This document shows positions 1 through 64,000 of a stretch of DNA of 64,000 bases, piece by piece (positions within the stretch are counted from its first letter, which is position 1; each line of letters starts with the position of its first letter). The notes below the pieces were generated by a model. That model searched no databases. It was not told the origin of the DNA and saw only the letters and a list, made by a program, of their open reading frames with translations. The DNA comes from Streptantibioticus cattleyicolor NRRL 8057 = DSM 46488 (GTDB lineage: Bacteria; Actinomycetota; Actinomycetes; Streptomycetales; Streptomycetaceae): positions 992,001 to 1,056,000 of the forward strand of contig NC_017586.1 of NCBI RefSeq assembly GCF_000240165.1. Reading direction: 5' to 3'. Both the position numbers and the translations under genes were made by a program.

Positions 1-103
1 GTCTGTCAATCGCTTACCAGGAGTTGCCGCACCTCGGCGGAGGTCACGCCAAGACTGTAGTTGAGCCCCTACCGCGGCAGTCGGGGCCCAACTGGTGCCG
101 AAA

Positions 104-1446
104 TTAAGCTGCCGCGACTTCCGGCAACGCCTTCAAGCGATCACGGAACTCCCGGACGGCGGGTACCTTCTTATAGCTGCCGAGCTTGCTGGAAAAGGCT
201 GCAAGGCACTCAACTGCCCTCGCGGAGGACACTCGTTCTTCAAGCAGAGCAAGCCCGCGGTTGGCCGCGTCGAGGGCACCATGCAGATCCTTGCCCTCCA
301 ACCGGGCTTGCGCCAGGCGACCCGAGCGTACGGCTTGGTCCCGAGGAACCGCCTTCTCGATCGAGTCAGCAAGAGCGCGCGTTGCCTTGTCCACCTGCCC
401 CGAGCGCAAAAGAACCTTGCCGCGACTGGAAGCGATCTGCCCTTCGCCATACCAGCTCAGCCAGTCCGAACGGTGTCCGTTCGACCGGTCCCAGCTTGTC
501 TCGGAGAGGTGCAGTGCTGCCGCTGCCCGACGGTGGTCCCCCTGCCGTGACAGAGCCACGGCCCTGTGCAGGTGCAGGAACGAGCAAGTGGAGGACGGCA
601 GCTTGGCCGGTCCCTTGCTCAAGGCGGTTTCGACCAACGTCACGCGTTCGCCATCCTGCCCTGTTTCCGAGATGTGCACGCCCATCTCCGCCAGGACGAA
701 GGCACCGAGATCGTCATCGCCAGACGCTTGAGCCGATCGCAGAGCGGCAACGTAGTGCTGTTGTCCGGCGGACTTGAGGCCGGCGTCATAGGCCATCCAG
801 CCGGTCAAGTACGCGACTTGTGCAGCGAGCCAGTGCAGTCGCGTGCCCACCGCATCCGAGTAACGAGCGTTCTTGAGCAAGGCAGTGATCAGTTCGAGGT
901 CGCTGCGCGACGACTCCAGCAGCCGCGCTCCCCCATCTGATCATCCAACGTTCGCAGCGTGACGACACGCTGCTCGATGGTGGTCACCATGGCGTCTGTC
1001 ACCCGGTCACCCTTGGCGGCAGCGGCAAAGGCTGAGGGCGCCTCGGCCCAGCTCGCCGCCAGCGTTGCGAGTGCGCTTCCAGTGATGGTGAGGAAACCCC
1101 TCCGGTCCATGTGGCCGCTCCCGACGAGATCCGTTAGTACCTCCACGGTACCCGCGGGAGTCCATGGCGCGTCCAGACAAGTTACACCGAACACCGGGAG
1201 CCACTTTGGCCACGCCTTTGGATCAACCTGGTCCAAAGGCACTCCGATCATGCGTGCGATGGCTCGTTGGGCCCTGGCTTCAGGCCGCCTACCGTAACGC
1301 TTCCACTTGTATACGTTCGGGTAGGACGTCTGGATCGGTTCACCCAGCTCGTCGGCAGCTTTGACTAGCAGCTTTGTGAACTCGACAGGCTTCCAGTTGT
1401 ACATCTCACGGAGACAGGTTAACGGGTGAGACCACTGTGTCTGCAT
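104..1446 (-). pseudogene. HTH/TPR-type transcriptional regulator, frameshifted
   Basis: Two minus-strand frames make one protein. The N-terminal part starts at ATG 1446, with a GGAGGG ribosome site just upstream, and opens MQTQWSHPL. It has an HTH-like segment (YPNVYKWKRYG) and an internal MDRRGFLTITG stretch. It runs out of frame at about 930-934 and stops near 889. The other frame continues homologously with helical TPR-like repeats (residues such as LLESSRSDLELITALL, then YLTGWMAYDAG) to the stop at 104. Restoring one G in the G5 run at 930-934 joins the frames into a protein of about 447 aa. Such regulators often neighbour HATPase anti-sigma-like genes in Streptomyces, as here. It is either a real pseudogene or a one-base sequencing deletion. 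The first 100 bases of the window show no gene I can support. Confidence 0.7.
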
Positions 1447-1667
1447 CAAGCCCTCCGTTTCGCCAGCCCGTTCGAAACTAGCTGCATCCGCTCGGATCAA
1501 TGAGCGCACGAGCCAAATGGCAACATCGGGCAATATTCCCCTCCCCCCTAATCCCCCGCAACGCTTCTTCCCGCCGGAGTCCACTCCGGCGGGAAGCGAG
1601 CGCAACCGTACGTCCGTACGAAGCTGAACTGTGTTTGCCTCCTCCAATGCAAGTGTCAGGAGCCGAC

Positions 1668-2441
1668 ATGACCTACGTAGTCAGTACGCGCTTCTCCATC
1701 CCCGCGGACCTCACCTGTATCAAGGCAGCCCGTAACCACATCGTCCGCATGGTCGCCGACTGGAATGGACTTGATGTGACGGCTCTCGGCGACCTCCGCT
1801 CGGTGGCCTCGGAGTTGCTGGCCAACGGGGTCGAGCACGCTCGTGGAACACCACTGACGATCCGTCTGCGTCAGCGGGACCGGCGGCTCCTGCTCGAAGT
1901 CTTCGACGGCAGCCCGGATGCTCCGCGACCCCGCTGCGTTCCCGCCGGGGCCGAACGCGGACGGGGCCTGGTCGTCATCGCCGCCCTGGCGGAGGAGTGG
2001 GGATGGGAACCGATCGGCGCCGGGAAGAGGGTGTGGGTCACGATGAAGCTGCCGGAGCCGGACGATAGCCCAGGCGTCAGCGGCGAAGACGCCTTACTTC
2101 CCCGCCGTACCGGAACGCGGTTGCCGATGAAGCTCGTGCCAGGGATGGGGCGGTACGGTCGAAGCGAGCCCGTCGAGGACGAGCAGACCGAGGACTTCCG
2201 GGCCCGCCACCTCGCCCCCGTTGCGGCAGCCGTGCTCTTCACTCTCTACGCCACCGTGCTCCATCCAGGAGCCCTCACCATGCGCCGCCCCGGGCGGGAA
2301 CGACGGAGGTCACGAAGCCGGCCGACGAGGATGCACCGGCGGTTGGCCGGGCGGGGCCCTGACGAGTTGTGGCTCGCGGCGATGGTGGCGGCGGCTCGGG
2401 CGTGGGCGGGGTACCGGGGCGTGGGTGAGGCGAGCCGGTGA
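1668..2441 (+). CDS. HATPase_c ATP-binding protein (anti-sigma-factor-like)
   Basis: The first 135 or so residues form a GHKL-type ATPase like the RsbW/SpoIIAB anti-sigma kinases common in Streptomyces. They show an N box SELLANGVEHA, a G1-like EVFDGSP and a G2-like ERGRGLVVI. Start ATG 1668 is chosen because CAGGAG lies six bases upstream and the protein then begins MTYVVSTRFSIP, as family members do. It is divergent from the HTH/TPR regulator across about 220 bp, a pairing seen repeatedly in this genus and consistent with joint regulatory function. The C-terminal 120 residues, Arg/Pro-rich with a short hydrophobic stretch, are not typical of the family (usually 130-160 aa) and may be an extension created by a lost stop. 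The partner sigma factor is unknown. Confidence 0.8.
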   Translation: MTYVVSTRFSIPADLTCIKAARNHIVRMVADWNGLDVTALGDLRSVASELLANGVEHARGTPLTIRLRQRDRRLLLEVFDGSPDAPRPRCVPAGAERGRGLVVIAALAEEWGWEPIGAGKRVWVTMKLPEPDDSPGVSGEDALLPRRTGTRLPMKLVPGMGRYGRSEPVEDEQTEDFRARHLAPVAAAVLFTLYATVLHPGALTMRRPGRERRRSRSRPTRMHRRLAGRGPDELWLAAMVAAARAWAGYRGVGEASR

Positions 2442-2487
2442 GCTCCGGCGGGGGGCGTCGGGGCTCAGCGGCTCGCGCTCACGGCGG

Positions 2488-5301
2488 TCAGCGGTGGCTG
2501 GGGAATTCGACGACCTGTTGGTAGGTCGGGCGGTTCTGCCAGGAGATGCGGTCGTCGGTGACGCCGCCGAGGGGGCGTTGGACGATGGAGTCGGCGCACC
2601 ATTGGTCGCCGGCCGCGCAGCCGCCGGAGTCGCCGGGGTAGAGCTGGGTGGCCGGGGTGGCGGCGGCCTGTTCGAGGGTGGTGAGCAGGACGGACCGGCA
2701 GGCGGTGAGGTCGCCGTCGCCGCAGTAGGTGCGGGCGAGGCCGCCGTTCACGGGGCGGCCGAGGACCGCGCGGAGGTCCTTGTCGAGGTAGGACCACCAG
2801 CCGAACTGGAAGGAGCTGCCGGCGTGCGAGCCGGTGGGGCCGTGGCCGGCCGAGGGGGATTCGTCGATGGTGAGGTTGTCGGTGAGGGCGGTGTAGAGCG
2901 GGTCGCCGAGGCCGGGTTGGAAGACGGCCTTGACCAGCAGGGGCCACCAGGCGTCCATGACGCGGACGGCGTCGGCGTCGCCGTAGGTGTGGGAGCCGGG
3001 TGAGGTCTCGCGGCGCTTGGTGCCGTCGCCGGCCCAGTTGGCGAGTTGCTGGACGGTGGTGGCGAGCTGGGGGTCGGTGATGGGTTCGCCGCGCAGTACG
3101 GCGAGGAGTTCGGGCAGGACGTCCTCGCCGCGCAGGTCGGTGACGGCGGCGTCGGCCATGGCCTGGGTGAGCGAGGCGCGGGTGACGCCGCCCTGGCGTA
3201 CCAGCCGCTTGACGCGGTCGTCCAGGAGGTTGGCGCGGTGCACCGAGCCGTCGCCGAAGCCGGCCGCGGTGTAGCCGGGGGCCTGCTTGTTGTTCCAGGA
3301 GATGTAGTAGTCCTGGTCGACGGATTGCGGGTGCTGTTGCGGCGGGGTGTAGTCGGCGGTGTTGGTGTCGGGGTCGAACCCGCGCCATTCGTAGGCGGGT
3401 TGGGCGAGCACCGGCAGTGAGGGGTCGACGCCCGGGGCGCGGACCGGGTTGCTGCCGGAGTTGTAGTAGGCGATCTGTCGGGAGTCGGCGTAGAACCAGT
3501 TGAAGGTGTAGTTGATGTGCTGGGCGGCCTGCTGGAAGGTGGCGGCGTCGTGCACGAAGCCGGGGTCGTTGAGCATCTGGAAGCCGATGATGGAGTCGGC
3601 CTCGTGCTGGTAGGAGCTGCGCAGCGTGGTGTAGGCGTAGGGCTTGCCGCCGATGGTGGCGCGGTATTGCACGGGGCCGTACTTGGTGCGGTACACCTGC
3701 ATGCGGTAGGAGCCCTTGGCGGTGGAGTCGGCGAGCGTCGGGGACCAGGAGTCGGTGCGCTCCAGTTTCTCCATCGGTACGCAGCTGCCGTGCCAGAGGT
3801 AGGAGGTGGCGTCCTCGGCCGGGGTGCCGCCGCTGGGGTCGCAGAGCTGGACGGCGTAGGTGTCGGTGACGTCCTGGCCGGCGCTGGTGGCGCTCCAGGA
3901 GTAGTCCTGGCCGCGGCCGAGTTCGACGTAGAGGCTGAGGCCGGCGAAGGCTGCGCCGCGGGCGCTGATGCCGGGGCCCTGGAGTTCTTCCAGCATCAGC
4001 AGTTGTGGCGCGAAGTAGCCGGTCTGCGGTCCGAAGACGGCCACCGGGTGGCCGGAGGCGGTGTACTTGCCGGAGACCAGCAGCGCGTTGGACATGCCCT
4101 TCTTCGGGCTGTGGAAGAGGTTGGCCGGCAGTACGCCGTGGTCGAAGACGCCTTGCAGCGGCTTGAGCCTGGCCGGTGCCTTCACCGGGGTGCGTGCCGG
4201 GGTGGCGGAGGCGGCCGAGCCGGTGCGGTCGTAGACCAGCGGTTCCTCGGTGACCGAGCCGGGGTCCGGCATGGCGGTGCCCTGGGCGTCGGCGGGCTTG
4301 CCGGCGTAGGGGAAGGAGTGGCCGTCGTGCACGGTGAGGACGGCCTCGGGGTCGTCGCGTTCCCGGAACGACTCCCACACCTTGGTGCCCTCCACCACGC
4401 CGTACCGCGCCTGCGCGGCCTGGAGGGAGAGCGCGGCCTGCACCTCGCCGCCGCCGCCCGAGCCGAACAGGGCTCCGATCACCGAGGCGAGGGCGATGAG
4501 GTCGGTGAGCTTGAACGGTTCGATGGTGCCGGCGTTGGTGATCGGGTCGATGTGGCCGGTGAGGTCGTACTCGCCGGGGAAGTAGCGGCCGGGTTTGGCC
4601 TTGGCGATGTAGGCGTTGATGCCGGCCACGTAGTCCTGGGCGTCGGCGAGCGCCTGCTTGCCGCGGTCGCCGTTGGTGGTGGACAGCCGGTCGATCTGGT
4701 GTTGCAGGTCGTCCTCGGTGTAGGGGGCGGCCCGCCAGAACTCCTGCTCCAGGCCCTGGTTGGCGGGGGCTCCGCCGGCGAACGAGGTGAGCTGGCCTCG
4801 TCCGACGTGGCGGAAGAGGTCCATCAGCCACAGCCGGTCCTGGGCGGCGGCGTATCCGGCGCCGAACTCGGTGCCGGACCGGGTGGTGCCCTGGATGTGC
4901 GGTACCCCGGTGGCCTTGTCGCGGGTGATGGTCACGTCCGCGCGGGGGGTGTCCACCGAGGCGATCCGGTCCTGGGGCACGCCGAAGGAGGCGTCGTCGA
5001 AGAAGTCGCCGAGGGATGAGTCGGTCAGGGCGGGGTAGCCGCCGTTCAGGGCGGCGTAGGGGGCGAGTTGGTCGTCGGTGTGGGCGGGTCGGGTGCCGAG
5101 GGCACGGTTGGCGAGGATGTCGGCCAGGGTGGCGTTGCCGTTCTCGCCGGGCGGCAGGATGTCGTGGCATTGCCCCTGGCAGTAGTCGGTGCCGGTGCCG
5201 TCGGCGAGGGCCTGCTGCGGAAGGGCCGCCGTGAGTCCGGCGCCGAGCGCGAGCAACGCGGTGGCCGCGGCTGCTCTGAGAGTGAGGGAGCGTCGTCGCA
5301 T
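2488..5301 (-). CDS. penicillin acylase family protein (secreted Ntn hydrolase)
   Basis: The 937-aa preproprotein begins with an Arg-rich n-region and an Ala/Leu core (about residues 8-33), a clear signal peptide. Start ATG 5301 has AGGAGG seven bases upstream. The penicillin amidase fold is recognised by GVPHIQG, GYAAAQDRLWLMD and the nucleophile region KKGMSNALLVSGKY. Ser404 would become the N-terminal nucleophile of the beta chain after autocatalytic release of a spacer. The length suits this family of large secreted amidases, which hydrolyse beta-lactam side chains, acyl-homoserine lactones or other N-acyl compounds; the substrate cannot be told from sequence. It is monocistronic and divergent from the zinc-ribbon gene. 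Confidence 0.92.
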   Translation of the reverse strand: MRRRSLTLRAAAATALLALGAGLTAALPQQALADGTGTDYCQGQCHDILPPGENGNATLADILANRALGTRPAHTDDQLAPYAALNGGYPALTDSSLGDFFDDASFGVPQDRIASVDTPRADVTITRDKATGVPHIQGTTRSGTEFGAGYAAAQDRLWLMDLFRHVGRGQLTSFAGGAPANQGLEQEFWRAAPYTEDDLQHQIDRLSTTNGDRGKQALADAQDYVAGINAYIAKAKPGRYFPGEYDLTGHIDPITNAGTIEPFKLTDLIALASVIGALFGSGGGGEVQAALSLQAAQARYGVVEGTKVWESFRERDDPEAVLTVHDGHSFPYAGKPADAQGTAMPDPGSVTEEPLVYDRTGSAASATPARTPVKAPARLKPLQGVFDHGVLPANLFHSPKKGMSNALLVSGKYTASGHPVAVFGPQTGYFAPQLLMLEELQGPGISARGAAFAGLSLYVELGRGQDYSWSATSAGQDVTDTYAVQLCDPSGGTPAEDATSYLWHGSCVPMEKLERTDSWSPTLADSTAKGSYRMQVYRTKYGPVQYRATIGGKPYAYTTLRSSYQHEADSIIGFQMLNDPGFVHDAATFQQAAQHINYTFNWFYADSRQIAYYNSGSNPVRAPGVDPSLPVLAQPAYEWRGFDPDTNTADYTPPQQHPQSVDQDYYISWNNKQAPGYTAAGFGDGSVHRANLLDDRVKRLVRQGGVTRASLTQAMADAAVTDLRGEDVLPELLAVLRGEPITDPQLATTVQQLANWAGDGTKRRETSPGSHTYGDADAVRVMDAWWPLLVKAVFQPGLGDPLYTALTDNLTIDESPSAGHGPTGSHAGSSFQFGWWSYLDKDLRAVLGRPVNGGLARTYCGDGDLTACRSVLLTTLEQAAATPATQLYPGDSGGCAAGDQWCADSIVQRPLGGVTDDRISWQNRPTYQQVVEFPSHR

Positions 5302-5487
5302 ACCCGAACCTCCTGGAAGGCAGTGCGACGGACGTTACCGCCGGTACACCCGGAGGTGAAGATGAGCAGTCGTCATGTTCACCGGTTGTTCGGGTACTTC
5401 GCGGCCCAGGGAGCCGGAACGCGGTCTGGTACGTCCCATTGGCGTCCGCGATCGTTGAGTCGTCGGTTCCGCCCAAGAGGGGATGAG

Positions 5488-6087
5488 ATGGCCGGGTTCC
5501 GGAGTCTTGCCAGACAGGTACGCGATCCTCGACTGCTCGGCGCGCAGCAGCGCAGTTCGCTGCGGCGCTGCCTGGAGCACTTCGCCCCGTACGGACACCG
5601 GGCGACCTGGCGCCACCTGTGCGAGCACCACGGCTTCCACCCCGACGACCGACATCCGCCGCAGAGCCGGCTGGTGGCGGCGCTGGAGGAGCTGGAGGAG
5701 GCGCGCACCGTGTGGCTGGGGTACGAGGCGGAGTTCGCCGCCCGCCGCAAGCGGGAGAAGTACCAGGGGGTGCGCCGGCCGACCACGCTGGACGACTGGC
5801 ACCGGCGCACCTGGGGCGGCTTCGGGGTCGCCTGGTGCGACGACCCGGCGGTGCACCCGGCCGGGCGCCTCGCCGAGGTGCTGCGGCGGCTGGTCACCGC
5901 GCTGGACGGTGAGCCCGGCGACGTCTGCCCGGTCTGCGGCGGCGGGCGTGTGGTGTGGCGGGAGGGGCTGCACCACGACCCGGCGGCGGGGCCGGTCTGC
6001 CTGGGGTGCGGGATCGTGGTGCCGGTCCCGGCGCTCAGCGAGCGGGCGCTGGCCGCGGCACGGGAGGCCCGGTACGCGCTGCGTTGA
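5488..6087 (+). CDS. hypothetical protein with C-terminal zinc ribbon
   Basis: A 199-aa protein that I do not recognise. The start ATG 5488 follows GAGGGG by five bases and gives MAGFRSLARQVRDP; the longer open frame upstream overlaps the divergent acylase and lacks a ribosome site. The N-terminal two thirds are helical and rich in charged residues and Trp. The C-terminus carries CPVCGGGR...CLGCG, a four-cysteine zinc-ribbon-like motif. It may bind nucleic acid or only use zinc structurally. No operon partner is evident; the next gene, MaoC, has its own operator-like site. Confidence 0.7.
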   Translation: MAGFRSLARQVRDPRLLGAQQRSSLRRCLEHFAPYGHRATWRHLCEHHGFHPDDRHPPQSRLVAALEELEEARTVWLGYEAEFAARRKREKYQGVRRPTTLDDWHRRTWGGFGVAWCDDPAVHPAGRLAEVLRRLVTALDGEPGDVCPVCGGGRVVWREGLHHDPAAGPVCLGCGIVVPVPALSERALAAAREARYALR

Positions 6088-6112
6088 CACGGCCACGGCG
6101 GCGGGACGATGC

Positions 6113-6126
6113 TGAGCAAGCGCTTG
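6113..6126. promoter_or_regulatory. TetR-type operator candidate upstream of maoC-like gene
   Basis: The sequence TGAGCAAGCGCTTG contains the perfect 10-bp palindrome CAAGCGCTTG (6117-6126). It lies about 46 bp before the MaoC start. Thirteen of its bases recur exactly at 7298-7310, just upstream of the TetR gene that is convergent with maoC. This is what an autoregulating TetR controlling both promoters would look like. Binding is inferred, not shown. Confidence 0.45.
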
Positions 6127-6171
6127 TACAGCAACGTCGGGCAGTGTCGTACGGACAGCGGGAGGCAGCAG

Positions 6172-6633
6172 ATGGCGCACGTCAGGGTCTTCGCTTCGGT
6201 GGAGGAGTTGCGGGCCGCGGTCGGCGAGGACCTGGGGCCCTCCCCGTGGCTGCCGGTCGAGCAGAAGCGGGTCGACCTGTTCGCCGAGGCCACCGGGGAC
6301 CACCAGTGGATCCATGTGGACCCGGAGAAGGCGGCGCGGGGGCCGTTCGGCGGCACCATCGCGCACGGCTATCTGACGCTCTCGCTGATCCCCGCGCTGA
6401 TGCCCGAGCTGATGCGGGTCGAGGGGGTCAGGATGGGGGTCAACTACGGGGTGAACAAGGTGCGTTTCCCCGCCCCCGTCCCGGTCGGCTCGCATCTGCG
6501 CGCCTCGGCGCGGATCTCCGAGGTGACCGAGGTGGACGGCGGCGTCCAGCTGGTCACCCAGGTCACCATCGAGCGCGAGGGCGGCACCAAGCCGGTGTGC
6601 GTGGCCGAGACGGTGGCCCGCTTCTACCTGTGA
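6172..6633 (+). CDS. MaoC family (R)-specific enoyl-CoA hydratase-like protein
   Basis: A 153-aa single hot-dog-fold protein. The hydratase signature FAEATGDHQWIHVDPEKA (about residues 41-58) holds the Asp-His catalytic pair, and GGTIAHGYLTLSL follows as in MaoC/PhaJ-type hydratases, which add water to trans-2-enoyl-CoA to give (R)-3-hydroxyacyl-CoA. ATG 6172 is preferred over an upstream in-frame ATG because GGAGG lies six bases before it and family members start close to this point. It sits before and convergent with a TetR gene and near an acyl-CoA dehydrogenase, suggesting a small fatty-acyl-CoA degradation module. The shared CAAGCGCTT motif upstream suggests repression by that TetR. Confidence 0.88.
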   Translation: MAHVRVFASVEELRAAVGEDLGPSPWLPVEQKRVDLFAEATGDHQWIHVDPEKAARGPFGGTIAHGYLTLSLIPALMPELMRVEGVRMGVNYGVNKVRFPAPVPVGSHLRASARISEVTEVDGGVQLVTQVTIEREGGTKPVCVAETVARFYL

Positions 6634-6642
6634 CCCGGTGAC

Positions 6643-7275
6643 CTACCGGTCCCGGCGGCCCTCCTGGCCGACCATGCGCAGGACGAGGTCGGCGTAGAGC
6701 CCGCCGATCTCGTCCGGGGTGCGTCGGCCGCCGGGGTTGAACCACCGGGCGACGTCGATGCAGAGCGAGAGCACCGCGAGCGTGGTACCGGAGACATCGG
6801 GCACGTCGAAGTCGCCGGAGTCGACCCCCGCCGAGATCACCTCGCGGATCACCGCCTCGCTGCGGCGGCGCAGCGCGACGATCTCGGTGTAGTGGTCGGC
6901 GGCGAGGGCGCCGAGTTCGTACTGGACCACGCGTCCGGTGGTGTGGTGTTCGGCGTGCCAGCGGACGAAGGAGCGGACGGCGGCGGCCAGCCGCTCGGCG
7001 GGGGTGCCGCCGGCGTCCCGGGCCGCCTCCAGCAGGGCCAGGGAGCGCAGATGGCCGACCCGGCTGATCTGGTAGAGCAGCTCTTCCTTGGTCTTGTAGT
7101 GGATGTAGAGCGCGGCCGGGCTCATCCCGGCCCGCCCGGCGATGTCCCGGGTGGTGGTGGCGTGGTAGCCGCGCTCGGCGAACGCCTCGACGGCGGCGAC
7201 CACCAGCCGGCGGGCCGCCTCCGGGGTGACGTCGGCCCACGCCTCGCTGGTCGTCGTTGTCGCCTCGGCATCCAT
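6643..7275 (-). CDS. TetR/AcrR family transcriptional regulator
   Basis: The 210-aa protein has a TetR HTH at about residues 20-63 (AFAERGYHATTTRDIAGRAG, then SPAALYIHYKTKEELL) and a helical ligand-binding C-terminal half. ATG 7275 is used; the open frame extends three codons further with no better ribosome site. It is convergent with maoC, nine bases apart, and lies just upstream of and in the same direction as the 3' end of the acyl-CoA dehydrogenase locus. A copy of the CAAGCGCTT motif lies 23 bp before its start, so autoregulation and control of maoC and perhaps the dehydrogenase are likely. The ligand is probably an acyl-CoA by analogy with neighbours; this is inference. Confidence 0.88.
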   Translation of the reverse strand: MDAEATTTTSEAWADVTPEAARRLVVAAVEAFAERGYHATTTRDIAGRAGMSPAALYIHYKTKEELLYQISRVGHLRSLALLEAARDAGGTPAERLAAAVRSFVRWHAEHHTTGRVVQYELGALAADHYTEIVALRRRSEAVIREVISAGVDSGDFDVPDVSGTTLAVLSLCIDVARWFNPGGRRTPDEIGGLYADLVLRMVGQEGRRDR

Positions 7276-7297
7276 GGCGCACACCCTACAACGACCC

Positions 7298-7310
7298 TGA
7301 GCAAGCGCTT
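7298..7310. promoter_or_regulatory. second copy of the TGAGCAAGCGCTT operator-like motif
   Basis: This is an exact 13-base match to the site upstream of maoC, between the start of the tetR gene (7275) and the end of the acyl-CoA dehydrogenase gene (7331). The core AAGCGCTT is palindromic. Its position suits autoregulation of the TetR repressor. Confidence 0.45.
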
Positions 7311-7330
7311 AGAGCCGGGCGGCGACCGGG

Positions 7331-8482
7331 TCAGAACGCGGAGACCCCGGTCAGCGCGCGGCCGATCAGCAGCTTGTGGATCTGGCTGGTGCCCTCGTAC
7401 AGCGTCATCACCCGGGCGTCCCGCAGCAGCTTGCCCACCGGGTACTCGTCGATGTAGCCGTAGCCGCCGAAGACCTGGAGGGCGTTGTTGGCGCAGCGCA
7501 CCGCGGCCTCGGAGGCGTGGAGCTTGGCGACCGACGCCTCGGTGGCGAACGGCAGTCCGCGCTCGATGTGGTCGGCCACCCGCCAGGTGAGCAGCCGGGC
7601 GGCGTCCACGTCCACCGCGATGTCGGCCAGCAGCTCCTGGACGAGCTGGTGGTGGGCGATGGTGCGGCCGAACTGCTCGCGCTGACCGGCGTAGTCCACC
7701 GCCGCCTCCAGGCACGCCTGGGCGATGCCGACGCACCCCGCGGCCACCGACATCCGCCCCTTGGCCAGCGCGGACATGGCCACCGAGAACCCCTTGCCCT
7801 CCGGGGCGATCATCGCGGTCGCGGGGACGCGCACCCCGTCGAGGACCAGCTCGGCGGTGGCCTGGCCACGCAGCCCGAGCTTGCCGTGGATGGCGCAACG
7901 CTCCAGGCCGGGGGTGTCGGTGGGCACCAGGAAGGCGGAGACGCCCTTGTGCCCGGGGGCGTCGCCGGTGCGGGCGAAGAGCAGCACGACGTCGGCCCAG
8001 GTGCCGTTGGTGATGAACGTCTTGGCGCCGTCGATCACCCAGTCGCCGCCGTCGCGGACCGCCCGGGTGGTGAGGTTGGCCGCGTCGGACCCGGTGCCGG
8101 GTTCGGTCAGGCCGAAGCAGCCGACCGCCTCGCCGGAGCAGAGCCGGGGCAGCCAGGTGCGCTTGTGCTCCTCGCTCCCCCAGGCGGCGATGGACTTGGC
8201 GACCAGGCCGAGGGAGACCGACAGGATGCCGCGCACCGCGGAGTCGGCCCGCCCGAGTTCCTCGGTGACCAGGCAGTAGGCCAGGTGGTCGCCGCCGCTG
8301 CCGCCGTACGCCTCGTCGATGGTGAGCCCGAGGAAGCCGAGGTCGCCGAGTTTGCCGACGATCGCCCGGTCCACGGCCTCGGCGCGGTCCCAGGCGGTGG
8401 CGTTGGGGATGATCTCGCGGTCCGCGAACTGCCTGGCGAGTCGGCGGACGGCGGTCTGCTCCTCGGTGAGTTCCAGGTTCAC
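7331..8482 (-). CDS. acyl-CoA dehydrogenase
   Basis: A 383-aa FAD enzyme that introduces the alpha-beta double bond in acyl-CoA. Visible signatures are CFGLTEPGTGSDAANL (first acyl-CoA dehydrogenase motif), KTFITNG, the QREQFGRTIAHHQ stretch, QVFGGYGYIDEYPV, and LYEGTSQIHK with the catalytic Glu position used by short- and medium-chain enzymes. The start is GTG 8482 with GAGGGG eight bases upstream. The length is typical. It is divergent from a second TetR gene across 71 bp and precedes the first TetR on the same strand, so it may respond to either regulator. The substrate class (short-chain or branched) is not determined. Confidence 0.93.
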   Translation of the reverse strand: MNLELTEEQTAVRRLARQFADREIIPNATAWDRAEAVDRAIVGKLGDLGFLGLTIDEAYGGSGGDHLAYCLVTEELGRADSAVRGILSVSLGLVAKSIAAWGSEEHKRTWLPRLCSGEAVGCFGLTEPGTGSDAANLTTRAVRDGGDWVIDGAKTFITNGTWADVVLLFARTGDAPGHKGVSAFLVPTDTPGLERCAIHGKLGLRGQATAELVLDGVRVPATAMIAPEGKGFSVAMSALAKGRMSVAAGCVGIAQACLEAAVDYAGQREQFGRTIAHHQLVQELLADIAVDVDAARLLTWRVADHIERGLPFATEASVAKLHASEAAVRCANNALQVFGGYGYIDEYPVGKLLRDARVMTLYEGTSQIHKLLIGRALTGVSAF

Positions 8483-8553
8483 GGTGGCGACCCCTCGCTG
8501 TCGGCTTTAATTACCACTGCTAGTTTTCGATGGCCGCAACTACTATGTGCCGC

Positions 8554-9216
8554 ATGGCCCGTCCCCGCAAGCCCCTGCTCAGCCGCGACCGGATCGTCAC
8601 CGCCGCGCTGGCCCTCGTCGACGCCGAGGGGCTGGCGGCCGTCTCGACCCGCCGGCTCGCGGCCGAACTCGGCGTCAGCGGGCCGTCGTTGTACAACCAC
8701 TTCCGCACCAAGGACGAGATCCTGGACGCGGTCGCGGACACCGTGGTCGGCCAGGTGGACCTGTCGATGTTCGCCACGGCCGACGGCGACCGGCCCGACT
8801 GGCCCGAGGCGCTGCTGGCCTGGGGCCGCTCCTACCGCGCGGCGCTCACCGCGCACCCCAACATCGTGCCGTTCCTCGCCCAGGGCCCCGGGCGCCGTCC
8901 GGCGGGGCTGCGCCAGGCCGACGCGGTCTTCGGCGGCATGGTGGAGGCCGGCTGGCCGCCCGCGCACGCCACCCGGATCGGGGCGATGATGCGGTACTTC
9001 GTGGCCGGCTCCGCGCTCGGCTCGTTCGCCCGCGGCTTCGTCGGCGACCCCGGGGTGTACGACCCGGCCGACTACCCGCACCTGGGCCAGGCCCATCTGC
9101 TCCCCGAGCACCAGCGCCGGGTGGACGAGGGCGCCTTCGAGGCGGGGCTGCGGGCGCTGGTCGACGGGCTGGCGCTCCAGTACCAGCGGCTGCGCGACGG
9201 CGAACCGGTGACCTGA
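8554..9216 (+). CDS. TetR family regulator (TetR_C-type effector domain)
   Basis: The 220-aa protein starts MARPRKPLLSRDRIV with the HTH at about residues 10-55 (RRLAAELGVSGPSLYNHF). Its longer C-terminal domain resembles the TetR/ActII class rather than the AcrR class. ATG 8554 matches the family start MARPRK; an upstream in-frame ATG at 8530 is less likely. It is divergent from the acyl-CoA dehydrogenase, and the 71-bp spacer contains an imperfect dyad around ACTGCTAGT, making it the obvious candidate regulator of that gene. Confidence 0.87.
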   Translation: MARPRKPLLSRDRIVTAALALVDAEGLAAVSTRRLAAELGVSGPSLYNHFRTKDEILDAVADTVVGQVDLSMFATADGDRPDWPEALLAWGRSYRAALTAHPNIVPFLAQGPGRRPAGLRQADAVFGGMVEAGWPPAHATRIGAMMRYFVAGSALGSFARGFVGDPGVYDPADYPHLGQAHLLPEHQRRVDEGAFEAGLRALVDGLALQYQRLRDGEPVT

Positions 9217-9253
9217 CCGCGGCCCGGTCCGGGGCCCGCACCATACTGTCGAG

Positions 9254-10168
9254 GTGCTGCGACGAGCCGCGATACCCCGATTCCCGTTCGCCGTCCGCGT
9301 GTTGCGGGGGCAGGCCCAGGTCACCTTCCTGCCCAGCGCGGTGACCGGTGCCTTCTTCAGCGCGGCGCTCTTCACCGCCGGCTGGGTCCCCGGGCTCTAC
9401 GCGCTGCTGGGCACCGCCGTCGGCACCGCCACCGCGCGTGCGCTGGGCGTCGGACGCGACCGCCTCGACGCCGGGCTGGAGGGGTTCAACGCCTGCCTGG
9501 TGGCGGCCGGTTGCGCGGTGCTGCTGGACGGCACCCGGCCGGTCACCGCGGTGGTGGCGGCCTTCGGCGCGGTGGTGGTCACCGTGGTCACCGCCGCGCT
9601 GCGCACCGTGCTGGCGGGTCGGGGGATCCCCACGTTCACCACGCCGTTCTGCGCGGTGGCGACGGTGATCGCGCTGGCCGCCCCCGGGGCGCACCACCCC
9701 GCCGTGCCGCCGGCCGGCCCCGCCACGGCCACCTTCACCGAGCTGTGGCACGCCTTCTTCGCCAACGTCGGGCAGATCTTCTTCCTGCCCCGGTGGTACG
9801 CCGGCGCGCTCTGCCTGGCGGGGATCTGGTGGGCCGACCGCAGGGCGGGCGCCGCCGCCTGCCTGGGCAGCCTCACCGCGATCGGCACCGCCCGCCTGCT
9901 CGGCTCGCCCGCCGCCGCGGTCGGCCAGGGGCTGCTGGGCTACAACGCGGTGCTCACCGCCATGGCGCTGTACGGGGTCTTCCTCGCCGCCGACCGGTGG
10001 AGCCTGGGGTACGCGGTGACCGGCGCGGTGGCGGCCACCGGGCTGACCCCGGCGGTCACCGCGTTCCTCGCGCCCTACGGCGGCCACGCGTTCACCTGGC
10101 CGTTCGTGGTCACCGCCACGGTGTTCACGGCGGCGGCGCAGGCGTTCCCGCGGCTGCGCCCGAGGTGA
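9254..10168 (+). CDS. urea transporter (UT family)
   Basis: A 304-aa integral membrane protein with about ten hydrophobic segments. The two-fold repeat of urea transporters is visible: GLYALLGTAVGTATARALG with LEGFNACLVA in the first half, and WYAGALCLAGIWWADRR with GLLGYNAVLTAMAL in the second, plus FANVGQIFFLPRWYAG. Such channels let urea cross the cytoplasmic membrane down its gradient. The start is GTG 9254. It stands alone, with no urease genes nearby. It ends 12 bp from the convergent alcohol dehydrogenase. Confidence 0.88.
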   Translation: MLRRAAIPRFPFAVRVLRGQAQVTFLPSAVTGAFFSAALFTAGWVPGLYALLGTAVGTATARALGVGRDRLDAGLEGFNACLVAAGCAVLLDGTRPVTAVVAAFGAVVVTVVTAALRTVLAGRGIPTFTTPFCAVATVIALAAPGAHHPAVPPAGPATATFTELWHAFFANVGQIFFLPRWYAGALCLAGIWWADRRAGAAACLGSLTAIGTARLLGSPAAAVGQGLLGYNAVLTAMALYGVFLAADRWSLGYAVTGAVAATGLTPAVTAFLAPYGGHAFTWPFVVTATVFTAAAQAFPRLRPR

Positions 10169-10180
10169 GCGGCGGGCGGG

Positions 10181-11263
10181 TCAGAAGACCACCAGCGCCC
10201 GGCCGCCCCGTCCGGCCTGCATCGCCTCGAACGCCGCGGGGATGCCGGCCAGTCCGATGCGGTCGGTGACCATCGCGCCCAGGTCGAGCCGGCCGGCCAG
10301 CACGTGTCCGGCGAGCACCGGCAGATCGGCGGCCGGGTCGCTGTTGCCGTAGACGCAGCCGGAGAGCGTGCGGCCGAAGTGGAACAGCTCCAGCGCGCTG
10401 AAGGAGACCCGGTCCTCCTTGCCGCCGATGCCGACCACCGTGGTCCGCCCGCCGCGCCGGGTGGACGACCAGGCGGTACGGATGGTGGCGGCCCGGCCCA
10501 CGCACTCGACGGCCACGTCGGCGCCGTGGCCGCCGGTCAGCTCGCGGATCCGCCGCGCGGTGTCCTCCCCGGCCAGGACGAATTCGGTGGCGCCGGCGGC
10601 CCGGGCCAGGCCCTCCTTGTGCGGGGAGACGTCCACCGCGAGGATCGGTCCGGCCCCGGCCAGCCGTGCCGCCTGGAGCACCGACAGCCCCACGCCGCCG
10701 GCCCCGAAGACCACGACCGACTCCCCCGGCCGCACCCGCGCCGCGTGGTGCACGGCTCCGTACCCGGTCAGCACCGCGCAGCCGAGCAGCGCGGCCTCGG
10801 TGGCCGGCACCCCGTCCGGCAGCGGCAGCACGGCGCCGGCGGCCACCACGGTCTCCTCGGCGAAGACCGCGGTGCCCAGGCCCGCGTGGAGTTCGGTGCC
10901 GTCGTCGGCCCGCCGGGCGTACGGCACGGCGGCGCCGGCCGCGGCGTTGGCGCACAGCCACGGCTCACCGAGCCCGCAGTAGTGGCAACGGCCGCAGGAC
11001 GGCGCCCAGTTGAGCACCACGCGGTCGCCCGGGGCCACCGTGGTGACCCCGTCGCCCACCTCGGTGACCGTGCCCGCCCCCTCGTGGCCGAGGACCGCGG
11101 GCACCGGCTGGCGCAGCGTGCCGTTGGACAGCGACAGGTCGGAGTGGCACACCCCGGCGGCGGCCAGCCGGATGCGCACCTGGCCGGGGCCCGGCCGGGG
11201 CAGGTCGATCTCGGTGATCTCCAGCGGGGCTCCCACGGCGGGCAGGACGGCGGCACGGACCAC
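10181..11263 (-). CDS. zinc-dependent alcohol dehydrogenase (MDR family)
   Basis: A 360-aa medium-chain dehydrogenase. Catalytic zinc ligands Cys39 (VCHSD), His60-Glu61 (LGHEGAG) and a later Cys in LLGCAVLTGYGAV are present. The structural-zinc lobe has Cys90, 93, 96 and 104 (CGRCHYCGLGEPWLC). The Rossmann motif FGAGGVG follows. GTG 11263 is chosen because GAGGAG precedes it by about six bases. The open frame continues far upstream but only as a shadow of the aldehyde dehydrogenase and hmgA. It lies 53 bp downstream of an aldehyde dehydrogenase on the same strand, so the two probably oxidise an alcohol to the acid stepwise. Confidence 0.92.
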   Translation of the reverse strand: MVRAAVLPAVGAPLEITEIDLPRPGPGQVRIRLAAAGVCHSDLSLSNGTLRQPVPAVLGHEGAGTVTEVGDGVTTVAPGDRVVLNWAPSCGRCHYCGLGEPWLCANAAAGAAVPYARRADDGTELHAGLGTAVFAEETVVAAGAVLPLPDGVPATEAALLGCAVLTGYGAVHHAARVRPGESVVVFGAGGVGLSVLQAARLAGAGPILAVDVSPHKEGLARAAGATEFVLAGEDTARRIRELTGGHGADVAVECVGRAATIRTAWSSTRRGGRTTVVGIGGKEDRVSFSALELFHFGRTLSGCVYGNSDPAADLPVLAGHVLAGRLDLGAMVTDRIGLAGIPAAFEAMQAGRGGRALVVF

Positions 11264-11316
11264 GGACGGCTCCTCGATGCTCGGACGGCTTGCGGGGCTT
11301 GGCGTTCGGGGGTACG

Positions 11317-12735
11317 TCAGAACTGGAGCGACTTGGTCTGGAGGAACTCCTCCAGGCCGTGGACGCCGAGTTCGCGCCCGTTGCCCGACTGCTTGTAACC
11401 GCCGAACGGGGCCAGCGGGTTGAAGCGTCCGCCGTTGATGTCGACCTGGCCGGTGAGCATCCGGCGGGCGAAGGCGACCGCCTTCTCCTCGTCGGCGCAC
11501 CACACGGCGCCGGCCAGCCCGTACACCGTGCCGTTGGCGATGGCCAGCGCCTCCTCCTCGTCCCGGTAGCCCATGACCGCCAGCACCGGGCCGAAGATCT
11601 CCTCCTGGGCGATGGTCATCTCCGGCGTGACGTCGGCGAAGACGGTGGGGCGCACGTAGTAGCCCTTCTCCAGGCCCTCGGGGGGCCGCGGGCCGCCGGC
11701 CACCAGGCGGGCGCCCTCCTCGACGCCCTTGGCGATGTAGCCGCGTACCCGGTCCCGTTGGCGCGCGCTGACCAGCGGGCCGAGCCGGGTGCCGGGCACC
11801 GTCGGGTCGCCGGGGACGTACTTGGCGGTGGCGGCCACGGCGAGGGCGACCGCCTCGTCGTACTGGTCGGCGTGGACCAGCATGCGGGTCCAGGCGCTGC
11901 ACGTCTGGCCGGAGTTGGCGAAGACGTTGGCGACGCCGACGGCGACCGCGCGGCCGAGGTCGGCGCCGGGGAGGACGACGTTGGCCGACTTGCCGCCCAG
12001 TTCGAGGGCGACCCGCTTGACCGCGCCGCCGGCGAGCCGCGCGAGGTGCCGGCCGACGGCGGTGGAGCCGGTGAAGGAGACCATGTCGACCTCGTCGTGT
12101 CCGGCGAGCGCCTCGCCGGCGACGGGTCCGGTGCCGGTGACCACGTTGCAGACCCCGGGCGGGAAGCCGGCCTCGTGGACCGCTTCGGCGAAGACCCGGG
12201 CGACCAGCGGGGTGTCCTCGGCGGGCTTGAGGACCACGGTGCATCCGGCGGCGAGCGCGGGGACCACCTTGGCGGTGATCTGGTGCAGCGGGTAGTTCCA
12301 CGGGGTGATCGCGGCGACCACGCCGACCGGTTCGCGCAGCACGGTGGAGTTGCCGGTGCGCGTGGTGAACTCGTAGCCGGCCAGCAGCGTGGCGTAGGAC
12401 TCGGTGACGGTCACCGGCAGCTTGGCGCTGACCGCCTCGCTGAAGGCGAGCGGTGAGCCCAGTTCGGCGGTGACGGTGGCGGCGATCTCGTCGTGGCGGG
12501 CGCGCAGCGCGGCGGCGAGGGCGGAGATCCGGGCGGCCCGTTCGGCCGGGTCGGTGGCGGACCAGCGGGGGAAGGCGGCGCGGGCGGCGCGCACCGCGGC
12601 GTCCACGTCCCGGGCGTCCCCGGCCGGGACGGTGGCGATGACCTGTTCGTCGGCGGGGTTGACCACCTCGATCACCCCGGTGCCGGCGGCCGGCCGCCAC
12701 CGCCCGTCGATGTACATCCCCTCGTGGGCCTTCAC
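11317..12735 (-). CDS. NAD(P)-dependent aldehyde dehydrogenase
   Basis: A 472-aa ALDH-superfamily enzyme with ITPWNYPL, the general-base Glu245 in LELGGKS, the nucleophile Cys279 in SGQTCSAW, and EEIFGPVLAV. ATG 12735 is the first start. Upstream, two short dyads (12761-12774 and 12778-12788) look like operators. It is co-directional with the alcohol dehydrogenase 53 bp downstream, forming a probable two-gene alcohol-to-acid operon. The position next to homogentisate dioxygenase is shared, as I recall, with S. coelicolor. The substrate is unknown. Confidence 0.92.
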   Translation of the reverse strand: MKAHEGMYIDGRWRPAAGTGVIEVVNPADEQVIATVPAGDARDVDAAVRAARAAFPRWSATDPAERAARISALAAALRARHDEIAATVTAELGSPLAFSEAVSAKLPVTVTESYATLLAGYEFTTRTGNSTVLREPVGVVAAITPWNYPLHQITAKVVPALAAGCTVVLKPAEDTPLVARVFAEAVHEAGFPPGVCNVVTGTGPVAGEALAGHDEVDMVSFTGSTAVGRHLARLAGGAVKRVALELGGKSANVVLPGADLGRAVAVGVANVFANSGQTCSAWTRMLVHADQYDEAVALAVAATAKYVPGDPTVPGTRLGPLVSARQRDRVRGYIAKGVEEGARLVAGGPRPPEGLEKGYYVRPTVFADVTPEMTIAQEEIFGPVLAVMGYRDEEEALAIANGTVYGLAGAVWCADEEKAVAFARRMLTGQVDINGGRFNPLAPFGGYKQSGNGRELGVHGLEEFLQTKSLQF

Positions 12736-12760
12736 CTGTCGTCCTCCCGGGCCGGTTGGC

Positions 12761-12788
12761 TGAGCGCCCGCTCAAACTAGCGCTGCTA
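12761..12788. promoter_or_regulatory. paired dyads upstream of the aldehyde dehydrogenase operon
   Basis: TGAGC-GCCC-GCTCA (12761-12774) is followed four bases later by TAGC-GCT-GCTA (12778-12788). Both are perfect inverted repeats, 25-53 bp upstream of ATG 12735. They are candidate operators for a TetR- or GntR-type regulator. The second resembles the imperfect dyad between the acyl-CoA dehydrogenase and its divergent TetR gene. Confidence 0.35.
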
Positions 12789-12913
12789 ATAAGCGGTACG
12801 CCAGGAGACGTCCGCGTGCCGTGGGTCACTCGCGGTACCCGTTCCCCGTTGACGTGGCACGGATCCATTCCTACGGTTGAGCATAGGATTCCTTCCGGTG
12901 ACGGGGAGCGACG

Positions 12914-14257
12914 ATGAGCAGGACGCGACAGGGCGGCGGCGACGGGCCGGAGGCGACGCGCAAGACCGCCGCCGGCCTGGAGTACTCCTCCGGATTCGGC
13001 AACGAGCACGTGAGCGAGGCGGTACCCGGCGCGCTGCCGGTCGGCCGCAACTCCCCGCAGCGCCCGCCCCTCGGCCTCTACGCCGAGCAGCTCTCCGGCA
13101 GCGCCTTCACCGAGCCCCGGCACCACAACCGGCGCTCCTGGCTCTACCGGATCCGCCCCTCCGCCGCCCACCCGCCGTTCCGCCGGATCGACAACAAGCT
13201 GCTGCGCAGCGCCCCCTTCACCGAGACCGAGCCCGACCCCAACCGGCTGCGCTGGAGCCCGCCGCCGGCCCCCGAGGGCCCCACCGACTTCGTGGACGGC
13301 CTGGTGACCGTGGGCGGCAACGGCGACGTGCTGCAACGCACCGGCATCGGCATCCACTGGTACGTCGCCAACCGCTCGATGACCCGCCGGGTCTTCGGCG
13401 ACTCCGACGGCGAGCTGCTGATCGTCCCCCAGCACGGCGGGCTGCTGCTCCGCACCGAACTGGGGCTGCTGGCCGCCGGGCCCGGCGAGGTGGCGCTGAT
13501 CCCGCGCGGGGTGCGGTTCCGGGTGGAGCTGCTGGAGGCCGAGGCGCGCGGCTACGTCTGCGAGAACTACGGCCAGCCCTTCCGCCTGCCCGACCTCGGC
13601 CCGATCGGCGCCAACGGGCTCGCCAACCCCCGTGACTTCCTCGCCCCGACCGCGGCCTACGAGGACGTCGAGGAGCAGGTGGAGGTGGTCAACAAGTTCG
13701 GCGGCAACCTGTGGGCGGCCGACTACGACCACTCGCCGCTGGACGTGGTGGCCTGGCACGGCAACCACGTGCCGTACGTGTACGACCTGCGCCGCTTCAA
13801 CGTGCTGGGCACCATCTCCTACGACCACCCGGATCCGTCGATCTTCACCGTGCTCACCTCGCCGTCGAACACCCCGGGGCTGGCCGGCGCCGACTTCGTG
13901 GTCTTCGCCCCGCGCTGGCTGGTCGGCGAGGACACCTTCCGGCCGCCGTACTTCCACCGCAACGTGATGAGCGAGTTCATGGGGCTGATCGAGGGCGCCT
14001 ACGACGCCAAGGCCGAGGGGTTCGTGCCCGGTGGCGCCTCGCTGCACAACATGATGTCGGCGCACGGCCCGGACCGGGAGACCTTCGACCGGGCCAGCGC
14101 CGCCGAGTTGAAGCCGCACAAGGTGGACGACGGGCTGGCCTTCATGTTCGAGACCCGGTGGCCGGTGGTGCCCACCGCGCAGGCGCTGGCCGCACCGTTC
14201 CGGCAGCCGGAGTACGACGCGGTGTGGCAGGGTCTGGAGCGGCACTTCGACCGCTGA
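12914..14257 (+). CDS. hmgA: homogentisate 1,2-dioxygenase
   Basis: The 447-aa protein opens the aromatic ring of homogentisate to maleylacetoacetate in tyrosine/phenylalanine catabolism, using Fe(II). The iron ligands of the human enzyme (His335, Glu341, His371) match His348 and Glu354 in [13 protein letters not shown] and His384 in SAHGPD, with identical spacing. [11 protein letters not shown] near the N-terminus and [11 protein letters not shown] are diagnostic. The start ATG 12914 has GGGGAG upstream. A plausible promoter, TTGACG-17 bp-TACGGT, lies at about 12852-12880. It is followed by a GntR regulator on the same strand. Loss of this enzyme usually gives a brown melanin-like pigment. 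Confidence 0.97.
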
Positions 14258-14318
14258 GGGGCCGGCTCAGGCGGGCGGCGGGGCGCCCGCAGACCGTCCG
14301 ACCGATCCGGAGCACCGT

Positions 14319-15065
14319 GTGACCGCCTTCGTCCCCGATCCGCTCACCCTGAACCGCAGGCTTCCGCTGTGGTACCAGGTGTCGCAGTCGCTGCGCGCCT
14401 CGATACTGGGGCGCCCGGCCGACGCCCCGCTGCGGCTGCCCACCGAGGACGACCTGGCCGGCCACTACGGGGTCAGCGTGCTCACCATGCGGCAGGCGCT
14501 GAAGTCGCTGGAGGACGAGGGGCTGATCAGCCGGCACCGCAGGCGGGGCACGTTCATCGAGCCGGGGGCGCGCCGGGCGGCCCCGGTCCGGCTGCTGGGC
14601 TCGGTGGACGCCATCGTGGCCCAGCAGTCCGGACAGCGCACCACCGTGCTCGGCCACGGCCGGGTGCCGGTCCCCGCCGACCTCGCCGAGTACTTCCCGG
14701 GCGCCGCCGAGGTGGCCGTCTTCCGCCGGCTGCGCCACGACGAGGGCGGCGAGGCCACCAACTGGGCGGAGAACCACGTCGCCGCCGACCTCGCCGACCG
14801 CGTCGACCTGGCCGATCTGGAACGCTGGCCGATGACCAAGGTGCTGCGCGACCGTCTGAAGGTCGACATCAGCCGCATCACCGACACCGTCGAGGCCCGG
14901 CTGGCCGACCCGCGCACCGCCGAACTCCTCGGGGTCCCGCTGCTCAGCCCGATCCTCCACTACACCGGCGTCACCTACGACGACACCGGCCGGGTGGTCG
15001 ACGTGGCCCGGATCCACTACCGCGGGGACCGGTTCGCCTTCTCGGTGACGATGGAAGCCCGTTAG
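14319..15065 (+). CDS. GntR family regulator with UTRA domain (HutC subfamily)
   Basis: A 248-aa regulator. The winged-helix HTH covers about residues 15-80 (RLPTEDDLAGHYGVSVLTMRQALKSL reads as two adjoining segments) and ends in the typical RRRGTFIEPG wing. The remainder is a UTRA ligand-binding domain ending IHYRGDRFAFSVTME. The GTG start 14319 has GGAG just upstream. It lies 61 bp after hmgA in the same direction and could regulate it, with homogentisate or a related intermediate as effector; that is inferred from context only. Confidence 0.9.
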   Translation: MTAFVPDPLTLNRRLPLWYQVSQSLRASILGRPADAPLRLPTEDDLAGHYGVSVLTMRQALKSLEDEGLISRHRRRGTFIEPGARRAAPVRLLGSVDAIVAQQSGQRTTVLGHGRVPVPADLAEYFPGAAEVAVFRRLRHDEGGEATNWAENHVAADLADRVDLADLERWPMTKVLRDRLKVDISRITDTVEARLADPRTAELLGVPLLSPILHYTGVTYDDTGRVVDVARIHYRGDRFAFSVTMEAR

Positions 15066-15106
15066 GTGGGATCGGCGGGCTTGGGCGGGGCGGACGGGGG
15101 GCCACC

Positions 15107-15292
15107 AGTGCCGCGTCAGCCAGGGTTTGCCCGGTGAGGAGCGGCGTCCGGTGCGGTGGATCGCAAGGCGCCGGATCGGCCTCTCCCCCTGCTCCGCGGG
15201 GGTACCCCCGGGGTCTACTCGGCTGGTCCGGCAACGCCGCGAGGCACCGTGCCGGGCGTCGCGACGGGGCGAACCCTGGCTGACGCGGCACT
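15107..15292. repeat. 186-bp palindromic element with 26-bp terminal inverted repeats
   Basis: The outer 26 bases at 15107-15132 and 15267-15292 are reverse complements with one mismatch. The left arm begins AGTGCCGCGTCAGCC and the right arm ends CTGACGCGGCACT. The interior also folds back imperfectly, around a centre with CCCCC/GGGGG runs near 15187-15207. There is no ORF inside and no clear target-site duplication. It fills the whole gap between the GntR gene and the type ISP gene, whose start is four bases after the right arm. It could be a MITE-like or dispersed palindromic repeat. Confidence 0.7.
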
Positions 15293-15295
15293 AGG

Positions 15296-16492
15296 ATGCG
15301 TGCGGTGAGCGACGACGTGCTCTTGCTCGACGACGTGCTGCCCTGGTCGGTCGAGCGGTTGCGGCTGGGGCGCGAGTGGGTGGCCGGACCGTGCGGCACG
15401 GCGCTCAAGGAGCGCTGGGAGGCGCTGGTGCGCGCCGGTGACGAGGCGGAGCGGGCCGCGCTCTTCGTCCCCACCCGGGCGCGTGATCCCTACCGCGGGG
15501 TGGCGCAGTTGCCGGGTCATCCGGTGGGCACCGGGCCGATCGCCGAGGAGCGCGGCCGGGCCCCGGAGCCGGTACGGGTGGTGCACGCCCCCTTCGACCA
15601 CCAGTGGCTCATCCCGGACCACCGGCTGATCGACGTGGCGCGGCCGGAGTTGTGGCGGGTCGCCGACGACCGGCAGCTGTTCGTGGTGGAGCCGTCGTAC
15701 GGGCCGCGGGCGGAGCCGGATCCGGTGCCGACGGTGACCGCGCTGCTGCCCAGCGGGCCGTGGCCGCCGGGCCGGATCCGTCCGCTCTACCGGCGCCCCG
15801 GCGGGCTGGACCCCAACGTCACGCCGGGGCTGGCCGATTGGCTGGCCGGGCGGTGGGGGCGGCCGGTCGGGGCGGAGGACCTGCTGGCGTGGATCGCCGC
15901 GGCGGCCCGTCCGGTGGCGGGCGGCTGCGCGGTGCCGTTGCCGTCCTCGCCGGCACTGCTGGACGAGGGGCTGGCGCTGGGCCGGCGGACGGTCTGGCTG
16001 CTCACCCGGGGCGCGGCCGGCAGCGGCGGACCCGGCGCGGGGCGCCCCCGGCTGCCCGGCGGACGCCGCCCGTACGTACGCGCCGCGCTGCCCGCGCGGG
16101 TCCCGATGCCCGATTACGACCCGCGGGAGGAGGCGCTGCTGATCGGCACCGGCCGGATCGCCCCGGTGCCGTGCGGGGCCTGGGAGTTCGAGATGGGCGG
16201 CGAGCCGGTGATCGAGGCGTGGTTCGCCCGCCGGGTGGAACGGATCCCGCGTACCGGGTGGCCGCAGGGGTGGACCTCGGAGCTGCTGGAGCTGATCACG
16301 ATCCTGGCGCTGCTCGACGAACTCCTGGTGGAGCGGGCCGGGTTCACCACGCGGCTGGCCGCCGAGGACCACATCGGCCGGGCCGAACTGCGCCGCGCCG
16401 GGATCCTGCCGGTGCCCGCCTCGGCCCGCCGTCCGGCCTCGGTCCTGGATCACCAGGAGGAAGGCCCGGGAGGCCAGTTCGCGCTGTTGTGA
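15296..16492 (+). CDS. type ISP restriction/modification C-terminal specificity-domain protein (orphan)
   Basis: A 398-aa soluble protein that I recognise, from memory of Streptomyces annotations, as related to the C-terminal target-recognition region of type ISP enzymes such as LlaBIII. Typical segments are FDHQWLIPDHRLIDVARPEL, IRPLYRRPGGL and a C-terminus of PASVLDHQEEGPGGQFALL type. No helicase, nuclease or methyltransferase motif is present, so it is not a restriction enzyme by itself. It may be a stand-alone DNA-binding protein of unknown role. ATG 15296 is used; GTG 15305 is an alternative. The right arm of the palindromic element ends four bases upstream. Confidence 0.65.
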   Translation: MRAVSDDVLLLDDVLPWSVERLRLGREWVAGPCGTALKERWEALVRAGDEAERAALFVPTRARDPYRGVAQLPGHPVGTGPIAEERGRAPEPVRVVHAPFDHQWLIPDHRLIDVARPELWRVADDRQLFVVEPSYGPRAEPDPVPTVTALLPSGPWPPGRIRPLYRRPGGLDPNVTPGLADWLAGRWGRPVGAEDLLAWIAAAARPVAGGCAVPLPSSPALLDEGLALGRRTVWLLTRGAAGSGGPGAGRPRLPGGRRPYVRAALPARVPMPDYDPREEALLIGTGRIAPVPCGAWEFEMGGEPVIEAWFARRVERIPRTGWPQGWTSELLELITILALLDELLVERAGFTTRLAAEDHIGRAELRRAGILPVPASARRPASVLDHQEEGPGGQFALL

Positions 16493-16618
16493 GGGGGGCG
16501 GTCGCCGGGTGCGGAACGGGGGCGGGACGAGCGGGCCGGGCTCGTTGCGGGGATGGGGGTGCGCCGGGCGGACCGAGGGGCCGTTGGGGTCCCGTCGGTC
16601 CGGCTCGGCGGCAATGGA

Positions 16619-16879
16619 TCAGCCGCGGCTGCCGAACAGCGAACGACGCAGCCGACGCAGCGGGGCGAAGAGCGAGACGCGAGCGCCCCGGTTCTCCCTG
16701 CCGTGCACGGTGTTGCGCGTCGTCAGCTCGCGCATCAGCAGCGTCGCCTCCACGGTCTCGCGCTGCGGGACGGCGGGGCCGCCGAGCACCGCGAGATGGC
16801 GGTCGAGGCGCGCGCTGGACGCACCGCTCCCGCAGGTGATGGCAGGCACACGCGCCCTGCTGCGCACTATTTGTTCCAT
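16619..16879 (-). CDS. small conserved-looking hypothetical protein
   Basis: An 86-aa basic protein starting MEQIVRSRARVPAITCG. ATG 16879 is preceded by GGGGAG at a five-base spacing, a good ribosome site, and the C-terminus SLFAPLRRLRRSLFGSRG is Arg/Leu-rich and amphipathic. Internal text such as LDRHLAVLGGPAV seems familiar from short Streptomyces hypotheticals, but no function is known to me. It lies alone, convergent with the type ISP gene and divergent from the kinase. The C-terminal helix might associate with membrane or nucleic acid; this is speculation. Confidence 0.5.
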   Translation of the reverse strand: MEQIVRSRARVPAITCGSGASSARLDRHLAVLGGPAVPQRETVEATLLMRELTTRNTVHGRENRGARVSLFAPLRRLRRSLFGSRG

Positions 16880-17057
16880 AGATACTCCCCACCCGTACGA
16901 GGGCACCCGGCCCGGGCAGCGTAACCTTATCGCCCCCTGGCGTCACCCGCGTATCCACGGCCCCGGATTCACCTGCCCGGCAAGGGCGTTGACACGGTGG
17001 CGACGGGGTGGCGAAAGGGTCGGGCACGGCCGCCGGCGGGTACGTAACCAGACGAAA

Positions 17058-17087
17058 CACCCCGTCCGCGACTCACCGGACGGGGTG
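17058..17087. terminator. strong hairpin upstream of the kinase gene
   Basis: CACCCCGTCCG (17058-17068) and CGGACGGGGTG (17077-17087) form a perfect 11-bp stem with an 8-base loop. It lies 27 bp before the kinase start with no T-run after it. It could be an intrinsic terminator insulating the kinase or a 5'-UTR structure. The rest of 16880-17114 holds only promoter-type DNA. Confidence 0.5.
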
Positions 17088-17114
17088 GGCGAGCCGTCGC
17101 CGAGGAGGGCCCCG

Positions 17115-18541
17115 ATGAGCGAACGCGCGGTCAGGGGAGGCCGCAGCGGACGGCTGCTGGCCGGGCGTTACCGGTTGCTCGACGGCGTCGGCCGGGGCGG
17201 CATGGGCGTGGTGTGGCGGGCCCGGGACGAACTCCTGGCGCGTGAGGTGGCGGTCAAGGAGGTACGGCCGCCGGCCGGTGTCGAGGAGCCCGGGGCCCGG
17301 CGGTTGTACGCCCGGCTGGAACAGGAGGCGCGCGCCGCGGCCCGGGTGCACCACCCCAACGCCATCACGGTCTTCGACGTCACCACCGACGGCGGCCGGC
17401 CGTGGATCGTGATGGAACTGGTGCACGGCCCCTCGCTCGCCGAGGTGCTGGCCGCCGAGGGCCGGCTCGATCCGGAGCGGGCGGCCCGGATCGGCGCGCG
17501 GGTGCTCGGCGCGTTGCGCACGGCGCACGCCGCCGGGGTGCTGCACCGGGACGTCAAGCCGGGCAACGTGCTGCTGGACGGCGGCGGCCGGGTGGTGCTC
17601 ACCGACTTCGGGCTGGCCGCCGTCGAGGGGGCGGCGGCGCTCACCCCGATCGGGGAGTTGCTGGGCTCCCCCGACTACCTGGCCCCCGAGCGCGCGGTGG
17701 GGCGGCGGCCCGGTCCGCCGTGCGACCTGTGGTCGCTGGGGGTAACGCTCTACCTGGCGGTGGAGGGGCTGCTGCCGTTCCACCGCGACACCCCGCTGGA
17801 CACCCTGCGGGCCGTGGTGGACGAGGACTATCCGCCGCCGCGCCGGGCCGACGGGCTCGGTCCGGTGCTGGAGGGACTGCTGCGCAAGGATCCGGCGGCC
17901 CGGATGGACGGCTGGCAGGCGCAGCGGCTGCTGGACGCGGTGGCGTCGCGGCGGGCCGGGCCGCCGGTGCCGGCCGGTGCCCGGGGGTCCGGCGCCCCGG
18001 TGCCGTTGCCGGTGCCGGTGCAAGTGCCGGCGCCGGTGTTCCGGGACGAACCGCGGCCGGTGCGGCCGGTGCGGCGGGCGGCGACGCTGGCCGCGGCGCT
18101 GACGCTGGCGGGGTGCGGGATGGCGTGGACGCTACTGTGGCCGGCCGGGTCGCCGGCGCCGCCCGTCGTGGTCAGCGTGCGGCTGACGGCGGTGCGGGAC
18201 CGGTACGCCGGGGGGTGTCCGCCGTCGGCGGCGCGGGCGCCGGAGTTCGCGGCGGTGGTGCGGGTGGGCGCGGGGCCGCCCCGGATGGTCTACCGGTGGA
18301 CGACGGACCGCGGGCCGGCCACCGGGTGGCGGGCCGCCGCGCTCCCCCCGGGCGGCGTGCGGCAGTTGACGCTGCGCCAGGCCGTGGCGGTCGCCGGGGG
18401 GCGGACGGGGTGGGTGGCGGTGCAGGTGCGCGAGCCGGTGGCGTACACCTCGGGGCGGGCCGCGTTCACCGTGGCGTGCGCGGGGGCGCCCGGTCCGGCG
18501 GCGGAACGGGCGCCCGGCGGCTCAGCCGGCCGCGGCGGTGA
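17115..18541 (+). CDS. membrane Ser/Thr protein kinase (PASTA-less), 3' end aberrant
   Basis: ATG 17115 has GGAGG seven bases upstream. The kinase domain shows the Gly loop GRGGMG (26-31), Lys48 in VAVKEV, HRDVKPGN (Asp145 catalytic) and DFG at 163-165. A Pro-rich juxtamembrane region and one membrane segment (about 321-342) precede an outside domain of some 120 residues, ending near FTVACAGAPGP. No in-frame stop occurs before or at the convergent lipase stop (18522-18524): the frame stays open to 19523, entirely antisense to the lipase, with Gly/Ala/Val-rich shadow composition. A one-base change in the G5 run at 18482-18486 would instead end the protein at TGA 18539-18541, and I use that end here. 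Kinases of this class signal from the cell envelope. Confidence 0.75.
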
Positions 18542-19322
18542 ACACCGGCAGGTAACCGCCGGACTGGCCGGCGGCGGTGGGGTGGTAGGACTCGGAGACC
18601 GGGTAGGTCAGGCTGTGCAGCCACCAGACGCCGCTGGAGCAGATCTCGTGGGGCGCGAAGGCGGCGCGCACGTCGCCGAAGGTGAAGCCGTGGTCGGCGG
18701 CGCGCTTGGCGATGACCCCGTCGAGCAGGTCGGCGGCGTCGTCGATGGCCTGCCGCTTGGTGTCGCTCAGGCCCAGCAGGCAGTCGCCGTCGATCTGGTA
18801 GAAGCGCGGGTAGCCGAGGACGACGACGTGGGCGGCGGGGGACTTGGCGCTGATCGCCGAGTAGACGTTGTCGAGCAGTGCGGGCAGGGTGTTCTGGGCG
18901 TATGCGCGTGCCTGGTCGATGCGGTTGACGCAGGTGCTGTCGGAGCCGGTGACGCAGGTGGTCATCACGTCGGAGAAGCCGGCGTCGTTGCCGCCGATGG
19001 TGATGCTGACCAGGCCGGTGGTGGGGGTGAGCGAGGAGAGCTGGCTCTTCAGGACGTCGCCGGTCTTGGCACCGCCGCACGCGGCGAACGCGAAGGACGA
19101 GGGGGCGTGCGCCGCCGCCCACAGGTAGGGGTACGCCTTCGTGCTGCGCGAACAGCTGCCGCTGGAGCCGATGTAGCTGCCGGCGCCGACGCCTGCCGAG
19201 TAGGAGTCGCCGAGAGCGACGTAACCGGGCCCCGCCGCGCCCGCGGTGCCCGTCTGGAACAGGGCGAAGCAGCAGGCGAGAAGGAACGCGGACGCGGCGG
19301 CGACAATTCGGGGCAATCTCAT
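18522..19322 (-). CDS. secreted SGNH (GDSL-like) lipase/esterase
   Basis: A 266-aa precursor with a signal peptide at residues 1-29 (MRLPRIVAAASAFLLACC then AGAA). Catalytic motifs are the nucleophile in ALGDSYSAG, the oxyanion block GGND, and the C-terminal His in SESYHPTAAGQ. Six Cys suggest three disulfides, as in Streptomyces SGNH phospholipase/lipase enzymes. ATG 19322 is chosen because GGGAGG precedes it; the frame upstream of it is not signal-like. Its 3' end meets the kinase 3' end. From memory, the syntenic gene in S. coelicolor is the SCO1725 lipase. Confidence 0.92.
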   Translation of the reverse strand: MRLPRIVAAASAFLLACCFALFQTGTAGAAGPGYVALGDSYSAGVGAGSYIGSSGSCSRSTKAYPYLWAAAHAPSSFAFAACGGAKTGDVLKSQLSSLTPTTGLVSITIGGNDAGFSDVMTTCVTGSDSTCVNRIDQARAYAQNTLPALLDNVYSAISAKSPAAHVVVLGYPRFYQIDGDCLLGLSDTKRQAIDDAADLLDGVIAKRAADHGFTFGDVRAAFAPHEICSSGVWWLHSLTYPVSESYHPTAAGQSGGYLPVFTAAAG

Positions 19323-19335
19323 GGAACCTCCCTTA

Positions 19336-19359
19336 GCAGAAGTTCTGCCACACCTGTGG
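19336..19359. promoter_or_regulatory. two adjoining dyads before the SGNH lipase gene
   Basis: GCAGAA-G-TTCTGC (19336-19348) and CCACA-CC-TGTGG (19348-19359) are perfect inverted repeats lying 14-37 bp upstream of the lipase start. They could be operators or a 5'-UTR stem pair. Apart from them, 19360-19586 holds no visible gene. Confidence 0.3.
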
Positions 19360-19586
19360 TAGCAGCACGCCGCGTCAGCAGGAAGTGTCCATGCCAAAAA
19401 TTCCTCCGTTCGGGCGCCTTCGCCAGGGTGTCGGCATCCGTTCCCACCAGGGCGGTTGACGGCGCACGCGCCGGCGCCCGGCGGTGGCGGGTGGTCAACC
19501 GGCGCGGCCGGACGCGCACTTGAGCGGCGCGGGGCGCGGAACGCGCACGGAGGAGGAGAGTTGAGCGCCTACGTCCCGGTACCGGG

Positions 19587-19961
19587 TCAGTCGTCGTAGG
19601 CGGCGCGCAGCGCCTCGTGGACGGCGGCGAGCGCGGCCTGCTGGTCCAGGCCGAGCCGGCGGGCGCGCTGGGCGTAACCGGCGGCGGCGAGCGCGGCCTC
19701 GCGGGCGGCGGTGTCACCGGCCGGGGCGATCAGCGTGCCGTTGCGACCGTGGGTCTCGATCACGCCGTCCGCCTCCAGCGCCCGGTACGCCTTGGCCACC
19801 GTGTTGGCCGCCAGCCCCAGTTCGGCGGCGAGGCCGCGCACCGTCGGCATCCGGTACCCCACCGGCAGCGCACCGCTCCTGGCCTGGTCGGCGACCTGCT
19901 CACGCAGTTGCTCGAAGGGGGCGGTGGCCGACCCGGGGTCGATGGTGATCTTCAGGCTCAC
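19587..19961 (-). CDS. GntR family regulator, YtrA subfamily
   Basis: A 124-aa regulator composed of a GntR winged helix (about residues 12-75: PFEQLREQVADQARSGAL, then LAAELGLAANTVAKAYRALE) and a short helical tail, the layout of the YtrA subfamily. GTG 19961 opens MSLKITIDPGSATAPFEQL, the usual start of these proteins. YtrA-type genes normally accompany an ABC transporter, but none is adjacent here, so the target is unclear. Confidence 0.9.
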   Translation of the reverse strand: MSLKITIDPGSATAPFEQLREQVADQARSGALPVGYRMPTVRGLAAELGLAANTVAKAYRALEADGVIETHGRNGTLIAPAGDTAAREAALAAAGYAQRARRLGLDQQAALAAVHEALRAAYDD

Positions 19962-20072
19962 GTACGGTCTCCCGCTGACAGCGGCGGCCGGCCCGGATGA
20001 CCGGGGCCGCCGGATGGCTCGCTCTCATTGTGCGCCACCCGGGCCGGCGGGAGGCGGCGGGGAGGCGCGCAC

Positions 20073-20104
20073 GGCGGCGCCGGGACGGTTCGCCCGGCGC
20101 CGCC
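20073..20104. terminator. terminator hairpin after the secreted lipase gene
   Basis: GGCGGCGCCGGG (20073-20084) and CCCGGCGCCGCC (20093-20104) form a perfect 12-bp stem with an 8-base loop, eight bases beyond the lipase stop on the minus strand. There is no U-tract, as is common in Streptomyces. Confidence 0.6.
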
Positions 20105-20112
20105 CGTCCGGC

Positions 20113-20988
20113 TCAGAGCGCGTCGGCGCAGCTGGTCGGGGTGGCGTGGGCGGGGTCGAGGGCGTTGCCGACCTCGTGGTAGGCGACGCGGTCGGTCAGT
20201 CCGATGGTCACATGCTCGGAGACGTCGACCGGACACAGGTCCTGGAGGAGCACGTTGTGCACGTCCGGGCCGGAGAGGAACTGCGAGGAGACCGGGGTGA
20301 CCACCTCGTCGTAGCGGGTGGCGATCACGGTGTAGTGGACGCCGGGGACGGTGTCGCCGCCCGCGTTGAGCCTGGTGATGAACGGCGAGCCGGCGATCTG
20401 GTCGGTCAGGCCGGGCGGCAGGGTCTTGTCGATCACCTCGGCGGCGCCGGGGAAGTACGGCAGCAGCTTGGTGAGGCCGTCCAGGGTGGTGCCGTGGTTG
20501 TCGGGGGCGATCCCGACGTAGGCGTTCACCTTGGGGGCGCCGCCGAGGAACTTCAGGTAGTAGCGGGGCATCATGCCGCCCTGGCTGTGGCCGACGATGT
20601 CGACCTTGGCGGCGCCGGTGGCCGCGAGGACCTTGTCGACCTCGTCGGACAGCTGCCGGGCGGAGTCGGCGATCGGGCCGAGACCGTCGAAGACCGGGAC
20701 GCCGGGCAGTTGGCCGTAGTCGAAGGAGAAGACGCAGTAGCCGCGCTCGGCCAGGTAGGGCGCCAGGGCGAGCCAGTTGTCGGTGCCGTTGCCGAAGGTG
20801 CCGTGGACGAGGACCACGGGGTCGGGGTGGGCGGCCGACGGGGTGCAGGAGTAGTCGTTCCAGCCGCTGCTGGGGGTGGCGGCGTCGGCGGCCGTGGGGG
20901 TGGCCGCGAGCGTCGCCGCGCATACCAGGGCGGCCAGCAGGGCGAGTGGGCTGCGGGGGGCGGGAGAGCGGTTCCAGGGCAGCTTCAT
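20113..20988 (-). CDS. secreted alpha/beta-hydrolase lipase (LipA/EstA-like)
   Basis: A 291-aa precursor with a signal peptide (MKLPWNRSPAPRSPLALLAA, cleavage near AADA). PVVLVHGTFGN is the oxyanion-hole HG motif and DIVGHSQGGMM the nucleophile elbow. Later Asp and His (YDEVVTP; SEHVTIGL) suit the rest of the triad. Two Cys pairs suggest disulfides. ATG 20988 follows GAGGAG by five bases. It should hydrolyse triacylglycerols or esters outside the cell. It is monocistronic, with a terminator hairpin right after its stop. Confidence 0.92.
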   Translation of the reverse strand: MKLPWNRSPAPRSPLALLAALVCAATLAATPTAADAATPSSGWNDYSCTPSAAHPDPVVLVHGTFGNGTDNWLALAPYLAERGYCVFSFDYGQLPGVPVFDGLGPIADSARQLSDEVDKVLAATGAAKVDIVGHSQGGMMPRYYLKFLGGAPKVNAYVGIAPDNHGTTLDGLTKLLPYFPGAAEVIDKTLPPGLTDQIAGSPFITRLNAGGDTVPGVHYTVIATRYDEVVTPVSSQFLSGPDVHNVLLQDLCPVDVSEHVTIGLTDRVAYHEVGNALDPAHATPTSCADAL

Positions 20989-21167
20989 GGGGACTCCTCG
21001 CAGGTCAGGGATGAGCGAGGCCGGTGCGCCCTGAGATCCGGATCACAGGTTTGGCCGTGTCCCGTCAAGTTACGGTCGGGTAGCCCCGGGAGCCAGTTAC
21101 TTGCCGGTAAAGGTTTGGCCATACGTCCGACACATGGCCGTTATATGACGCCCCCCGGACCGCGCCC

Positions 21168-22172
21168 TCACGCCACCCCGCGCAGCGACGCCGGACGGAC
21201 CACATGGGCGCCGAACCTGGCCCGCGCCCGGTCGGCGGCCTCCTCGATCCGCCGCGCCTTGTCGTCGGCCGGGTCGAAGGTGAGCTGCCGGGTGGCGAGC
21301 GCGGCGGGCGTCAGCCCCTCGGCGCGCAGCCCGACCGCCCGCACCCGGGCCCGTTGCAGCCCGAGCGCCTCGTACATGCGGTACGCCGCCGCGGTGAGCG
21401 CCGTGGTATGGCCGGTCGGCTCGGGCAGCGCGCGGGTACGGACGGTGGCCGAGCGGTCGGCGTACCGCACGGTCAGGGTGAGCGAGCGGGCCGCCTGCCG
21501 TTCCCCGCGCAGCCGCAGCCCCAGCTCCTCGGTGAGCGACAGCAGCGCCTCCCGGTGGCGTCCCGGGTCCAACTCGTCGCGGTCGAAGCGGCGTTCCCCG
21601 GCGACCGAACGCGCCGGGGCGCCCGGGGCGACCGGGGTCGGATCGATGCCGTGCGCCCGCTCGTGCACCCGCCGTCCGGCGGCGGCCCCCAGGATCCGCT
21701 GGAGGGTGCCGAGCGGGGCCGCGGCGAGGCGGCCCACGCTGTCCAGCCCGTAACGGCACAGCGTGCGCGCGGTGGCCGGGCCCACCCCGGGCAGCGCCCC
21801 CACCGGCTTGCGGTCGAGGAACCGGGCGATCTCCGCCGCGTCCTCGGACAGGACGCGCACCGCGCCGGGCGGACCGTCGTAGGCGGCCATCCGGGCCAGC
21901 ATGGGGTTGCCGGCCACCCCGACGGTGCAGTCCACGCCGTACCGGGCCAGCGCCCGCACCCTGATCAGCGCGGCCAGCTCCGCCGCCGGCCGGCCGAAGT
22001 ACCGCAGGCTGCCGCGCACGTCGGCGAGGGCCGCGTCCGGCGGCAGCGCCTGGACCACCGGGGTCACCTCGCCGAGCAGGGCGAGCAGGGCGGCGTACGC
22101 CTCCTCGGCGGGCGGGGCGCCGTCGGCCGGGTGGAAGTGCACATGGAGCACGTGCGGTCCGGTGCCGGTCAT
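21168..22172 (-). CDS. reduced Y-family DNA polymerase-like protein (DinP/ImuB-like)
   Basis: A 334-aa protein whose start ATG 22172 overlaps the dnaE2 stop (ATGA). It retains the thumb/little-finger part of DinB proteins: SLRYFGRPAAELAALIR, VGVAGNPMLARMAA, the helix-hairpin-helix VGALPGVGPATARTLCRYGL, and a C-terminal little finger. But the N-terminal palm is abnormal. HVDMDAFF of DinB is HVHFHPADG here, about 70 residues of palm/fingers are absent, and SIDEA is PPDAA, so at least two of three metal-binding acids are missing. ImuB proteins, which act with DnaE2, also lack catalytic residues. This is probably a non-catalytic partner of DnaE2 that docks on the sliding clamp. Confidence 0.8.
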   Translation of the reverse strand: MTGTGPHVLHVHFHPADGAPPAEEAYAALLALLGEVTPVVQALPPDAALADVRGSLRYFGRPAAELAALIRVRALARYGVDCTVGVAGNPMLARMAAYDGPPGAVRVLSEDAAEIARFLDRKPVGALPGVGPATARTLCRYGLDSVGRLAAAPLGTLQRILGAAAGRRVHERAHGIDPTPVAPGAPARSVAGERRFDRDELDPGRHREALLSLTEELGLRLRGERQAARSLTLTVRYADRSATVRTRALPEPTGHTTALTAAAYRMYEALGLQRARVRAVGLRAEGLTPAALATRQLTFDPADDKARRIEEAADRARARFGAHVVRPASLRGVA

Positions 22173-25100
22173 CCCGCGCTCCCGGGGCTGGCGTGGTACA
22201 GCTTGCGGCCGGTGGCGGCGCCCTCGCCGGCCGGGCGCAGATCGGCCCACGGGTTGAGTTCGTAGCCGGTGGGCAGGTGGATGCGCCGGTCGGTGGCCGG
22301 GCCGGGCGCCTCGGGGTCGCCGGGCCGTTCGGCGAGCTGCGCGGCGACCGCCTCCAGGCCGCCGGTGCGGCGCAGTTCGGCCAGCTCGGCCAGGTTCCAG
22401 GCGGCCGAGCCCACCACGCTCAGGCTGCGCGGACCGCGCCGCTGCACCACCCCGCGCACCAGCAGCAGCCAGGAGTGGAAGACGGTGTGCGCGCAGGCGG
22501 CGTGGCTGTCGTCGAAGAACGCCAGGTCGACCAGGCCGGTGCCGTCGTCGAGGGTGGTGAAGACGACCCGGCGGCCGGAGCGGATCGGCGGGGTCTGGGT
22601 GGCCGCCTTCGCCCCGGCGACCAGGACGGTGGCGCCGTGCCGGACGGTACGCAGCCGGTCCGCCGGGACCACCCCCAACTCCTCCAGGAAGGCCCGGTGA
22701 TCGGACATCAGGTGGCGGGAGGCGTCCATGCCGAGCACGTCGAGCTCGGCGCCGAGCCGTTCGCCGTCGTCCATCTCGGGCAGCCCGGCGGCCGGGACCT
22801 CCTCCCGGGTGGTCAGCGTGAGCTGGCCGTCGTGTCCGGCGGCGCGGCCCTGCCGGTGCAACTCCTCGACCTGGAGCAGCAGATCGCGCCGGTTGCCGCC
22901 GAAGACGTCCAACGCGCCGACCTGGACCAGGCGTTCGGCCACCGGCCGGCCCGGACGGGCGCGCCGCCACAGGTCCTGGAGCGAGGAGTAGGGCTGCCCG
23001 GCGACCAGTCGGGCGGTCTCCGCCTCGCTGATTCCGTGCACTTCGGACAGAGCGAGACGAAGCCCCCAGGTTTTGTCGGACACCAGTTCGATCCGATAGT
23101 CGGCGCCCGACCGGTTCACATCCAGCGGCAGCACCGGGACCCCGGCCCGGCGGGCGTCCGCCAGCAGCAGCCGCTTGGGGTACATCCCGGGGTCGTGGGT
23201 GAGCAGCCCGGCGTAGAAGGCCGCCGGATGGTGGGCCTTGAGCCAGGCGGACTGGTAGGTCGGCACCGCGAAGGCGACCGCGTGCGCCTTGCAGAAGCCG
23301 TAGGAGCCGAACGCCTCCAGGATCTCCCAGGCGTGCCGGATCACCTCCGCCGGGTAGCCCCGCCCACGGGCCAGCTCCCCGAACCAGGCGCGGACCCGGC
23401 CCTGCCGGTCGGGGTCGGAGAGCGCCCGCCGCGCCTCGTCGGCCATCGCGCGGTCCTCGCCGGTCATGACGTGGATGATCTCGATCACCTGCTCGTGGAA
23501 GACCACCACGCCGTAGGTCTCCTCCAGCGCCCGGGCCAGGTCCCGGTGCGGATAGCGCGGCGCCCTGCGGCCGTGCCGGGCGTCGATGAACGGGCGCACC
23601 ATGTCCGCGGCCACCGGACCGGGCCGGAAGAGCGAGATGTCGACCACCAGGTCGTGGAAGGAGACCGGCTGCAACCGCCCCAGCAGGTCCCGCTGACCGG
23701 GCGACTCGATCTGGAAGCAGCCGAGCGTCTCGGTGGAACGGATCAGCTCGTACGTGGCCGGGTCGTCCGGCGGCAGCGCGTCCAGGTCGATCCGCTCGTC
23801 CGAGACCCGGGCCACCTCACGCACCGCGTGCGCCATGGCCGACTGCATCCGCACCCCCAGCACGTCCAGCTTGAGCAGGCCGAGGTCCTCCACGTCGTCC
23901 TTGTCGAACTGCGACATCGGGAAGCCCTCGCCGCTGGTGGGCATCACCGGCGTACGGTCCAGCAGCCCGGCGTCGGACAGCAGCACCCCGCACGGGTGCA
24001 TGGCCACCCCGCGCGGCAGCCCGTCCAGCGCCTCCACCAGCTCCCACAGCCGGCCGCCCCACTCGGACGCCGCGGACTCCCGGGCCACCTCGCGCAGTTC
24101 GGGCAGCTCGGCCAGGGCTGCGCGCGCGTCCCGGGCCCGGATGTGCGGGAACGCCTTGGCCAGCCGGTCGACGAGGGCCGGGTCGAGGCCGAGGGCGGCC
24201 CCCACGTCCCGTACCGCGTGGCGGACCCGGTAGGTCTCGGGCATGGCGACGGTGGCCACCCGCTCGGCGCCGAACCGCTTGAAGATCGCCTGGTAGACCT
24301 CGAGCCGGCGGGCCGACTCCACGTCGATGTCGATGTCCGGCAGCGCCGCCCGCCGCTTGGACAGGAAGCGCTCCATCAGCAGCCCGTGATCGAGCGGGTC
24401 GGCGGTGGCGATGCCCAGCAGGTGGTTGACGAGGGAACCGGCGCCCGAACCCCGGGCGGCCACCCGGATGCCCAGCTCCCGGGTGTCCGCCACGACCCGG
24501 GCGACGGTCAGGAAGTAGCCGGCGAAGCCGTGGTGGCGGATGGCGTCCAGTTCGTGGTCGAGCCGGTGCCAGTGCGCGGCGCTGCGGTCGTATCCGCGCA
24601 GCACCATCGCGGTGGAGCAACGGGAACGCAGCACCCGGTCGGCACTCCGGCCGGCTGCCCCGACCAGTTCCGGCTCCGGGAAGTGCGCCCGGCCCAGGCC
24701 CAGGTCGTCCTCGGGGTCCACGACGCACCGGGCGGCGGTGCGGGCGGTCTCCTCCAGCAGCCGGTACGCCGCGTCACGCCGGAAACCGGCCGCCTCCGCG
24801 ATCCGCTCGGCGGTACGGGCCATGGTGACGCCGTCCTTGAGCCACCGTTCGCCGCTGTCCAGCGCCTCCGGCCGTCTGGTGTCGATCGGCACCAGACGGC
24901 GGGCCGCGTCCAGCACGTCGGCGACCTCGCCGGCCCCGGGGTCGGCGTACCGGACGGCGTTGCTGAGCACCACGGGGACGCCCTGCTCGGCGGCGAAGCC
25001 GAGGGTACGGGCGGCCAGCCGCAGCGAGCCGGGACCGGTGCCGGGGCGGCCGTGGTGGACCACCTCCAGACGCAGCGCGTCACCGTACACCTCCCGCCAG

Positions 25101-25609
25101 GGAGCGAGCAGCCGCGCCGCCCGGTCCGGCCGCCCGGCGGCGAGCGCCCGGCCCACCTCGGAGTCGGCGCCGAGCAGGGCGAACACCCCGGCCCCGGTGA
25201 GGTCCTCCCAGCTCAGCCGGGGTGTGCCGGGGGCGCGGTGGGCTGCGCTCACCAGGCGGCACAGCGTGGCCCAGCCCGCCGCGCCGTCGCGTGCCAGGAA
25301 GAGCGCGCGCGGCGCGGACTCGTCGACGAAGGCGCCGCCCCGCACCGGGGTACGCCGCCGGACGGCCCTGGCCGCCCGCTCCACCCCGGCGGCCTCCGGT
25401 ACGGCGAGGCCCACCCCGAACACCGGGCGCACCCCCGCGCCCCGGCACGCCTTGGCGAACCGCACCGCACCCGCGAGGGTGTCCCGGTCGGTCAGCGCCA
25501 GCGCGTCCATCCCCCGCTCGGCGGTGCGCTCGGCGAGGGTCTCGGGGTGCGATGCGCCGTACCGCGCGGAGAACCCGGAGACGGCGTGCAGATGCGTAAA
25601 GCCGCGCAT
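22169..25609 (-). CDS. dnaE2: error-prone DNA polymerase III alpha subunit DnaE2
   Basis: A 1146-aa C-family polymerase of the DnaE2/ImuC group, used in SOS-induced translesion synthesis. The N-terminal PHP domain begins THLHAVSGFSARYG, and metal-binding acids of the palm appear in LPDIDIDVES near residue 425. FHEQVIEIIHVMTG and the C-terminal OB-fold are in place. ATG 25609 follows GGGAGG by six bases and gives MRGFTHLH; the longer frame upstream lacks a ribosome site. A perfect LexA-type box lies 88 bp upstream. It is translationally coupled to the Y-family-like gene. No imuA' gene is present between or beside them. Confidence 0.95.
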   Translation of the reverse strand: MRGFTHLHAVSGFSARYGASHPETLAERTAERGMDALALTDRDTLAGAVRFAKACRGAGVRPVFGVGLAVPEAAGVERAARAVRRRTPVRGGAFVDESAPRALFLARDGAAGWATLCRLVSAAHRAPGTPRLSWEDLTGAGVFALLGADSEVGRALAAGRPDRAARLLAPWREVYGDALRLEVVHHGRPGTGPGSLRLAARTLGFAAEQGVPVVLSNAVRYADPGAGEVADVLDAARRLVPIDTRRPEALDSGERWLKDGVTMARTAERIAEAAGFRRDAAYRLLEETARTAARCVVDPEDDLGLGRAHFPEPELVGAAGRSADRVLRSRCSTAMVLRGYDRSAAHWHRLDHELDAIRHHGFAGYFLTVARVVADTRELGIRVAARGSGAGSLVNHLLGIATADPLDHGLLMERFLSKRRAALPDIDIDVESARRLEVYQAIFKRFGAERVATVAMPETYRVRHAVRDVGAALGLDPALVDRLAKAFPHIRARDARAALAELPELREVARESAASEWGGRLWELVEALDGLPRGVAMHPCGVLLSDAGLLDRTPVMPTSGEGFPMSQFDKDDVEDLGLLKLDVLGVRMQSAMAHAVREVARVSDERIDLDALPPDDPATYELIRSTETLGCFQIESPGQRDLLGRLQPVSFHDLVVDISLFRPGPVAADMVRPFIDARHGRRAPRYPHRDLARALEETYGVVVFHEQVIEIIHVMTGEDRAMADEARRALSDPDRQGRVRAWFGELARGRGYPAEVIRHAWEILEAFGSYGFCKAHAVAFAVPTYQSAWLKAHHPAAFYAGLLTHDPGMYPKRLLLADARRAGVPVLPLDVNRSGADYRIELVSDKTWGLRLALSEVHGISEAETARLVAGQPYSSLQDLWRRARPGRPVAERLVQVGALDVFGGNRRDLLLQVEELHRQGRAAGHDGQLTLTTREEVPAAGLPEMDDGERLGAELDVLGMDASRHLMSDHRAFLEELGVVPADRLRTVRHGATVLVAGAKAATQTPPIRSGRRVVFTTLDDGTGLVDLAFFDDSHAACAHTVFHSWLLLVRGVVQRRGPRSLSVVGSAAWNLAELAELRRTGGLEAVAAQLAERPGDPEAPGPATDRRIHLPTGYELNPWADLRPAGEGAATGRKLYHASPGSAG

Positions 25610-25696
25610 ACGCACCTCCCGATTCCCCGGAGCCTCCGGCCCCTCATACGCCCCCTCCCTCGTGGTTCGCCTCTCCTCCCACCATAGACCAGTTTC

Positions 25697-25712
25697 TCGA
25701 ACCTCCGTTCGA
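25697..25712. promoter_or_regulatory. LexA/SOS box upstream of dnaE2
   Basis: TCGAAC-CTCC-GTTCGA is a perfect 6-bp-arm dyad matching the Gram-positive/actinobacterial SOS consensus CGAAC-N4-GTTCG. It sits 88 bp before the dnaE2 start, over the presumed promoter, with a TATGGT-like -10 about 8 bp downstream. It implies LexA repression and DNA-damage induction of dnaE2 and the coupled polymerase-like gene. Confidence 0.85.
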
Positions 25713-25828
25713 ACCACATCGCCAGCCCTACCCGGCGCCCCGTTCCCTCCGGTGGGTGGTTGGTGGGGTTTTGGTTTGGTTCGGCACCGGGTGGGTTCGC
25801 CTACGCCCCGTACGGGGTCGGGGGCGCG

Positions 25829-26110
25829 CCGGGGGTGACTCCTCGCTCCCCGTATCCCCCACCAGCTTGGCTCCGGCTACTGGGTCGCTGCGGGGACACT
25901 CCCGACACACCCCCTCCTGTCCGTTCGCGGGTGCCTCTCTTCGCGGGGGAGGGTGAGTAAGGAGGTTGGGCTCACCCCGATCTCCTTCTCACCCACCCCC
26001 GTGCCGCAGCGCGGAACGCAACAGAACGGGGGCGTGCAGGGGTGTCCCCGCAGCGACCCAGTAGCCGGAGCGCAACCGTGGCGGATACGGGGAGCGAGGA
26101 GTCACCCCGG
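25829..26110. repeat. about 280-bp imperfect palindrome (intergenic repeat)
   Basis: The stretch 25829-25973 is, with gaps and mismatches, the reverse complement of 25982-26110. Outer arms share GACTCCTCGCTCCCCGTAT and CTACTGGGTCGCTGCGGGGA-type blocks, and the inner arms share GGGTGAG/CTCACCC and AAGGAG/CTCCTT. The loop is only about ten bases. No ORF with coding-like composition lies inside. It occupies the gap between the dnaE2 promoter and the convergent end of a protease gene. It could be a dispersed MITE-like repeat or a large cruciform/terminator. Confidence 0.7.
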
Positions 26111-26133
26111 AGGGCCCCCGGGAACCCAGGCAG

Positions 26134-26154
26134 ACAGTGCGCATCCCGCACTGT
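26134..26154. terminator. hairpin downstream of the first S1 protease
   Basis: ACAGTGCG (26134-26141) and CGCACTGT (26147-26154) form a perfect 8-bp stem with a five-base loop, about 110 bases beyond the protease stop. It may terminate that transcript or act as an operator. The rest of 26155-26266 shows no supported gene. A short plus-strand frame at 26238 has a good ribosome site but looks like a protease shadow. Confidence 0.35.
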
Positions 26155-26266
26155 ACGAACACAGCCACGGGTGGGCGGGGGGAAACATCCGTGACGTCAA
26201 CCACGACGAAAGGGAATCGGGCGCACCCCGAGGAGGTAATGGCTGACCGCCAGCGCGAGCGAGCCC

Positions 26267-27391
26267 TCAGGGGAGTTGCGCCCCCTCCGCCCGCAGCGCA
26301 GCCGGCACCGGCTGGTAGAACGTCTCGCCCCCCGCCGTACAGTCCCCGCTCCCCCCGGACGTCAGTCCGATCGCCGACGCCCCGTCGAACAACGACCCCC
26401 CGCTGTCGCCGGGCTCGGCGCACACGTTGGTGTCGATCAGCCCGGTGACCGTGCCCTCCTGGTAGTTGACCGTCGCGTCCAACCCGGTGACCTGGCCTTC
26501 GTGCACCTGCGAGGTGCTCCCGCTGCGGCGGACCCGCTCCCCCACCGTCGCCTCCGCCGCCTGGGTGATCTGCTGGGTACCGCCGCCGTACAGGTCGACC
26601 GTGCTGGGGTGCGCGGTGGACTGCGGGTCGTCGTACTTGACCAGGGCGAAGTCCGTTCCGGGGAACCGGGAGTCGACCGTGGTGGCGAACGGCTGGCCGG
26701 CCTGGGCGTCCGACCAGCTCGCCGCGACGTTGCCGCAGTGGCCGGCGGTGAGGAAGTAGGAGGCGCCGCCCTTGGTGACGTTGAAGCCGAGGGAGCAGCG
26801 GTAGACGCCGCCGTAGATGGCGTCGCCGCCGGCGATGAACGGGCGGAAGACCGCCTTGCCCTGCCGGAGCACGGCCTTCTCGCCGAGTTGGGCGACCGCC
26901 TGGTCGAGCTGGGTGCGCCGGGCCCCGGTGACCGTGGGGTCGGCGGTGATCACGACCTTGTTCCGGCGGGGGTCCACCGCCCACGCGGTGCCGGGGATGC
27001 GGGCCTGTTCGCCGAGGGTGACGGTGGCCTGGTGGAGCTGGGCGGTGGTGAACTTCACGGTGCGCGGCACGGCCCCGGCGGCGCGCACCGTGTCGGCGTT
27101 GGCCGGATCGGTGATGTTGACCACGAGCTGCCGTGCCGTGGCGTCGTAGTAGACGCCGGCCGCGCGGTCGCCCAGCCGGGCGGTGAGATCGGAGGCGATC
27201 TTGAGCGCGGCGGCCTGGGTGACCGGGGTCGGTTCGGGCGGGGCGGCGCCACGGGCCGGGTGGGCGGCGGGCAGCAGGGCGGCGGGCAGCGCCACGGCCG
27301 CCACCGCCAGCACGGCGGCCCCGGACCGGGCCGGACCGGCGCGCCGGACGGTCGGTACGGCACTCCGGACGAAGGCACGACGTTTCGTCAA
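26267..27391 (-). CDS. S1 family serine protease, streptogrisin-like preproprotein
   Basis: A 374-aa secreted protease with an N-terminal signal region (residues 1-49), an alpha-lytic-type pro-domain to about residue 165, and a mature chymotrypsin-fold domain beginning near [10 protein letters not shown]. The triad is visible: His in FLTAGHCG, Asp in GTDFALVKY, and Ser in [15 protein letters not shown] 27391 is the start, as AGGAGG lies eight bases upstream and no ATG/GTG is nearby. It is very similar in plan to the second protease at 29031-30092, with only the stomatin-like gene between them. Confidence 0.92.
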   Translation of the reverse strand: MTKRRAFVRSAVPTVRRAGPARSGAAVLAVAAVALPAALLPAAHPARGAAPPEPTPVTQAAALKIASDLTARLGDRAAGVYYDATARQLVVNITDPANADTVRAAGAVPRTVKFTTAQLHQATVTLGEQARIPGTAWAVDPRRNKVVITADPTVTGARRTQLDQAVAQLGEKAVLRQGKAVFRPFIAGGDAIYGGVYRCSLGFNVTKGGASYFLTAGHCGNVAASWSDAQAGQPFATTVDSRFPGTDFALVKYDDPQSTAHPSTVDLYGGGTQQITQAAEATVGERVRRSGSTSQVHEGQVTGLDATVNYQEGTVTGLIDTNVCAEPGDSGGSLFDGASAIGLTSGGSGDCTAGGETFYQPVPAALRAEGAQLP

Positions 27392-27630
27392 CTCGGTTAC
27401 CTCCTGTGGGGGCGGGCCCGCCCGGTTGGAGCGGACCCGGCAGACGTGCGGTCAGGACACTTCCCCTCACAGAAGCCGTGCCCATGCCAATCGGCCCCGA
27501 CGAGTCTCCCGGTACCGCTCGGAAGGGTGCAGGGTGTGGTCCGGTCGTACGACAGGTGAAAAACGAGCGCTGGTCGTGGACTTTACGCCCTTGATGTCCG
27601 TTTCGCCTCTTGAGTGCGGGCAGGCCGGCG

Positions 27631-27671
27631 CTCACCCCGGCGTACGGGCACGGCGCGCACGCCGGGGTGAG
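27631..27671. terminator. strong terminator hairpin after the slipin gene
   Basis: CTCACCCCGGCGT (27631-27643) and ACGCCGGGGTGAG (27659-27671) form a perfect 13-bp stem with a 15-base loop. It is 28 bp past the stop at 27699, which supports the idea that the slipin transcript really reads through the alternative tail frame to 27699. The rest of 27392-27698 is promoter DNA of the protease, with no gene seen. Confidence 0.6.
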
Positions 27672-27698
27672 GGGGTGTCAGGCGCTGGGGCGGCGGGG

Positions 27699-28052
27699 TC
27701 AGTCGCGGTCGACGCCGGGTTCGGTGGGCTCGACCCGTTCCGGTCCGACCTCGTCCGCGAGTTCCGGCGGCACCGGCTCGGCCAGTTGTGCCGCCGGGTC
27801 GGTCAGCTCCGGGATCGGCAGGCCGCTGCCGGCGAGCGCGGCCGACGCGGGGGCGGCGGCGGGGTCGGCGAGCGCCGCGACCGCCGGGTCGTCGGAGTCC
27901 GCCAGGCCGGCCGGGGCGTCGGCCGCCTCCTGCGGCGGTACGGCCCCGGAATCCGGCTCCGGCCCGGCCTCGTCCGGCAGCGCCGGCTCCGTCCCGGTGG
28001 CCGCGTCACCGGCGGCGATCACCGGGCGCTCGACCACCGGCCGTTCGACCAC
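27699..28052 (-). other. frameshifted C-terminal tail of the slipin protein
   Basis: In the frame adjoining the slipin gene this segment reads VVERPVVERPVIAAGDAATG followed by a Pro/Ala/Glu-rich tail to the stop at 27699. Removing one base from the G6 run (28054-28059) joins EEPP directly to VVERPVVERP and yields a protein of about 390 aa. The composition (acidic, Pro-Ala repeats) is normal for Streptomyces tails. I read it as the true C-terminus, displaced by a one-base insertion or assembly error. Confidence 0.55.
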
Positions 28053-28869
28053 CGGGGGGCTCCTCCACCTGTCCGGCCGCCCGGCCCGGCGTGCCCGGGG
28101 CCGTCGCGCCGTCCGCGTTCTGCGAGGCGCGTTCCAGGAACCGCAGCAGCTCCACCGGGAACGGGAAGACCAGCGTGGAGTTCTTCTCGGCGGCGACCGC
28201 GGTCACCGTCTGGAGCAGGCGCAGTTGCAGCGCGCCGGGGGTGTTGCCCATCACGGCGGCGGCCTGGGCGAGCTTCTTGGACGCCTGCAGCTCGGCGTCG
28301 GCGTTGATCACCCGGGCGCGGCGGTCCCGGGCCGCCTCGGCCTGCCGGGCCATCGAACGCTTCATCGTCTCGGGCAGCGAGACGTCCTTGATCTCCACCC
28401 GGTCGATCTGCACGCCCCAGCCGAGCGCCGGGCTGTCGATCATCAACGCCAGCCCCTCGTTGAGCTTCTCGCGGTTGGAGAGCAGGTCGTCCAGTTCGCT
28501 CTTGCCGATGATCGACCGCAGCGAGGTCTGCGCCACCTGGAGGACGGCGAAGCGGTAGTCCTCGACGTTGATGATGGCGTCCGCCGGGTGGACCACCTTG
28601 AAGTAGACGACGGCGTCGACCCGCACCGTGACGTTGTCCCGGGTGATGCCCTCCTGCGCGGGGATGGGCATCGTGACCACCTGCATGTTCACCTTGCGCA
28701 GCCGGTCGAGGGCGGGAACGATCATGGTGAAGCCGGGGGCCCGCACGTCGGGGCGGAGCCGGCCGAGGCGGAAGACGAGTCCGCGCTCGTACTGCTTGAC
28801 CACCCGGGCCCCCGCCATCAGGTAGACCACGCCGAAGGACAGCACCGCCGCCACCAGATCAACGACCAT
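28006..28869 (-). CDS. SPFH/Band 7 (slipin, stomatin-like) membrane protein
   Basis: As sequenced, 287 aa starting MVVDLVAAVLSFGVVYL with one N-terminal membrane segment (about 3-21). The band-7 domain follows: YERGLVFRLGRL, APGFTMIVPALDRL, VDAVVYFKVV, LRSIIGKSELDDLL, and IDRVEIKDVSLPETM-type slipin signatures with a helical QAEAARDRRA coiled coil. Slipins organise membrane microdomains, often with a partner NfeD protease, but no NfeD gene is adjacent. ATG 28869 has AGGGGG close upstream. The last 20 residues (GGRTAGGRAPGDRRR) follow a homopolymer frameshift and are unlikely to be native. Confidence 0.88.
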   Translation of the reverse strand: MVVDLVAAVLSFGVVYLMAGARVVKQYERGLVFRLGRLRPDVRAPGFTMIVPALDRLRKVNMQVVTMPIPAQEGITRDNVTVRVDAVVYFKVVHPADAIINVEDYRFAVLQVAQTSLRSIIGKSELDDLLSNREKLNEGLALMIDSPALGWGVQIDRVEIKDVSLPETMKRSMARQAEAARDRRARVINADAELQASKKLAQAAAVMGNTPGALQLRLLQTVTAVAAEKNSTLVFPFPVELLRFLERASQNADGATAPGTPGRAAGQVEEPPGGRTAGGRAPGDRRR

Positions 28870-28987
28870 CACGGCCCCCTGGAGTACGCGTCACGGGTCG
28901 CGCCGCACCCCACGGCGTGTGTGCGGCGGCACACGTGTTCTCCACTTCACGGTACGCCTCGGCCGCTCGCCCGTCAGGTGGCCGGAG

Positions 28988-29021
28988 CCGTGCCGTCCCC
29001 GGCCTCGCGGGGACGGCACGG
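28988..29021. terminator. terminator hairpin after the second S1 protease
   Basis: CCGTGCCGTCCCCG (28988-29001) and CGGGGACGGCACGG (29008-29021) form a perfect 14-bp stem with a six-base loop, nine bases beyond the protease stop on the minus strand. It insulates the slipin gene downstream. Confidence 0.7.
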
Positions 29022-29030
29022 GCGCCGGGG

Positions 29031-30092
29031 TCAGGGCAGGCTCACCCCGAAGTGGCTCAGGGCCGCCGTGACCGGCTGGAAGAAGGTGGTGCCGCCGGAG
29101 GTGCAGTCGCCGCTGCCGCCGGAGGTGAGGCCCACCGCGGTGCTGCCGGAGTACAGGGAGCCGCCGCTGTCGCCGGGCTCGGCGCACACGTTGGTCTGGA
29201 TCAGGCCCCGTACGATGCCGTCGCTGCCGTAGTTGACGGTGGCGTTGAGGCCGGTGACCGTACCGCTGTGGACGCCGGTGGTGCTGCCGCGCCGGGTGAC
29301 CGACTCGCCGACGTAGGCGTTGCCGGCGCCGGTGATGGTCTGGCCGCCGACCGCGCTGGGGTGGGGGAGCGAGGTGTTGCTGTAGCGCACCAGCGCGTAG
29401 TCGTTGCCGGGGAAGGTGTAGCCGGTGGTGGGACCGATCACCGTGGACTGGCCGGAGCTGGTGTACCAGGTGGAGACGGCTTTGCCGCAGTGGCCGGCGG
29501 TCAGGAAGTAGTAGGTGCCGCCGCTGTGCACGTTGAACCCGAGCGAGCAGCGGTAGCCGCCGCCGTAGATGGCGTCGCCGCCGGAGAGGAGTTCCCGGAA
29601 GCGTCCGGCGACCCGCTGGACGCGGACCGCGTCGCCGTACCGGGCGGCGGTGGTGCGCAGCGCGGCGTAGCGGCCGGCCGGCACGCCGTGGTCGGCGCTG
29701 ACCACGAGCTGGTCGGTGCGGGGGTCCTGGGCCCAGGCGGTGCCGGCGATGCCGAGCCGCTGCACCGCGGCGCCGGCCGTGTCGAGCTGGGCCGAGCTGT
29801 ACTTCACCAGCCGGGGTACGGCCCCGGCGGCGCGCACCTGGCGGGCGGCGGCGTCGGAGGTCACGTTGACCACGGTGGCCTTGGCCGCCGCGTCGTAGTA
29901 GGTGCCGGCGGTCGCGGCGGCCCCGAGGGTACGGGCGACGCCGGCGGCGGCGTCGGGGGTGGCCCGGGCCGCGGGCGCGGCGTCGGCGGCGGGCAGGGAG
30001 ACCGCGGTGGCCGCGACGAGTCCGCAGGCCACCGCCAGCAGGCGGAGCCGTCTGCCGGTGGCGGCGGGCGGGGTGACGCGCTTGATCCTCAC
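29031..30092 (-). CDS. S1 family serine protease, streptogrisin-like preproprotein
   Basis: A 353-aa secreted protease. The signal peptide spans about residues 1-33 (VRIKRV then [21 protein letters not shown]) and the pro-domain runs to the [15 protein letters not shown] junction. Triad segments are [17 protein letters not shown] and [12 protein letters not shown]. Four Cys in the mature part match streptogrisin disulfides. GTG 30092 has AGGAGG five bases upstream and is followed directly by the basic n-region; the longer frame is not signal-like. The gene is a paralogue of 26267-27391. The promoter region contains CAAGCGCTT at 30186-30194, probably by chance. Confidence 0.93.
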
Positions 30093-30315
30093 TCGTTCCT
30101 CCTGTGGGGGGTGGAGGGACCGGCCCGGCCGGCCGGTCCGTGAGGCGCAGCCGGGAACCGGCCGAACGTAGCGGCGTGTCCCTGACAAGCGCTTCCTGGA
30201 GTATTCACCCGCACCCCCAGGGGCGCACAAGACCACGGTTCGGACGTTTTCTTTACGGTCCCGAGCGGTCCCGCTGAGATCCCCTTTACCCGCCCATTAA
30301 TTGACGCGCCGTCAT

Positions 30316-31092
30316 CTACCGGGTGAGCACCGCCTTCTCCCCCGCCTCCACCGCGAACGGCAGGGTGTTGCCCGGCGGCGGGAACGGGCACAGGAAGGCG
30401 TCGGAGAAGGCGCACGGCGGCAACTGGGCCCGGTTGAGGTCGAGTTGCACGGTGCCGTCGGCGGCCGGGGCCGGCGGGCGCAGGAAGCGGAACCGGAAGG
30501 TCTGCGATCCGCTGGTGGCGTCGGCGACCACGCCCCACAGCGAGCCGTCCGCCTCCACCGCCACCGCGATCCGGTGTTCCCCGCCGGCCGCGGTGAAGAC
30601 CAGGTCGCCGTCGAGCCCCAGTCCGCGTTCCCGGCCGTCCGCGTTGGCCACCCGCACGCCGTGCCGCCGCGGGTACGGCTCGAAGCGGGCGGTCAGCGCC
30701 CACCGCGGGTCGTAGCCGAAGGCGTCGATGCCGGCGAAGCGTTGCCGGGCGGCCGCGGCGGGGTCGAAGACCCGTACCGCCCACTCGCCCTCGGGGCGCA
30801 CCAGGGCCAGGGCGCGTTCGCCGTGGGCCAGCCCGCCGCGGCCCGCGGTCAGCCGCACCTCGCCGCTGACCGGGACACCGTCCAGGGTGATCCCGTCGGC
30901 GGCCGACGCGGTCAGCACCAGTTCGTCGCCCTTCTCCCGCCAGTGGCCGGGTACTCGGGGCAGCCGGCCGTCCTCGGCGTCGGCGAGCCAGTGGGTCCCG
31001 GTCAGCGCCAGCGGTCCGTGCGGCGCCGACACCGCCTCGACGCGCCGGCGGCGCCACTCGTGCCAGTCCTCTTCGGTGTCGTGGTTGCTCAT
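30316..31092 (-). CDS. DUF1684 domain protein
   Basis: A 258-aa soluble protein beginning MSNHDTEEDWHEWRRRRVEAV. The DUF1684 family is recognised by its N-terminal W..WR..R pattern, LTGTHWL, the central FDGYDP-like FGYDPRWALTARFEPYP, and the C-terminal LDLNRAQLPPCAFSDAFLCPFPPPGN block. The last block, with its Cys-Pro-X-Pro-Pro, is invariant as I recall. The biochemical function is unknown. It is the last gene of the seven-gene cluster, five bases after the monooxygenase stop, so it probably helps in processing the imported substrate. Confidence 0.85.
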   Translation of the reverse strand: MSNHDTEEDWHEWRRRRVEAVSAPHGPLALTGTHWLADAEDGRLPRVPGHWREKGDELVLTASAADGITLDGVPVSGEVRLTAGRGGLAHGERALALVRPEGEWAVRVFDPAAAARQRFAGIDAFGYDPRWALTARFEPYPRRHGVRVANADGRERGLGLDGDLVFTAAGGEHRIAVAVEADGSLWGVVADATSGSQTFRFRFLRPPAPAADGTVQLDLNRAQLPPCAFSDAFLCPFPPPGNTLPFAVEAGEKAVLTR

Positions 31093-31097
31093 GTCGG

Positions 31098-32396
31098 TCA
31101 GCCTCCCACTGCCGGCCGCGGCAGACCCAGGTGGTCCCGCAATGTGGTCCCCTCGTACTCGGCGCGCAGCGAGCCGCGTTCCTGGAGCAGCGGGACGACC
31201 CTGTCCACGAAGTCGTCCAGACCGCCCGGGGTCAGATGCGGAACGAGGATGAATCCGTCGGCCGCGCCCGCCGCGACGAACCCCTCCAGCGCCGTCGCGA
31301 CCGTCTCCGGCGAGCCGACGAAGGAGTGGCGCGCGGCCAGTTCGATCACCGTCTCGCGGATCGACAGCCCCTTCTCCTCGGCCAGGGCACGCCACCGGGC
31401 GGCGGTGGCCAGCCGGTCGGCGTGGCGCACCCGGCCCTGGCTCACCTCGCCCGCCGGCTCCGGGTCGATGTCGGGGAAGGGGCCGTCGGGGTCGTAGCCG
31501 CTCAGGTCGCGCCCCCACAACTGCTCCAGGAAGACGATGGCGGTGGGGCCGGAGACCTGCCGGCGGCGGATCCCGGCGGCCCGTTCGGCGGCCTCGGCGT
31601 CGGTGTCGCCGAGGACCACGGTCACCCCGGGCATGATCTTCACATCGTCCGGCCGCCGTCCGTACCGGGCCAGGCGCCCCTTGACGTCGGCGTAGAAGGC
31701 GCGGCCGGCCTCCAGCGTGCCGTGCCGGGTGAAGACCACGTCGGCCGTGGAGGCGGCGAACTCCCGCCCCTGCCCGGAGTCCCCGGCCTGGATGATCACC
31801 GGCCGACCCTGCGGGGTGCGGGGCACGGTGAACTCGCCGTGGATGTCGAAGTGCCGGCCACGGTGGACGAAGGGCCGGGCCTGTCCGCCCGGGGTCCAGG
31901 AGTCCCACAGCGTCCGGGCCGCGGTGACGAACTCGGCGGCCCGGGTGTAGCGGTCGGCGTGGTCCAGGAAGCCGCCGCGCCGGAAGTTCTCACCGGTGAA
32001 CGCGTCGGAGGAGGTCACCACGTTCCAGGCCGCCCGGCCGCCGCTGAGGTGGTCCAACGAGGCGAGCCTGCGGGCGAGTTCGTACGGTTCGTTGAAGGTG
32101 GCGTTGACCGTGGCGGCGAGCCCGACGTGCTCGGTGACGGCGGCCAGCGCGGCCAGCACGGTGACCGACTCGGGCCGGCCGACCACGTCCAGGTCGTGGA
32201 TGCGCCCCTTGTGCTCGCGCAGCCGCAGCCCCTCGGCGAGGAAGAAGAAGTCGAACCTGCCGCGTTCGGCGGTGCGCGCGAGGTGGTGGAAGGAGGAGAA
32301 GTCCACTTGCGAGCCGGAGGCCGGGTCGGACCAGACGGTGGTGTTGTTGACGCCGGGGAAGTGGGCGGCCAGGTGCATCCGGCGGGGCGCGGTCAT
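31098..32396 (-). CDS. NtaA/SnaA/DszA-type FMN-dependent monooxygenase
   Basis: A 432-aa bacterial luciferase-fold (TIM-barrel) flavin monooxygenase. MHLAAHFPGVNNTTVW at the start, FDFFFLAEGL, AATVNATFNEPYELARRLASLDHLSGGRAAWNVVTS (as adjoining segments) and IIQAGDSGQGREFAA are typical of the NTA/DBT-sulfone monooxygenase group, which needs reduced FMN from a separate reductase. ATG 32396 overlaps the stop of the upstream LLM gene (ATGA). Family members cleave C-N or C-S bonds in chelators, sulfones and alkyl sulfur compounds; with the neighbouring importer this suggests a scavenging role. Confidence 0.92.
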   Translation of the reverse strand: MTAPRRMHLAAHFPGVNNTTVWSDPASGSQVDFSSFHHLARTAERGRFDFFFLAEGLRLREHKGRIHDLDVVGRPESVTVLAALAAVTEHVGLAATVNATFNEPYELARRLASLDHLSGGRAAWNVVTSSDAFTGENFRRGGFLDHADRYTRAAEFVTAARTLWDSWTPGGQARPFVHRGRHFDIHGEFTVPRTPQGRPVIIQAGDSGQGREFAASTADVVFTRHGTLEAGRAFYADVKGRLARYGRRPDDVKIMPGVTVVLGDTDAEAAERAAGIRRRQVSGPTAIVFLEQLWGRDLSGYDPDGPFPDIDPEPAGEVSQGRVRHADRLATAARWRALAEEKGLSIRETVIELAARHSFVGSPETVATALEGFVAAGAADGFILVPHLTPGGLDDFVDRVVPLLQERGSLRAEYEGTTLRDHLGLPRPAVGG

Positions 32397-33433
32397 CGGG
32401 CGGCCTGCCGGGACGGCGCGTAGCGGTTGGCCGGGCGCGGCAGGCACAGGTGGTCGCGGAGGGTGTCGCCGGTGTAGAAGCGGCGCAGCAGTCCGCGTTG
32501 CTGGAGCAGCGGGACGGTGGCGTCGGCCAGCCGGGCCAGGTCGCGCGGCGGATCGGTGGGGCGCAGGTGGAACCCGTCGGCGGCGCCGTCGCGGAACCAG
32601 TCGCCGATGCGTGCGGCCAGGCGTACCGCGTCGGCCGGGTCGACCAGGTCGACGCGGAGCGAGGCGAGCACGGTGAGCCGGTCCGGGTCGCGCCCCGACT
32701 CCGCGGCGCGGTGGCGCAGTTCGGCGCGGAGCGAGGCGGCGGTGCCGGGGTCGTCGGTGCGGACGTAGGCCACGTCCGCGCGGTCGGCGGCGAGGGCCCG
32801 GGGGGCGGGGTCGGTGGCGTCCACGGCGATCAGCGGGTGGCCCTGGGGCGGGCGGGGCACGATCGAGGGGCCGCGGACGGTGAACCGCTCGCCTTCGAAG
32901 TCCACGTGGTGGAGCTTGTCCCGGTCGATGAACCGGGCGGTCGCGGTGTCGCGGATCTCGGCGTCGTCCTCCCAGCTGTCCCACAGCCGGGTCACGACGT
33001 CGGCGACCTCGGCGGCCTCCCGCCACAGCGCGTCGGCGGGCTCGGCCGGCCGGCGGCCGAAGTGGGCCGCCTCCGCCTCGGTGGCCGAGACCTGGACGGT
33101 CCACCCGGCCCGGCCCCGGCTGACCCAGTCCAACGTGGCCACCTGGGTGGAGAGGTGGAACGGCTCGGTGTGGGTGGTGGTGACGGTCGGCACCAGCCCG
33201 ACGCGACCGGTGCGCGGGGCGACCCGGGCGAGCACGGCGAGCGCGTCGAGCCTGGGCACGCCGGGGGCGGGCGGGGCGAGCGAGTCGTCCAGGGTGACGA
33301 AGTCCAGGCAGCCGCGTTCGGCGAGCCGGGCCAGCGCGGTGAAGTGGTCGGCCTGGTACACCCCGGGGGCGTCGATGGCGGCGGCCAGGTGGAGCGGCCG
33401 GGTACGGCCACGGGCGGTTGCGGGTCCGGGCAT
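32393..33433 (-). CDS. LLM-class flavin-dependent oxidoreductase
   Basis: A 346-aa luciferase-like monooxygenase. HLAAAIDAPGVYQADHFTALARLAERG, the FVTLDDSL segment and VATLDWVSRGRAGW show the TIM-barrel flavin fold. It is shorter than NtaA-type enzymes and has lost some of their insertions. It is coupled by ATGA to the downstream NtaA-type gene, so the two enzymes are made together and may share substrate or reductase. The start ATG 33433 follows a 76-bp gap after the binding-protein gene. No flavin reductase gene is in the cluster. Confidence 0.9.
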   Translation of the reverse strand: MPGPATARGRTRPLHLAAAIDAPGVYQADHFTALARLAERGCLDFVTLDDSLAPPAPGVPRLDALAVLARVAPRTGRVGLVPTVTTTHTEPFHLSTQVATLDWVSRGRAGWTVQVSATEAEAAHFGRRPAEPADALWREAAEVADVVTRLWDSWEDDAEIRDTATARFIDRDKLHHVDFEGERFTVRGPSIVPRPPQGHPLIAVDATDPAPRALAADRADVAYVRTDDPGTAASLRAELRHRAAESGRDPDRLTVLASLRVDLVDPADAVRLAARIGDWFRDGAADGFHLRPTDPPRDLARLADATVPLLQQRGLLRRFYTGDTLRDHLCLPRPANRYAPSRQAAR

Positions 33434-33509
33434 CAGGGCGTCCTTCCGGGACGGCGACGGGGAGCGGGGGCGCTGGTGGCACGGGTCGTACGGCGGGCCG
33501 CGGGCGGGC

Positions 33510-34478
33510 TCACTGGCTGGTCCTGGGCAGCCCCGGCGGGTTGATCTCGGACCGGGGCACCGCCTCCGCGCTCAGCCCCCAGCGGGCCAGCACCTTGGCG
33601 TAGTCGCCGTTGCGGATCACCTCGTTGATGGCGTCGGCGTACGCCTTGACCAGTCCGTCGCCCTTGCGTGTGGTGGCGGCGATCTTGCCGGTGAGCGAGC
33701 CGCCGCCGGAGAGGGTGCCGACGATCCGGGTGCGGCCGGAGACGGCGCAGTGGTAGGCGGCGGTGGGGTCGGGGCCGAGGTAGGCGTCGATGCGGTGGGA
33801 CTGAAGGGCCAGGTAGTAGTCGGAGGCCCGCTGGTAGTACCGGACGTCCACCGGTTTCAGTCCCGCCTTGACGTCCTTGGCGCTCCAGTCGAGCAGGATC
33901 TTCTCCTGGTTGGTGCCGGAGGAGACCGCGATGGTCTTCCCGGCCACGTCCTTGGGCCCGGTCACCTTCCAGCCGGCCGCGTCCTTCGGCGCCTCGAAGG
34001 CGAGTTCGTCCAGCCGGTAGGTGGCGAAGTCGTACCGTTCCTTGCGTTCCTCGGTGACCGTGATGTTGGCGAATCCGGCGTCGTAGGCGCCGCTGTCCAG
34101 GCCGACGAAGAGCTGTTCCCAGGAGGCCACCTCGAACCGGGGTCGCAGGCCGAGGGTGTCGGCGACCAGGGTGGCGATGTCGTACTCGACGCCGATCGGG
34201 GTCTTGTCGTCGGTGGCGTAGAAGCTCAGCGGCGGCGCGGTGTCCGCGGTGCCGCCGATCACCAGGGTGCCGCGGGCCCGGACGGCGGCGGGCACTTCGG
34301 CGGCGATGGCGGCGACCTTCGCGGCGCGGATCCGGTGCTGGTCGGGGCCGAGGTCGATCCTGGACCCGGCCGGGGCGGCGACCGGGTCGGCGGTGCCGGT
34401 GGCGCCCGGGCCGCAGCCGCTGAGCAGCCCGGCCATGACGAGGACGGCGGTGGCCGCGGCGGCGGTGCGTGTGATCAC
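33510..34478 (-). CDS. amino-acid-type ABC transporter substrate-binding lipoprotein
   Basis: A 322-aa lipoprotein. GTG 34478 follows AAGGAG by seven bases and starts a lipoprotein signal peptide ending in the lipobox LLSGC. The mature part is a family 3 solute-binding protein: GVEYDIATLVADTLGL, VGLDSGAYDAGFANITVTEERKE and the late YYLALQSHRIDAYLGP region. It should capture a polar amino-acid-like or sulfur-containing ligand outside the membrane and pass it to the permease encoded upstream. Family 3 proteins include cystine and taurine-like binders; the ligand is unproven. Confidence 0.92.
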   Translation of the reverse strand: MITRTAAAATAVLVMAGLLSGCGPGATGTADPVAAPAGSRIDLGPDQHRIRAAKVAAIAAEVPAAVRARGTLVIGGTADTAPPLSFYATDDKTPIGVEYDIATLVADTLGLRPRFEVASWEQLFVGLDSGAYDAGFANITVTEERKERYDFATYRLDELAFEAPKDAAGWKVTGPKDVAGKTIAVSSGTNQEKILLDWSAKDVKAGLKPVDVRYYQRASDYYLALQSHRIDAYLGPDPTAAYHCAVSGRTRIVGTLSGGGSLTGKIAATTRKGDGLVKAYADAINEVIRNGDYAKVLARWGLSAEAVPRSEINPPGLPRTSQ

Positions 34479-34507
34479 GTGGTGACTCCTTGGCCGAGGG
34501 GCGGCGG

Positions 34508-35284
34508 TCACAGCACCTTGGACAGGAAGGTCCGGGTGCGTTCGTGGCGGGGGTTGTCGAGGACGGCGGCGGGCGGCCCCTGTTCGACGACGCGACCGCC
34601 GTCCATGAAGACCACGGTGTCGGCGACCTCGCGGGCGAAGCCGATCTCATGGGTGACGACGATCATGGTGGTGCCCTGCCGGGCCAGGTCCTTGATGACG
34701 TCGAGGACCTCGCCGACCAGTTCCGGGTCGAGCGCCGAGGTGGGCTCGTCGAACAGGAGCAGTTCGGGTTCGAGGGCGAGCGCGCGGGCGATGGCGACGC
34801 GTTGCCGCTGGCCGCCGGAGAGCTGGGCGGGGTAGGCGCCGGCCTTGTCGGCGAGCCCGACCCGGTCCAGCATCCGCTCGGCGGCGGCCACCGCGTCCGC
34901 CCGGCGCCGGCGCAGCGCGGCCACCGGCGCCTCGACGACGTTCTCCACCACGGTCAGGTGCGGGAAGAGGTTGAAGGTCTGGAAGACGAAGCCGATCCGG
35001 GTGCGTTGGCGCAGCACCTCGCGTTCGGTCAGCTCGTACAGCTTGCGGCCCGCGCGGCGGTAGCCGACCGGGCGGCCGGCCACGCTGATCCAGCCGCTGT
35101 CCGCCTTCTCCAGGTGGTTGATGGTGCGCAGCAGCGTGGACTTGCCCGAGCCGGACGGCCCGAGGACCACCGCGACCTGCCCCGCGGCCACCGTCAGGTC
35201 GATCCCGCGCAGCACCTGGAGGGCGCCGAACCGCTTGTGCACGCCGCGCAGTTCGACCATGGGCGGGGCGGCCGGCGCGGTCAT
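34508..35284 (-). CDS. amino-acid-type ABC transporter ATP-binding protein
   Basis: A 258-aa ATPase of the GlnQ/HisP class. Walker A GPSGSGKST, Q-loop FVFQTFNLFPHLTV, signature LSGGQRQRVAIARAL, Walker B LLLFDEPTSALD and switch His (THEIGF) are all intact. ATG 35284 overlaps the permease stop by the ATGA junction, so the stoichiometry is probably coupled. It energises uptake by the membrane and binding-protein partners next to it. Confidence 0.95.
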   Translation of the reverse strand: MTAPAAPPMVELRGVHKRFGALQVLRGIDLTVAAGQVAVVLGPSGSGKSTLLRTINHLEKADSGWISVAGRPVGYRRAGRKLYELTEREVLRQRTRIGFVFQTFNLFPHLTVVENVVEAPVAALRRRRADAVAAAERMLDRVGLADKAGAYPAQLSGGQRQRVAIARALALEPELLLFDEPTSALDPELVGEVLDVIKDLARQGTTMIVVTHEIGFAREVADTVVFMDGGRVVEQGPPAAVLDNPRHERTRTFLSKVL

Positions 35285-36168
35285 CGGGCGGCCCCGCGGG
35301 CGTAGCGGCGCTCCACGTAGTGCTGGAGCACCGAGAGCACGGTGGTGAGCAGGACGTACCAGACGGTGGCCACCATCAGCAGCGGGATGACCCGGGTGTT
35401 GCGGCCGTAGACCACCTGGACCTGGTAGAACAGCTCGCCGATCGCCATCACCGAGACGATCGAGGTGCCCTTGAACAAGGAGATCACCTCGTTGGCGGCG
35501 TTGGGCAGGATGGCCCGCATGGCCTGCGGCAGCACGATGCGGCGCAGTTGGCGCAGCCGGGGGATGCCCAGGGCGGCGGCAGCCTCGCGCTGCCCGGGGT
35601 CGACCGAGAGCACCCCGGCCCGCACGATCTCGGCGGCGTAGGCGGCCTGGTGGAGGGCGAGCCCGAGGACGGCGGCGCCCATGGAGCTGACCATGTCGCG
35701 GGTGTCGAAGGAGAAGAACCCGGGGCCGAACGGGATGCCGAAGTCCAGCCTGCGGTAGAGCACCGAGAGGTTGAACCAGAACAGCAGCTGCACGATGAGC
35801 GGGATCGAGCGGAACGCCCACACGTAGCCGAAGGCCACCGCGCGCAGGAACGGGCTGCCGGACAGCCGCAGCAGCGCCAGCACCAGGCCGAGGGCGAAGC
35901 CGAGCACGGTGCCGTAGACGGTGAGCTGCACGGTGACGCCGAGCGCCTTGAGGATCGAGTCGGCGGTGAAGAACGCGGCGAACGTCCCCCAGTCCCACAC
36001 CGGGTTGGTGACCAGGCCGTGCACCAGCTGGGCGAGGAGGACGACGACCACCGCGGTGGCCACCCAGCGCCAGGGGTGGCGGGCGGGCACGATGGTCAGG
36101 GTCTCGGGGCCGGCCGGGCCGGCGCGTTCGGGGACCGCGCCGACGGCGGGGTCGGTCGTCACGGACAT
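35281..36168 (-). CDS. amino-acid-type ABC transporter permease
   Basis: A 295-aa membrane protein with about five transmembrane helices (from residue 34 on) and the EAA cytoplasmic loop EAAAALGIPRLRQLRRIVLPQA, the docking site for the ATPase. AFRSIPLIVQLLFWF is characteristic of the HisMQ/GlnP group. ATG 36168 has GAGGAA six bases upstream. A single permease gene is present, so it would work as a homodimer. It lies 34 bp downstream of the FAD/NAD protein gene. Confidence 0.94.
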   Translation of the reverse strand: MSVTTDPAVGAVPERAGPAGPETLTIVPARHPWRWVATAVVVVLLAQLVHGLVTNPVWDWGTFAAFFTADSILKALGVTVQLTVYGTVLGFALGLVLALLRLSGSPFLRAVAFGYVWAFRSIPLIVQLLFWFNLSVLYRRLDFGIPFGPGFFSFDTRDMVSSMGAAVLGLALHQAAYAAEIVRAGVLSVDPGQREAAAALGIPRLRQLRRIVLPQAMRAILPNAANEVISLFKGTSIVSVMAIGELFYQVQVVYGRNTRVIPLLMVATVWYVLLTTVLSVLQHYVERRYARGAAR

Positions 36169-36202
36169 GACGGTTTCCTCCAGGGACGGGGACGGGGACG
36201 GC

Positions 36203-38167
36203 TCAGGCGGTGAGCGCGGGCGGGGCGTCGCCGGTGGCGAGCGTGCGCAGGAAGGCGAGGGCGGCGCGGGCGGTGGCGTCGTTCTGCCCGAAGGCGGGGG
36301 CGTTGGTGCGCGGGCGGGCGAAGGCGGCGTAGGCGCGGCCGTTGGTGTGCGGGCCGAGGGCGAGGCGGCGGGGGTGCGGGCGGCCGTCGCGGTCCAGGAC
36401 CCGGGAGTCGCCGGGGTCGACGGCGAGCAGTCCGGTGGGCAGCGCGGTCGTGCCGTCGTACAGCACCTCCTCGCCGCCACCGCCGTCCTCGGCGAGGGCG
36501 CGCAGCAGCGGGTCGCGCGAGCGGTGCACCGACGGTGCGGGCAGCCGGGCCTCGACCAGGGCCCGGGCGGTCACGTCCCCCGGCCAGGTGGTGCCGGTGG
36601 CCCGGAAGGCGCGGGCCCGGGGGTCGGCGTGGACGGTGAGCCCGGCGCCGAGGAAGCGGACCACCCCGGCGCGGGAGAGCGCGAGCAGTTGCCGCAGCCG
36701 GGGCGCGGGCGGGCCGGAGGCGTAGAAGCTGAAGAACCCGTGCCACCAGCCGTCCACCTCGGCCAGCCGGGAGCGCGGGGCGAGCCTGCCGGAGCCCACC
36801 AGCGGGACGAGGTGGGTGTAGACCGACAGCATGGCCAGGAAGACCGCGAGGTCGGGGCTGTGCGCCCGGTCGACGCGGCGGTCGAGGTCGGCGGTGACGT
36901 GGTCGCGCAGATAGGACTGGAACGTCTCCTCGTCCGGGCAGCGCACCCCGGCCAGCGGATGGTCCAGCGCCACCGGGTCGAAGCGGTCGGCCGGGTCGGG
37001 GACCGCGTCGGCGATCAGGGCGTCCAGTCCGGCGCCGCCGGGTGCCGCGGCGGCGAACTTCTCCTCGAAGTCGGGCCAGTTGACCCGGGTGCGCTCGGGG
37101 TGGGCGGTGAACAGCCGGTGGTAGTGGGCGTAGGCCAGCTCCTTGGCGATCAGCGGCCACACGTCGCGCCGGAAGTCCAGCGCCGGGCGGGTGAGCAACT
37201 CGCCCACCTGCTCCGGCCCGAAGAACCGGGGTAGCGGCGTCCGTTCGCCCCACCAGCCGTAGCCGATCTTGGCGTGGTACGGCACCCCGCGGCGCGACCC
37301 CACGTGGAGCACCGGTTCCCGGCCGGAGGGCAGGTAGACCAGCCCGCCGTGATCGTCGGTGCGGTACCTGCCGCCGCGTCCCTCGGTGAGGAGCACCATC
37401 AGGTCGACGAAGGCGAGGCCGAAGCCGCGGACGATCACCGGTTCGCCGGGGCGCAGCGCCGACAGGTCGGCGTCGGCGGTGTACGCGGGCGGGATGTGGA
37501 CCAGGCCGTGCTCGCGGGCGAACCGGGTCAACTCGCGCTGTTCGTCGTCGGGTTCGGAGTCCAGGTGGCCGAGGGCGAGGACGACCAGGTCGGCGGTGAG
37601 CGGCTCGGGGACGCCCTCCAGCCAGACCCGTTGGCGGCCGTCGCGCGGGCCGGTCACGCGTACCGCGCGGCGCCGGTGGCGGTGGAGCCGGACGCCGGGC
37701 GGCAAGGCGGCCACCGCCTGCTCGTACACCCAGGCCAGGTAGGCGCTCTGGACCCGGCGGGAGGGGAAGGCGGTGGGGGTGAGCCGGCGTACCTCGGCGG
37801 CGAGTGCCGGGTCGGCGGGGGCCGGTATCCGGCCGGCGCGGACCCGCTCGGCCCATTCGGCGAGCGTCGGCCCGGGGCGCACCGGTCCGGCGCAGGTGAC
37901 CGACTCGTCGAGGAACATGGTGACGTCCTCGGCCATGGAGTTCATCCACAGCAGCGGCGACTGGTCGGCGCGCCAGACCCGTCCGGCGCCGGGCGGGTAC
38001 GGGTCGACCAGGTGGACGTCGAGCGGCGAACCGCCGTACAGCTCCGGGACGTTGGCGGCGAGGCGTTCCAGCAGTCCGGTGCCGCGCGGACCGGCGCCCA
38101 CGACGACCAGCGAGGGTACGGTGCCGCCGGGGTGCGGCGGGCGGGACGGAAGGGGGGAGACGGGCAT
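36203..38167 (-). CDS. FAD/NAD(P)-binding protein (NAD_binding_9-like)
   Basis: A 654-aa flavoprotein-like protein with an N-terminal dinucleotide fold, SLVVVGAGPRGTGLLERL (residues 19-36), then a WRADQSPLLWMNSMAEDVTMF block and a second nucleotide segment VIVRGFGLAFVDLMVLLTEGRGG. The family is sometimes called adenylate cyclase/lysine N-hydroxylase-like; its reaction is not known. It is the first gene of the cluster, reading into the ABC importer and two flavin monooxygenases, and may supply an oxidoreductase step or reducing power. ATG 38167 has GGAG seven bases upstream. Confidence 0.85.
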   Translation of the reverse strand: MPVSPLPSRPPHPGGTVPSLVVVGAGPRGTGLLERLAANVPELYGGSPLDVHLVDPYPPGAGRVWRADQSPLLWMNSMAEDVTMFLDESVTCAGPVRPGPTLAEWAERVRAGRIPAPADPALAAEVRRLTPTAFPSRRVQSAYLAWVYEQAVAALPPGVRLHRHRRRAVRVTGPRDGRQRVWLEGVPEPLTADLVVLALGHLDSEPDDEQRELTRFAREHGLVHIPPAYTADADLSALRPGEPVIVRGFGLAFVDLMVLLTEGRGGRYRTDDHGGLVYLPSGREPVLHVGSRRGVPYHAKIGYGWWGERTPLPRFFGPEQVGELLTRPALDFRRDVWPLIAKELAYAHYHRLFTAHPERTRVNWPDFEEKFAAAAPGGAGLDALIADAVPDPADRFDPVALDHPLAGVRCPDEETFQSYLRDHVTADLDRRVDRAHSPDLAVFLAMLSVYTHLVPLVGSGRLAPRSRLAEVDGWWHGFFSFYASGPPAPRLRQLLALSRAGVVRFLGAGLTVHADPRARAFRATGTTWPGDVTARALVEARLPAPSVHRSRDPLLRALAEDGGGGEEVLYDGTTALPTGLLAVDPGDSRVLDRDGRPHPRRLALGPHTNGRAYAAFARPRTNAPAFGQNDATARAALAFLRTLATGDAPPALTA

Positions 38168-38274
38168 GTGAAGGCTCCGACGGGATCACCGCGCGACGAC
38201 TCGCGCGTCACGGAAATCGCCTTCACACGGCCGCGCCCCTCAACGCGGCCAGGGCCCGACCAGGCCCCGCCCCG

Positions 38275-38305
38275 AGGCTATGCCGACGGCGCCGCCGGTT
38301 GTCAA
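38275..38305 (-). promoter_or_regulatory. promoter of the FAD-ABC-monooxygenase operon
   Basis: On the minus strand, TTGACA (38305-38300) is followed after 17 bases by CATAGC, which continues as TAGCCT (TAnnnT). This is close to the vegetative HrdB consensus. Transcription would start near 38268, giving a leader of about 100 nt before ATG 38167. No riboswitch fold that I can name is visible in that leader. Confidence 0.55.
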
Positions 38306-38341
38306 CCCTGTCCAGCAGGTGGTCACCGCGTCTCATCATGG

Positions 38342-38370
38342 TTGACGTGTCCGCGTTGGACTGCTCAACT
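38342..38370 (+). promoter_or_regulatory. promoter for the plus-strand leader peptide
   Basis: TTGACG (38342-38347), a 17-base spacer, and TCAACT (38365-38370) place the start of transcription at or next to ATG 38377. The peptide would then be translated from a leaderless transcript. This promoter is divergent from that of the monooxygenase operon, 36 bp away. Confidence 0.5.
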
Positions 38371-38376
38371 GTGCTC

Positions 38377-38451
38377 ATGCGCTCGCAGGAGTTGGTCACC
38401 CGCGGCCACATCGACTTCGGTCGGGTGTGGTCGTCCTCGTGTTGTCGTTGA
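38377..38451 (+). CDS. putative Cys-type leader peptide (24 aa)
   Basis: A short frame begins MRSQELVTRGHID and ends SSSCCR followed by TGA. Short ORFs with this pattern (a basic start, then an H-x-D segment, and a Cys-rich last few codons) are the putative leader peptides that precede sulfur-assimilation genes in many actinobacteria and act by ribosome stalling at Cys codons. The adjacent cluster is of the kind such leaders control, but it lies on the other strand. Nothing convincing follows on the plus strand. It is too short for ordinary gene finders. Confidence 0.6.
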   Translation: MRSQELVTRGHIDFGRVWSSSCCR

Positions 38452-39097
38452 TCCGGTAGCCGGCCGCGCAGACGGCCCGTTCTCCCCTTGATCCGACCAC
38501 GTCCGGGCGCCTCTCCCCCGGTCAGCCGCGGCTACCGTTCCTCCTTCGGCCTTCCCGCCTTCACACCGTGTCAGCAGTTCCCGCCGCGCCCGCCCTGGCA
38601 GCACTCGCACGAGCGCGTGCGGCAGTCGCACCCCGTACAGCCGTCCTCACGACACCAGCCGTACTTCGGCCCGCCCCGCGCCGCCGGCGCCGGCGCCGCA
38701 CCGTGGATCAACTCGGCGTCCGTCATGCTCCCGGTCGACCTCGCCGCGACCGCCGCCCCCTCGTTCGGGTGTTTCGCCGACCGGGGGCGGGGCAGGCGAC
38801 GGGCGCTCGGGCGGCGGGTGAACGGAGGGTGCGGTGCGGTGACGGAGGGGTGAGGAGATTGGGGGCGTGGGCCGTCCGGACGCGCCCCTTCACTCTCCCG
38901 TGCGCCGGGCGTGACAGGATTTCCAGCGCCCCGTCAGCTTCCTTGTGCACCGCGTCCCCTGACGCAGCGCCATGCCGGTCGTGCACCAGTAGCGTCACGA
39001 ATCCCCGGTCCGGTCCATTTCCACTTGGCGCTTCCTCCGCATCATGGACGACGATAGGGGGGCGGACGGTACGGACCGCAGCGTTAAGGAGGCGTCC
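38452..39097. other. 646-bp gap after the leader peptide; no gene recognised
   Basis: A weak hairpin, GGCCG/CGGCC (38462-38477), is followed by a pyrimidine-rich stretch to about 38560. Open frames on both strands here have weak third-position GC preference and low-complexity Arg/Pro/Ala composition; I do not believe any of them. It could be a decayed gene once controlled by the leader, or simply a long spacer before sflA. Confidence 0.5.
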
Positions 39098-39544
39098 ATG
39101 GGTTCGGTGCGAAGGGCCAGCGCCTGGCTGGGGCTCGTCGACGAGGGCGGGGACGAGCGTTACTACGACGAGGAGTACACGGACTACCCCGAGGCCCCGC
39201 AGACCACCGAAGCCTGGGTGACCGATCCACGGGTGCAGGTGGCCGGGGAGACGGCGGAGCAGCAGGGGCGGCGGATCGCCACCGTCACCCCGGACGGCTT
39301 CCGGGACGCGCGGGGCCTCGGCGAGCTGTTCCGGGACGGCATCCCGGTGATCGTCAACCTCACGGCGATGGAACCGGCCGACGCCAAGCGGGTGGTCGAC
39401 TTCGCCGCCGGGCTCACCTTCGGGCTGCGCGGATCCATCGAACGGGTGGCCAACCGGGTCTTCCTGCTGACGCCCGCCGACTACCTGGTGGTCAGCGCGG
39501 AGGCGGCGGGGCGTTCGGCGGACGGGTTCTTCAACCAGAGCTGA
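39098..39544 (+). CDS. sflA: SepF-like protein (SflA type)
   Basis: A 148-aa protein with an N-terminal amphipathic, membrane-binding-like start ([13 protein letters not shown]), an acidic linker (about 15-55), and a C-terminal SepF fold: [40 protein letters not shown] and [13 protein letters not shown]. Streptomyces has sepF plus two paralogues, sflA and sflB; the location near dnaE2 and an acyl-CoA dehydrogenase is that of sflA as I recall. SepF anchors FtsZ to the membrane, and the SflA/B proteins influence hyphal tip and branching behaviour. ATG 39098 has AAGGAGG upstream. Confidence 0.85.
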
Positions 39545-39578
39545 CCGCCGCCCGGGGGTGCGGACCCCCGGTCGGCGG
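39545..39578. terminator. bidirectional terminator between sflA and gcdH
   Basis: CCGCCG-C-CCGGGGGT (39545-39559) pairs with ACCCCCGG-T-CGGCGG (39564-39578) through 14 base pairs, one mismatch and a four-base loop. It starts at the sflA stop and ends 15 bases before the convergent gcdH stop, and would serve both transcripts. Confidence 0.65.
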
Positions 39579-39592
39579 CGGCCCCGCGGCCG

Positions 39593-40780
39593 TCAGCGGA
39601 AGGCGTCCACCCCGGTGAGCGCCTTGCCGAGGACGAGCTGGTGCATCTCCACCGTGCCCTCGTAGGTGAGCACGCTCTCCAGGTTGGTGGCGTGCCGCAT
39701 GACGGGGTATTCCAGCGAGATGCCGTTGGCGCCCAGGATGGTGCGGGCGGTGCGGCAGATGTCGATCGCCTCGCGGACGTTGTTGAGCTTGCCGAAGCTG
39801 ATCTGCTCCGGGCGGAGCGTTCCGGCGTCCATCCGGCGGCCGAGGTGGTGGGCGAGCAGGACGCCCTTGTGGAGTTCGACCGCCATGTCGGCGAGCTTGG
39901 CCTGGGTGAGCTGGAAGCCGGCCAGCGGCTTGCCGAACTGCTCGCGGCTGACGGCGTACTCCAGGGCCGCCTCGAAACTGCTGCGGGCGGCCCCCATCGC
40001 GCCCCACACGATGCCGTACCGCGCGTGGCTCAGGCAGCTGAGCGGTCCGCGCAGCCCGGTGACCTCCGGGAGGACGGCGTCGGCCGGCAGCCGTACCCCG
40101 TCCAGGACCAGTTCGCTGGTGACCGAGGCGCGCAGGCTCCACTTGTGCTTGATCTCCGGCGCCGAGAAGCCGGGGGCGTCGGTGGGGACGACGAAGCCGC
40201 GGATGCCCTCGTCGGTGCGGGCCCAGACCACCGCCACCCCGGCCACCGAGCCGTTGGTGATCCACATCTTGCGGCCGGTGAGCACCCAGTCGGTGCCGTC
40301 CCGTTCGGCCCGGGTGGTCATCGCGGCCGGGTCCGAGCCGTGGTCGGGCTCGGTCAGGCCGAAGCAGCCGATCACCTCGCCGGCCGCCATCCGCGGCAGC
40401 CACTCGCGCTTCTGCTCCTCGGAGCCGAACCGGTGGATGGCGTACATCGCCAGCGAGCCCTGCACGGAGACCAGGGAGCGGATCCCGGAGTCGGCGGCCT
40501 CCAGCTCCAGGCAGGCCAGGCCGTACTGGACGGCGGTGGCGCCGGCGCAGCCGTACCCGGTCAGCGACATCCCCAATGCCCCGATACGCCCCAGTTCCTG
40601 GGCGAGTTCCCGGATCCCGGGCAGCTCCCCGGCCTCGTACCACTGGGCGATGTGCGGCAGCACCCGGTCGGCGGCCCAGCGGCGTACCGTGTCGCGCACC
40701 GCGAGGTCCTCGGGGGCGAGCAGGTCGTCCAGGCCGATCGGGTCGGACGGGTCGAACGGCGGCAGCGTGCTGCCCTTCAT
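39593..40780 (-). CDS. gcdH: glutaryl-CoA dehydrogenase-like acyl-CoA dehydrogenase
   Basis: A 395-aa FAD enzyme resembling GcdH, which oxidises and decarboxylates glutaryl-CoA to crotonyl-CoA in lysine/tryptophan breakdown. Group signatures are GMSLTGYGCAGATAVQYG, FGLTEPDHGSDPAAM, FGKPLAGFQLTQAKLADM, EYPVMRHATNLESVLTYEGT (two adjoining segments) and VEMHQLVLG. The catalytic Glu is in TYEGT. The glutaryl-specific Arg position cannot be verified by eye. ATG 40780 is used. It is transcribed alone, towards sflA. Confidence 0.88.
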   Translation of the reverse strand: MKGSTLPPFDPSDPIGLDDLLAPEDLAVRDTVRRWAADRVLPHIAQWYEAGELPGIRELAQELGRIGALGMSLTGYGCAGATAVQYGLACLELEAADSGIRSLVSVQGSLAMYAIHRFGSEEQKREWLPRMAAGEVIGCFGLTEPDHGSDPAAMTTRAERDGTDWVLTGRKMWITNGSVAGVAVVWARTDEGIRGFVVPTDAPGFSAPEIKHKWSLRASVTSELVLDGVRLPADAVLPEVTGLRGPLSCLSHARYGIVWGAMGAARSSFEAALEYAVSREQFGKPLAGFQLTQAKLADMAVELHKGVLLAHHLGRRMDAGTLRPEQISFGKLNNVREAIDICRTARTILGANGISLEYPVMRHATNLESVLTYEGTVEMHQLVLGKALTGVDAFR

Positions 40781-40866
40781 GGCGGACCTCCGGGGTGCAC
40801 CGAGACGATCTTCGCTGGCGCGCTCGACGCTACGGGCGGCCCCGGGCCGCGTAAAGCCCCCGCCGG

Positions 40867-42474
40867 TCAGCCGTGAACCGCGTCACGCGCGGCGGCGGCC
40901 CGGGCGGTGTCCATCCCGCGCGGCAGGCACAGCGCGGCCAGCGCGCCGATCAGCAGCAGCCCGGCGCTGACCGCGAGGGTGACGTGGAGGCCGTGCACGA
41001 AGGCGGAGCGGGCAGCGGCGCGCAGCGTCTGGCCGGCCGGACCACCGAGCCGGCCGGCCACGTCGTAGGCCTCGCCGAGCGAGTGGGTGGCCTGGTCGGC
41101 GGCGTACTCCGGCACCCCGGGCACCCGGCGCACCCCCGGTTCGTAGGCGGCGTTCATCACGCTGCCGAGCAGGGCGATGCCCATCCCGGCGCCGAGTTGG
41201 TAGGAGGTCTCGCCGATCGCGGCGGCGCCGCCGGCCCGGTCCGGCGGGGCCTCGCTGAGCATGGACTCGTAGGCGCCGAAGAGCGTGGTCTCCAGGCCGA
41301 AGCCGAGCAGTACGAAGCCGCCGGTGAGCAGCCAGGGCCGGTCGGTGGCGCCCATCGCGGTGAGCGCGAGCACGGCGCAGGCGGTGAGCACGAAGCCACC
41401 GCAGACCATCGCGCGCGGCCCGACGCGGTGGAGTATGCGCGAGCCGGTCAGACCGGCGGCCATCGCGGCGAAGGTGAGCGGCAGCAGCCGCAGCCCGGCC
41501 GCGACCGGGCTGAGGTGGAGCACCAGTTGGAGGTACTGCACCGCGACCAGTTCCAGGCCGACCAGGGCGAGCATGGCCAGCACGATGCACCCCACCGAGG
41601 TGCCGAACGCCGCCCGGCCGAACATCGACATGTCGATCAGCGGATGGCGCAGCCGGCGCTGGCGGCGTACGAAGAGCCACAGCAGCACCACCCCGGCGGC
41701 GAGCGCGGTGAGCGCCGCGGGGTCGGTGAACCCGTCCCCGCCGCCGAGCCGCTTGACGCCGAGGATCACCCCGAGGATGCCGAGGGCGGCCAGCCCCGCG
41801 CCGAGCAGGTCCCACGGACCGTCCCGGTCGCCGGTGGACTCCGGCAGCAGCAGCCGGGCGACCGGCCAGATCACCGCCATCAGCGGGATGTTGACCAGGA
41901 AGACCGAGCCCCACCAGAAGTGTTCCAGCAGGAAGCCGCCGAGCACCGGGCCGACGGCGGCGCCCACCGCGGCCACCGCGCTCCACACCCCGATGGCCAC
42001 CGCGCGTTCCTTGCGGTCGGGGAAGACCTGGCGCAGCACGGAGAGGGTGGCGGGCATGATCATCGCGCCGCCGACGCCGAGCAGCGCGCGGGCGGCGATG
42101 AGCACCGCGGGCGAGGTGGCCAGCGCGGCCAGCCCGGAGGCGGCGGCGAAGAGCGCGTAGCCGAGCAGCAGCACCCGGCGGCGGCCGACCCGGTCGCCGA
42201 GGGTGCCGAAGAGGATCAGCAGGGAGGCCGCGGCCAGCGGGTAGGCGTCGACGATCCACAGCAGTTCGATCGGCCCGGGCCGCAGGTCCTCGGTGAGCGA
42301 GGGGACGGCGACGTGGAGCACCGTGGAGTCGAGCGCCACCAGCAGCAGGCTCACGCAGAGAATGACCAGGACCGTCCAGCGGTTCGCCGGGTGGCGCGCG
42401 CCGGCCCGGTCGGACCGCCCGCCGGGCGGGACGGCGGCCTGCTCCGAAGTGCCGGCCATGGTCGTCCCCGTCAT
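40867..42474 (-). CDS. MFS transporter, DHA2 (EmrB/QacA) family
   Basis: A 535-aa drug/proton antiporter with 14 predicted membrane segments. DHA2 signatures are LDSTVLHVAVPSL (motif D-like), LLILFGTLGDRVGRRRVLL (motif A) and VGPVLGGFLLEHFWW (motif C, the antiporter motif). ATG 42474 is chosen because GGAGG lies seven bases upstream; a longer frame has no ribosome site. It exports hydrophobic compounds in exchange for protons. No TetR/MarR regulator is adjacent, though a lower-GC promoter region of about 550 bp follows. Confidence 0.93.
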   Translation of the reverse strand: MTGTTMAGTSEQAAVPPGGRSDRAGARHPANRWTVLVILCVSLLLVALDSTVLHVAVPSLTEDLRPGPIELLWIVDAYPLAAASLLILFGTLGDRVGRRRVLLLGYALFAAASGLAALATSPAVLIAARALLGVGGAMIMPATLSVLRQVFPDRKERAVAIGVWSAVAAVGAAVGPVLGGFLLEHFWWGSVFLVNIPLMAVIWPVARLLLPESTGDRDGPWDLLGAGLAALGILGVILGVKRLGGGDGFTDPAALTALAAGVVLLWLFVRRQRRLRHPLIDMSMFGRAAFGTSVGCIVLAMLALVGLELVAVQYLQLVLHLSPVAAGLRLLPLTFAAMAAGLTGSRILHRVGPRAMVCGGFVLTACAVLALTAMGATDRPWLLTGGFVLLGFGLETTLFGAYESMLSEAPPDRAGGAAAIGETSYQLGAGMGIALLGSVMNAAYEPGVRRVPGVPEYAADQATHSLGEAYDVAGRLGGPAGQTLRAAARSAFVHGLHVTLAVSAGLLLIGALAALCLPRGMDTARAAAARDAVHG

Positions 42475-43024
42475 CCATGCACCTCCACAGGTCGTACGAG
42501 CCCGCCCGCGACCCGGGCGGGCGGCGGCCCAGGCGCCGGATTCCCCCCGGTGCGGTGCGGGCAAGTGAGTGAGCCGCCAGCGTACGCGAGTCGGACCGGG
42601 CGGGGTCCGGCCCGCCCGGCGTTCCGGGTGATTTATGAGGTCCATCCGGTACATGGCGTTCATCACATTCCCCGGCGTGTCCCGGGCCCGCGGGGCGGCG
42701 GGGGCGGGCGCCGGTGGACCGGCGGGGCAGAATTCGATCTTGGAACGGGGAACGCCGCCCGCCCCGCGCCCCCGGTCCGCGGCCGGCCGTCCGCACCGCC
42801 CGGTCCGGTCCCCCGGCCCCTATCCCCTTGGGATTACCGGGAATTGCGCGGACGGAATTCCGGTGCGCCCACCACGCGGTGAATACCAGGGCCGCCGACC
42901 GCCCGGCCGGCAAGTCGGAAAATGTGAGCCAGATGACACGGGGTGACTGTTGCCACATCACATCGTCATCACAAAGCGCTCGGTCCGGCCGAACCAACCT
43001 GTCACACGCTGTAACGTCGTTTGA
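42475..43024. other. 550-bp divergent promoter region; no gene recognised
   Basis: This is the spacer between the MFS gene and the PAP2 gene. The right-hand part (42840-43020) is lower in GC than its surroundings and contains TAACGT about 12 bases before GTG 43025, a possible -10 element of a short-leader or leaderless transcript. The open frames within it are shadows of the MFS frame. Confidence 0.5.
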
Positions 43025-44032
43025 GTGCGTACCGACCGAATCGCCGCCCCCTTGAAGCGGGAGCGAGAGCAGGAGCGGCCGAGCGACCGCGAGGTCCCGC
43101 GGATGAGCCGAACACGCCTTGTGCTGTTCGGCACCACGCTGGTGGCCTACGCGGGGATAGTCGTCGCCGTGCTGGTGACCTCGAAGCTGGTCGGGCTGGA
43201 CTGGCAGGTGATGCTGTTCCGCCCGTACAAGCAGTGGCCGCAGATCCACACGTTCCTGGACTACTTCGTGGTGCTGGGGCAGCGCGGGCCGACCGCGGTG
43301 GCGGTCGCCGCCTGGCTGGGCTGGCGTGCCTGGCGGCAGCGTTCGCTGCGCCCGCTGCTGGTGCTGGGCGCGGCGCTGCTGATGCTCAACGCGACGGTGG
43401 GCGCGGTCAAGTACGGGGTGGGACGGCTCGGTCCGCACTACGCCACCACCATCGGATCGGCCGAACTCTTCCGCGACGGCGACATATTCCCCTCCGGGCA
43501 CACCGCCAACGCCGTGGTGACCTGGGGCATCCTCGCCTATCTGGCCACCACGCCGCGGGCCCGCCGGGTGCTGTCGGTGCTCAGCGCGATGCTGTCGCTG
43601 GGCGTCGGGATGACCACCATCTACCTGGGCACCCACTGGGTCAGCGATGTGCTCAGCGGCTGGTGCGCCGGGCTGCTGGTGCTGCTGGCGATGCCGTGGG
43701 TGGAGCCGCTGGTGGCGCGGGCCGAGGCGTGGCTCGCGGCGCTGTGGGGGTGGCTGCGCTCGGCGGCCTGGGCCCGCCCCGCGGGGGCGCCCCCGATCGC
43801 GGCGCGTCCGGGTGTGGTGGCGCCGCGCTCCCCCGCCGACGACACCACGCGGGTACCGCAGACGGTGGGCGCGGGGGCGTACGGCCGGCCGCCGGCCCCG
43901 CACGCGGTGCGCCACCCGGTGGTCCGCGGCGGCCACCCGCGCTACGACCGGCCGGCCGCCCCGGCGGTCCGCCGGCCGCGTCAGGGACCAGCGGTGGAGA
44001 CGGCGGTACGCGGACGGGGCCCGGTGGGCTGA
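43025..44032 (+). CDS. PAP2-superfamily membrane phosphatase
   Basis: A 335-aa membrane protein with about six hydrophobic helices in residues 30-225. The three PAP2 motifs are VKYGVGRLGP (motif 1, Lys/Arg), PSGHT (motif 2 with catalytic His), and LGTHWVSDVLSGW (motif 3). It would dephosphorylate lipid phosphates such as phosphatidate or undecaprenyl pyrophosphate outside the membrane. The C-terminal 90 residues are a Pro/Arg-rich cytoplasmic tail. GTG 43025 has no ribosome site; ATG 43103 has GAGG eight bases upstream and is a possible true start. Confidence 0.85.
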   Translation: MRTDRIAAPLKREREQERPSDREVPRMSRTRLVLFGTTLVAYAGIVVAVLVTSKLVGLDWQVMLFRPYKQWPQIHTFLDYFVVLGQRGPTAVAVAAWLGWRAWRQRSLRPLLVLGAALLMLNATVGAVKYGVGRLGPHYATTIGSAELFRDGDIFPSGHTANAVVTWGILAYLATTPRARRVLSVLSAMLSLGVGMTTIYLGTHWVSDVLSGWCAGLLVLLAMPWVEPLVARAEAWLAALWGWLRSAAWARPAGAPPIAARPGVVAPRSPADDTTRVPQTVGAGAYGRPPAPHAVRHPVVRGGHPRYDRPAAPAVRRPRQGPAVETAVRGRGPVG

Positions 44033-44050
44033 GCCGGGAAGAACGGCGGG

Positions 44051-44094
44051 CGGGGCCCGCGGGAGACGGTACGCACCAGCTCCCGCGGGCCCCG
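44051..44094. terminator. terminator hairpin between PAP2 gene and I78 gene
   Basis: CGGGGCCCGCGGGAG (44051-44065) and CTCCCGCGGGCCCCG (44080-44094) form a perfect 15-bp stem with a 14-base loop between two convergent genes, so it probably terminates both. Confidence 0.7.
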
Positions 44095-44119
44095 TCGCGT
44101 TGTCCGGACGGTGTCGCGG

Positions 44120-44335
44120 TCAGCCGTGCCAGCAGCGGGTGACCACCCCGTCCACCACGGTCAGGTTGATCCGGCCGGCGACGAACTCCATGGTGACCAC
44201 GGCGTCCGGCGGCAGGGTGCGGACGGTGCGCCAGCCGTGTTCCGCGGCGCGGGCGCGGGCCTGTTCCTCGGTGAGCCCGACGTAGGCGCCGGCGTCGTCC
44301 CGGGGGGCGGGGGGCGGGGACGGTGGGTGTGCCAT
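44120..44335 (-). CDS. I78 family peptidase inhibitor
   Basis: A 71-aa small protein, MAHPPSPPPAPRDDAG, then a compact domain AYVGLTEEQARARAAEHGWRTVR and the end INLTVVDGVVTRCWHG. The I78 pattern (G...EEA...GW..R..., then D.R.D.R.N...D..GVV) fits, and these are small subtilisin/chymotrypsin inhibitors. No signal peptide is evident, so it may act inside the cell or be a moonlighting domain. The gene sits about 13 kb from two S1 proteases, too far to infer a partnership. ATG 44335 is used; a GTG nine bases upstream is possible. Confidence 0.75.
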   Translation of the reverse strand: MAHPPSPPPAPRDDAGAYVGLTEEQARARAAEHGWRTVRTLPPDAVVTMEFVAGRINLTVVDGVVTRCWHG

Positions 44336-44559
44336 GGCGGCCACCGTACGTCCCCGCCCGCCGCCCCGGAAGGCGGCCGGGCCGGGGAAGTTCCCACAGT
44401 CGCGTCACACTTGTGTCACAGTCCGCGGCGCGGGGTTTACCGAGGCCATTCACTCGTCCGGGGAAGGACGGCGGCGCCCGGAAGGCCATTCACGGTTGCC
44501 TTCCGGAATTCCCTCCCGGGCATCGCCGATGTCAATTCCGGCGTCGGCGGATAAGCATC

Positions 44560-44596
44560 CGGAAAGGCGCTCCGGGCGATTCCGCTTGCCTTTCCG
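44560..44596. terminator. hairpin after the exaC-DUF779 operon
   Basis: CGGAAAGGC (44560-44568) and GCCTTTCCG (44588-44596) form a perfect 9-bp stem with a 19-base loop, 42 bases past the DUF779 stop. The adjoining 44345-44559 shows no gene, only promoter-like DNA including a GTCACACTTGTGTCAC dyad near 44404. Confidence 0.45.
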
Positions 44597-44638
44597 CAAG
44601 GGCACGGAACCGCCCGGAACACCCGCCGCCGACGGCGC

Positions 44639-45036
44639 TCAGGGACGGGATCGTTCCTCGCCCAGAGCGGCCAGTTCCTCATCGGTCAGCAGCCGGGAGC
44701 GGATCAGGAAGCGCCGGCCGGTGGGCGCCTCCAGGGAGAAACCGCTGCCCCGGCCGGGGACCACGTCGATGGTGAGATGGGTGTGGCTCCAGTACGCGAA
44801 CTGGTCCCGCGCCATCCACACCGGCACCGGTTCGATCCCCGGCACCGGCAGGTCCCCGAGGTGCACGTCGGACTCGCCGGTGAGGAACTCCCCGGCCGGG
44901 TAGCACATGGGCGAGCTGCCGTCGCAGCAGCCGCCCGACTGGTGGAACATCAGCGGCCCGTGGGCCTCCGCGAGGCTGCGCAGCAACCGTGCCGCCTCCT
45001 CGGTCACCCCGACCCGCGCGGCGCCCGCGGTGTCCA

Positions 45037-45037
<1 letters not shown>
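44639..45037 (-). CDS. DUF779 protein (aldehyde-dehydrogenase partner)
   Basis: A 132-aa protein. DUF779 is recognised by the Cys/Gly block FHQSGGCCDGSSPMCYP and the C-terminal FSLEAPTGRRFLIRSR segment. Its start ATG 45037 shares a base with the TGA of the upstream aldehyde dehydrogenase (TGATG). The pairing of DUF779 with an ExaC-like dehydrogenase is widespread in bacteria; the role of the small protein is unknown, but the conserved CC and C suggest metal or redox chemistry. Confidence 0.85.
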
Positions 45038-46560
<1,523 letters not shown>

Positions 46561-46697
46561 GCCACAGCCTCCTGGTCGGCGTTCCGGGGGCATTTGCCGG
46601 ATGTGACGCACGCTACTGCGGGACCGCGTTCCCGGCCATGGTCCGTACCCGGGTTTGGCCACCGCGGCTCGCGGTACCCGATGGGGGCGAGGTGCTG

Positions 46698-46991
46698 ATG
46701 ACGACGAACCGACGACAGCAAGGCGCGGACGACGGCCCGTCCCCGGCGGACGTACTGCGTTCGGCCCGCGCCGAGTTCACCGAGCTGACCGGCCTGAACG
46801 CCGAGTCCGTCTCCTGCTTCACCCGGACCGAGGAGGGCTGGGCGCTGGAGGTGGAGGTGGTCGAGGTGGCCCGGGTTCCCGACACGGTGAGCCTGATGGC
46901 CGGCTACCAGGTGACGCTCGACGAACGGGGACGGCTGACCGGATACCGGCGGGTGCGCCGCTACGAGCGCGGCCGGGCCGACCGCGCCTGA
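46698..46991 (+). CDS. gvpO: gas vesicle protein GvpO
   Basis: A 97-aa protein starting [16 protein letters not shown]. The conserved GvpO core is SAREEF-like [38 protein letters not shown] and [17 protein letters not shown]. GvpO is needed for gas vesicle formation in many systems, perhaps as an accessory or regulatory protein. It is the first gene of the gvp operon; GAGG precedes its ATG 46698, and gvpA follows after 21 bases. Confidence 0.93.
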
Positions 46992-47012
46992 CCGACCCGG
47001 AAGGAGAGGCAG

Positions 47013-47459
47013 ATGACGACCGTGGCACCGACCACGACGCTACCGGCGACGTCCGGAGGCGGTGGTGGCAGCAGCGGCCTGTACGACGTCCTGGAACTCA
47101 TCCTCGACCGCGGACTGGTGATCGACGCCTTCGTACGGGTGTCGCTGGTCGGCATCGAGATCCTGAAGATCGACGTGCGGGTGGTGGTCGCCGGGGTGGA
47201 CACGTACCTGCGGTTCGCGGAGGCGTGCAACCGGCTCGACCTGGAATCGGGTCCGCACAAGGACCCCGGGCTGCCGCAGGTGGTCGGCGAGTTGACCGAA
47301 TCCGGTGCCCAGGGCAAGGCCAAGGGCGCGCTCTCCGGGGCCGCGCAGTCCGTCGCCGACGCCTTCCACCAGGTGCGCGACGGCGTCCAGGGCGAGAGCA
47401 AGCAGACGTCCCGGCGCGGCGGCACCCGCCGTAAGGAGGAAGCGGAGGAGGAGCGGTGA
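47013..47459 (+). CDS. gvpA: gas vesicle structural protein GvpA (GvpA/GvpJ family)
   Basis: A 148-aa version of the main shell protein. The GvpA core is [47 protein letters not shown] (residues 23-68, read as adjoining segments), with the canonical V..I.L.GIE-type face. A basic and acidic tail of about 70 residues (KSRRGG... EEAEEER) is typical of Streptomyces GvpA. ATG 47013 has AAGGAGAGG upstream. The shell self-assembles into gas-filled nanocompartments. Translation of gvpF begins inside its stop (GTGA). Confidence 0.95.
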
Positions 47460-48181
47460 CCGCCTACGTGTACGGCATCGCCCGGGCCGGCGGCGAGGTG
47501 CTGCCGGAAGAGGTGACCGGCATCGGTGACCCGCCGCGCCCGGTGCGCACCGTGGAGCACGCCGGGCTGGTGGCGCTGGTGTCGGAGTGCGCCGAGGCGC
47601 CCCGGGCCAAGCGCCGCGACCTGGTGGCCCACCAGCGGGTGCTGACCCGGGCCGCCGAGTGCGGCCCGGTGCTGCCGCTGCGGTTCGGCAGCCTCAGCCA
47701 GGACGAGGAGACGCTGCGCGGCGTGCTGGCCGACCGCGCCGACCACTACCGCGAGCGGCTGGCGGCGCTGGACGGCAGGTCCGAGTACCACGTCAAGGCC
47801 GAGCACGACGAGGACGCGCTGCTGCGGGACATCCTGCGCGAGGACCCGGCGGTACGGGAACGCAACGCCGCCAACCGCGCGGCCGGCGGCGGCAGTTACC
47901 AGGACCGGCTGCGCCTGGGTGAGCTGGTGGCCCGGGCGGTGGAGGAACGGCGGGCGCGGGACGCGGAGTACCTGCGCGGTGAGCTGGCGCCGCTGGGCGA
48001 GGACGTGGTGGCCGTCGACGGCTGGCCGGCCGGTCTGTCGCTGCTGGCCGGCCGGGAGGTCACCGGTCCGCTGTCGGCCGCGCTCGACCGGATCCAGGCC
48101 GACCGGCCCCGGCTGCGGCTGAAGGTGACCGGACCGCTGCCCCCGTACAGCTTCGTCGAACCGCGTTCCGGGGCGGCCTGA
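47456..48181 (+). CDS. gvpF: gas vesicle protein GvpF
   Basis: A 241-aa GvpF/GvpL-family protein: [10 protein letters not shown] at the start, the central LAHQRVL-like [25 protein letters not shown], and the C-terminal [15 protein letters not shown]. GvpF and GvpL interact with GvpA during nucleation or assembly. GTG 47456 overlaps the gvpA stop; its TGA overlaps the gvpG start (TGATG). Confidence 0.94.
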
Positions 48182-48420
48182 TGGGGCTGCTGACGGCGGT
48201 GCTGACGCTGCCGGCGGCGCCGGTGCGCGGTACCGCGTGGGTGCTGCGGCAGGTGGTGGCCGAGGCGGAGCGCCGTTACTACGACCCGGAGGTGATCCGC
48301 GCCGAACTGGCCGCGCTGGCCGAGCGGCTGGACGCCGGCGAGCTCGACGCGGACGCCTTCGACGCCGCCGAGGACGCGCTGCTGGAGCGGCTGGCCGAGG
48401 CCCAGCGGCGGCGGAGTTGA
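48181..48420 (+). CDS. gvpG: gas vesicle protein GvpG
   Basis: A 79-aa protein beginning [22 protein letters not shown] followed by a charged, helical C-terminal half (EAERRYYDPEVIRAEL, then DAFDAAEDALLERL). This is the normal GvpG layout, a hydrophobic start plus coiled-coil end. Its ATG shares a base with the gvpF stop. The next gene follows after 22 bases with GGAAGGGGAG as ribosome site. Confidence 0.9.
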   Translation: MGLLTAVLTLPAAPVRGTAWVLRQVVAEAERRYYDPEVIRAELAALAERLDAGELDADAFDAAEDALLERLAEAQRRRS

Positions 48421-48442
48421 GGACCATGCGGAAGGGGAGACG

Positions 48443-48757
48443 ATGACCGCCCGGCTGCCGGAGCCCTACGCCCCGGCCGACCCCGCGGGGCAGAACCTCG
48501 CCGACATCCTCGAACGGGTGCTGGACAAGGGCGTGGTGATCGCCGGGGACATCCGGATCAACCTGCTCGACATCGAACTACTCACCATCAAACTGCGGTT
48601 GGTGGTCGCCTCGGTCGACAAGGCCAAGGAGATGGGCATCGACTGGTGGGAGCGCGATCCGGAACTCTCCTCGGCGGCCGGCGACCGCGAACTGGCCCGG
48701 GAGAACGCCGAGTTGCGCGCCCGCCTGGCGGCGCTGGAGACGGAGGGGACGCGGTGA
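48443..48757 (+). CDS. gvpJ: gas vesicle protein GvpJ (GvpA-like minor protein)
   Basis: A 104-aa GvpA-family protein with LADILERVLDKGVVIAGDIRINLLDIELLTIKLRLVVASVDKAKEMG (about residues 19-65 in adjoining segments) and an acidic/coiled C-terminus. The WW and shorter core mark it as a minor GvpJ/S-type protein, thought to act in tip or nucleus formation. It ends in a GTGA overlap with gvpL. Confidence 0.85.
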   Translation: MTARLPEPYAPADPAGQNLADILERVLDKGVVIAGDIRINLLDIELLTIKLRLVVASVDKAKEMGIDWWERDPELSSAAGDRELARENAELRARLAALETEGTR

Positions 48758-49527
48758 GCGAGCTGCTGTACGCCTACGGCGCGGTGCGCGCCGGTGCCGA
48801 GCCGCCGGCGCCGGGGCTGCGCGGGGTGGCCGGCCGGCCGGTGCGCCTGGTGTGCCACGAGGAGCTGGCCGCGCTGGTCAGCCCGGTGCCCGCCGAGGAG
48901 TTCGAGGAGTCGGCGCTGCGGTCCCGGCTGGAGGACCTGGGGTGGCTGGAGGAGACCGCCCGGGCCCACCAGCGCGTGGTGGACGCCGCCGCCTTCCCCG
49001 GCCCGGTGCTGCCGCTGCGGCTGGCCACCGTCTACCGGGACGAGGAGGGGGTACGGCGGATGCTCGCCGCCGACCGGGAGCGGTTCGCCGAGTCGCTGGA
49101 CCGGGTGGAGGGCCGGGTGGAGTGGGGGGTGAAGGCGTACGCGACGGTGCCGCCGGAGCAGCCGGCCGCCCGCCCGGCCGAGCCCGCCGCCCCGGTGCCG
49201 GCCGGACCCGGTGCCGGCCGGGAGTACCTGCGCCGCCGCAGCCAGGCCCGGCGGGTCCGGGAGGACGGCATGGGGCGCGCCCACGAGGTGGCGCGGCAGG
49301 TCCACGAGGCGCTGCACGGGTACGCCGAGGCGTCCCGGCTGCACCGCCCGCAGGACGCCCGGCTCTCCGGGGAGCGCGACCCCAACGTGCTCAACGCGTC
49401 CTACCTGGTGCCCTCCGCCGAGGCGAGCGGCTTCGCGGCGCGGGTACGGGCGCTGGACGCCTCCACGGACGCGGCCCGGCTGGAGCTGACCGGCCCGTGG
49501 GCGCCGTACTCCTTCGTCACCTCATGA
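48754..49527 (+). CDS. gvpL: gas vesicle protein GvpL (GvpF/L family)
   Basis: A 257-aa GvpF/L-family protein. GTG 48754 gives VSELLYAYGAVRAG, with GGAGGGG upstream; it overlaps the gvpJ stop. The family features are HQRVVDAAAFPGPVLPLRLATVY in the middle and LELTGPWAPYSFVTS at the C-terminus, parallel to gvpF. A long insertion (about 120-155, Pro/Ala/Glu-rich) and an REYLRRRSQARRV stretch are also present. It is presumably a second assembly partner of GvpA. Confidence 0.93.
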   Translation: MSELLYAYGAVRAGAEPPAPGLRGVAGRPVRLVCHEELAALVSPVPAEEFEESALRSRLEDLGWLEETARAHQRVVDAAAFPGPVLPLRLATVYRDEEGVRRMLAADRERFAESLDRVEGRVEWGVKAYATVPPEQPAARPAEPAAPVPAGPGAGREYLRRRSQARRVREDGMGRAHEVARQVHEALHGYAEASRLHRPQDARLSGERDPNVLNASYLVPSAEASGFAARVRALDASTDAARLELTGPWAPYSFVTS

Positions 49528-49727
49528 CGTCGGCCGCGCCCCCGGAGCCCTTCGCCGAGCGGCGGATCGCCCTGGTCGACCTGCTCGACCGGCTGCTGGC
49601 CGGCGGGGTCGTGCTCAGCGGCGACCTGACCCTGCGGATCGCCGACGTGGACCTGGTGCGCATCGAACTGCGCGCGCTGATCAGCTCGGTGGGCGCCCTG
49701 ATGGACGGCATGGAAGGCCCGGCATGA
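49524..49727 (+). CDS. gvpS: gas vesicle protein GvpS (small GvpA-like)
   Basis: A 67-aa minor protein of the GvpA family, with DLLDRLLAGGVVLSGDLTLRIADVDLVRIELRALISSVG covering nearly all of it. It is the shortest of the three GvpA-like proteins here and lacks a C-terminal tail. Its ATG overlaps the gvpL stop and its stop overlaps the gvpK start (both ATGA). Confidence 0.85.
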   Translation: MTSAAPPEPFAERRIALVDLLDRLLAGGVVLSGDLTLRIADVDLVRIELRALISSVGALMDGMEGPA

Positions 49728-49996
49728 CACAGATGTCCCTGGAACCGGACACGGTCGAACGTGATCTGGTCAAACTGGTGCTGACAGTGGTCGAGTTGCT
49801 GCGTCAGCTGATGGAACGGCAGGCGGTGCGCCGGGCCGATGCCGGTGATCTCACGGCGGACCAGGAGGAACGCATCGGGCTCACCCTGATGCTCCTGGCG
49901 GACCGCATGGACGCGCTGTGCGCCCGGCACGGCATCGACCCGGCGGAACTCAACCTGGACCTGGGCCCGTTGGGGCCGCTGCTGCCCGAGCGGTGA
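49724..49996 (+). CDS. gvpK: gas vesicle protein GvpK
   Basis: A 90-aa protein with VERDLVKLVLTVVELLRQLMERQAVRRADAG and the tail GIDPAELNLDLGPLGPLLPER. GvpK is usual in the gvp accessory set and may help shell widening. It is the last gene of the operon. It ends about 18 bases before the convergent Rpf gene, with no clear terminator of its own. Confidence 0.92.
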   Translation: MTQMSLEPDTVERDLVKLVLTVVELLRQLMERQAVRRADAGDLTADQEERIGLTLMLLADRMDALCARHGIDPAELNLDLGPLGPLLPER

Positions 49997-50014
49997 CCGG
50001 CACCGCGCGGCGGG

Positions 50015-50650
<636 letters not shown>

Positions 50651-50699
50651 CTAGGGCGCGTACCCGGCGTGGCCGCACCGTGGCACGCCACACGGCCCG

Positions 50700-50733
50700 G
50701 GGCCCCACCCGGTCGGCGTACCGGATGGGGCCC
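50700..50733. terminator. hairpin downstream of the second Rpf gene
   Basis: GGGCCCCA-C-CCGG (50700-50712) pairs with CCGG-A-TGGGGCCC (50721-50733) with one mismatch and an eight-base loop, 15 bp after the rpf stop. It should separate the two rpf transcripts. Confidence 0.55.
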
Positions 50734-50748
50734 GTTCGGCGCAGCCGG

Positions 50749-51941
<1,193 letters not shown>

Positions 51942-52754
51942 GTGCCGCCCATGCTCGATGTCAGCGACGAGGTACGCGCCGAGATCGGCGATACGGAGGC
52001 CGACCGCCTGCTGGCGGGCGACAACACGCCCGGCCGGTACGACTGCACCTCCTGCCGCGCCCCCGGTGACACCACCAGGGAACGCACCAGCACGGTGCTC
52101 TTCGTCGGCGAGGAGACCGCGGTGCTCGCCTTCGCACACGCGAGCTGCATCCCCTCGCAGGTCGTCCCGGTCTCCGAGGAGCAGCTCCAGGGCGCCGTCC
52201 GGAGCATCACCGAGACCGCGGGTCCGGTCGCCGTCCCCGGTCCGGCCGGCGACGAGGCCGCCCCGGCGCGGCCGGACGTGCCCCGGCAGGCGGTGCTCGG
52301 CATCACCTGCGGCCTGGTGCTCTGCCAGGGCGCCCCGTGCCCGGCGCTCGTGGTGGAGCCGACCAGCCCGGTGGGACGCCCCGGCAGCACCGCCGACGAC
52401 GAGTTCCTCGACCTGCTCGGCGAGGAGGGGTTCCAGCCCGTCACCACGCTGGAGGAGCCGCCGCCGCTGCTGGAGGGCTGGTCGGTGCTGCTGGTCATGG
52501 GGCGGCTGCACGCCGTGCTCCAGGGCGGGAGCAACAGCGCCAACGCCGTCGCCTGGTGGCAGGCGCACCAGCCGTTGCCGGTCACCGACGAGTGGCGGGC
52601 CGCCGTCAACCGCACCAACGAGGTCATCGTCTACGCCGCCCCGGTCGGCACCATCGGCCGTCAGCCCCGCGAGGACCTGCTGCGTACCGCGCTGGACAAG
52701 GCGGCGGCCAACGGGCTGCTGGTCGGCGGCCGGATGCCGCTGGCCGGCACCTGA
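51942..52754 (+). CDS. hypothetical protein
   Basis: A 270-aa soluble protein that I do not recognise. GTG 51942 has GAGGAG seven bases before it and gives VPPMLDVSDEVRAEIGD. An N-terminal CTSCRAPGD pair of Cys, a few hydrophobic strands such as LGITCGLVLCQGAPCPALVV, and a C-terminal VIVYAAPVGTIGR stretch are visible. No signal peptide or membrane segments. It has no operon partner, lying between the rpf genes and the small hypothetical beside der. Confidence 0.6.
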   Translation: MPPMLDVSDEVRAEIGDTEADRLLAGDNTPGRYDCTSCRAPGDTTRERTSTVLFVGEETAVLAFAHASCIPSQVVPVSEEQLQGAVRSITETAGPVAVPGPAGDEAAPARPDVPRQAVLGITCGLVLCQGAPCPALVVEPTSPVGRPGSTADDEFLDLLGEEGFQPVTTLEEPPPLLEGWSVLLVMGRLHAVLQGGSNSANAVAWWQAHQPLPVTDEWRAAVNRTNEVIVYAAPVGTIGRQPREDLLRTALDKAAANGLLVGGRMPLAGT

Positions 52755-52956
52755 TCAGCGGCCGGCGCGCACCCGGGGCGACCGCGGCACCGGCGTGACC
52801 GACGCCGGTCCGCGGTCGCCGCACGCCCCGGCACCCGCGTACGGCACCCGCATACATATTCGGGAACAACGGCGTCAATCCCGGCCACCCGGAAGGAGTC
52901 GGCCAATACGCCCGAACGGCCCGCATCCCGGACGCGTCACGCTCGTTGCCCCTTAC

Positions 52957-53301
52957 GTGCACACCTATGACGCCGCTTCGCCGTACCACGGCCACCACAT
53001 CCCTGCCATGCGGGCGCCGCACGACTCCGTCACCGGCTCCAGCACGCCGATCTACGACGCGCTCTGCTCGGAGTACCGCAGGCTCTTCCGCGCCCTGCCC
53101 GGCGACCGCACCGGTGAGGAACACTTCAGCTACGAGAGCTGGACGCCCTGGGAGCGGTACGGCCCCCGCCCCGCTCCCCCGCCGCCCGTCCCCCCGCAGC
53201 CGTACCACCCGCGCCACCGCGGCATGGTCCGCGCGGCGCTGCCGCCGGGGCCCTCCGGCGGTCCTCCCGGCCCGTACGACAACCGGCCGCACGGACGCTG
53301 A
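52957..53301 (+). CDS. small hypothetical protein (DUF6643-like?)
   Basis: A protein of about 114 aa with a conserved-looking middle, SSTPIYDALCSEYRRLFRALPGDRTGEEHFSYE in adjoining segments, and a Pro-rich tail. I recall similar text in short Streptomyces proteins filed under DUF6643, but am not sure. The start is uncertain: GTG 52957 and ATG 53008 are both possible, with no clear ribosome site. It ends 33 bp before the convergent der gene. Confidence 0.55.
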   Translation: MHTYDAASPYHGHHIPAMRAPHDSVTGSSTPIYDALCSEYRRLFRALPGDRTGEEHFSYESWTPWERYGPRPAPPPPVPPQPYHPRHRGMVRAALPPGPSGGPPGPYDNRPHGR

Positions 53302-53334
53302 GTCCGTACGGCCGGCCGCCCGGTCGGTGACCGG

Positions 53335-54792
53335 TTACTTCTTGCGACCGCGCTTCTCGCGCACCCGCACCGACAGCTGGATCGGGGTGCCCTCGAAACC
53401 GAACTCCTCACGCAGCCGGCGCTCGATGAACCGCCGGTAGCCGGCCTCCAGGAAGCCGGAGGCGAAGAGGACGAAGCGCGGCGGCCGGGTGCCCGCCTGG
53501 GTGCCGAAGAGGATGCGCGGCTGCTTGCCGCCGCGGATCGGGTGCGGATGGGCGGCCACCAGTTCGCCGAGGAAGGCGTTGAGCCGCCCGGTGGGCACCC
53601 GGGTCTCCCAGCCGGCCAGCGCGGTCTCGATCGCCGGCACCAGCTTCTCCATGTGGCGGCCGGTCTGCGCCGAGACGTTCACCCGCGGCGCCCACTGCAC
53701 CTGGACCAGGTCCTGCTCGATCTCCCGCTCCAGGTAGTAGCGGCGCTCCTCGTCCAGCAGGTCCCACTTGTTGTAGGCGATCACGACGGCCCGGCCGGCC
53801 TCCACGGCCATCGAGATGATCCGGGTGTCCTGCACCGACAGCGTCTCGCTCGCGTCGATCAGGACCACCGCCACCTCGGCCTTCTCCAGCGCCGCCGCGG
53901 TGCGCAGCGAGGCGTAGTAGTCGGCGCCCTCGGTGAGGTGGACCCGGCGCCGGATGCCCGCGGTGTCCACGAACTTCCAGGTCTTGCCGCCGAGTTCGAT
54001 CAGCTCGTCGACCGGGTCCCGGGTGGTGCCGGCCAGCTTGTCGACGACCACCCGCTCCTCGCCGGCCACCTTGTTGAGCAGCGAGGACTTGCCGACGTTG
54101 GGGCGGCCGAGGAGCGCGACCCGGCGCGGGCCGCCGAGGCCGGCGCCGAAGACCTGCGCCGGCGCCTCCGGCAGCGCCTCCAGGATGGCGTCGAGCAGAT
54201 CGCCGGTGCCGCGGCCGTGCAGCGAGGAGACCGGGTAGGGCTCGCCGACGCCCAGCGACCACAGCATGGCCGCGTCGGCCTCGCCGCTGGGGCCGTCCAC
54301 CTTGTTGGCGCAGAGCACCACCGGCTTGCCGGCCCGGCGCAGCAGCTTGACCACGGCCTCGTCGGTGTCGGTGGCGCCGACGGTGGCGTCCACCACGAGG
54401 ACCACCGCGTCGGCGGCCTCGATGGCGAACTCGGCCTGGGCGGCGACCGAGGCGTCGATGCCGAGGACGTCCTGCTCCCAGCCGCCGGTGTCGACGATCT
54501 TGAAGCGGCGGCCGTTCCACTCCGCCTCGTAGGTGACCCGGTCCCGGGTGACCCCGGGGCGGTCCTCCACGACCGCCTCCCGGCGGCCGATGATCCGGTT
54601 CACCAATGTCGACTTGCCGACATTGGGCCGGCCGACGACGGCCAGCACCGGCAGTGGTCCGTGGCCGGCCGCGGCGACGTCGCCCGCGACGTCCTCGAGG
54701 TCGAAGCCCTCCTCCGCCGCGAGCTCCATGAACTCGGCGTACTCGGCGTCGCCGAGCGCGCCGTGCTCGCCGTACTCGTTCTCGTGGTCCAT
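53335..54792 (-). CDS. der: ribosome biogenesis GTPase Der (EngA)
   Basis: A 485-aa double-GTPase. The first G domain has GRPNVGKST, the Dxx[10 protein letters not shown] and NKVDG; the second has [17 protein letters not shown] and YNKWDL. A C-terminal KH-like domain ends REKRGRKK. It assists late 50S ribosome assembly. The N-terminal acidic extension of about 45 residues ([20 protein letters not shown]) is usual in actinobacteria. ATG 54792 is the first start. The gene is followed upstream by plsC, cmk and tyrA on the same strand. Confidence 0.97.
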
Positions 54793-54849
54793 GAAGTCGT
54801 TTCCTCGTCCGTCAGCAGTGGGGGCCTCGAAAGCAGACCCGGTCTTGGT

Positions 54850-55545
54850 TCAACGCCGCCCGGTGGCCCGCCGGGCGTCCCGCAGGTGGGCGGTGAGCCG
54901 CTCCTGGATGCGGGCGGTGGCCGCGTCCAGCGCCGCCCGGGTGCGCCGGGCCCCGGGCCCGCCGTCCGTCCCGGTCGCGTCGAACGGGTCGCCGAAGACC
55001 ACGTCGACCCGGCCGCGCAGCGGCGGCAGCGCCGGGACCAGCCGGCCCGCCCGGGCACTGCCGAGCACCGCCACCGGCACCACGGGGGCACCGGTGCGTA
55101 CCGCGAAGTAGGCCAGCCCGGACCGCAGTTCGGCGAAGTCACCGCCGCCGGACCGGGTGCCCTCGGGGAATATCCCAAGCACCCCGCCGTCGGCCAGCAC
55201 CCGCAGCGCCGCCATGACCGCCGACCGGTCGGTGCTCCCCCGGTCCACCGGCACCTGGCCGATGGCCCGCAGGAACCGGCCGAGCGGGCCGACGAACACC
55301 TCCCGCTTCACCAGGAAGTGCACCGGCCGCGGGCAGGTGCCCATCAGCATCGGGCCGTCCACGTTGTGCGAGTGGTTGCCGGCCAGGATCACCGGTCCGC
55401 TCGCCGGGAGCCGCCAGGCGCCGAGCACCCGCGGGCGCCACAGGCCGTTCATCAGGCCGATGCCGATCCGGCGGCCGATCGCGGCGCCCCGCGCGGAGGG
55501 CGCCTGCTCCGGCGCCCGGCCTCCCGCCGGAGCCGCCGGGGTCAC
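54850..55545 (-). CDS. lysophospholipid acyltransferase (PlsC-like)
   Basis: A 231-aa membrane-associated acyltransferase with the catalytic motif NHSHNVDG (NHX4D), GQVPVDRGS (motif II) and FPEGTRSGGG (motif III). It moves an acyl group to lysophosphatidic acid or another lysolipid. GTG 55545 overlaps the cmk stop (GTGA), so it is coupled to cmk. Distance to der is 57 bp. The cmk-plsC-der order is shared by many actinobacteria. Confidence 0.9.
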   Translation of the reverse strand: MTPAAPAGGRAPEQAPSARGAAIGRRIGIGLMNGLWRPRVLGAWRLPASGPVILAGNHSHNVDGPMLMGTCPRPVHFLVKREVFVGPLGRFLRAIGQVPVDRGSTDRSAVMAALRVLADGGVLGIFPEGTRSGGGDFAELRSGLAYFAVRTGAPVVPVAVLGSARAGRLVPALPPLRGRVDVVFGDPFDATGTDGGPGARRTRAALDAATARIQERLTAHLRDARRATGRR

Positions 55546-56222
55546 CGGGCCGCCCTCTCCCCGATCAGGGTGACGATGCGTTCGACGACCTGGTCGAGGG
55601 TGAGTTCGGTGGTGTCCACCTCCACCGCGTCGTCCGCCTTGGCCAGCGGCGACGTACGGCGTCCCGAGTCGGCGGCGTCGCGCTTGGCCAGCGCTTCGCG
55701 GGTGGCCGCCAGGCCGACGGCCTCCTTGCCCTTCAGCTCGCCGTTGCGGCGGGCGGCGCGGGCCTCCTCGGAGGCGGTGAGGTAGATCTTGAGCGTGGCG
55801 TCGGGCAGCACGGTGGTGCCGATGTCCCGGCCCTCCACCACGATGCCCCGGGCGGCCCCGGCCGCCGCGGCGCGCTGCAGCTCGACCAGCCGGCCGCGTA
55901 CCTCGGGCACCGCGCTGACCGCGGAGACCGCCGAGGTGACCTGCTGGGTGCGGATGGGCGCGGAGACGTCCTGGCCGTCCACGGAGATGACGGGGGCGGC
56001 CGGATCGGTGCCGGAGACGATCTGCGGCTTGCCGGCGGCGAGGGCGACCTCGGCCGGGTCGGTGACGTCCACCCCGTTGTTCAGCATCCACCAGGTCATC
56101 GCGCGGTACTGGGCGCCGGTGTCCAGGTAGGCCAGCCCCAGCTTGGCGGCGACCGCCTTCGACGTGCTCGACTTGCCCGTGCCGGAGGGGCCGTCGATGG
56201 CGACGATCACCGGAGTTTCCAC
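55542..56222 (-). CDS. cmk: cytidylate kinase
   Basis: A 226-aa P-loop kinase that phosphorylates CMP/dCMP. GTG 56222 gives VETPVIVAIDGPSGTGKSS with the Walker A at residues 10-18. LDTGAQYRAMTWWML, VVEGRDIGTTVLPDA and KIYLTASEEARAARR complete the family pattern. GAGGAAGG lies about ten bases upstream. It is coupled to plsC downstream and 153 bp from the prephenate dehydrogenase gene upstream, with a terminator-like hairpin in that gap. Confidence 0.95.
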   Translation of the reverse strand: METPVIVAIDGPSGTGKSSTSKAVAAKLGLAYLDTGAQYRAMTWWMLNNGVDVTDPAEVALAAGKPQIVSGTDPAAPVISVDGQDVSAPIRTQQVTSAVSAVSAVPEVRGRLVELQRAAAAGAARGIVVEGRDIGTTVLPDATLKIYLTASEEARAARRNGELKGKEAVGLAATREALAKRDAADSGRRTSPLAKADDAVEVDTTELTLDQVVERIVTLIGERAAR

Positions 56223-56332
56223 AGCGCTGGGGCCTTCCTCGTGAACCGGATGCGGGGGGCGGGGTACGGCGCCGGGCCGACGCCATCCCCCAAGGTTACC
56301 GGCCGGGCCCGGGCTCCCGTGCCGGTGCCGTC

Positions 56333-56359
56333 GGCCGGCCGCCGGGGGGGCGGCCGGCC
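56333..56359. terminator. hairpin after the prephenate dehydrogenase gene
   Basis: GGCCGGCCGCC (56333-56343) and GGCGGCCGGCC (56349-56359) form a perfect 11-bp stem with a five-G loop, 15 bases past the stop on the minus strand. It may reduce read-through into cmk. Confidence 0.5.
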
Positions 56360-56374
56360 GGGGCGGGCGCGCGG

Positions 56375-57460
56375 TCACCCGCGGATCGACCAGCCGCGTT
56401 CCCGCAGCGCCGCGGTGAGCCCGGCGACCGACCGGGGCTCCACCATGAGCTGGACCAGACCGGCCTGCTGCCCGGTGGCGTGCTCGATGCGCAGGTCCTC
56501 GATGTTGACCCCGGCCGCGCCCGCGTCGGCGAAGAGCCGCGCCAGCTCGCCGGGGCGGTCGCCGATCAGCACGGCCACCGTCTCGTAGGCGGCCGGGGCG
56601 GCGCCGTGCTTGCCCGGGATCCGGTCGCGTCCGGCGTTGCCGCGCAGCAGCACGTCCTCGATGCCGCGGGCACCGGTGCGGCGCTTGTCCTCGTCGGCGG
56701 ACTGGAGCGCGCGCAGCGCCTCGACGGTCCCGGTGAGGTCGGCGGCGACCGCGGCGAGCACGTCGGCGACGGGGCCGGGGTTGGCGGCCAGGATGTCGAG
56801 CCACATGGCCGGCCGCGAGGCGGCGATCCGGGTCACGTCCCGGATGCCCTGCCCGCACAGGCGCACCGCGGTCTCCTCGGCGTGCTCCAGCCGGGCCGCC
56901 ACCATGCTGGAGACGAGCTGCGGGGTGTGCGAGACCAGCGCCACCGCCCGGTCGTGGGCGTCGGCGTCCATCACCACCGGCACCGCCCGGCACAGCGCGA
57001 CCAGCTCCAGGGCGAGGTTGAGCACCTCGGTGTCGGTCTCCGGGGTCGGGGTGAGCACCCACGGGCGGCCCTCGAACAGCTCCTCGGTGGCGGCCAGCGG
57101 CCCGGAACGTTCCCGCCCGGCCATCGGGTGGGTGCCGAGGTAACGGCTGAGGTCGCCGCCGAGCGCCTCCAGGTCGCGGCGCGGCCCGCCCTTGACGCTC
57201 GCCACGTCCAGGTACCCGCGGGCCACCCCGGCCCGCTGGGCCTCGGCCACGGTGGCCGCCACGTACGCCGGCGGCACCGCGACCACCGCCAGGTCGACCC
57301 GCCCCTCGGGCGGCTCCGCCGTGCCCGCCCCGAGCGCGGCCGCGGTACGCGCGGCATCCGCGTCCGCGTCACGCAGATGCACCACGACCCCTCGCGCGGT
57401 CAACGCCAGTGCGGCGGACGTTCCGATCAGGCCGGTGCCTATGACGACGGCGGTACGCAT
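56375..57460 (-). CDS. tyrA: prephenate dehydrogenase with ACT domain
   Basis: A 361-aa enzyme of tyrosine biosynthesis that oxidatively decarboxylates prephenate. The Rossmann start is VVIGTGLIGTSAALAL, the active-site region GTHPMAGRERSGP, and VALVSHTPQLVSS the second His block. A C-terminal ACT domain (TVAVLIGDRPGELARLFADAGAAGVNIEDL) probably senses an aromatic amino acid. ATG 57460 is used. Its promoter lies in a GC-rich spacer with 44-bp tandem repeats. Confidence 0.94.
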   Translation of the reverse strand: MRTAVVIGTGLIGTSAALALTARGVVVHLRDADADAARTAAALGAGTAEPPEGRVDLAVVAVPPAYVAATVAEAQRAGVARGYLDVASVKGGPRRDLEALGGDLSRYLGTHPMAGRERSGPLAATEELFEGRPWVLTPTPETDTEVLNLALELVALCRAVPVVMDADAHDRAVALVSHTPQLVSSMVAARLEHAEETAVRLCGQGIRDVTRIAASRPAMWLDILAANPGPVADVLAAVAADLTGTVEALRALQSADEDKRRTGARGIEDVLLRGNAGRDRIPGKHGAAPAAYETVAVLIGDRPGELARLFADAGAAGVNIEDLRIEHATGQQAGLVQLMVEPRSVAGLTAALRERGWSIRG

Positions 57461-57647
57461 GCCGCCATCCTGCCCTAACCCCCCGCCCCGACGTGCGCGG
57501 GGCGGGGCCGAACGCGGCGGTCGCCCCGGGATCCGCCCGCGCGAGCGGAAACGCGGCGGCCCGCCCGTCCGCCCGCGAGCGGGAACCGGGTGGACCCGGT
57601 GGTGCCGCGTCACGGCCCGCGCGGACGGGATCGCGGGCGAGCCGGGT

Positions 57648-57779
57648 CGCCCGAGGACACCGCCCCGCACGGGAACACGGACCGACACGGCCGCCCGAGG
57701 GCACCGACCCGCACGGGAACGCGGACCGACACAGCCGCCCGGGGGCACCGACCCGCACGGGGATGCCGACGGGGCCGAG
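57648..57779. repeat. three tandem copies of a 44-bp repeat
   Basis: Copies start at 57648, 57692 and 57736. Each begins CGCCCGRGGRCACCG, then CCCGCACGGG and (in the first two) a CGGACCGACAC end; the third diverges in its last 15 bases. The unit is not a multiple of three, so it is not coding. It lies between the divergent tyrA and DUF952 genes, and the whole gap 57461-57824 has no other gene. Less regular relatives precede it at 57540-57600. Confidence 0.65.
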
Positions 57780-57824
57780 GGGCACGGGCGCGGTGGGGGC
57801 GGGGTGTCGGGTAGAACGGTGCGC

Positions 57825-58187
57825 ATGATCTACCACGTGGTTCCGCTGGACGACTGGTTGCGCATCCCGGACCGCCCGTACACCCCGGCCTCGCTGGCCG
57901 AGGAGGGGTACGTGCACTGTTCGCCGGACGAGGCGACCGCGTTGGCGGTGGCCGACGCCTTCTACCGGGAGGCGGTCGGCCCGCTGATGGTGCTGATGAT
58001 CGACGAGGAGGCGCTCGACGCCCCGGTCCACTGGGAGGCGGCCAGCCCGGCGCCCCCGCCGGGCTCCGGCCCCGAGGTGCGCTTCCCGCACGTGTACGGG
58101 CGGATCAACCGGGGCGCGGTGGCCGGGATGCTGGAGGTGGAGCGGGACGACGAGGGCCGGGCGGTGCGGCTGCGGGCGTGGGCCTGA
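57825..58187 (+). CDS. DUF952 family protein
   Basis: A 120-aa protein beginning MIYHVVPLDDWLRIPDRPYTPASLAEEGYVHCS, the classic DUF952 start with a HVVP and the GYVHCS hydrophobic-Cys-Ser segment. LMVLMIDEEALDAPVHWEA and FPHVYGRINRGAVAG complete the fold, distantly like glutathione S-transferase C-terminal domains or ADP-ribosylation folds. The function is not established. ATG 57825 is chosen; it is convergent with rluB, with 31 bp between. Confidence 0.88.
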   Translation: MIYHVVPLDDWLRIPDRPYTPASLAEEGYVHCSPDEATALAVADAFYREAVGPLMVLMIDEEALDAPVHWEAASPAPPPGSGPEVRFPHVYGRINRGAVAGMLEVERDDEGRAVRLRAWA

Positions 58188-58218
58188 GTGCCGCCGCCCG
58201 GCGCTGTCGGGGCGTTGC

Positions 58219-59265
58219 TCAGAGGTCGACCTCACGCATGAGCATGCCGACCTCGGTGTTGGTCAGCCGGCGCAGCCACCCCGACTTCTGGTCGCCGAGC
58301 GCGATCGGGCCGAAGCGGGTGCGCACCAGCTTGTCGACGGGGAACCCGGCCTCGGCGAGCATCCGGCGCACGATGTGCTTGCGCCCTTCGTGCAGGGCCA
58401 CCTCGACCAGGTAGTTCTTGCCGGTGTTCTCCACCACGCGGAAGCTGTCGGCGCGGGCGTAGCCGTCCTCCAGCTCGATGCCGCTCTTGAGCCGCTTGCC
58501 GAGGTCGCGCGGGAGCGGGCCCTGGATGGCGGCGAGGTAGGTCTTGGTGACGCCGTAGCGGGGGTGGGTGAGCCGGTGGGCCAGTTCACCGTGGTTGGTG
58601 AGGAGGATGATGCCCTCGGTCTCGGTGTCCAGCCGGCCCACGTGGAACAGCCGGGTCTCCCGGTTGGTGACGTAGTCGCCCAGGCACTGGCGGCCGTCCG
58701 GGTCCTCCATGGTGGAGACCACCCCGGCCGGCTTGTTGAGCGCGAAGAACAGGTACGACTGGGTGGCGACGGTCAGCCCGTCCACCCGTACCTCGTCCTT
58801 CTCCGGGTCGACCCGGAGCCCTTGCTCGGTGACGATCTTGCCGTTGACCTCGACGCGGCGCTGCTCGATCAGCTCCTCGCAGGCGCGCCGGGAGCCGAGG
58901 CCGGCCCGGGCCAGCACCTTCTGCAGGCGCTCGCCCTCGGGTTCGCCGAAGGTCTTGGGGAGCTTCAGGGCCGGACGGTCGTGCCGGGCCCGGTTGCGCT
59001 CCTCTATCTGGGCGTCGAGTTCGCGCGGGCGGGCGGGGGCGGTACGGCCGCCGGTCTGCTTGCGCGGGCCCGCCTGCTTGCCGGCCGCGGGCTGGCCGGC
59101 GCCGGGACGGCCGGGCTTGCCGGAGCGGCCGGCGGCACCGGGCTGGCCGACGTCGTAACGGCGCTCCTCCGGACGCGGCCGGCCCGCGCGCCTGTTCTTG
59201 TCGTCGCGGTTGTCGCCCGCGCCACGGTAGTTCCGGTTACCGCTGTTCCTGCCGCTGCTTCGCAT
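58219..59265 (-). CDS. rluB: 23S/16S rRNA pseudouridine synthase, RluB/RsuA family
   Basis: A 348-aa protein. An Arg/Gly/Pro-rich N-terminal extension (1-95) precedes an S4 RNA-binding domain (RLQKVLARAGLGSRRACEELIEQRRV) and the catalytic domain with GRLDTETEGIILLTN (catalytic Asp) and the HEGRKHIVRRML end. It isomerises uridine in rRNA. Its ATG 59265 shares a base with the scpB stop (TGATG), so the three genes scpA, scpB and rluB are coupled, as in many Gram-positive bacteria. Confidence 0.93.
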   Translation of the reverse strand: MRSSGRNSGNRNYRGAGDNRDDKNRRAGRPRPEERRYDVGQPGAAGRSGKPGRPGAGQPAAGKQAGPRKQTGGRTAPARPRELDAQIEERNRARHDRPALKLPKTFGEPEGERLQKVLARAGLGSRRACEELIEQRRVEVNGKIVTEQGLRVDPEKDEVRVDGLTVATQSYLFFALNKPAGVVSTMEDPDGRQCLGDYVTNRETRLFHVGRLDTETEGIILLTNHGELAHRLTHPRYGVTKTYLAAIQGPLPRDLGKRLKSGIELEDGYARADSFRVVENTGKNYLVEVALHEGRKHIVRRMLAEAGFPVDKLVRTRFGPIALGDQKSGWLRRLTNTEVGMLMREVDL

Positions 59266-59912
59266 CAATGTTCCGTAGTCGAGGTCGGTTCGGGGGCGTC
59301 CGGGTCGAACGACGGAAGCGCTTCCGCGGATTCCGCTTCGACGGCGTCGGCCTCCGGGAGGAACGGTGCCAGCTCGGGCAGCTCGTCGAGGCCGCGCAGG
59401 CCCATCCGTTCCAGGAAGTAGTTCGTCGTCCTGTACAGGATCGCACCTGTTCCGGGTTCCGTCCCAGCCTCCTCCACCAGTCCGCGCTGGAGGAGGGTGC
59501 GCATCACGCCGTCGCAGTTGACGCCGCGCACCGCGGCGACCCGGGAACGGCTGACCGGCTGGCGGTAGGCGACCACCGCGAGCGTCTCCAGCGCGGCCTG
59601 GGTGAGCCGGGCCTGCTGGCCGTCGAGGACGAACCGTTCGACCGCGGCGGCGTACTCGGGCCGGGTGTAGAACCGCCAGCCGCCGGCGACCAGGCGCAGG
59701 TCGAAGCCGCGGGCGGTGCGGGCGTACTCGTCGGACAGCTCGCGCAGCGCGTCGGCGACCGCGCGCCGCGGCCGTTCCAGCAGCCGGGCCAGGTCGGCCT
59801 CGGTGGCCGGTTCGTCGACCACCATCAGGACGGCTTCGAGCGCGGGCTTGAGCGCGAGGGCGGCGACGTCGGCCGGGGCCTGGCCGGGCGCGATGTCATC
59901 GGTGGTGGTCAT
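59265..59912 (-). CDS. scpB: segregation and condensation protein ScpB
   Basis: A 215-aa winged-helix kite-type subunit of the SMC-ScpAB condensin. LKPALEAVLMVVDEPATEADLARLL, LTQAALETLAVVAYRQPVSRSRVAAVRGVNCDGVMRTLLQRGLVEEAG and LYRTTNYFLERMGL are typical (read as adjoining segments). It dimerises and binds ScpA. ATG 59912 overlaps the scpA stop (ATGA). The C-terminal 35 residues are acidic and variable. Confidence 0.95.
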   Translation of the reverse strand: MTTTDDIAPGQAPADVAALALKPALEAVLMVVDEPATEADLARLLERPRRAVADALRELSDEYARTARGFDLRLVAGGWRFYTRPEYAAAVERFVLDGQQARLTQAALETLAVVAYRQPVSRSRVAAVRGVNCDGVMRTLLQRGLVEEAGTEPGTGAILYRTTNYFLERMGLRGLDELPELAPFLPEADAVEAESAEALPSFDPDAPEPTSTTEH

Positions 59913-60856
59913 CGGGGTCCATCCTGGCCCGCCGGGGGCGAGCCGTCGAACTCGTCGCCGATCAGCGCGGCGGTGTCCGGTCCCGTGCCGCCGGTCCAGC
60001 GTACGGTGAGCGGGCCGAGCGCCTGCTCCTGGTCGAGGGCGACGGCCTTCTCCCGGTACAGCTCCAGCAGCGCCAGGAACCGGGCGACCACGGTGAGAGT
60101 GTCGGGGGCGTCGGCGACCAGATCGGCGAAGGTGGCCTTGCCCCGCTCGCGCACCGCGGCGACCAGGATCGCGGCCTGCTCGCGGACGCTGACCAGGGGC
60201 GCGTGGATGTGGTCGACGTACACCTGCGGCCTGGGCCTGGGCTGCATCGCCTTGGCGGCGAGCCGGGCGAACCCCTCGGCGCCGATGCTGATGACGACGT
60301 CCGGCAGGAGTTCGGCGTGGTGGGGTTCGAGGCCGACGGTACGGGGGTGGTGGCGGGCCTCGGTGGTCAGGCGTTCCTCGAAGATCTCCGCGATGCGCTT
60401 GTACGCGCGGTATTGCAGCAGCCGCGCGAAGAGCAGGTCGCGGGCCTCCAGCAGCGCCAGGTCGGCCTCGTCCTCGACCTCGGCGGCGGGCAGCAGCCGG
60501 GCCGCCTTCAGGTCCAGCAACGTCGCCGCGACCACCAGGAACTCGGTCGTCTGGTCCAGGTCCCAGTCCGGCCCCATGGCCCGGATGTGCGCCATGAACT
60601 CGTCGGTGACCTTGGAGAGCGCGACCTCGGTGACGTCCAGTTTGTGCCGGGAGATCAGCTGGAGGAGGAGGTCGAACGGCCCCTCGAAGTTGGCCAGCCG
60701 GACGGTGAACCGCCCGTCGGCGCCCGGGTCGGCCTCGGTGTCGGAGGCTTCGTCGGGCGTTGCGTCGGGGGTCTCGTCGGGGGTTTCGTCGGGGGCGGGG
60801 GGCTCCTGGGCCGGGCCGTGGCCGAGGGGGCGGCGGGCGGGGCGGGGGTGCGGCAT
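59909..60856 (-). CDS. scpA: segregation and condensation protein ScpA
   Basis: A 315-aa kleisin of the SMC-ScpAB complex. FTVRLANFEGPFDLLLQLISRHKLDVTEVALSKV is the conserved N-terminal SMC-neck helix domain, and the C-terminal winged helix (VREQAAILVAAVRERGKATFADLV) binds the SMC cap. ATG 60856 gives MPHPRPARRPLGHG; the longer frame has no better ribosome site. A Pro-Asp-Glu-Thr-rich linker before the kleisin domain shows repeat codons (DETPDETPDATPDEAS). It shapes and segregates chromosomes. The smc gene is elsewhere. Confidence 0.94.
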   Translation of the reverse strand: MPHPRPARRPLGHGPAQEPPAPDETPDETPDATPDEASDTEADPGADGRFTVRLANFEGPFDLLLQLISRHKLDVTEVALSKVTDEFMAHIRAMGPDWDLDQTTEFLVVAATLLDLKAARLLPAAEVEDEADLALLEARDLLFARLLQYRAYKRIAEIFEERLTTEARHHPRTVGLEPHHAELLPDVVISIGAEGFARLAAKAMQPRPRPQVYVDHIHAPLVSVREQAAILVAAVRERGKATFADLVADAPDTLTVVARFLALLELYREKAVALDQEQALGPLTVRWTGGTGPDTAALIGDEFDGSPPAGQDGPR

Positions 60857-60930
60857 GACGGTCCAGGGAACGGGGGAACGGCGGAGGGGCCCGGCGGGCG
60901 CGCCGGACCGGCACACTACCGCCGGGCGCG

Positions 60931-61497
60931 TCAGCGTCCCCGCAGGCGGCGCACGAGGATGCTGGCGTCGCCGCGCGATTCGAGGTCGGCGAGGACCACG
61001 GCGACCGCCTCGCGCACGATCCGTCCGCGGTCCACGGCGAGTCCGTGCTCGCCGCGGAGGACCAGCCGGGCGTGTTCGAGGTCCATCAGCTCCTCGGCGG
61101 AGACGTAGACCGTGATCTTCTCGTCGTGGCGTTCCCGTCCGCTGGGGCGGCGGTTCTGGCTGCCGCGGCGTCGGCCGCGCTGCTGCTGGGCGACCACCCG
61201 TTCCTGCGGCTGCTGGCGGCGGGCGGGGGAGGATTCGGCCGCGTTGCCGCGGGCGTGCTCGGCGGCGTCCGGCCGGCCGTCGTCGCGGGCCGCGGCGTCG
61301 GCGTCGGCGGGTGCCTCGCCCGGGGCCTGCCCGGCCGGGGCCGCGTCGGGCCCGGCGGCCGGTGCCGGGACCGGCCGCAGCCGCTCGGTGCCGGCCGGCC
61401 CGCCCGCCTCGCCGCCCGGGTGCTGCCGCGGCGAGGAGGGCTGGAGGGCCGTGCCCCCGGTGGTGCGGAAGAGTTCCTCGGCTCCGGGCAGACTCAC
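60931..61497 (-). CDS. hypothetical protein with C-terminal RHH-like domain, coupled to ParA-like gene
   Basis: A 188-aa protein. GTG 61497 overlaps the TGA of the upstream ParA-like gene (GTGA) and gives VSLPGAEELFRTTGGTALQP. Residues 30-115 are low-complexity Pro/Ala/Gly/Arg; the C-terminal 65 (ITVYVSAEELMDLEHARLVLRGEHGLAVDRGRIVREAVAVV) look like a compact ribbon-helix-helix or helical DNA-binding unit. A small DNA-binding protein made together with a ParA ATPase suggests a ParB-like role, but it is not a ParB by motif (no ParB N-terminal domain). A short gap separates it from scpA. Confidence 0.7.
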   Translation of the reverse strand: MSLPGAEELFRTTGGTALQPSSPRQHPGGEAGGPAGTERLRPVPAPAAGPDAAPAGQAPGEAPADADAAARDDGRPDAAEHARGNAAESSPARRQQPQERVVAQQQRGRRRGSQNRRPSGRERHDEKITVYVSAEELMDLEHARLVLRGEHGLAVDRGRIVREAVAVVLADLESRGDASILVRRLRGR

Positions 61498-62609
61498 TCG
61501 GCGTGGCACCGGGCGAGCACCTCCCTGGCGAGTTGCCGGTAGGCGGCGGCGCCCACCGAGTTGGAGGCGTAGGTGGTGATCGGCTCGCCGGCCACCGTGG
61601 TCTCCGGGAAGCGCACGGTGCGTCCGATGACGGTGTGGAAGACGTGGTCGTCGAAGGCTTCCACGACCCGGGCGAGCACCTCGCGGCTGTGCACGGTGCG
61701 CGAGTCGTACATGGTGGCGAGAATGCCGTCCAGTTCCAGCTCGGGGTTGAGCCGCTCGCGGACCTTCTCGATGGTCTCGGTGAGCAGGGCGACCCCGCGC
61801 AGCGCGAAGAACTCGCACTCCAGCGGAACGATCACCCGGTGGGCGGCGGTCAGCGCGTTGACGGTGAGCAGACCGAGCGAGGGCTGGCAGTCGATGATGA
61901 CGTAGTCGTAATCGGCCATCAGCGGCTTCAGGGCGCGCTGCAGGGTCGACTCGCGGGCCACCTCGCTGACCAACTGGACCTCGGCGGCCGACAAGTCGAT
62001 ATTGCTGGGCAGCAGGTCCATGCCGGGCACGGCGGTCTTCAGCAGCACCTCGTCGGCCGACATGCCGCGTTCCATCAGGAGGTTGTAGACCGTCAGGTCC
62101 AACTCCATGGGGTTGACGCCCAGTCCGACGGAGAGGGCGCCCTGCGGGTCGAAGTCGACCAGCAGCACCCGGCGGCCGTACTCGGCGAGGGCGGCACCCA
62201 GGTTGATGGTGGACGTGGTCTTGCCGACGCCGCCCTTCTGGTTGCACATGGCGATGATCTGGGCGGGCCCGTGCTCGCTCAGCGGGGACGGGATCGGAAA
62301 GTAGGGCAGCGGGCGGCCGGTCGGACCCACGCGCTCGCGGCGCTGGCGGGCCACGTCCGGGGCGAGGGTGGCCGCGTACTCGGGGTCGGGTTCGTACTCC
62401 GCGTCCGGGTCGTAGAACTGACCGTCCGTAAGGTCTTCCTCGTATGGCGACATGGCGTGCGTGGGGTGCGTCTCCGGGTTCGCATCGGGCCGGCGAGCCG
62501 CGAAAGTGCGGACCGCGACAGATCCTACGGCCGCGAGCCGCGTCGGGCTCGGACCCTGAACGGTCGTTCCTGGCTGACCACCCCCGGGAGCAAATGTCGA
62601 CTCATTCAC
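61494..62609 (-). CDS. ParA/Soj family ATPase (orphan)
   Basis: A 371-aa protein. Residues 1-115 are a variable N-terminal extension. The deviant Walker A is CNQKGGVGKTTSTINLG (about 122-138, with both signature Lys), then VLLVDFDPQGALSVGLG, IIDCQPSLG and ATMYDSRTVHSREVL with the family Arg. ParA proteins position chromosomes, plasmids or large complexes using a DNA-bound ATP gradient. The main parAB locus of Streptomyces is near the origin; this is a second, separate ParA next to scpAB. GTG 62609 is the first start; AGGAGG lies 11 bases upstream, a rather long spacing. Confidence 0.9.
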   Translation of the reverse strand: MNESTFAPGGGQPGTTVQGPSPTRLAAVGSVAVRTFAARRPDANPETHPTHAMSPYEEDLTDGQFYDPDAEYEPDPEYAATLAPDVARQRRERVGPTGRPLPYFPIPSPLSEHGPAQIIAMCNQKGGVGKTTSTINLGAALAEYGRRVLLVDFDPQGALSVGLGVNPMELDLTVYNLLMERGMSADEVLLKTAVPGMDLLPSNIDLSAAEVQLVSEVARESTLQRALKPLMADYDYVIIDCQPSLGLLTVNALTAAHRVIVPLECEFFALRGVALLTETIEKVRERLNPELELDGILATMYDSRTVHSREVLARVVEAFDDHVFHTVIGRTVRFPETTVAGEPITTYASNSVGAAAYRQLAREVLARCHAE

Positions 62610-62838
62610 AAGTCGTCTTACCTCCTTGGTGACCAGGAAACTTCTAGATAGGTCAGCGTGACACCATGCCGACGGTTGGCGACTCTATGGCGTGTCGGCG
62701 GTCTGCAGCAACACAATCCACCGGAGACGGCGCGATGTGTCGGCAACGGAACACCGCTCTGTCAAGGGTCCAACCACCCCAACCGCGAAGTTTCGCCGCG
62801 GTGCGAATAGGCGGAATCCAGCCGAAGGTCACCGCAAG
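62610..62838. other. promoter region of the ParA-like operon; no gene recognised
   Basis: This gap, slightly lower in GC, holds the upstream region of the ParA-like gene on the minus strand. ORFs in it are short and not supported. The ald terminator hairpin follows at 62839. Confidence 0.45.
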
Positions 62839-62879
62839 CGCACCGGCCGGGTCTTGACGGACAAGACCCGGCCGGTGCG
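62839..62879. terminator. strong terminator hairpin after ald
   Basis: An 18-bp perfect stem (62839-62856 with 62862-62879; inner arms GGGTCTTG and CAAGACCC) closes on a five-base loop, ACGGA. It begins 49 bases past the ald stop on the minus strand and separates ald from the ParA-like operon. Confidence 0.8.
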
Positions 62880-62928
62880 GCGGTGTTGGCACAAGGTGAC
62901 GCAAAGTACGTCACCCGCCGTCCAGTTG

Positions 62929-64000
62929 TCAGCCCAGCAGGCTGTTGAGGTCGGTCACCGGCAGGCCGTGCGCCTCGCCGACCTCGGGGTAGACGATCTG
63001 ACCGTCGTGCACGTTGAGCCCCTTGGCCAGCGCGGCGTCCCGGCGCAGCGCCTCCCGCCAGCCGTTGTTGGCCAGCGAGACGATGTACGGCAGGGTCGCG
63101 TTGGTCAGCGCGTTGGTGGAGGTGTTGGCCACCGCGCCGGGCATGTTGGCCACGCAGTAGAAGATCGAGCCGTGCACCGGGAAGGTGGGCTCGGCGTGCG
63201 TGGTGGGGCGCGAGTCCTCGAAGCAGCCGCCCTGGTCGATGGCGATGTCGACCAGGACCGAGCCCGGCTTCATGCGCGAGACCAGCTCGTTGGTGACGAG
63301 CTTGGGGGCCTTGGCGCCCGGGATGAGGACGGCGCCGATCACCAGGTCGGCCTCGAGGACCGCCTTCTCCAGCTCGAAGGCGTTGGAGACCACGGTCTTG
63401 ACCTTGGTGCCGAAGATCCGGTCGGCGTCGCGCAGCTTGTTGATGTCGCGGTCGAGCAGGGTCACCTCGAAGCCCATGCCGACGGCGATCTGGGTGGCGT
63501 TCCAGCCGGAGACGCCGCCGCCGATGACGACCGCCTTGGCGGGGGCCACCCCGGGGACGCCGCCCGGCAGCACGCCACGGCCGCCGGCCGAGCGCATCAG
63601 GTGGTAGGCGCCCACCTGCGGGGCGAGGCGGCCGGCCACCTCGGACATCGGGGCCAGCAGCGGCAGCGCGCGGTTGGCCAGCTCGACGGTCTCGTAGGCG
63701 ATGGCGGTGGTGCCGGACTCGATCAGCGCGTCGGTGCACTCCCGCGAGGCGGCCAGGTGCAGGTAGGTGAAGAGGGTCTGGTCCTTGCGCAGCCGGTGGT
63801 ACTCCTCCGCGATCGGCTCCTTGACCTTCAGCAGCAGATCGGCGGTGGCCCAGACCTCGTCGGCGGTGCCCAGGATCTGCGCACCGGCCGAGGTGTACTC
63901 GTCGTCCGTGATCGAGGAGCCGCGGCCGGCCCCCTGCTCCACGAAGACCTGGTGCCCGTTGCGCACGAGCTCGTGCACACCGGCCGGGGTGATGGCGACG
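62929..64000 (-). CDS. ald: alanine dehydrogenase (5' end beyond the window)
   Basis: The visible 357 codons encode L-alanine dehydrogenase, which interconverts alanine and pyruvate plus ammonium with NAD. At the window edge the frame reads VAITPAGVHELVRNGHQVFVE, so about 15 N-terminal codons lie outside. The NAD-binding KAVVIGGGVSGWNATQIAVGMGF, LLKVKEP and HLAASRECTDAL segments and the PTTHAEPTFPVHGSIFYCVANMPGAV block are in place. It should be about 371 aa in full. Its terminator hairpin follows the stop. An Lrp-type regulator is usual upstream but cannot be seen here. Confidence 0.96.
   Translation of the reverse strand, partial: VAITPAGVHELVRNGHQVFVEQGAGRGSSITDDEYTSAGAQILGTADEVWATADLLLKVKEPIAEEYHRLRKDQTLFTYLHLAASRECTDALIESGTTAIAYETVELANRALPLLAPMSEVAGRLAPQVGAYHLMRSAGGRGVLPGGVPGVAPAKAVVIGGGVSGWNATQIAVGMGFEVTLLDRDINKLRDADRIFGTKVKTVVSNAFELEKAVLEADLVIGAVLIPGAKAPKLVTNELVSRMKPGSVLVDIAIDQGGCFEDSRPTTHAEPTFPVHGSIFYCVANMPGAVANTSTNALTNATLPYIVSLANNGWREALRRDAALAKGLNVHDGQIVYPEVGEAHGLPVTDLNSLLG

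Follow-up and report, generated by a model that had tools for sequence, protein, structure and literature searches.

The role of a leader peptide is usually assumed to be confined to the gene immediately after it. The closest described systems come from mycobacteria: leaderless, short polycysteine ORFs (Ms4527A and its relatives), which are attributed to Canestrari et al. (2020) in the passages of PMC13236596 and PMC9094748 that cite that work; a mycobacterial precedent for leaderless short ORFs is also found in Shell et al. (2015; PMC4633059). In Streptomyces lividans, the leaderless attenuators (leuL, trpL, metL and others) all precede their target genes, and the table that lists them includes no Cys leader (PMC8079986). 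In Sinorhizobium meliloti, the attenuator transcript rnTrpL, which starts at the ATG of the leader encoding the peptide peTrpL, also acts in trans on another mRNA (PMC7298713). A search of the open literature returned no report of an orphan Cys leader, which is not proof that none exists.

Here, we analyzed a Cys-type leader located in a 64,000-nt stretch of the Streptantibioticus cattleyicolor genome (hereafter the window, to which all coordinates refer). Like the leaders of the mycobacterial Ms4527A type, the window leader is short, apparently leaderless, ends in Cys codons and is related to them at the profile level; in relatives it is followed by sulfur-type genes. Unlike them, it is divergent from the sulfur-type operon, its cis target is gone and its score is below the NCBI cut-off, while its family features the HIDFGRVW motif and one or two Cys codons. 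It shares with the S. lividans attenuators the apparent status of a leaderless leader peptide in a streptomycete, but is of the Cys type and has no target. The comparison with rnTrpL concerns a transcript that would start at the leader ATG and act on another mRNA, the trans action being what we propose for the window. However, rnTrpL is a Trp leader with its cis target in place, whereas the window leader is an orphan and its proposed target is the divergent neighbor.

The leader gene and its family

The original prediction described a 24-codon leader ORF starting at or next to its predicted transcription start; the ORF was confirmed, and the position of the promoter fits such a start. The ORF (MRSQELVTRGHIDFGRVWSSSCCR, 38377-38451, plus strand) comprises 24 codons followed by TGA; the C-terminal end of its product is SSSCCR, with the Cys codons TGT TGT. 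The promoter TTGACG-N17-TCAACT (38342-38370, plus strand) consists of hexamers at 38342-38347 and 38365-38370 separated by a 17-nt spacer, and this arrangement is conserved across the aligned relatives. This promoter is missed by a strict sigma-70 scan, which accepts only second hexamers with A as their second base. Since the second hexamer ends only 6 nt upstream of the ATG, the transcript is probably leaderless.

The leader matches the NCBIfam model NF042936 (leader_Ms4527A) with E = 1.5e-5 and 24.4 bits, which does not reach the curated cut-off of 45 bits. The same model is matched by the leaders of all 14 sampled relatives (best E = 2.2e-6), and a profile of the leader family finds matches in 153 of the 200 host-family genomes (E ≤ 1e-4). 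Because of these matches, we do not consider the leader to be a chance ORF, and its status as a real gene is strongly supported. As in Ms4527A-type leaders, the short ORF ends in Cys codons, and Cys is invariant there in relatives. The same-strand target that follows leaderless polycysteine attenuators is found in the target-bearing relatives and is missing from the window. Based on the family assignment and the mycobacterial precedent, the leader is predicted to sense cysteine. Another NCBIfam model, NF042934 (putative leader peptide, cis_reg_atten), finds other leaders in the same genome, three of them over its cut-off. Those that were read resemble the window leader in their R-H-[IV]-D...C pattern and in having Cys encoded by TGT. 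In this genome, the matches of the model do not include the window leader. The search against Rfam, both at the gathering threshold and at E ≤ 1, returned nothing relevant to the locus.

The divergent operon and the region downstream of the leader

Gene order confirms that the leader points away from the sulfur-type operon. The latter, encoded entirely on the minus strand, starts with the gene for an FAD-NAD(P)-binding protein (PF13454; 36203-38167), below referred to as FAD. It is followed by an ABC permease (35281-36174), whose best named match is the cystine permease family, an ABC ATPase (34508-35266), whose best named match is TcyN (L-cystine), a family 3 solute-binding protein (33510-34511) and two luciferase-like monooxygenases (32393-33433 and 31098-32300); both named ABC matches are below their cut-offs. 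Judging from these protein families, with cystine-type ABC components and monooxygenases, the operon may function in sulfur scavenging. Its promoter, TTGACA-N19-TAGCCT (38275-38305, minus strand), is conserved in the loci that lack the leader's target.

The divergent 5'UTR includes an inverted repeat (38229-38250, minus strand) with a 7-bp stem and the loop UUGAGGGG. In the window and relatives the loop, (U/C)UGAGGG, is nearly invariant, while the stem varies; there is no Rfam match, and the repeat might be an undescribed RNA element. A minigene or second leader on the minus strand of this UTR was considered and rejected, as the UTR has no consistent ORF.

Downstream of the leader, the original prediction saw no coding gene and suggested that the leader might regulate something now decayed in 38452-39097. 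The target is indeed absent, but the next co-directional gene, a SepF-like gene (39098-39544, plus strand), lies 647 nt past the leader. Likewise, relatives do have a downstream target that is missing here, but the intervening stretch is not its remains. It contains a 51-codon Cys-rich ORF (38571-38726, minus strand), the end of which matches the Cys-rich tail of a gene that is intact in relatives, where it lies between the leader and sepF in convergent orientation. The protein encoded by this gene (LFGIIRPCRHRL...) is presumably DUF5685. We thus rejected a decayed target within 38452-39097 in favor of a remnant of an unrelated, convergent DUF5685-like gene.

A possible attenuator stem (38454-38537, plus strand) can be formed by CGGTAGCCG (38454-38462) and CGGCTACCG (38529-38537), and is also present in the nearest relative, L040. 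In the leader region of the window, RNA folding is no better than that of shuffled sequences, and no intrinsic terminators were found.

Arrangements of the locus in relatives

Using the FAD protein as a query, we collected 100 loci besides the window (20 genome stretches and 80 loci from the genome collection), some of which represent the same locus sampled twice; all the named records belong to Streptomycetaceae. The leader ORF is conserved in the same divergent position in about 95 of these related loci, that is, in nearly all of them. One target-type locus, L104 (Streptomyces clavifer), is an exception in that no leader was detected.

Three arrangements can be distinguished, for two of which we use our own shorthand. 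In coelicolor-type loci, the leader is followed by a luciferase-like monooxygenase (MPVEFLGIAAT...) or ABC genes, and in griseus-type loci by a solute-binding protein gene. In the third, orphan, arrangement the only co-directional gene after the leader is the distant sepF. The search of close genomes for a gene following the leader, proposed together with the original prediction, thus found one (monooxygenase/ABC or solute-binding) in 54 loci. Over the whole sample, 54 loci with the cis target have a divergent permease gene located between FAD and the leader, and no locus without the target does; the permease is absent from 38 orphans and from two loci with a target, which are one Wenjunlia locus sampled twice. 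This co-occurrence (54 versus 0) indicates that the permease and the target were gained or lost together.

The leader sequence itself is conserved at two levels. The motif RxHIDFGRVW is conserved among relatives well beyond the Cys codons. In addition, all 89 loci use TGT as the first Cys codon, and 85 of them use GGT for Gly. Both are rare codons in such GC-rich genomes, and their fixation suggests a constraint on decoding or on the RNA. The conservation of RxHIDFGRVW would fit a leader peptide acting in trans, as a small protein or a peptide-RNA complex, for which peTrpL of Sinorhizobium provides a precedent (PMC7298713). Nevertheless, loci with a cis target have the motif as well, so that its function may lie in stalling of the nascent chain, and the fixed GGT and TGT codons point to the RNA or decoding instead. 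We therefore regard a trans-acting peptide as very unlikely.

Two further observations concern leaders in relatives. In three loci (L087, L091 and L112), the leader stop codon is lost, resulting in a C-terminal extension of about 18 codons with further Cys codons. In several coelicolor-type genomes (L053, L055, L126, L131 and others), the ABC operon that comes next downstream of FAD is preceded by a distinct second leader (LLTSRRHIDFGRTSSAICRLV).

Leaders without a target

The orphan state, in which both flanking genes are gone and the leader is kept, is found in the window lineage and 36 other non-redundant loci. A lone leader, which the original prediction deemed unusual, is therefore not so within this leader family. 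The 37 non-redundant rows on the FAD tree include three orphan loci that were missed by the first leader pattern and included later. On this tree, the orphan label requires 10 changes, counted in either direction, and well-supported branches make at least 8 of these unavoidable. Orphan clades include those of violaceusniger (11 species) and abikoensis (9 species). In a family-wide leader search, independent of FAD, all three orphans among the 30 best loci adjoin FAD. Five orphan genomes (G141, G151, G039, G171 and G109) have a single leader match each (E ≤ 1e-4), so that the orphan is the only close copy there.

The leader core is retained in all 37 orphan loci, three of which have a longer C-terminal end, and the promoter is kept along with it. 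Over the 17-codon core, pN/pS is 0.29 in orphans and 0.28 in target-bearing loci. The sequence immediately downstream behaves differently. In the violaceusniger clade, the core is 94.7% identical and the next 50 nt 49%; in the abikoensis clade, the respective values are 89.9% and 30%. The next 50 nt are 78% identical in griseus-type and 97% in coelicolor-type target loci. The window and its nearest relative show 82% identity over this region and have a 9-nt stem in common.

The drift of RNA 3' of the leader in large orphan clades is what would be expected if the orphan were a vestige, that is, an ordinary Cys attenuator that has lost its cis target, or from which the target has moved, and that is now functionless but not yet decayed. 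The window genome also has a second leader copy directly before the monooxygenase that is the target in relatives (leader and gene at G000:C2:5599802-5601166, minus strand; L060), and therefore the monooxygenase may have moved with its own leader. On the other hand, a vestige would hardly explain why no orphan locus has lost the core or the promoter, even in clades as large as 9 and 11 species, or why orphans and target-bearing loci have equal pN/pS. We consider a vestige rather unlikely, and selective retention of the leader without its target well supported. In the present assembly, the monooxygenase gene behind the second copy (C2:5.60 Mb) has an in-frame TAG.

The retained leader might instead control the next gene on its strand, the sepF-like one, with read-through extending across 647 nt. 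Several orphans do lack DUF5685, with sepF located 400-650 nt downstream. However, in most orphan loci the convergent DUF5685 gene intervenes, and the sequence 3' of the leader is poorly conserved, making control of sepF extremely unlikely. Retention rather suggests that the orphan leader now, or also, controls its divergent neighbor.

Matching elements on both sides of the leader

The motif GCCTTCACAC is present in two copies flanking the leader. The U element (38218-38228, minus strand) lies in the divergent 5'UTR and reads GTGTGAAGGCG (CGCCTTCACAC on the plus strand). The D element (CGCCTTCACAC, 38556-38566, plus strand) is located downstream of the leader and could form 11 bp with U in the divergent mRNA. 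Exact copies of the motif are concentrated at these loci: the 3.77 Mb that make up all of them contain 73, and 59 occur in the vicinity of the 89 non-redundant leaders, the two sets being slightly different. Coelicolor-type loci have GGCGTCRTCAC instead, in both the U and D positions, and the exact D copy is absent from most of the violaceusniger clade. As direct repeats on DNA, U and D are complementary in the two divergent transcripts, and can thus be read either as RNA-pairing elements or as sites for a shared protein.

We compared the longest U-D match within loci to that between loci of the same clade. The values are 9.37 and 8.52, respectively (z = 6.0; none of 2000 permutations as high), and because the U and D windows were picked after the motif had been seen, the permutation speaks to U-D matching within loci and not to the existence of the motif. 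No excess appeared for inverted matches, for two alternative windows downstream and one upstream, or for the promoter region and the leader ORF, six controls in all. The signal holds for orphans alone (z = 4.0, p = 0.0002) and for a partly overlapping set of 28 loci derived mostly from the leader search (z = 3.9), while in two leaders without a divergent partner U-D matches are at background only. By clade, griseus-type orphans and both kinds of target loci (griseus-type and coelicolor-type) show it clearly; the violaceusniger (p = 0.10), abikoensis and window clades are individually not significant. Duplex energies of U and D, computed in a reduced run, beat those of shuffled sequences only modestly (mean z of -0.9 for orphans and -1.8 for targets).

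These data bear on the possibility that U and D are DNA sites of one regulatory protein, which would coordinate the two promoters without any effect of the leader transcript on the divergent operon. The two elements are indeed direct repeats on DNA, both near the divergent promoters. Yet with a single protein one would not expect the U of a locus, compared within its clade, to fit the D of that locus better than those of its neighbors; this within-locus matching favors RNA pairing over a shared protein site, although permutation within clades reduces relatedness and does not fully remove it. Furthermore, the exact 10-mer occurs elsewhere in the window genome at about background frequency, often inside genes, and the conservation of the leader codons would be left unexplained. 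A shared protein is accordingly unlikely. We rejected a genome-wide operator as well: exact GCCTTCACAC occurs 12 times in the genome, with two copies here and the others often in genes.

Another possible partner of U in the window locus is GCCTTCACATG, which lies at the start codon of FAD (38165-38175, minus strand); their pairing would form a cis hairpin that occludes the start. The 9-nt match is present in the window and L100, but support in relatives is weak (own 5.56 versus swapped 5.35 over all loci), and this hairpin was set aside as a lead only.

Proposed function of the orphan leader

Of the two outcomes envisaged by the original prediction, joint regulation of leader and operon is thus the one favored, because the divergent gene is the most constant partner of the leader, the promoters of the two are conserved and U resembles D within each locus. 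From these sequence comparisons, we infer a functional link between the leader transcript and the divergent operon, which may consist in base-pairing with the operon mRNA. According to the proposed mechanism, the original target, a luciferase-like monooxygenase or solute-binding protein gene, would have been lost from the window locus, and an additional action of the leader transcript on the divergent sulfur-type operon would be what still keeps the leader under selection. Ribosomes would read Cys-tRNA supply at the UGU codons of the leader. When cysteine is short, RNA polymerase would pass the leader and produce an RNA containing the D element. D would then base-pair with U, its complement in the divergent 5'UTR, and alter the translation or stability of the divergent mRNA. 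We infer each of these steps, from cysteine sensing and read-through control to RNA pairing and the sign of the effect. Action of the leader on the divergent operon by this mechanism is the best explanation, to which we assign a probability of roughly 0.4.

A broader formulation, that the leader represents a stand-alone regulatory RNA gene whose Cys-controlled read-through RNA pairs through D with the divergent 5'UTR, such that one attenuator serves both sides of the divergent promoter region, is possible, if doubtful.

Lineages in which the target is gone and the leader is still under selection provide a natural experiment on the functions of attenuators beyond cis control, and one that is directly testable. 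Should the divergent operon prove to be the target, the reach of attenuation would include a gene whose transcription runs away from the leader.
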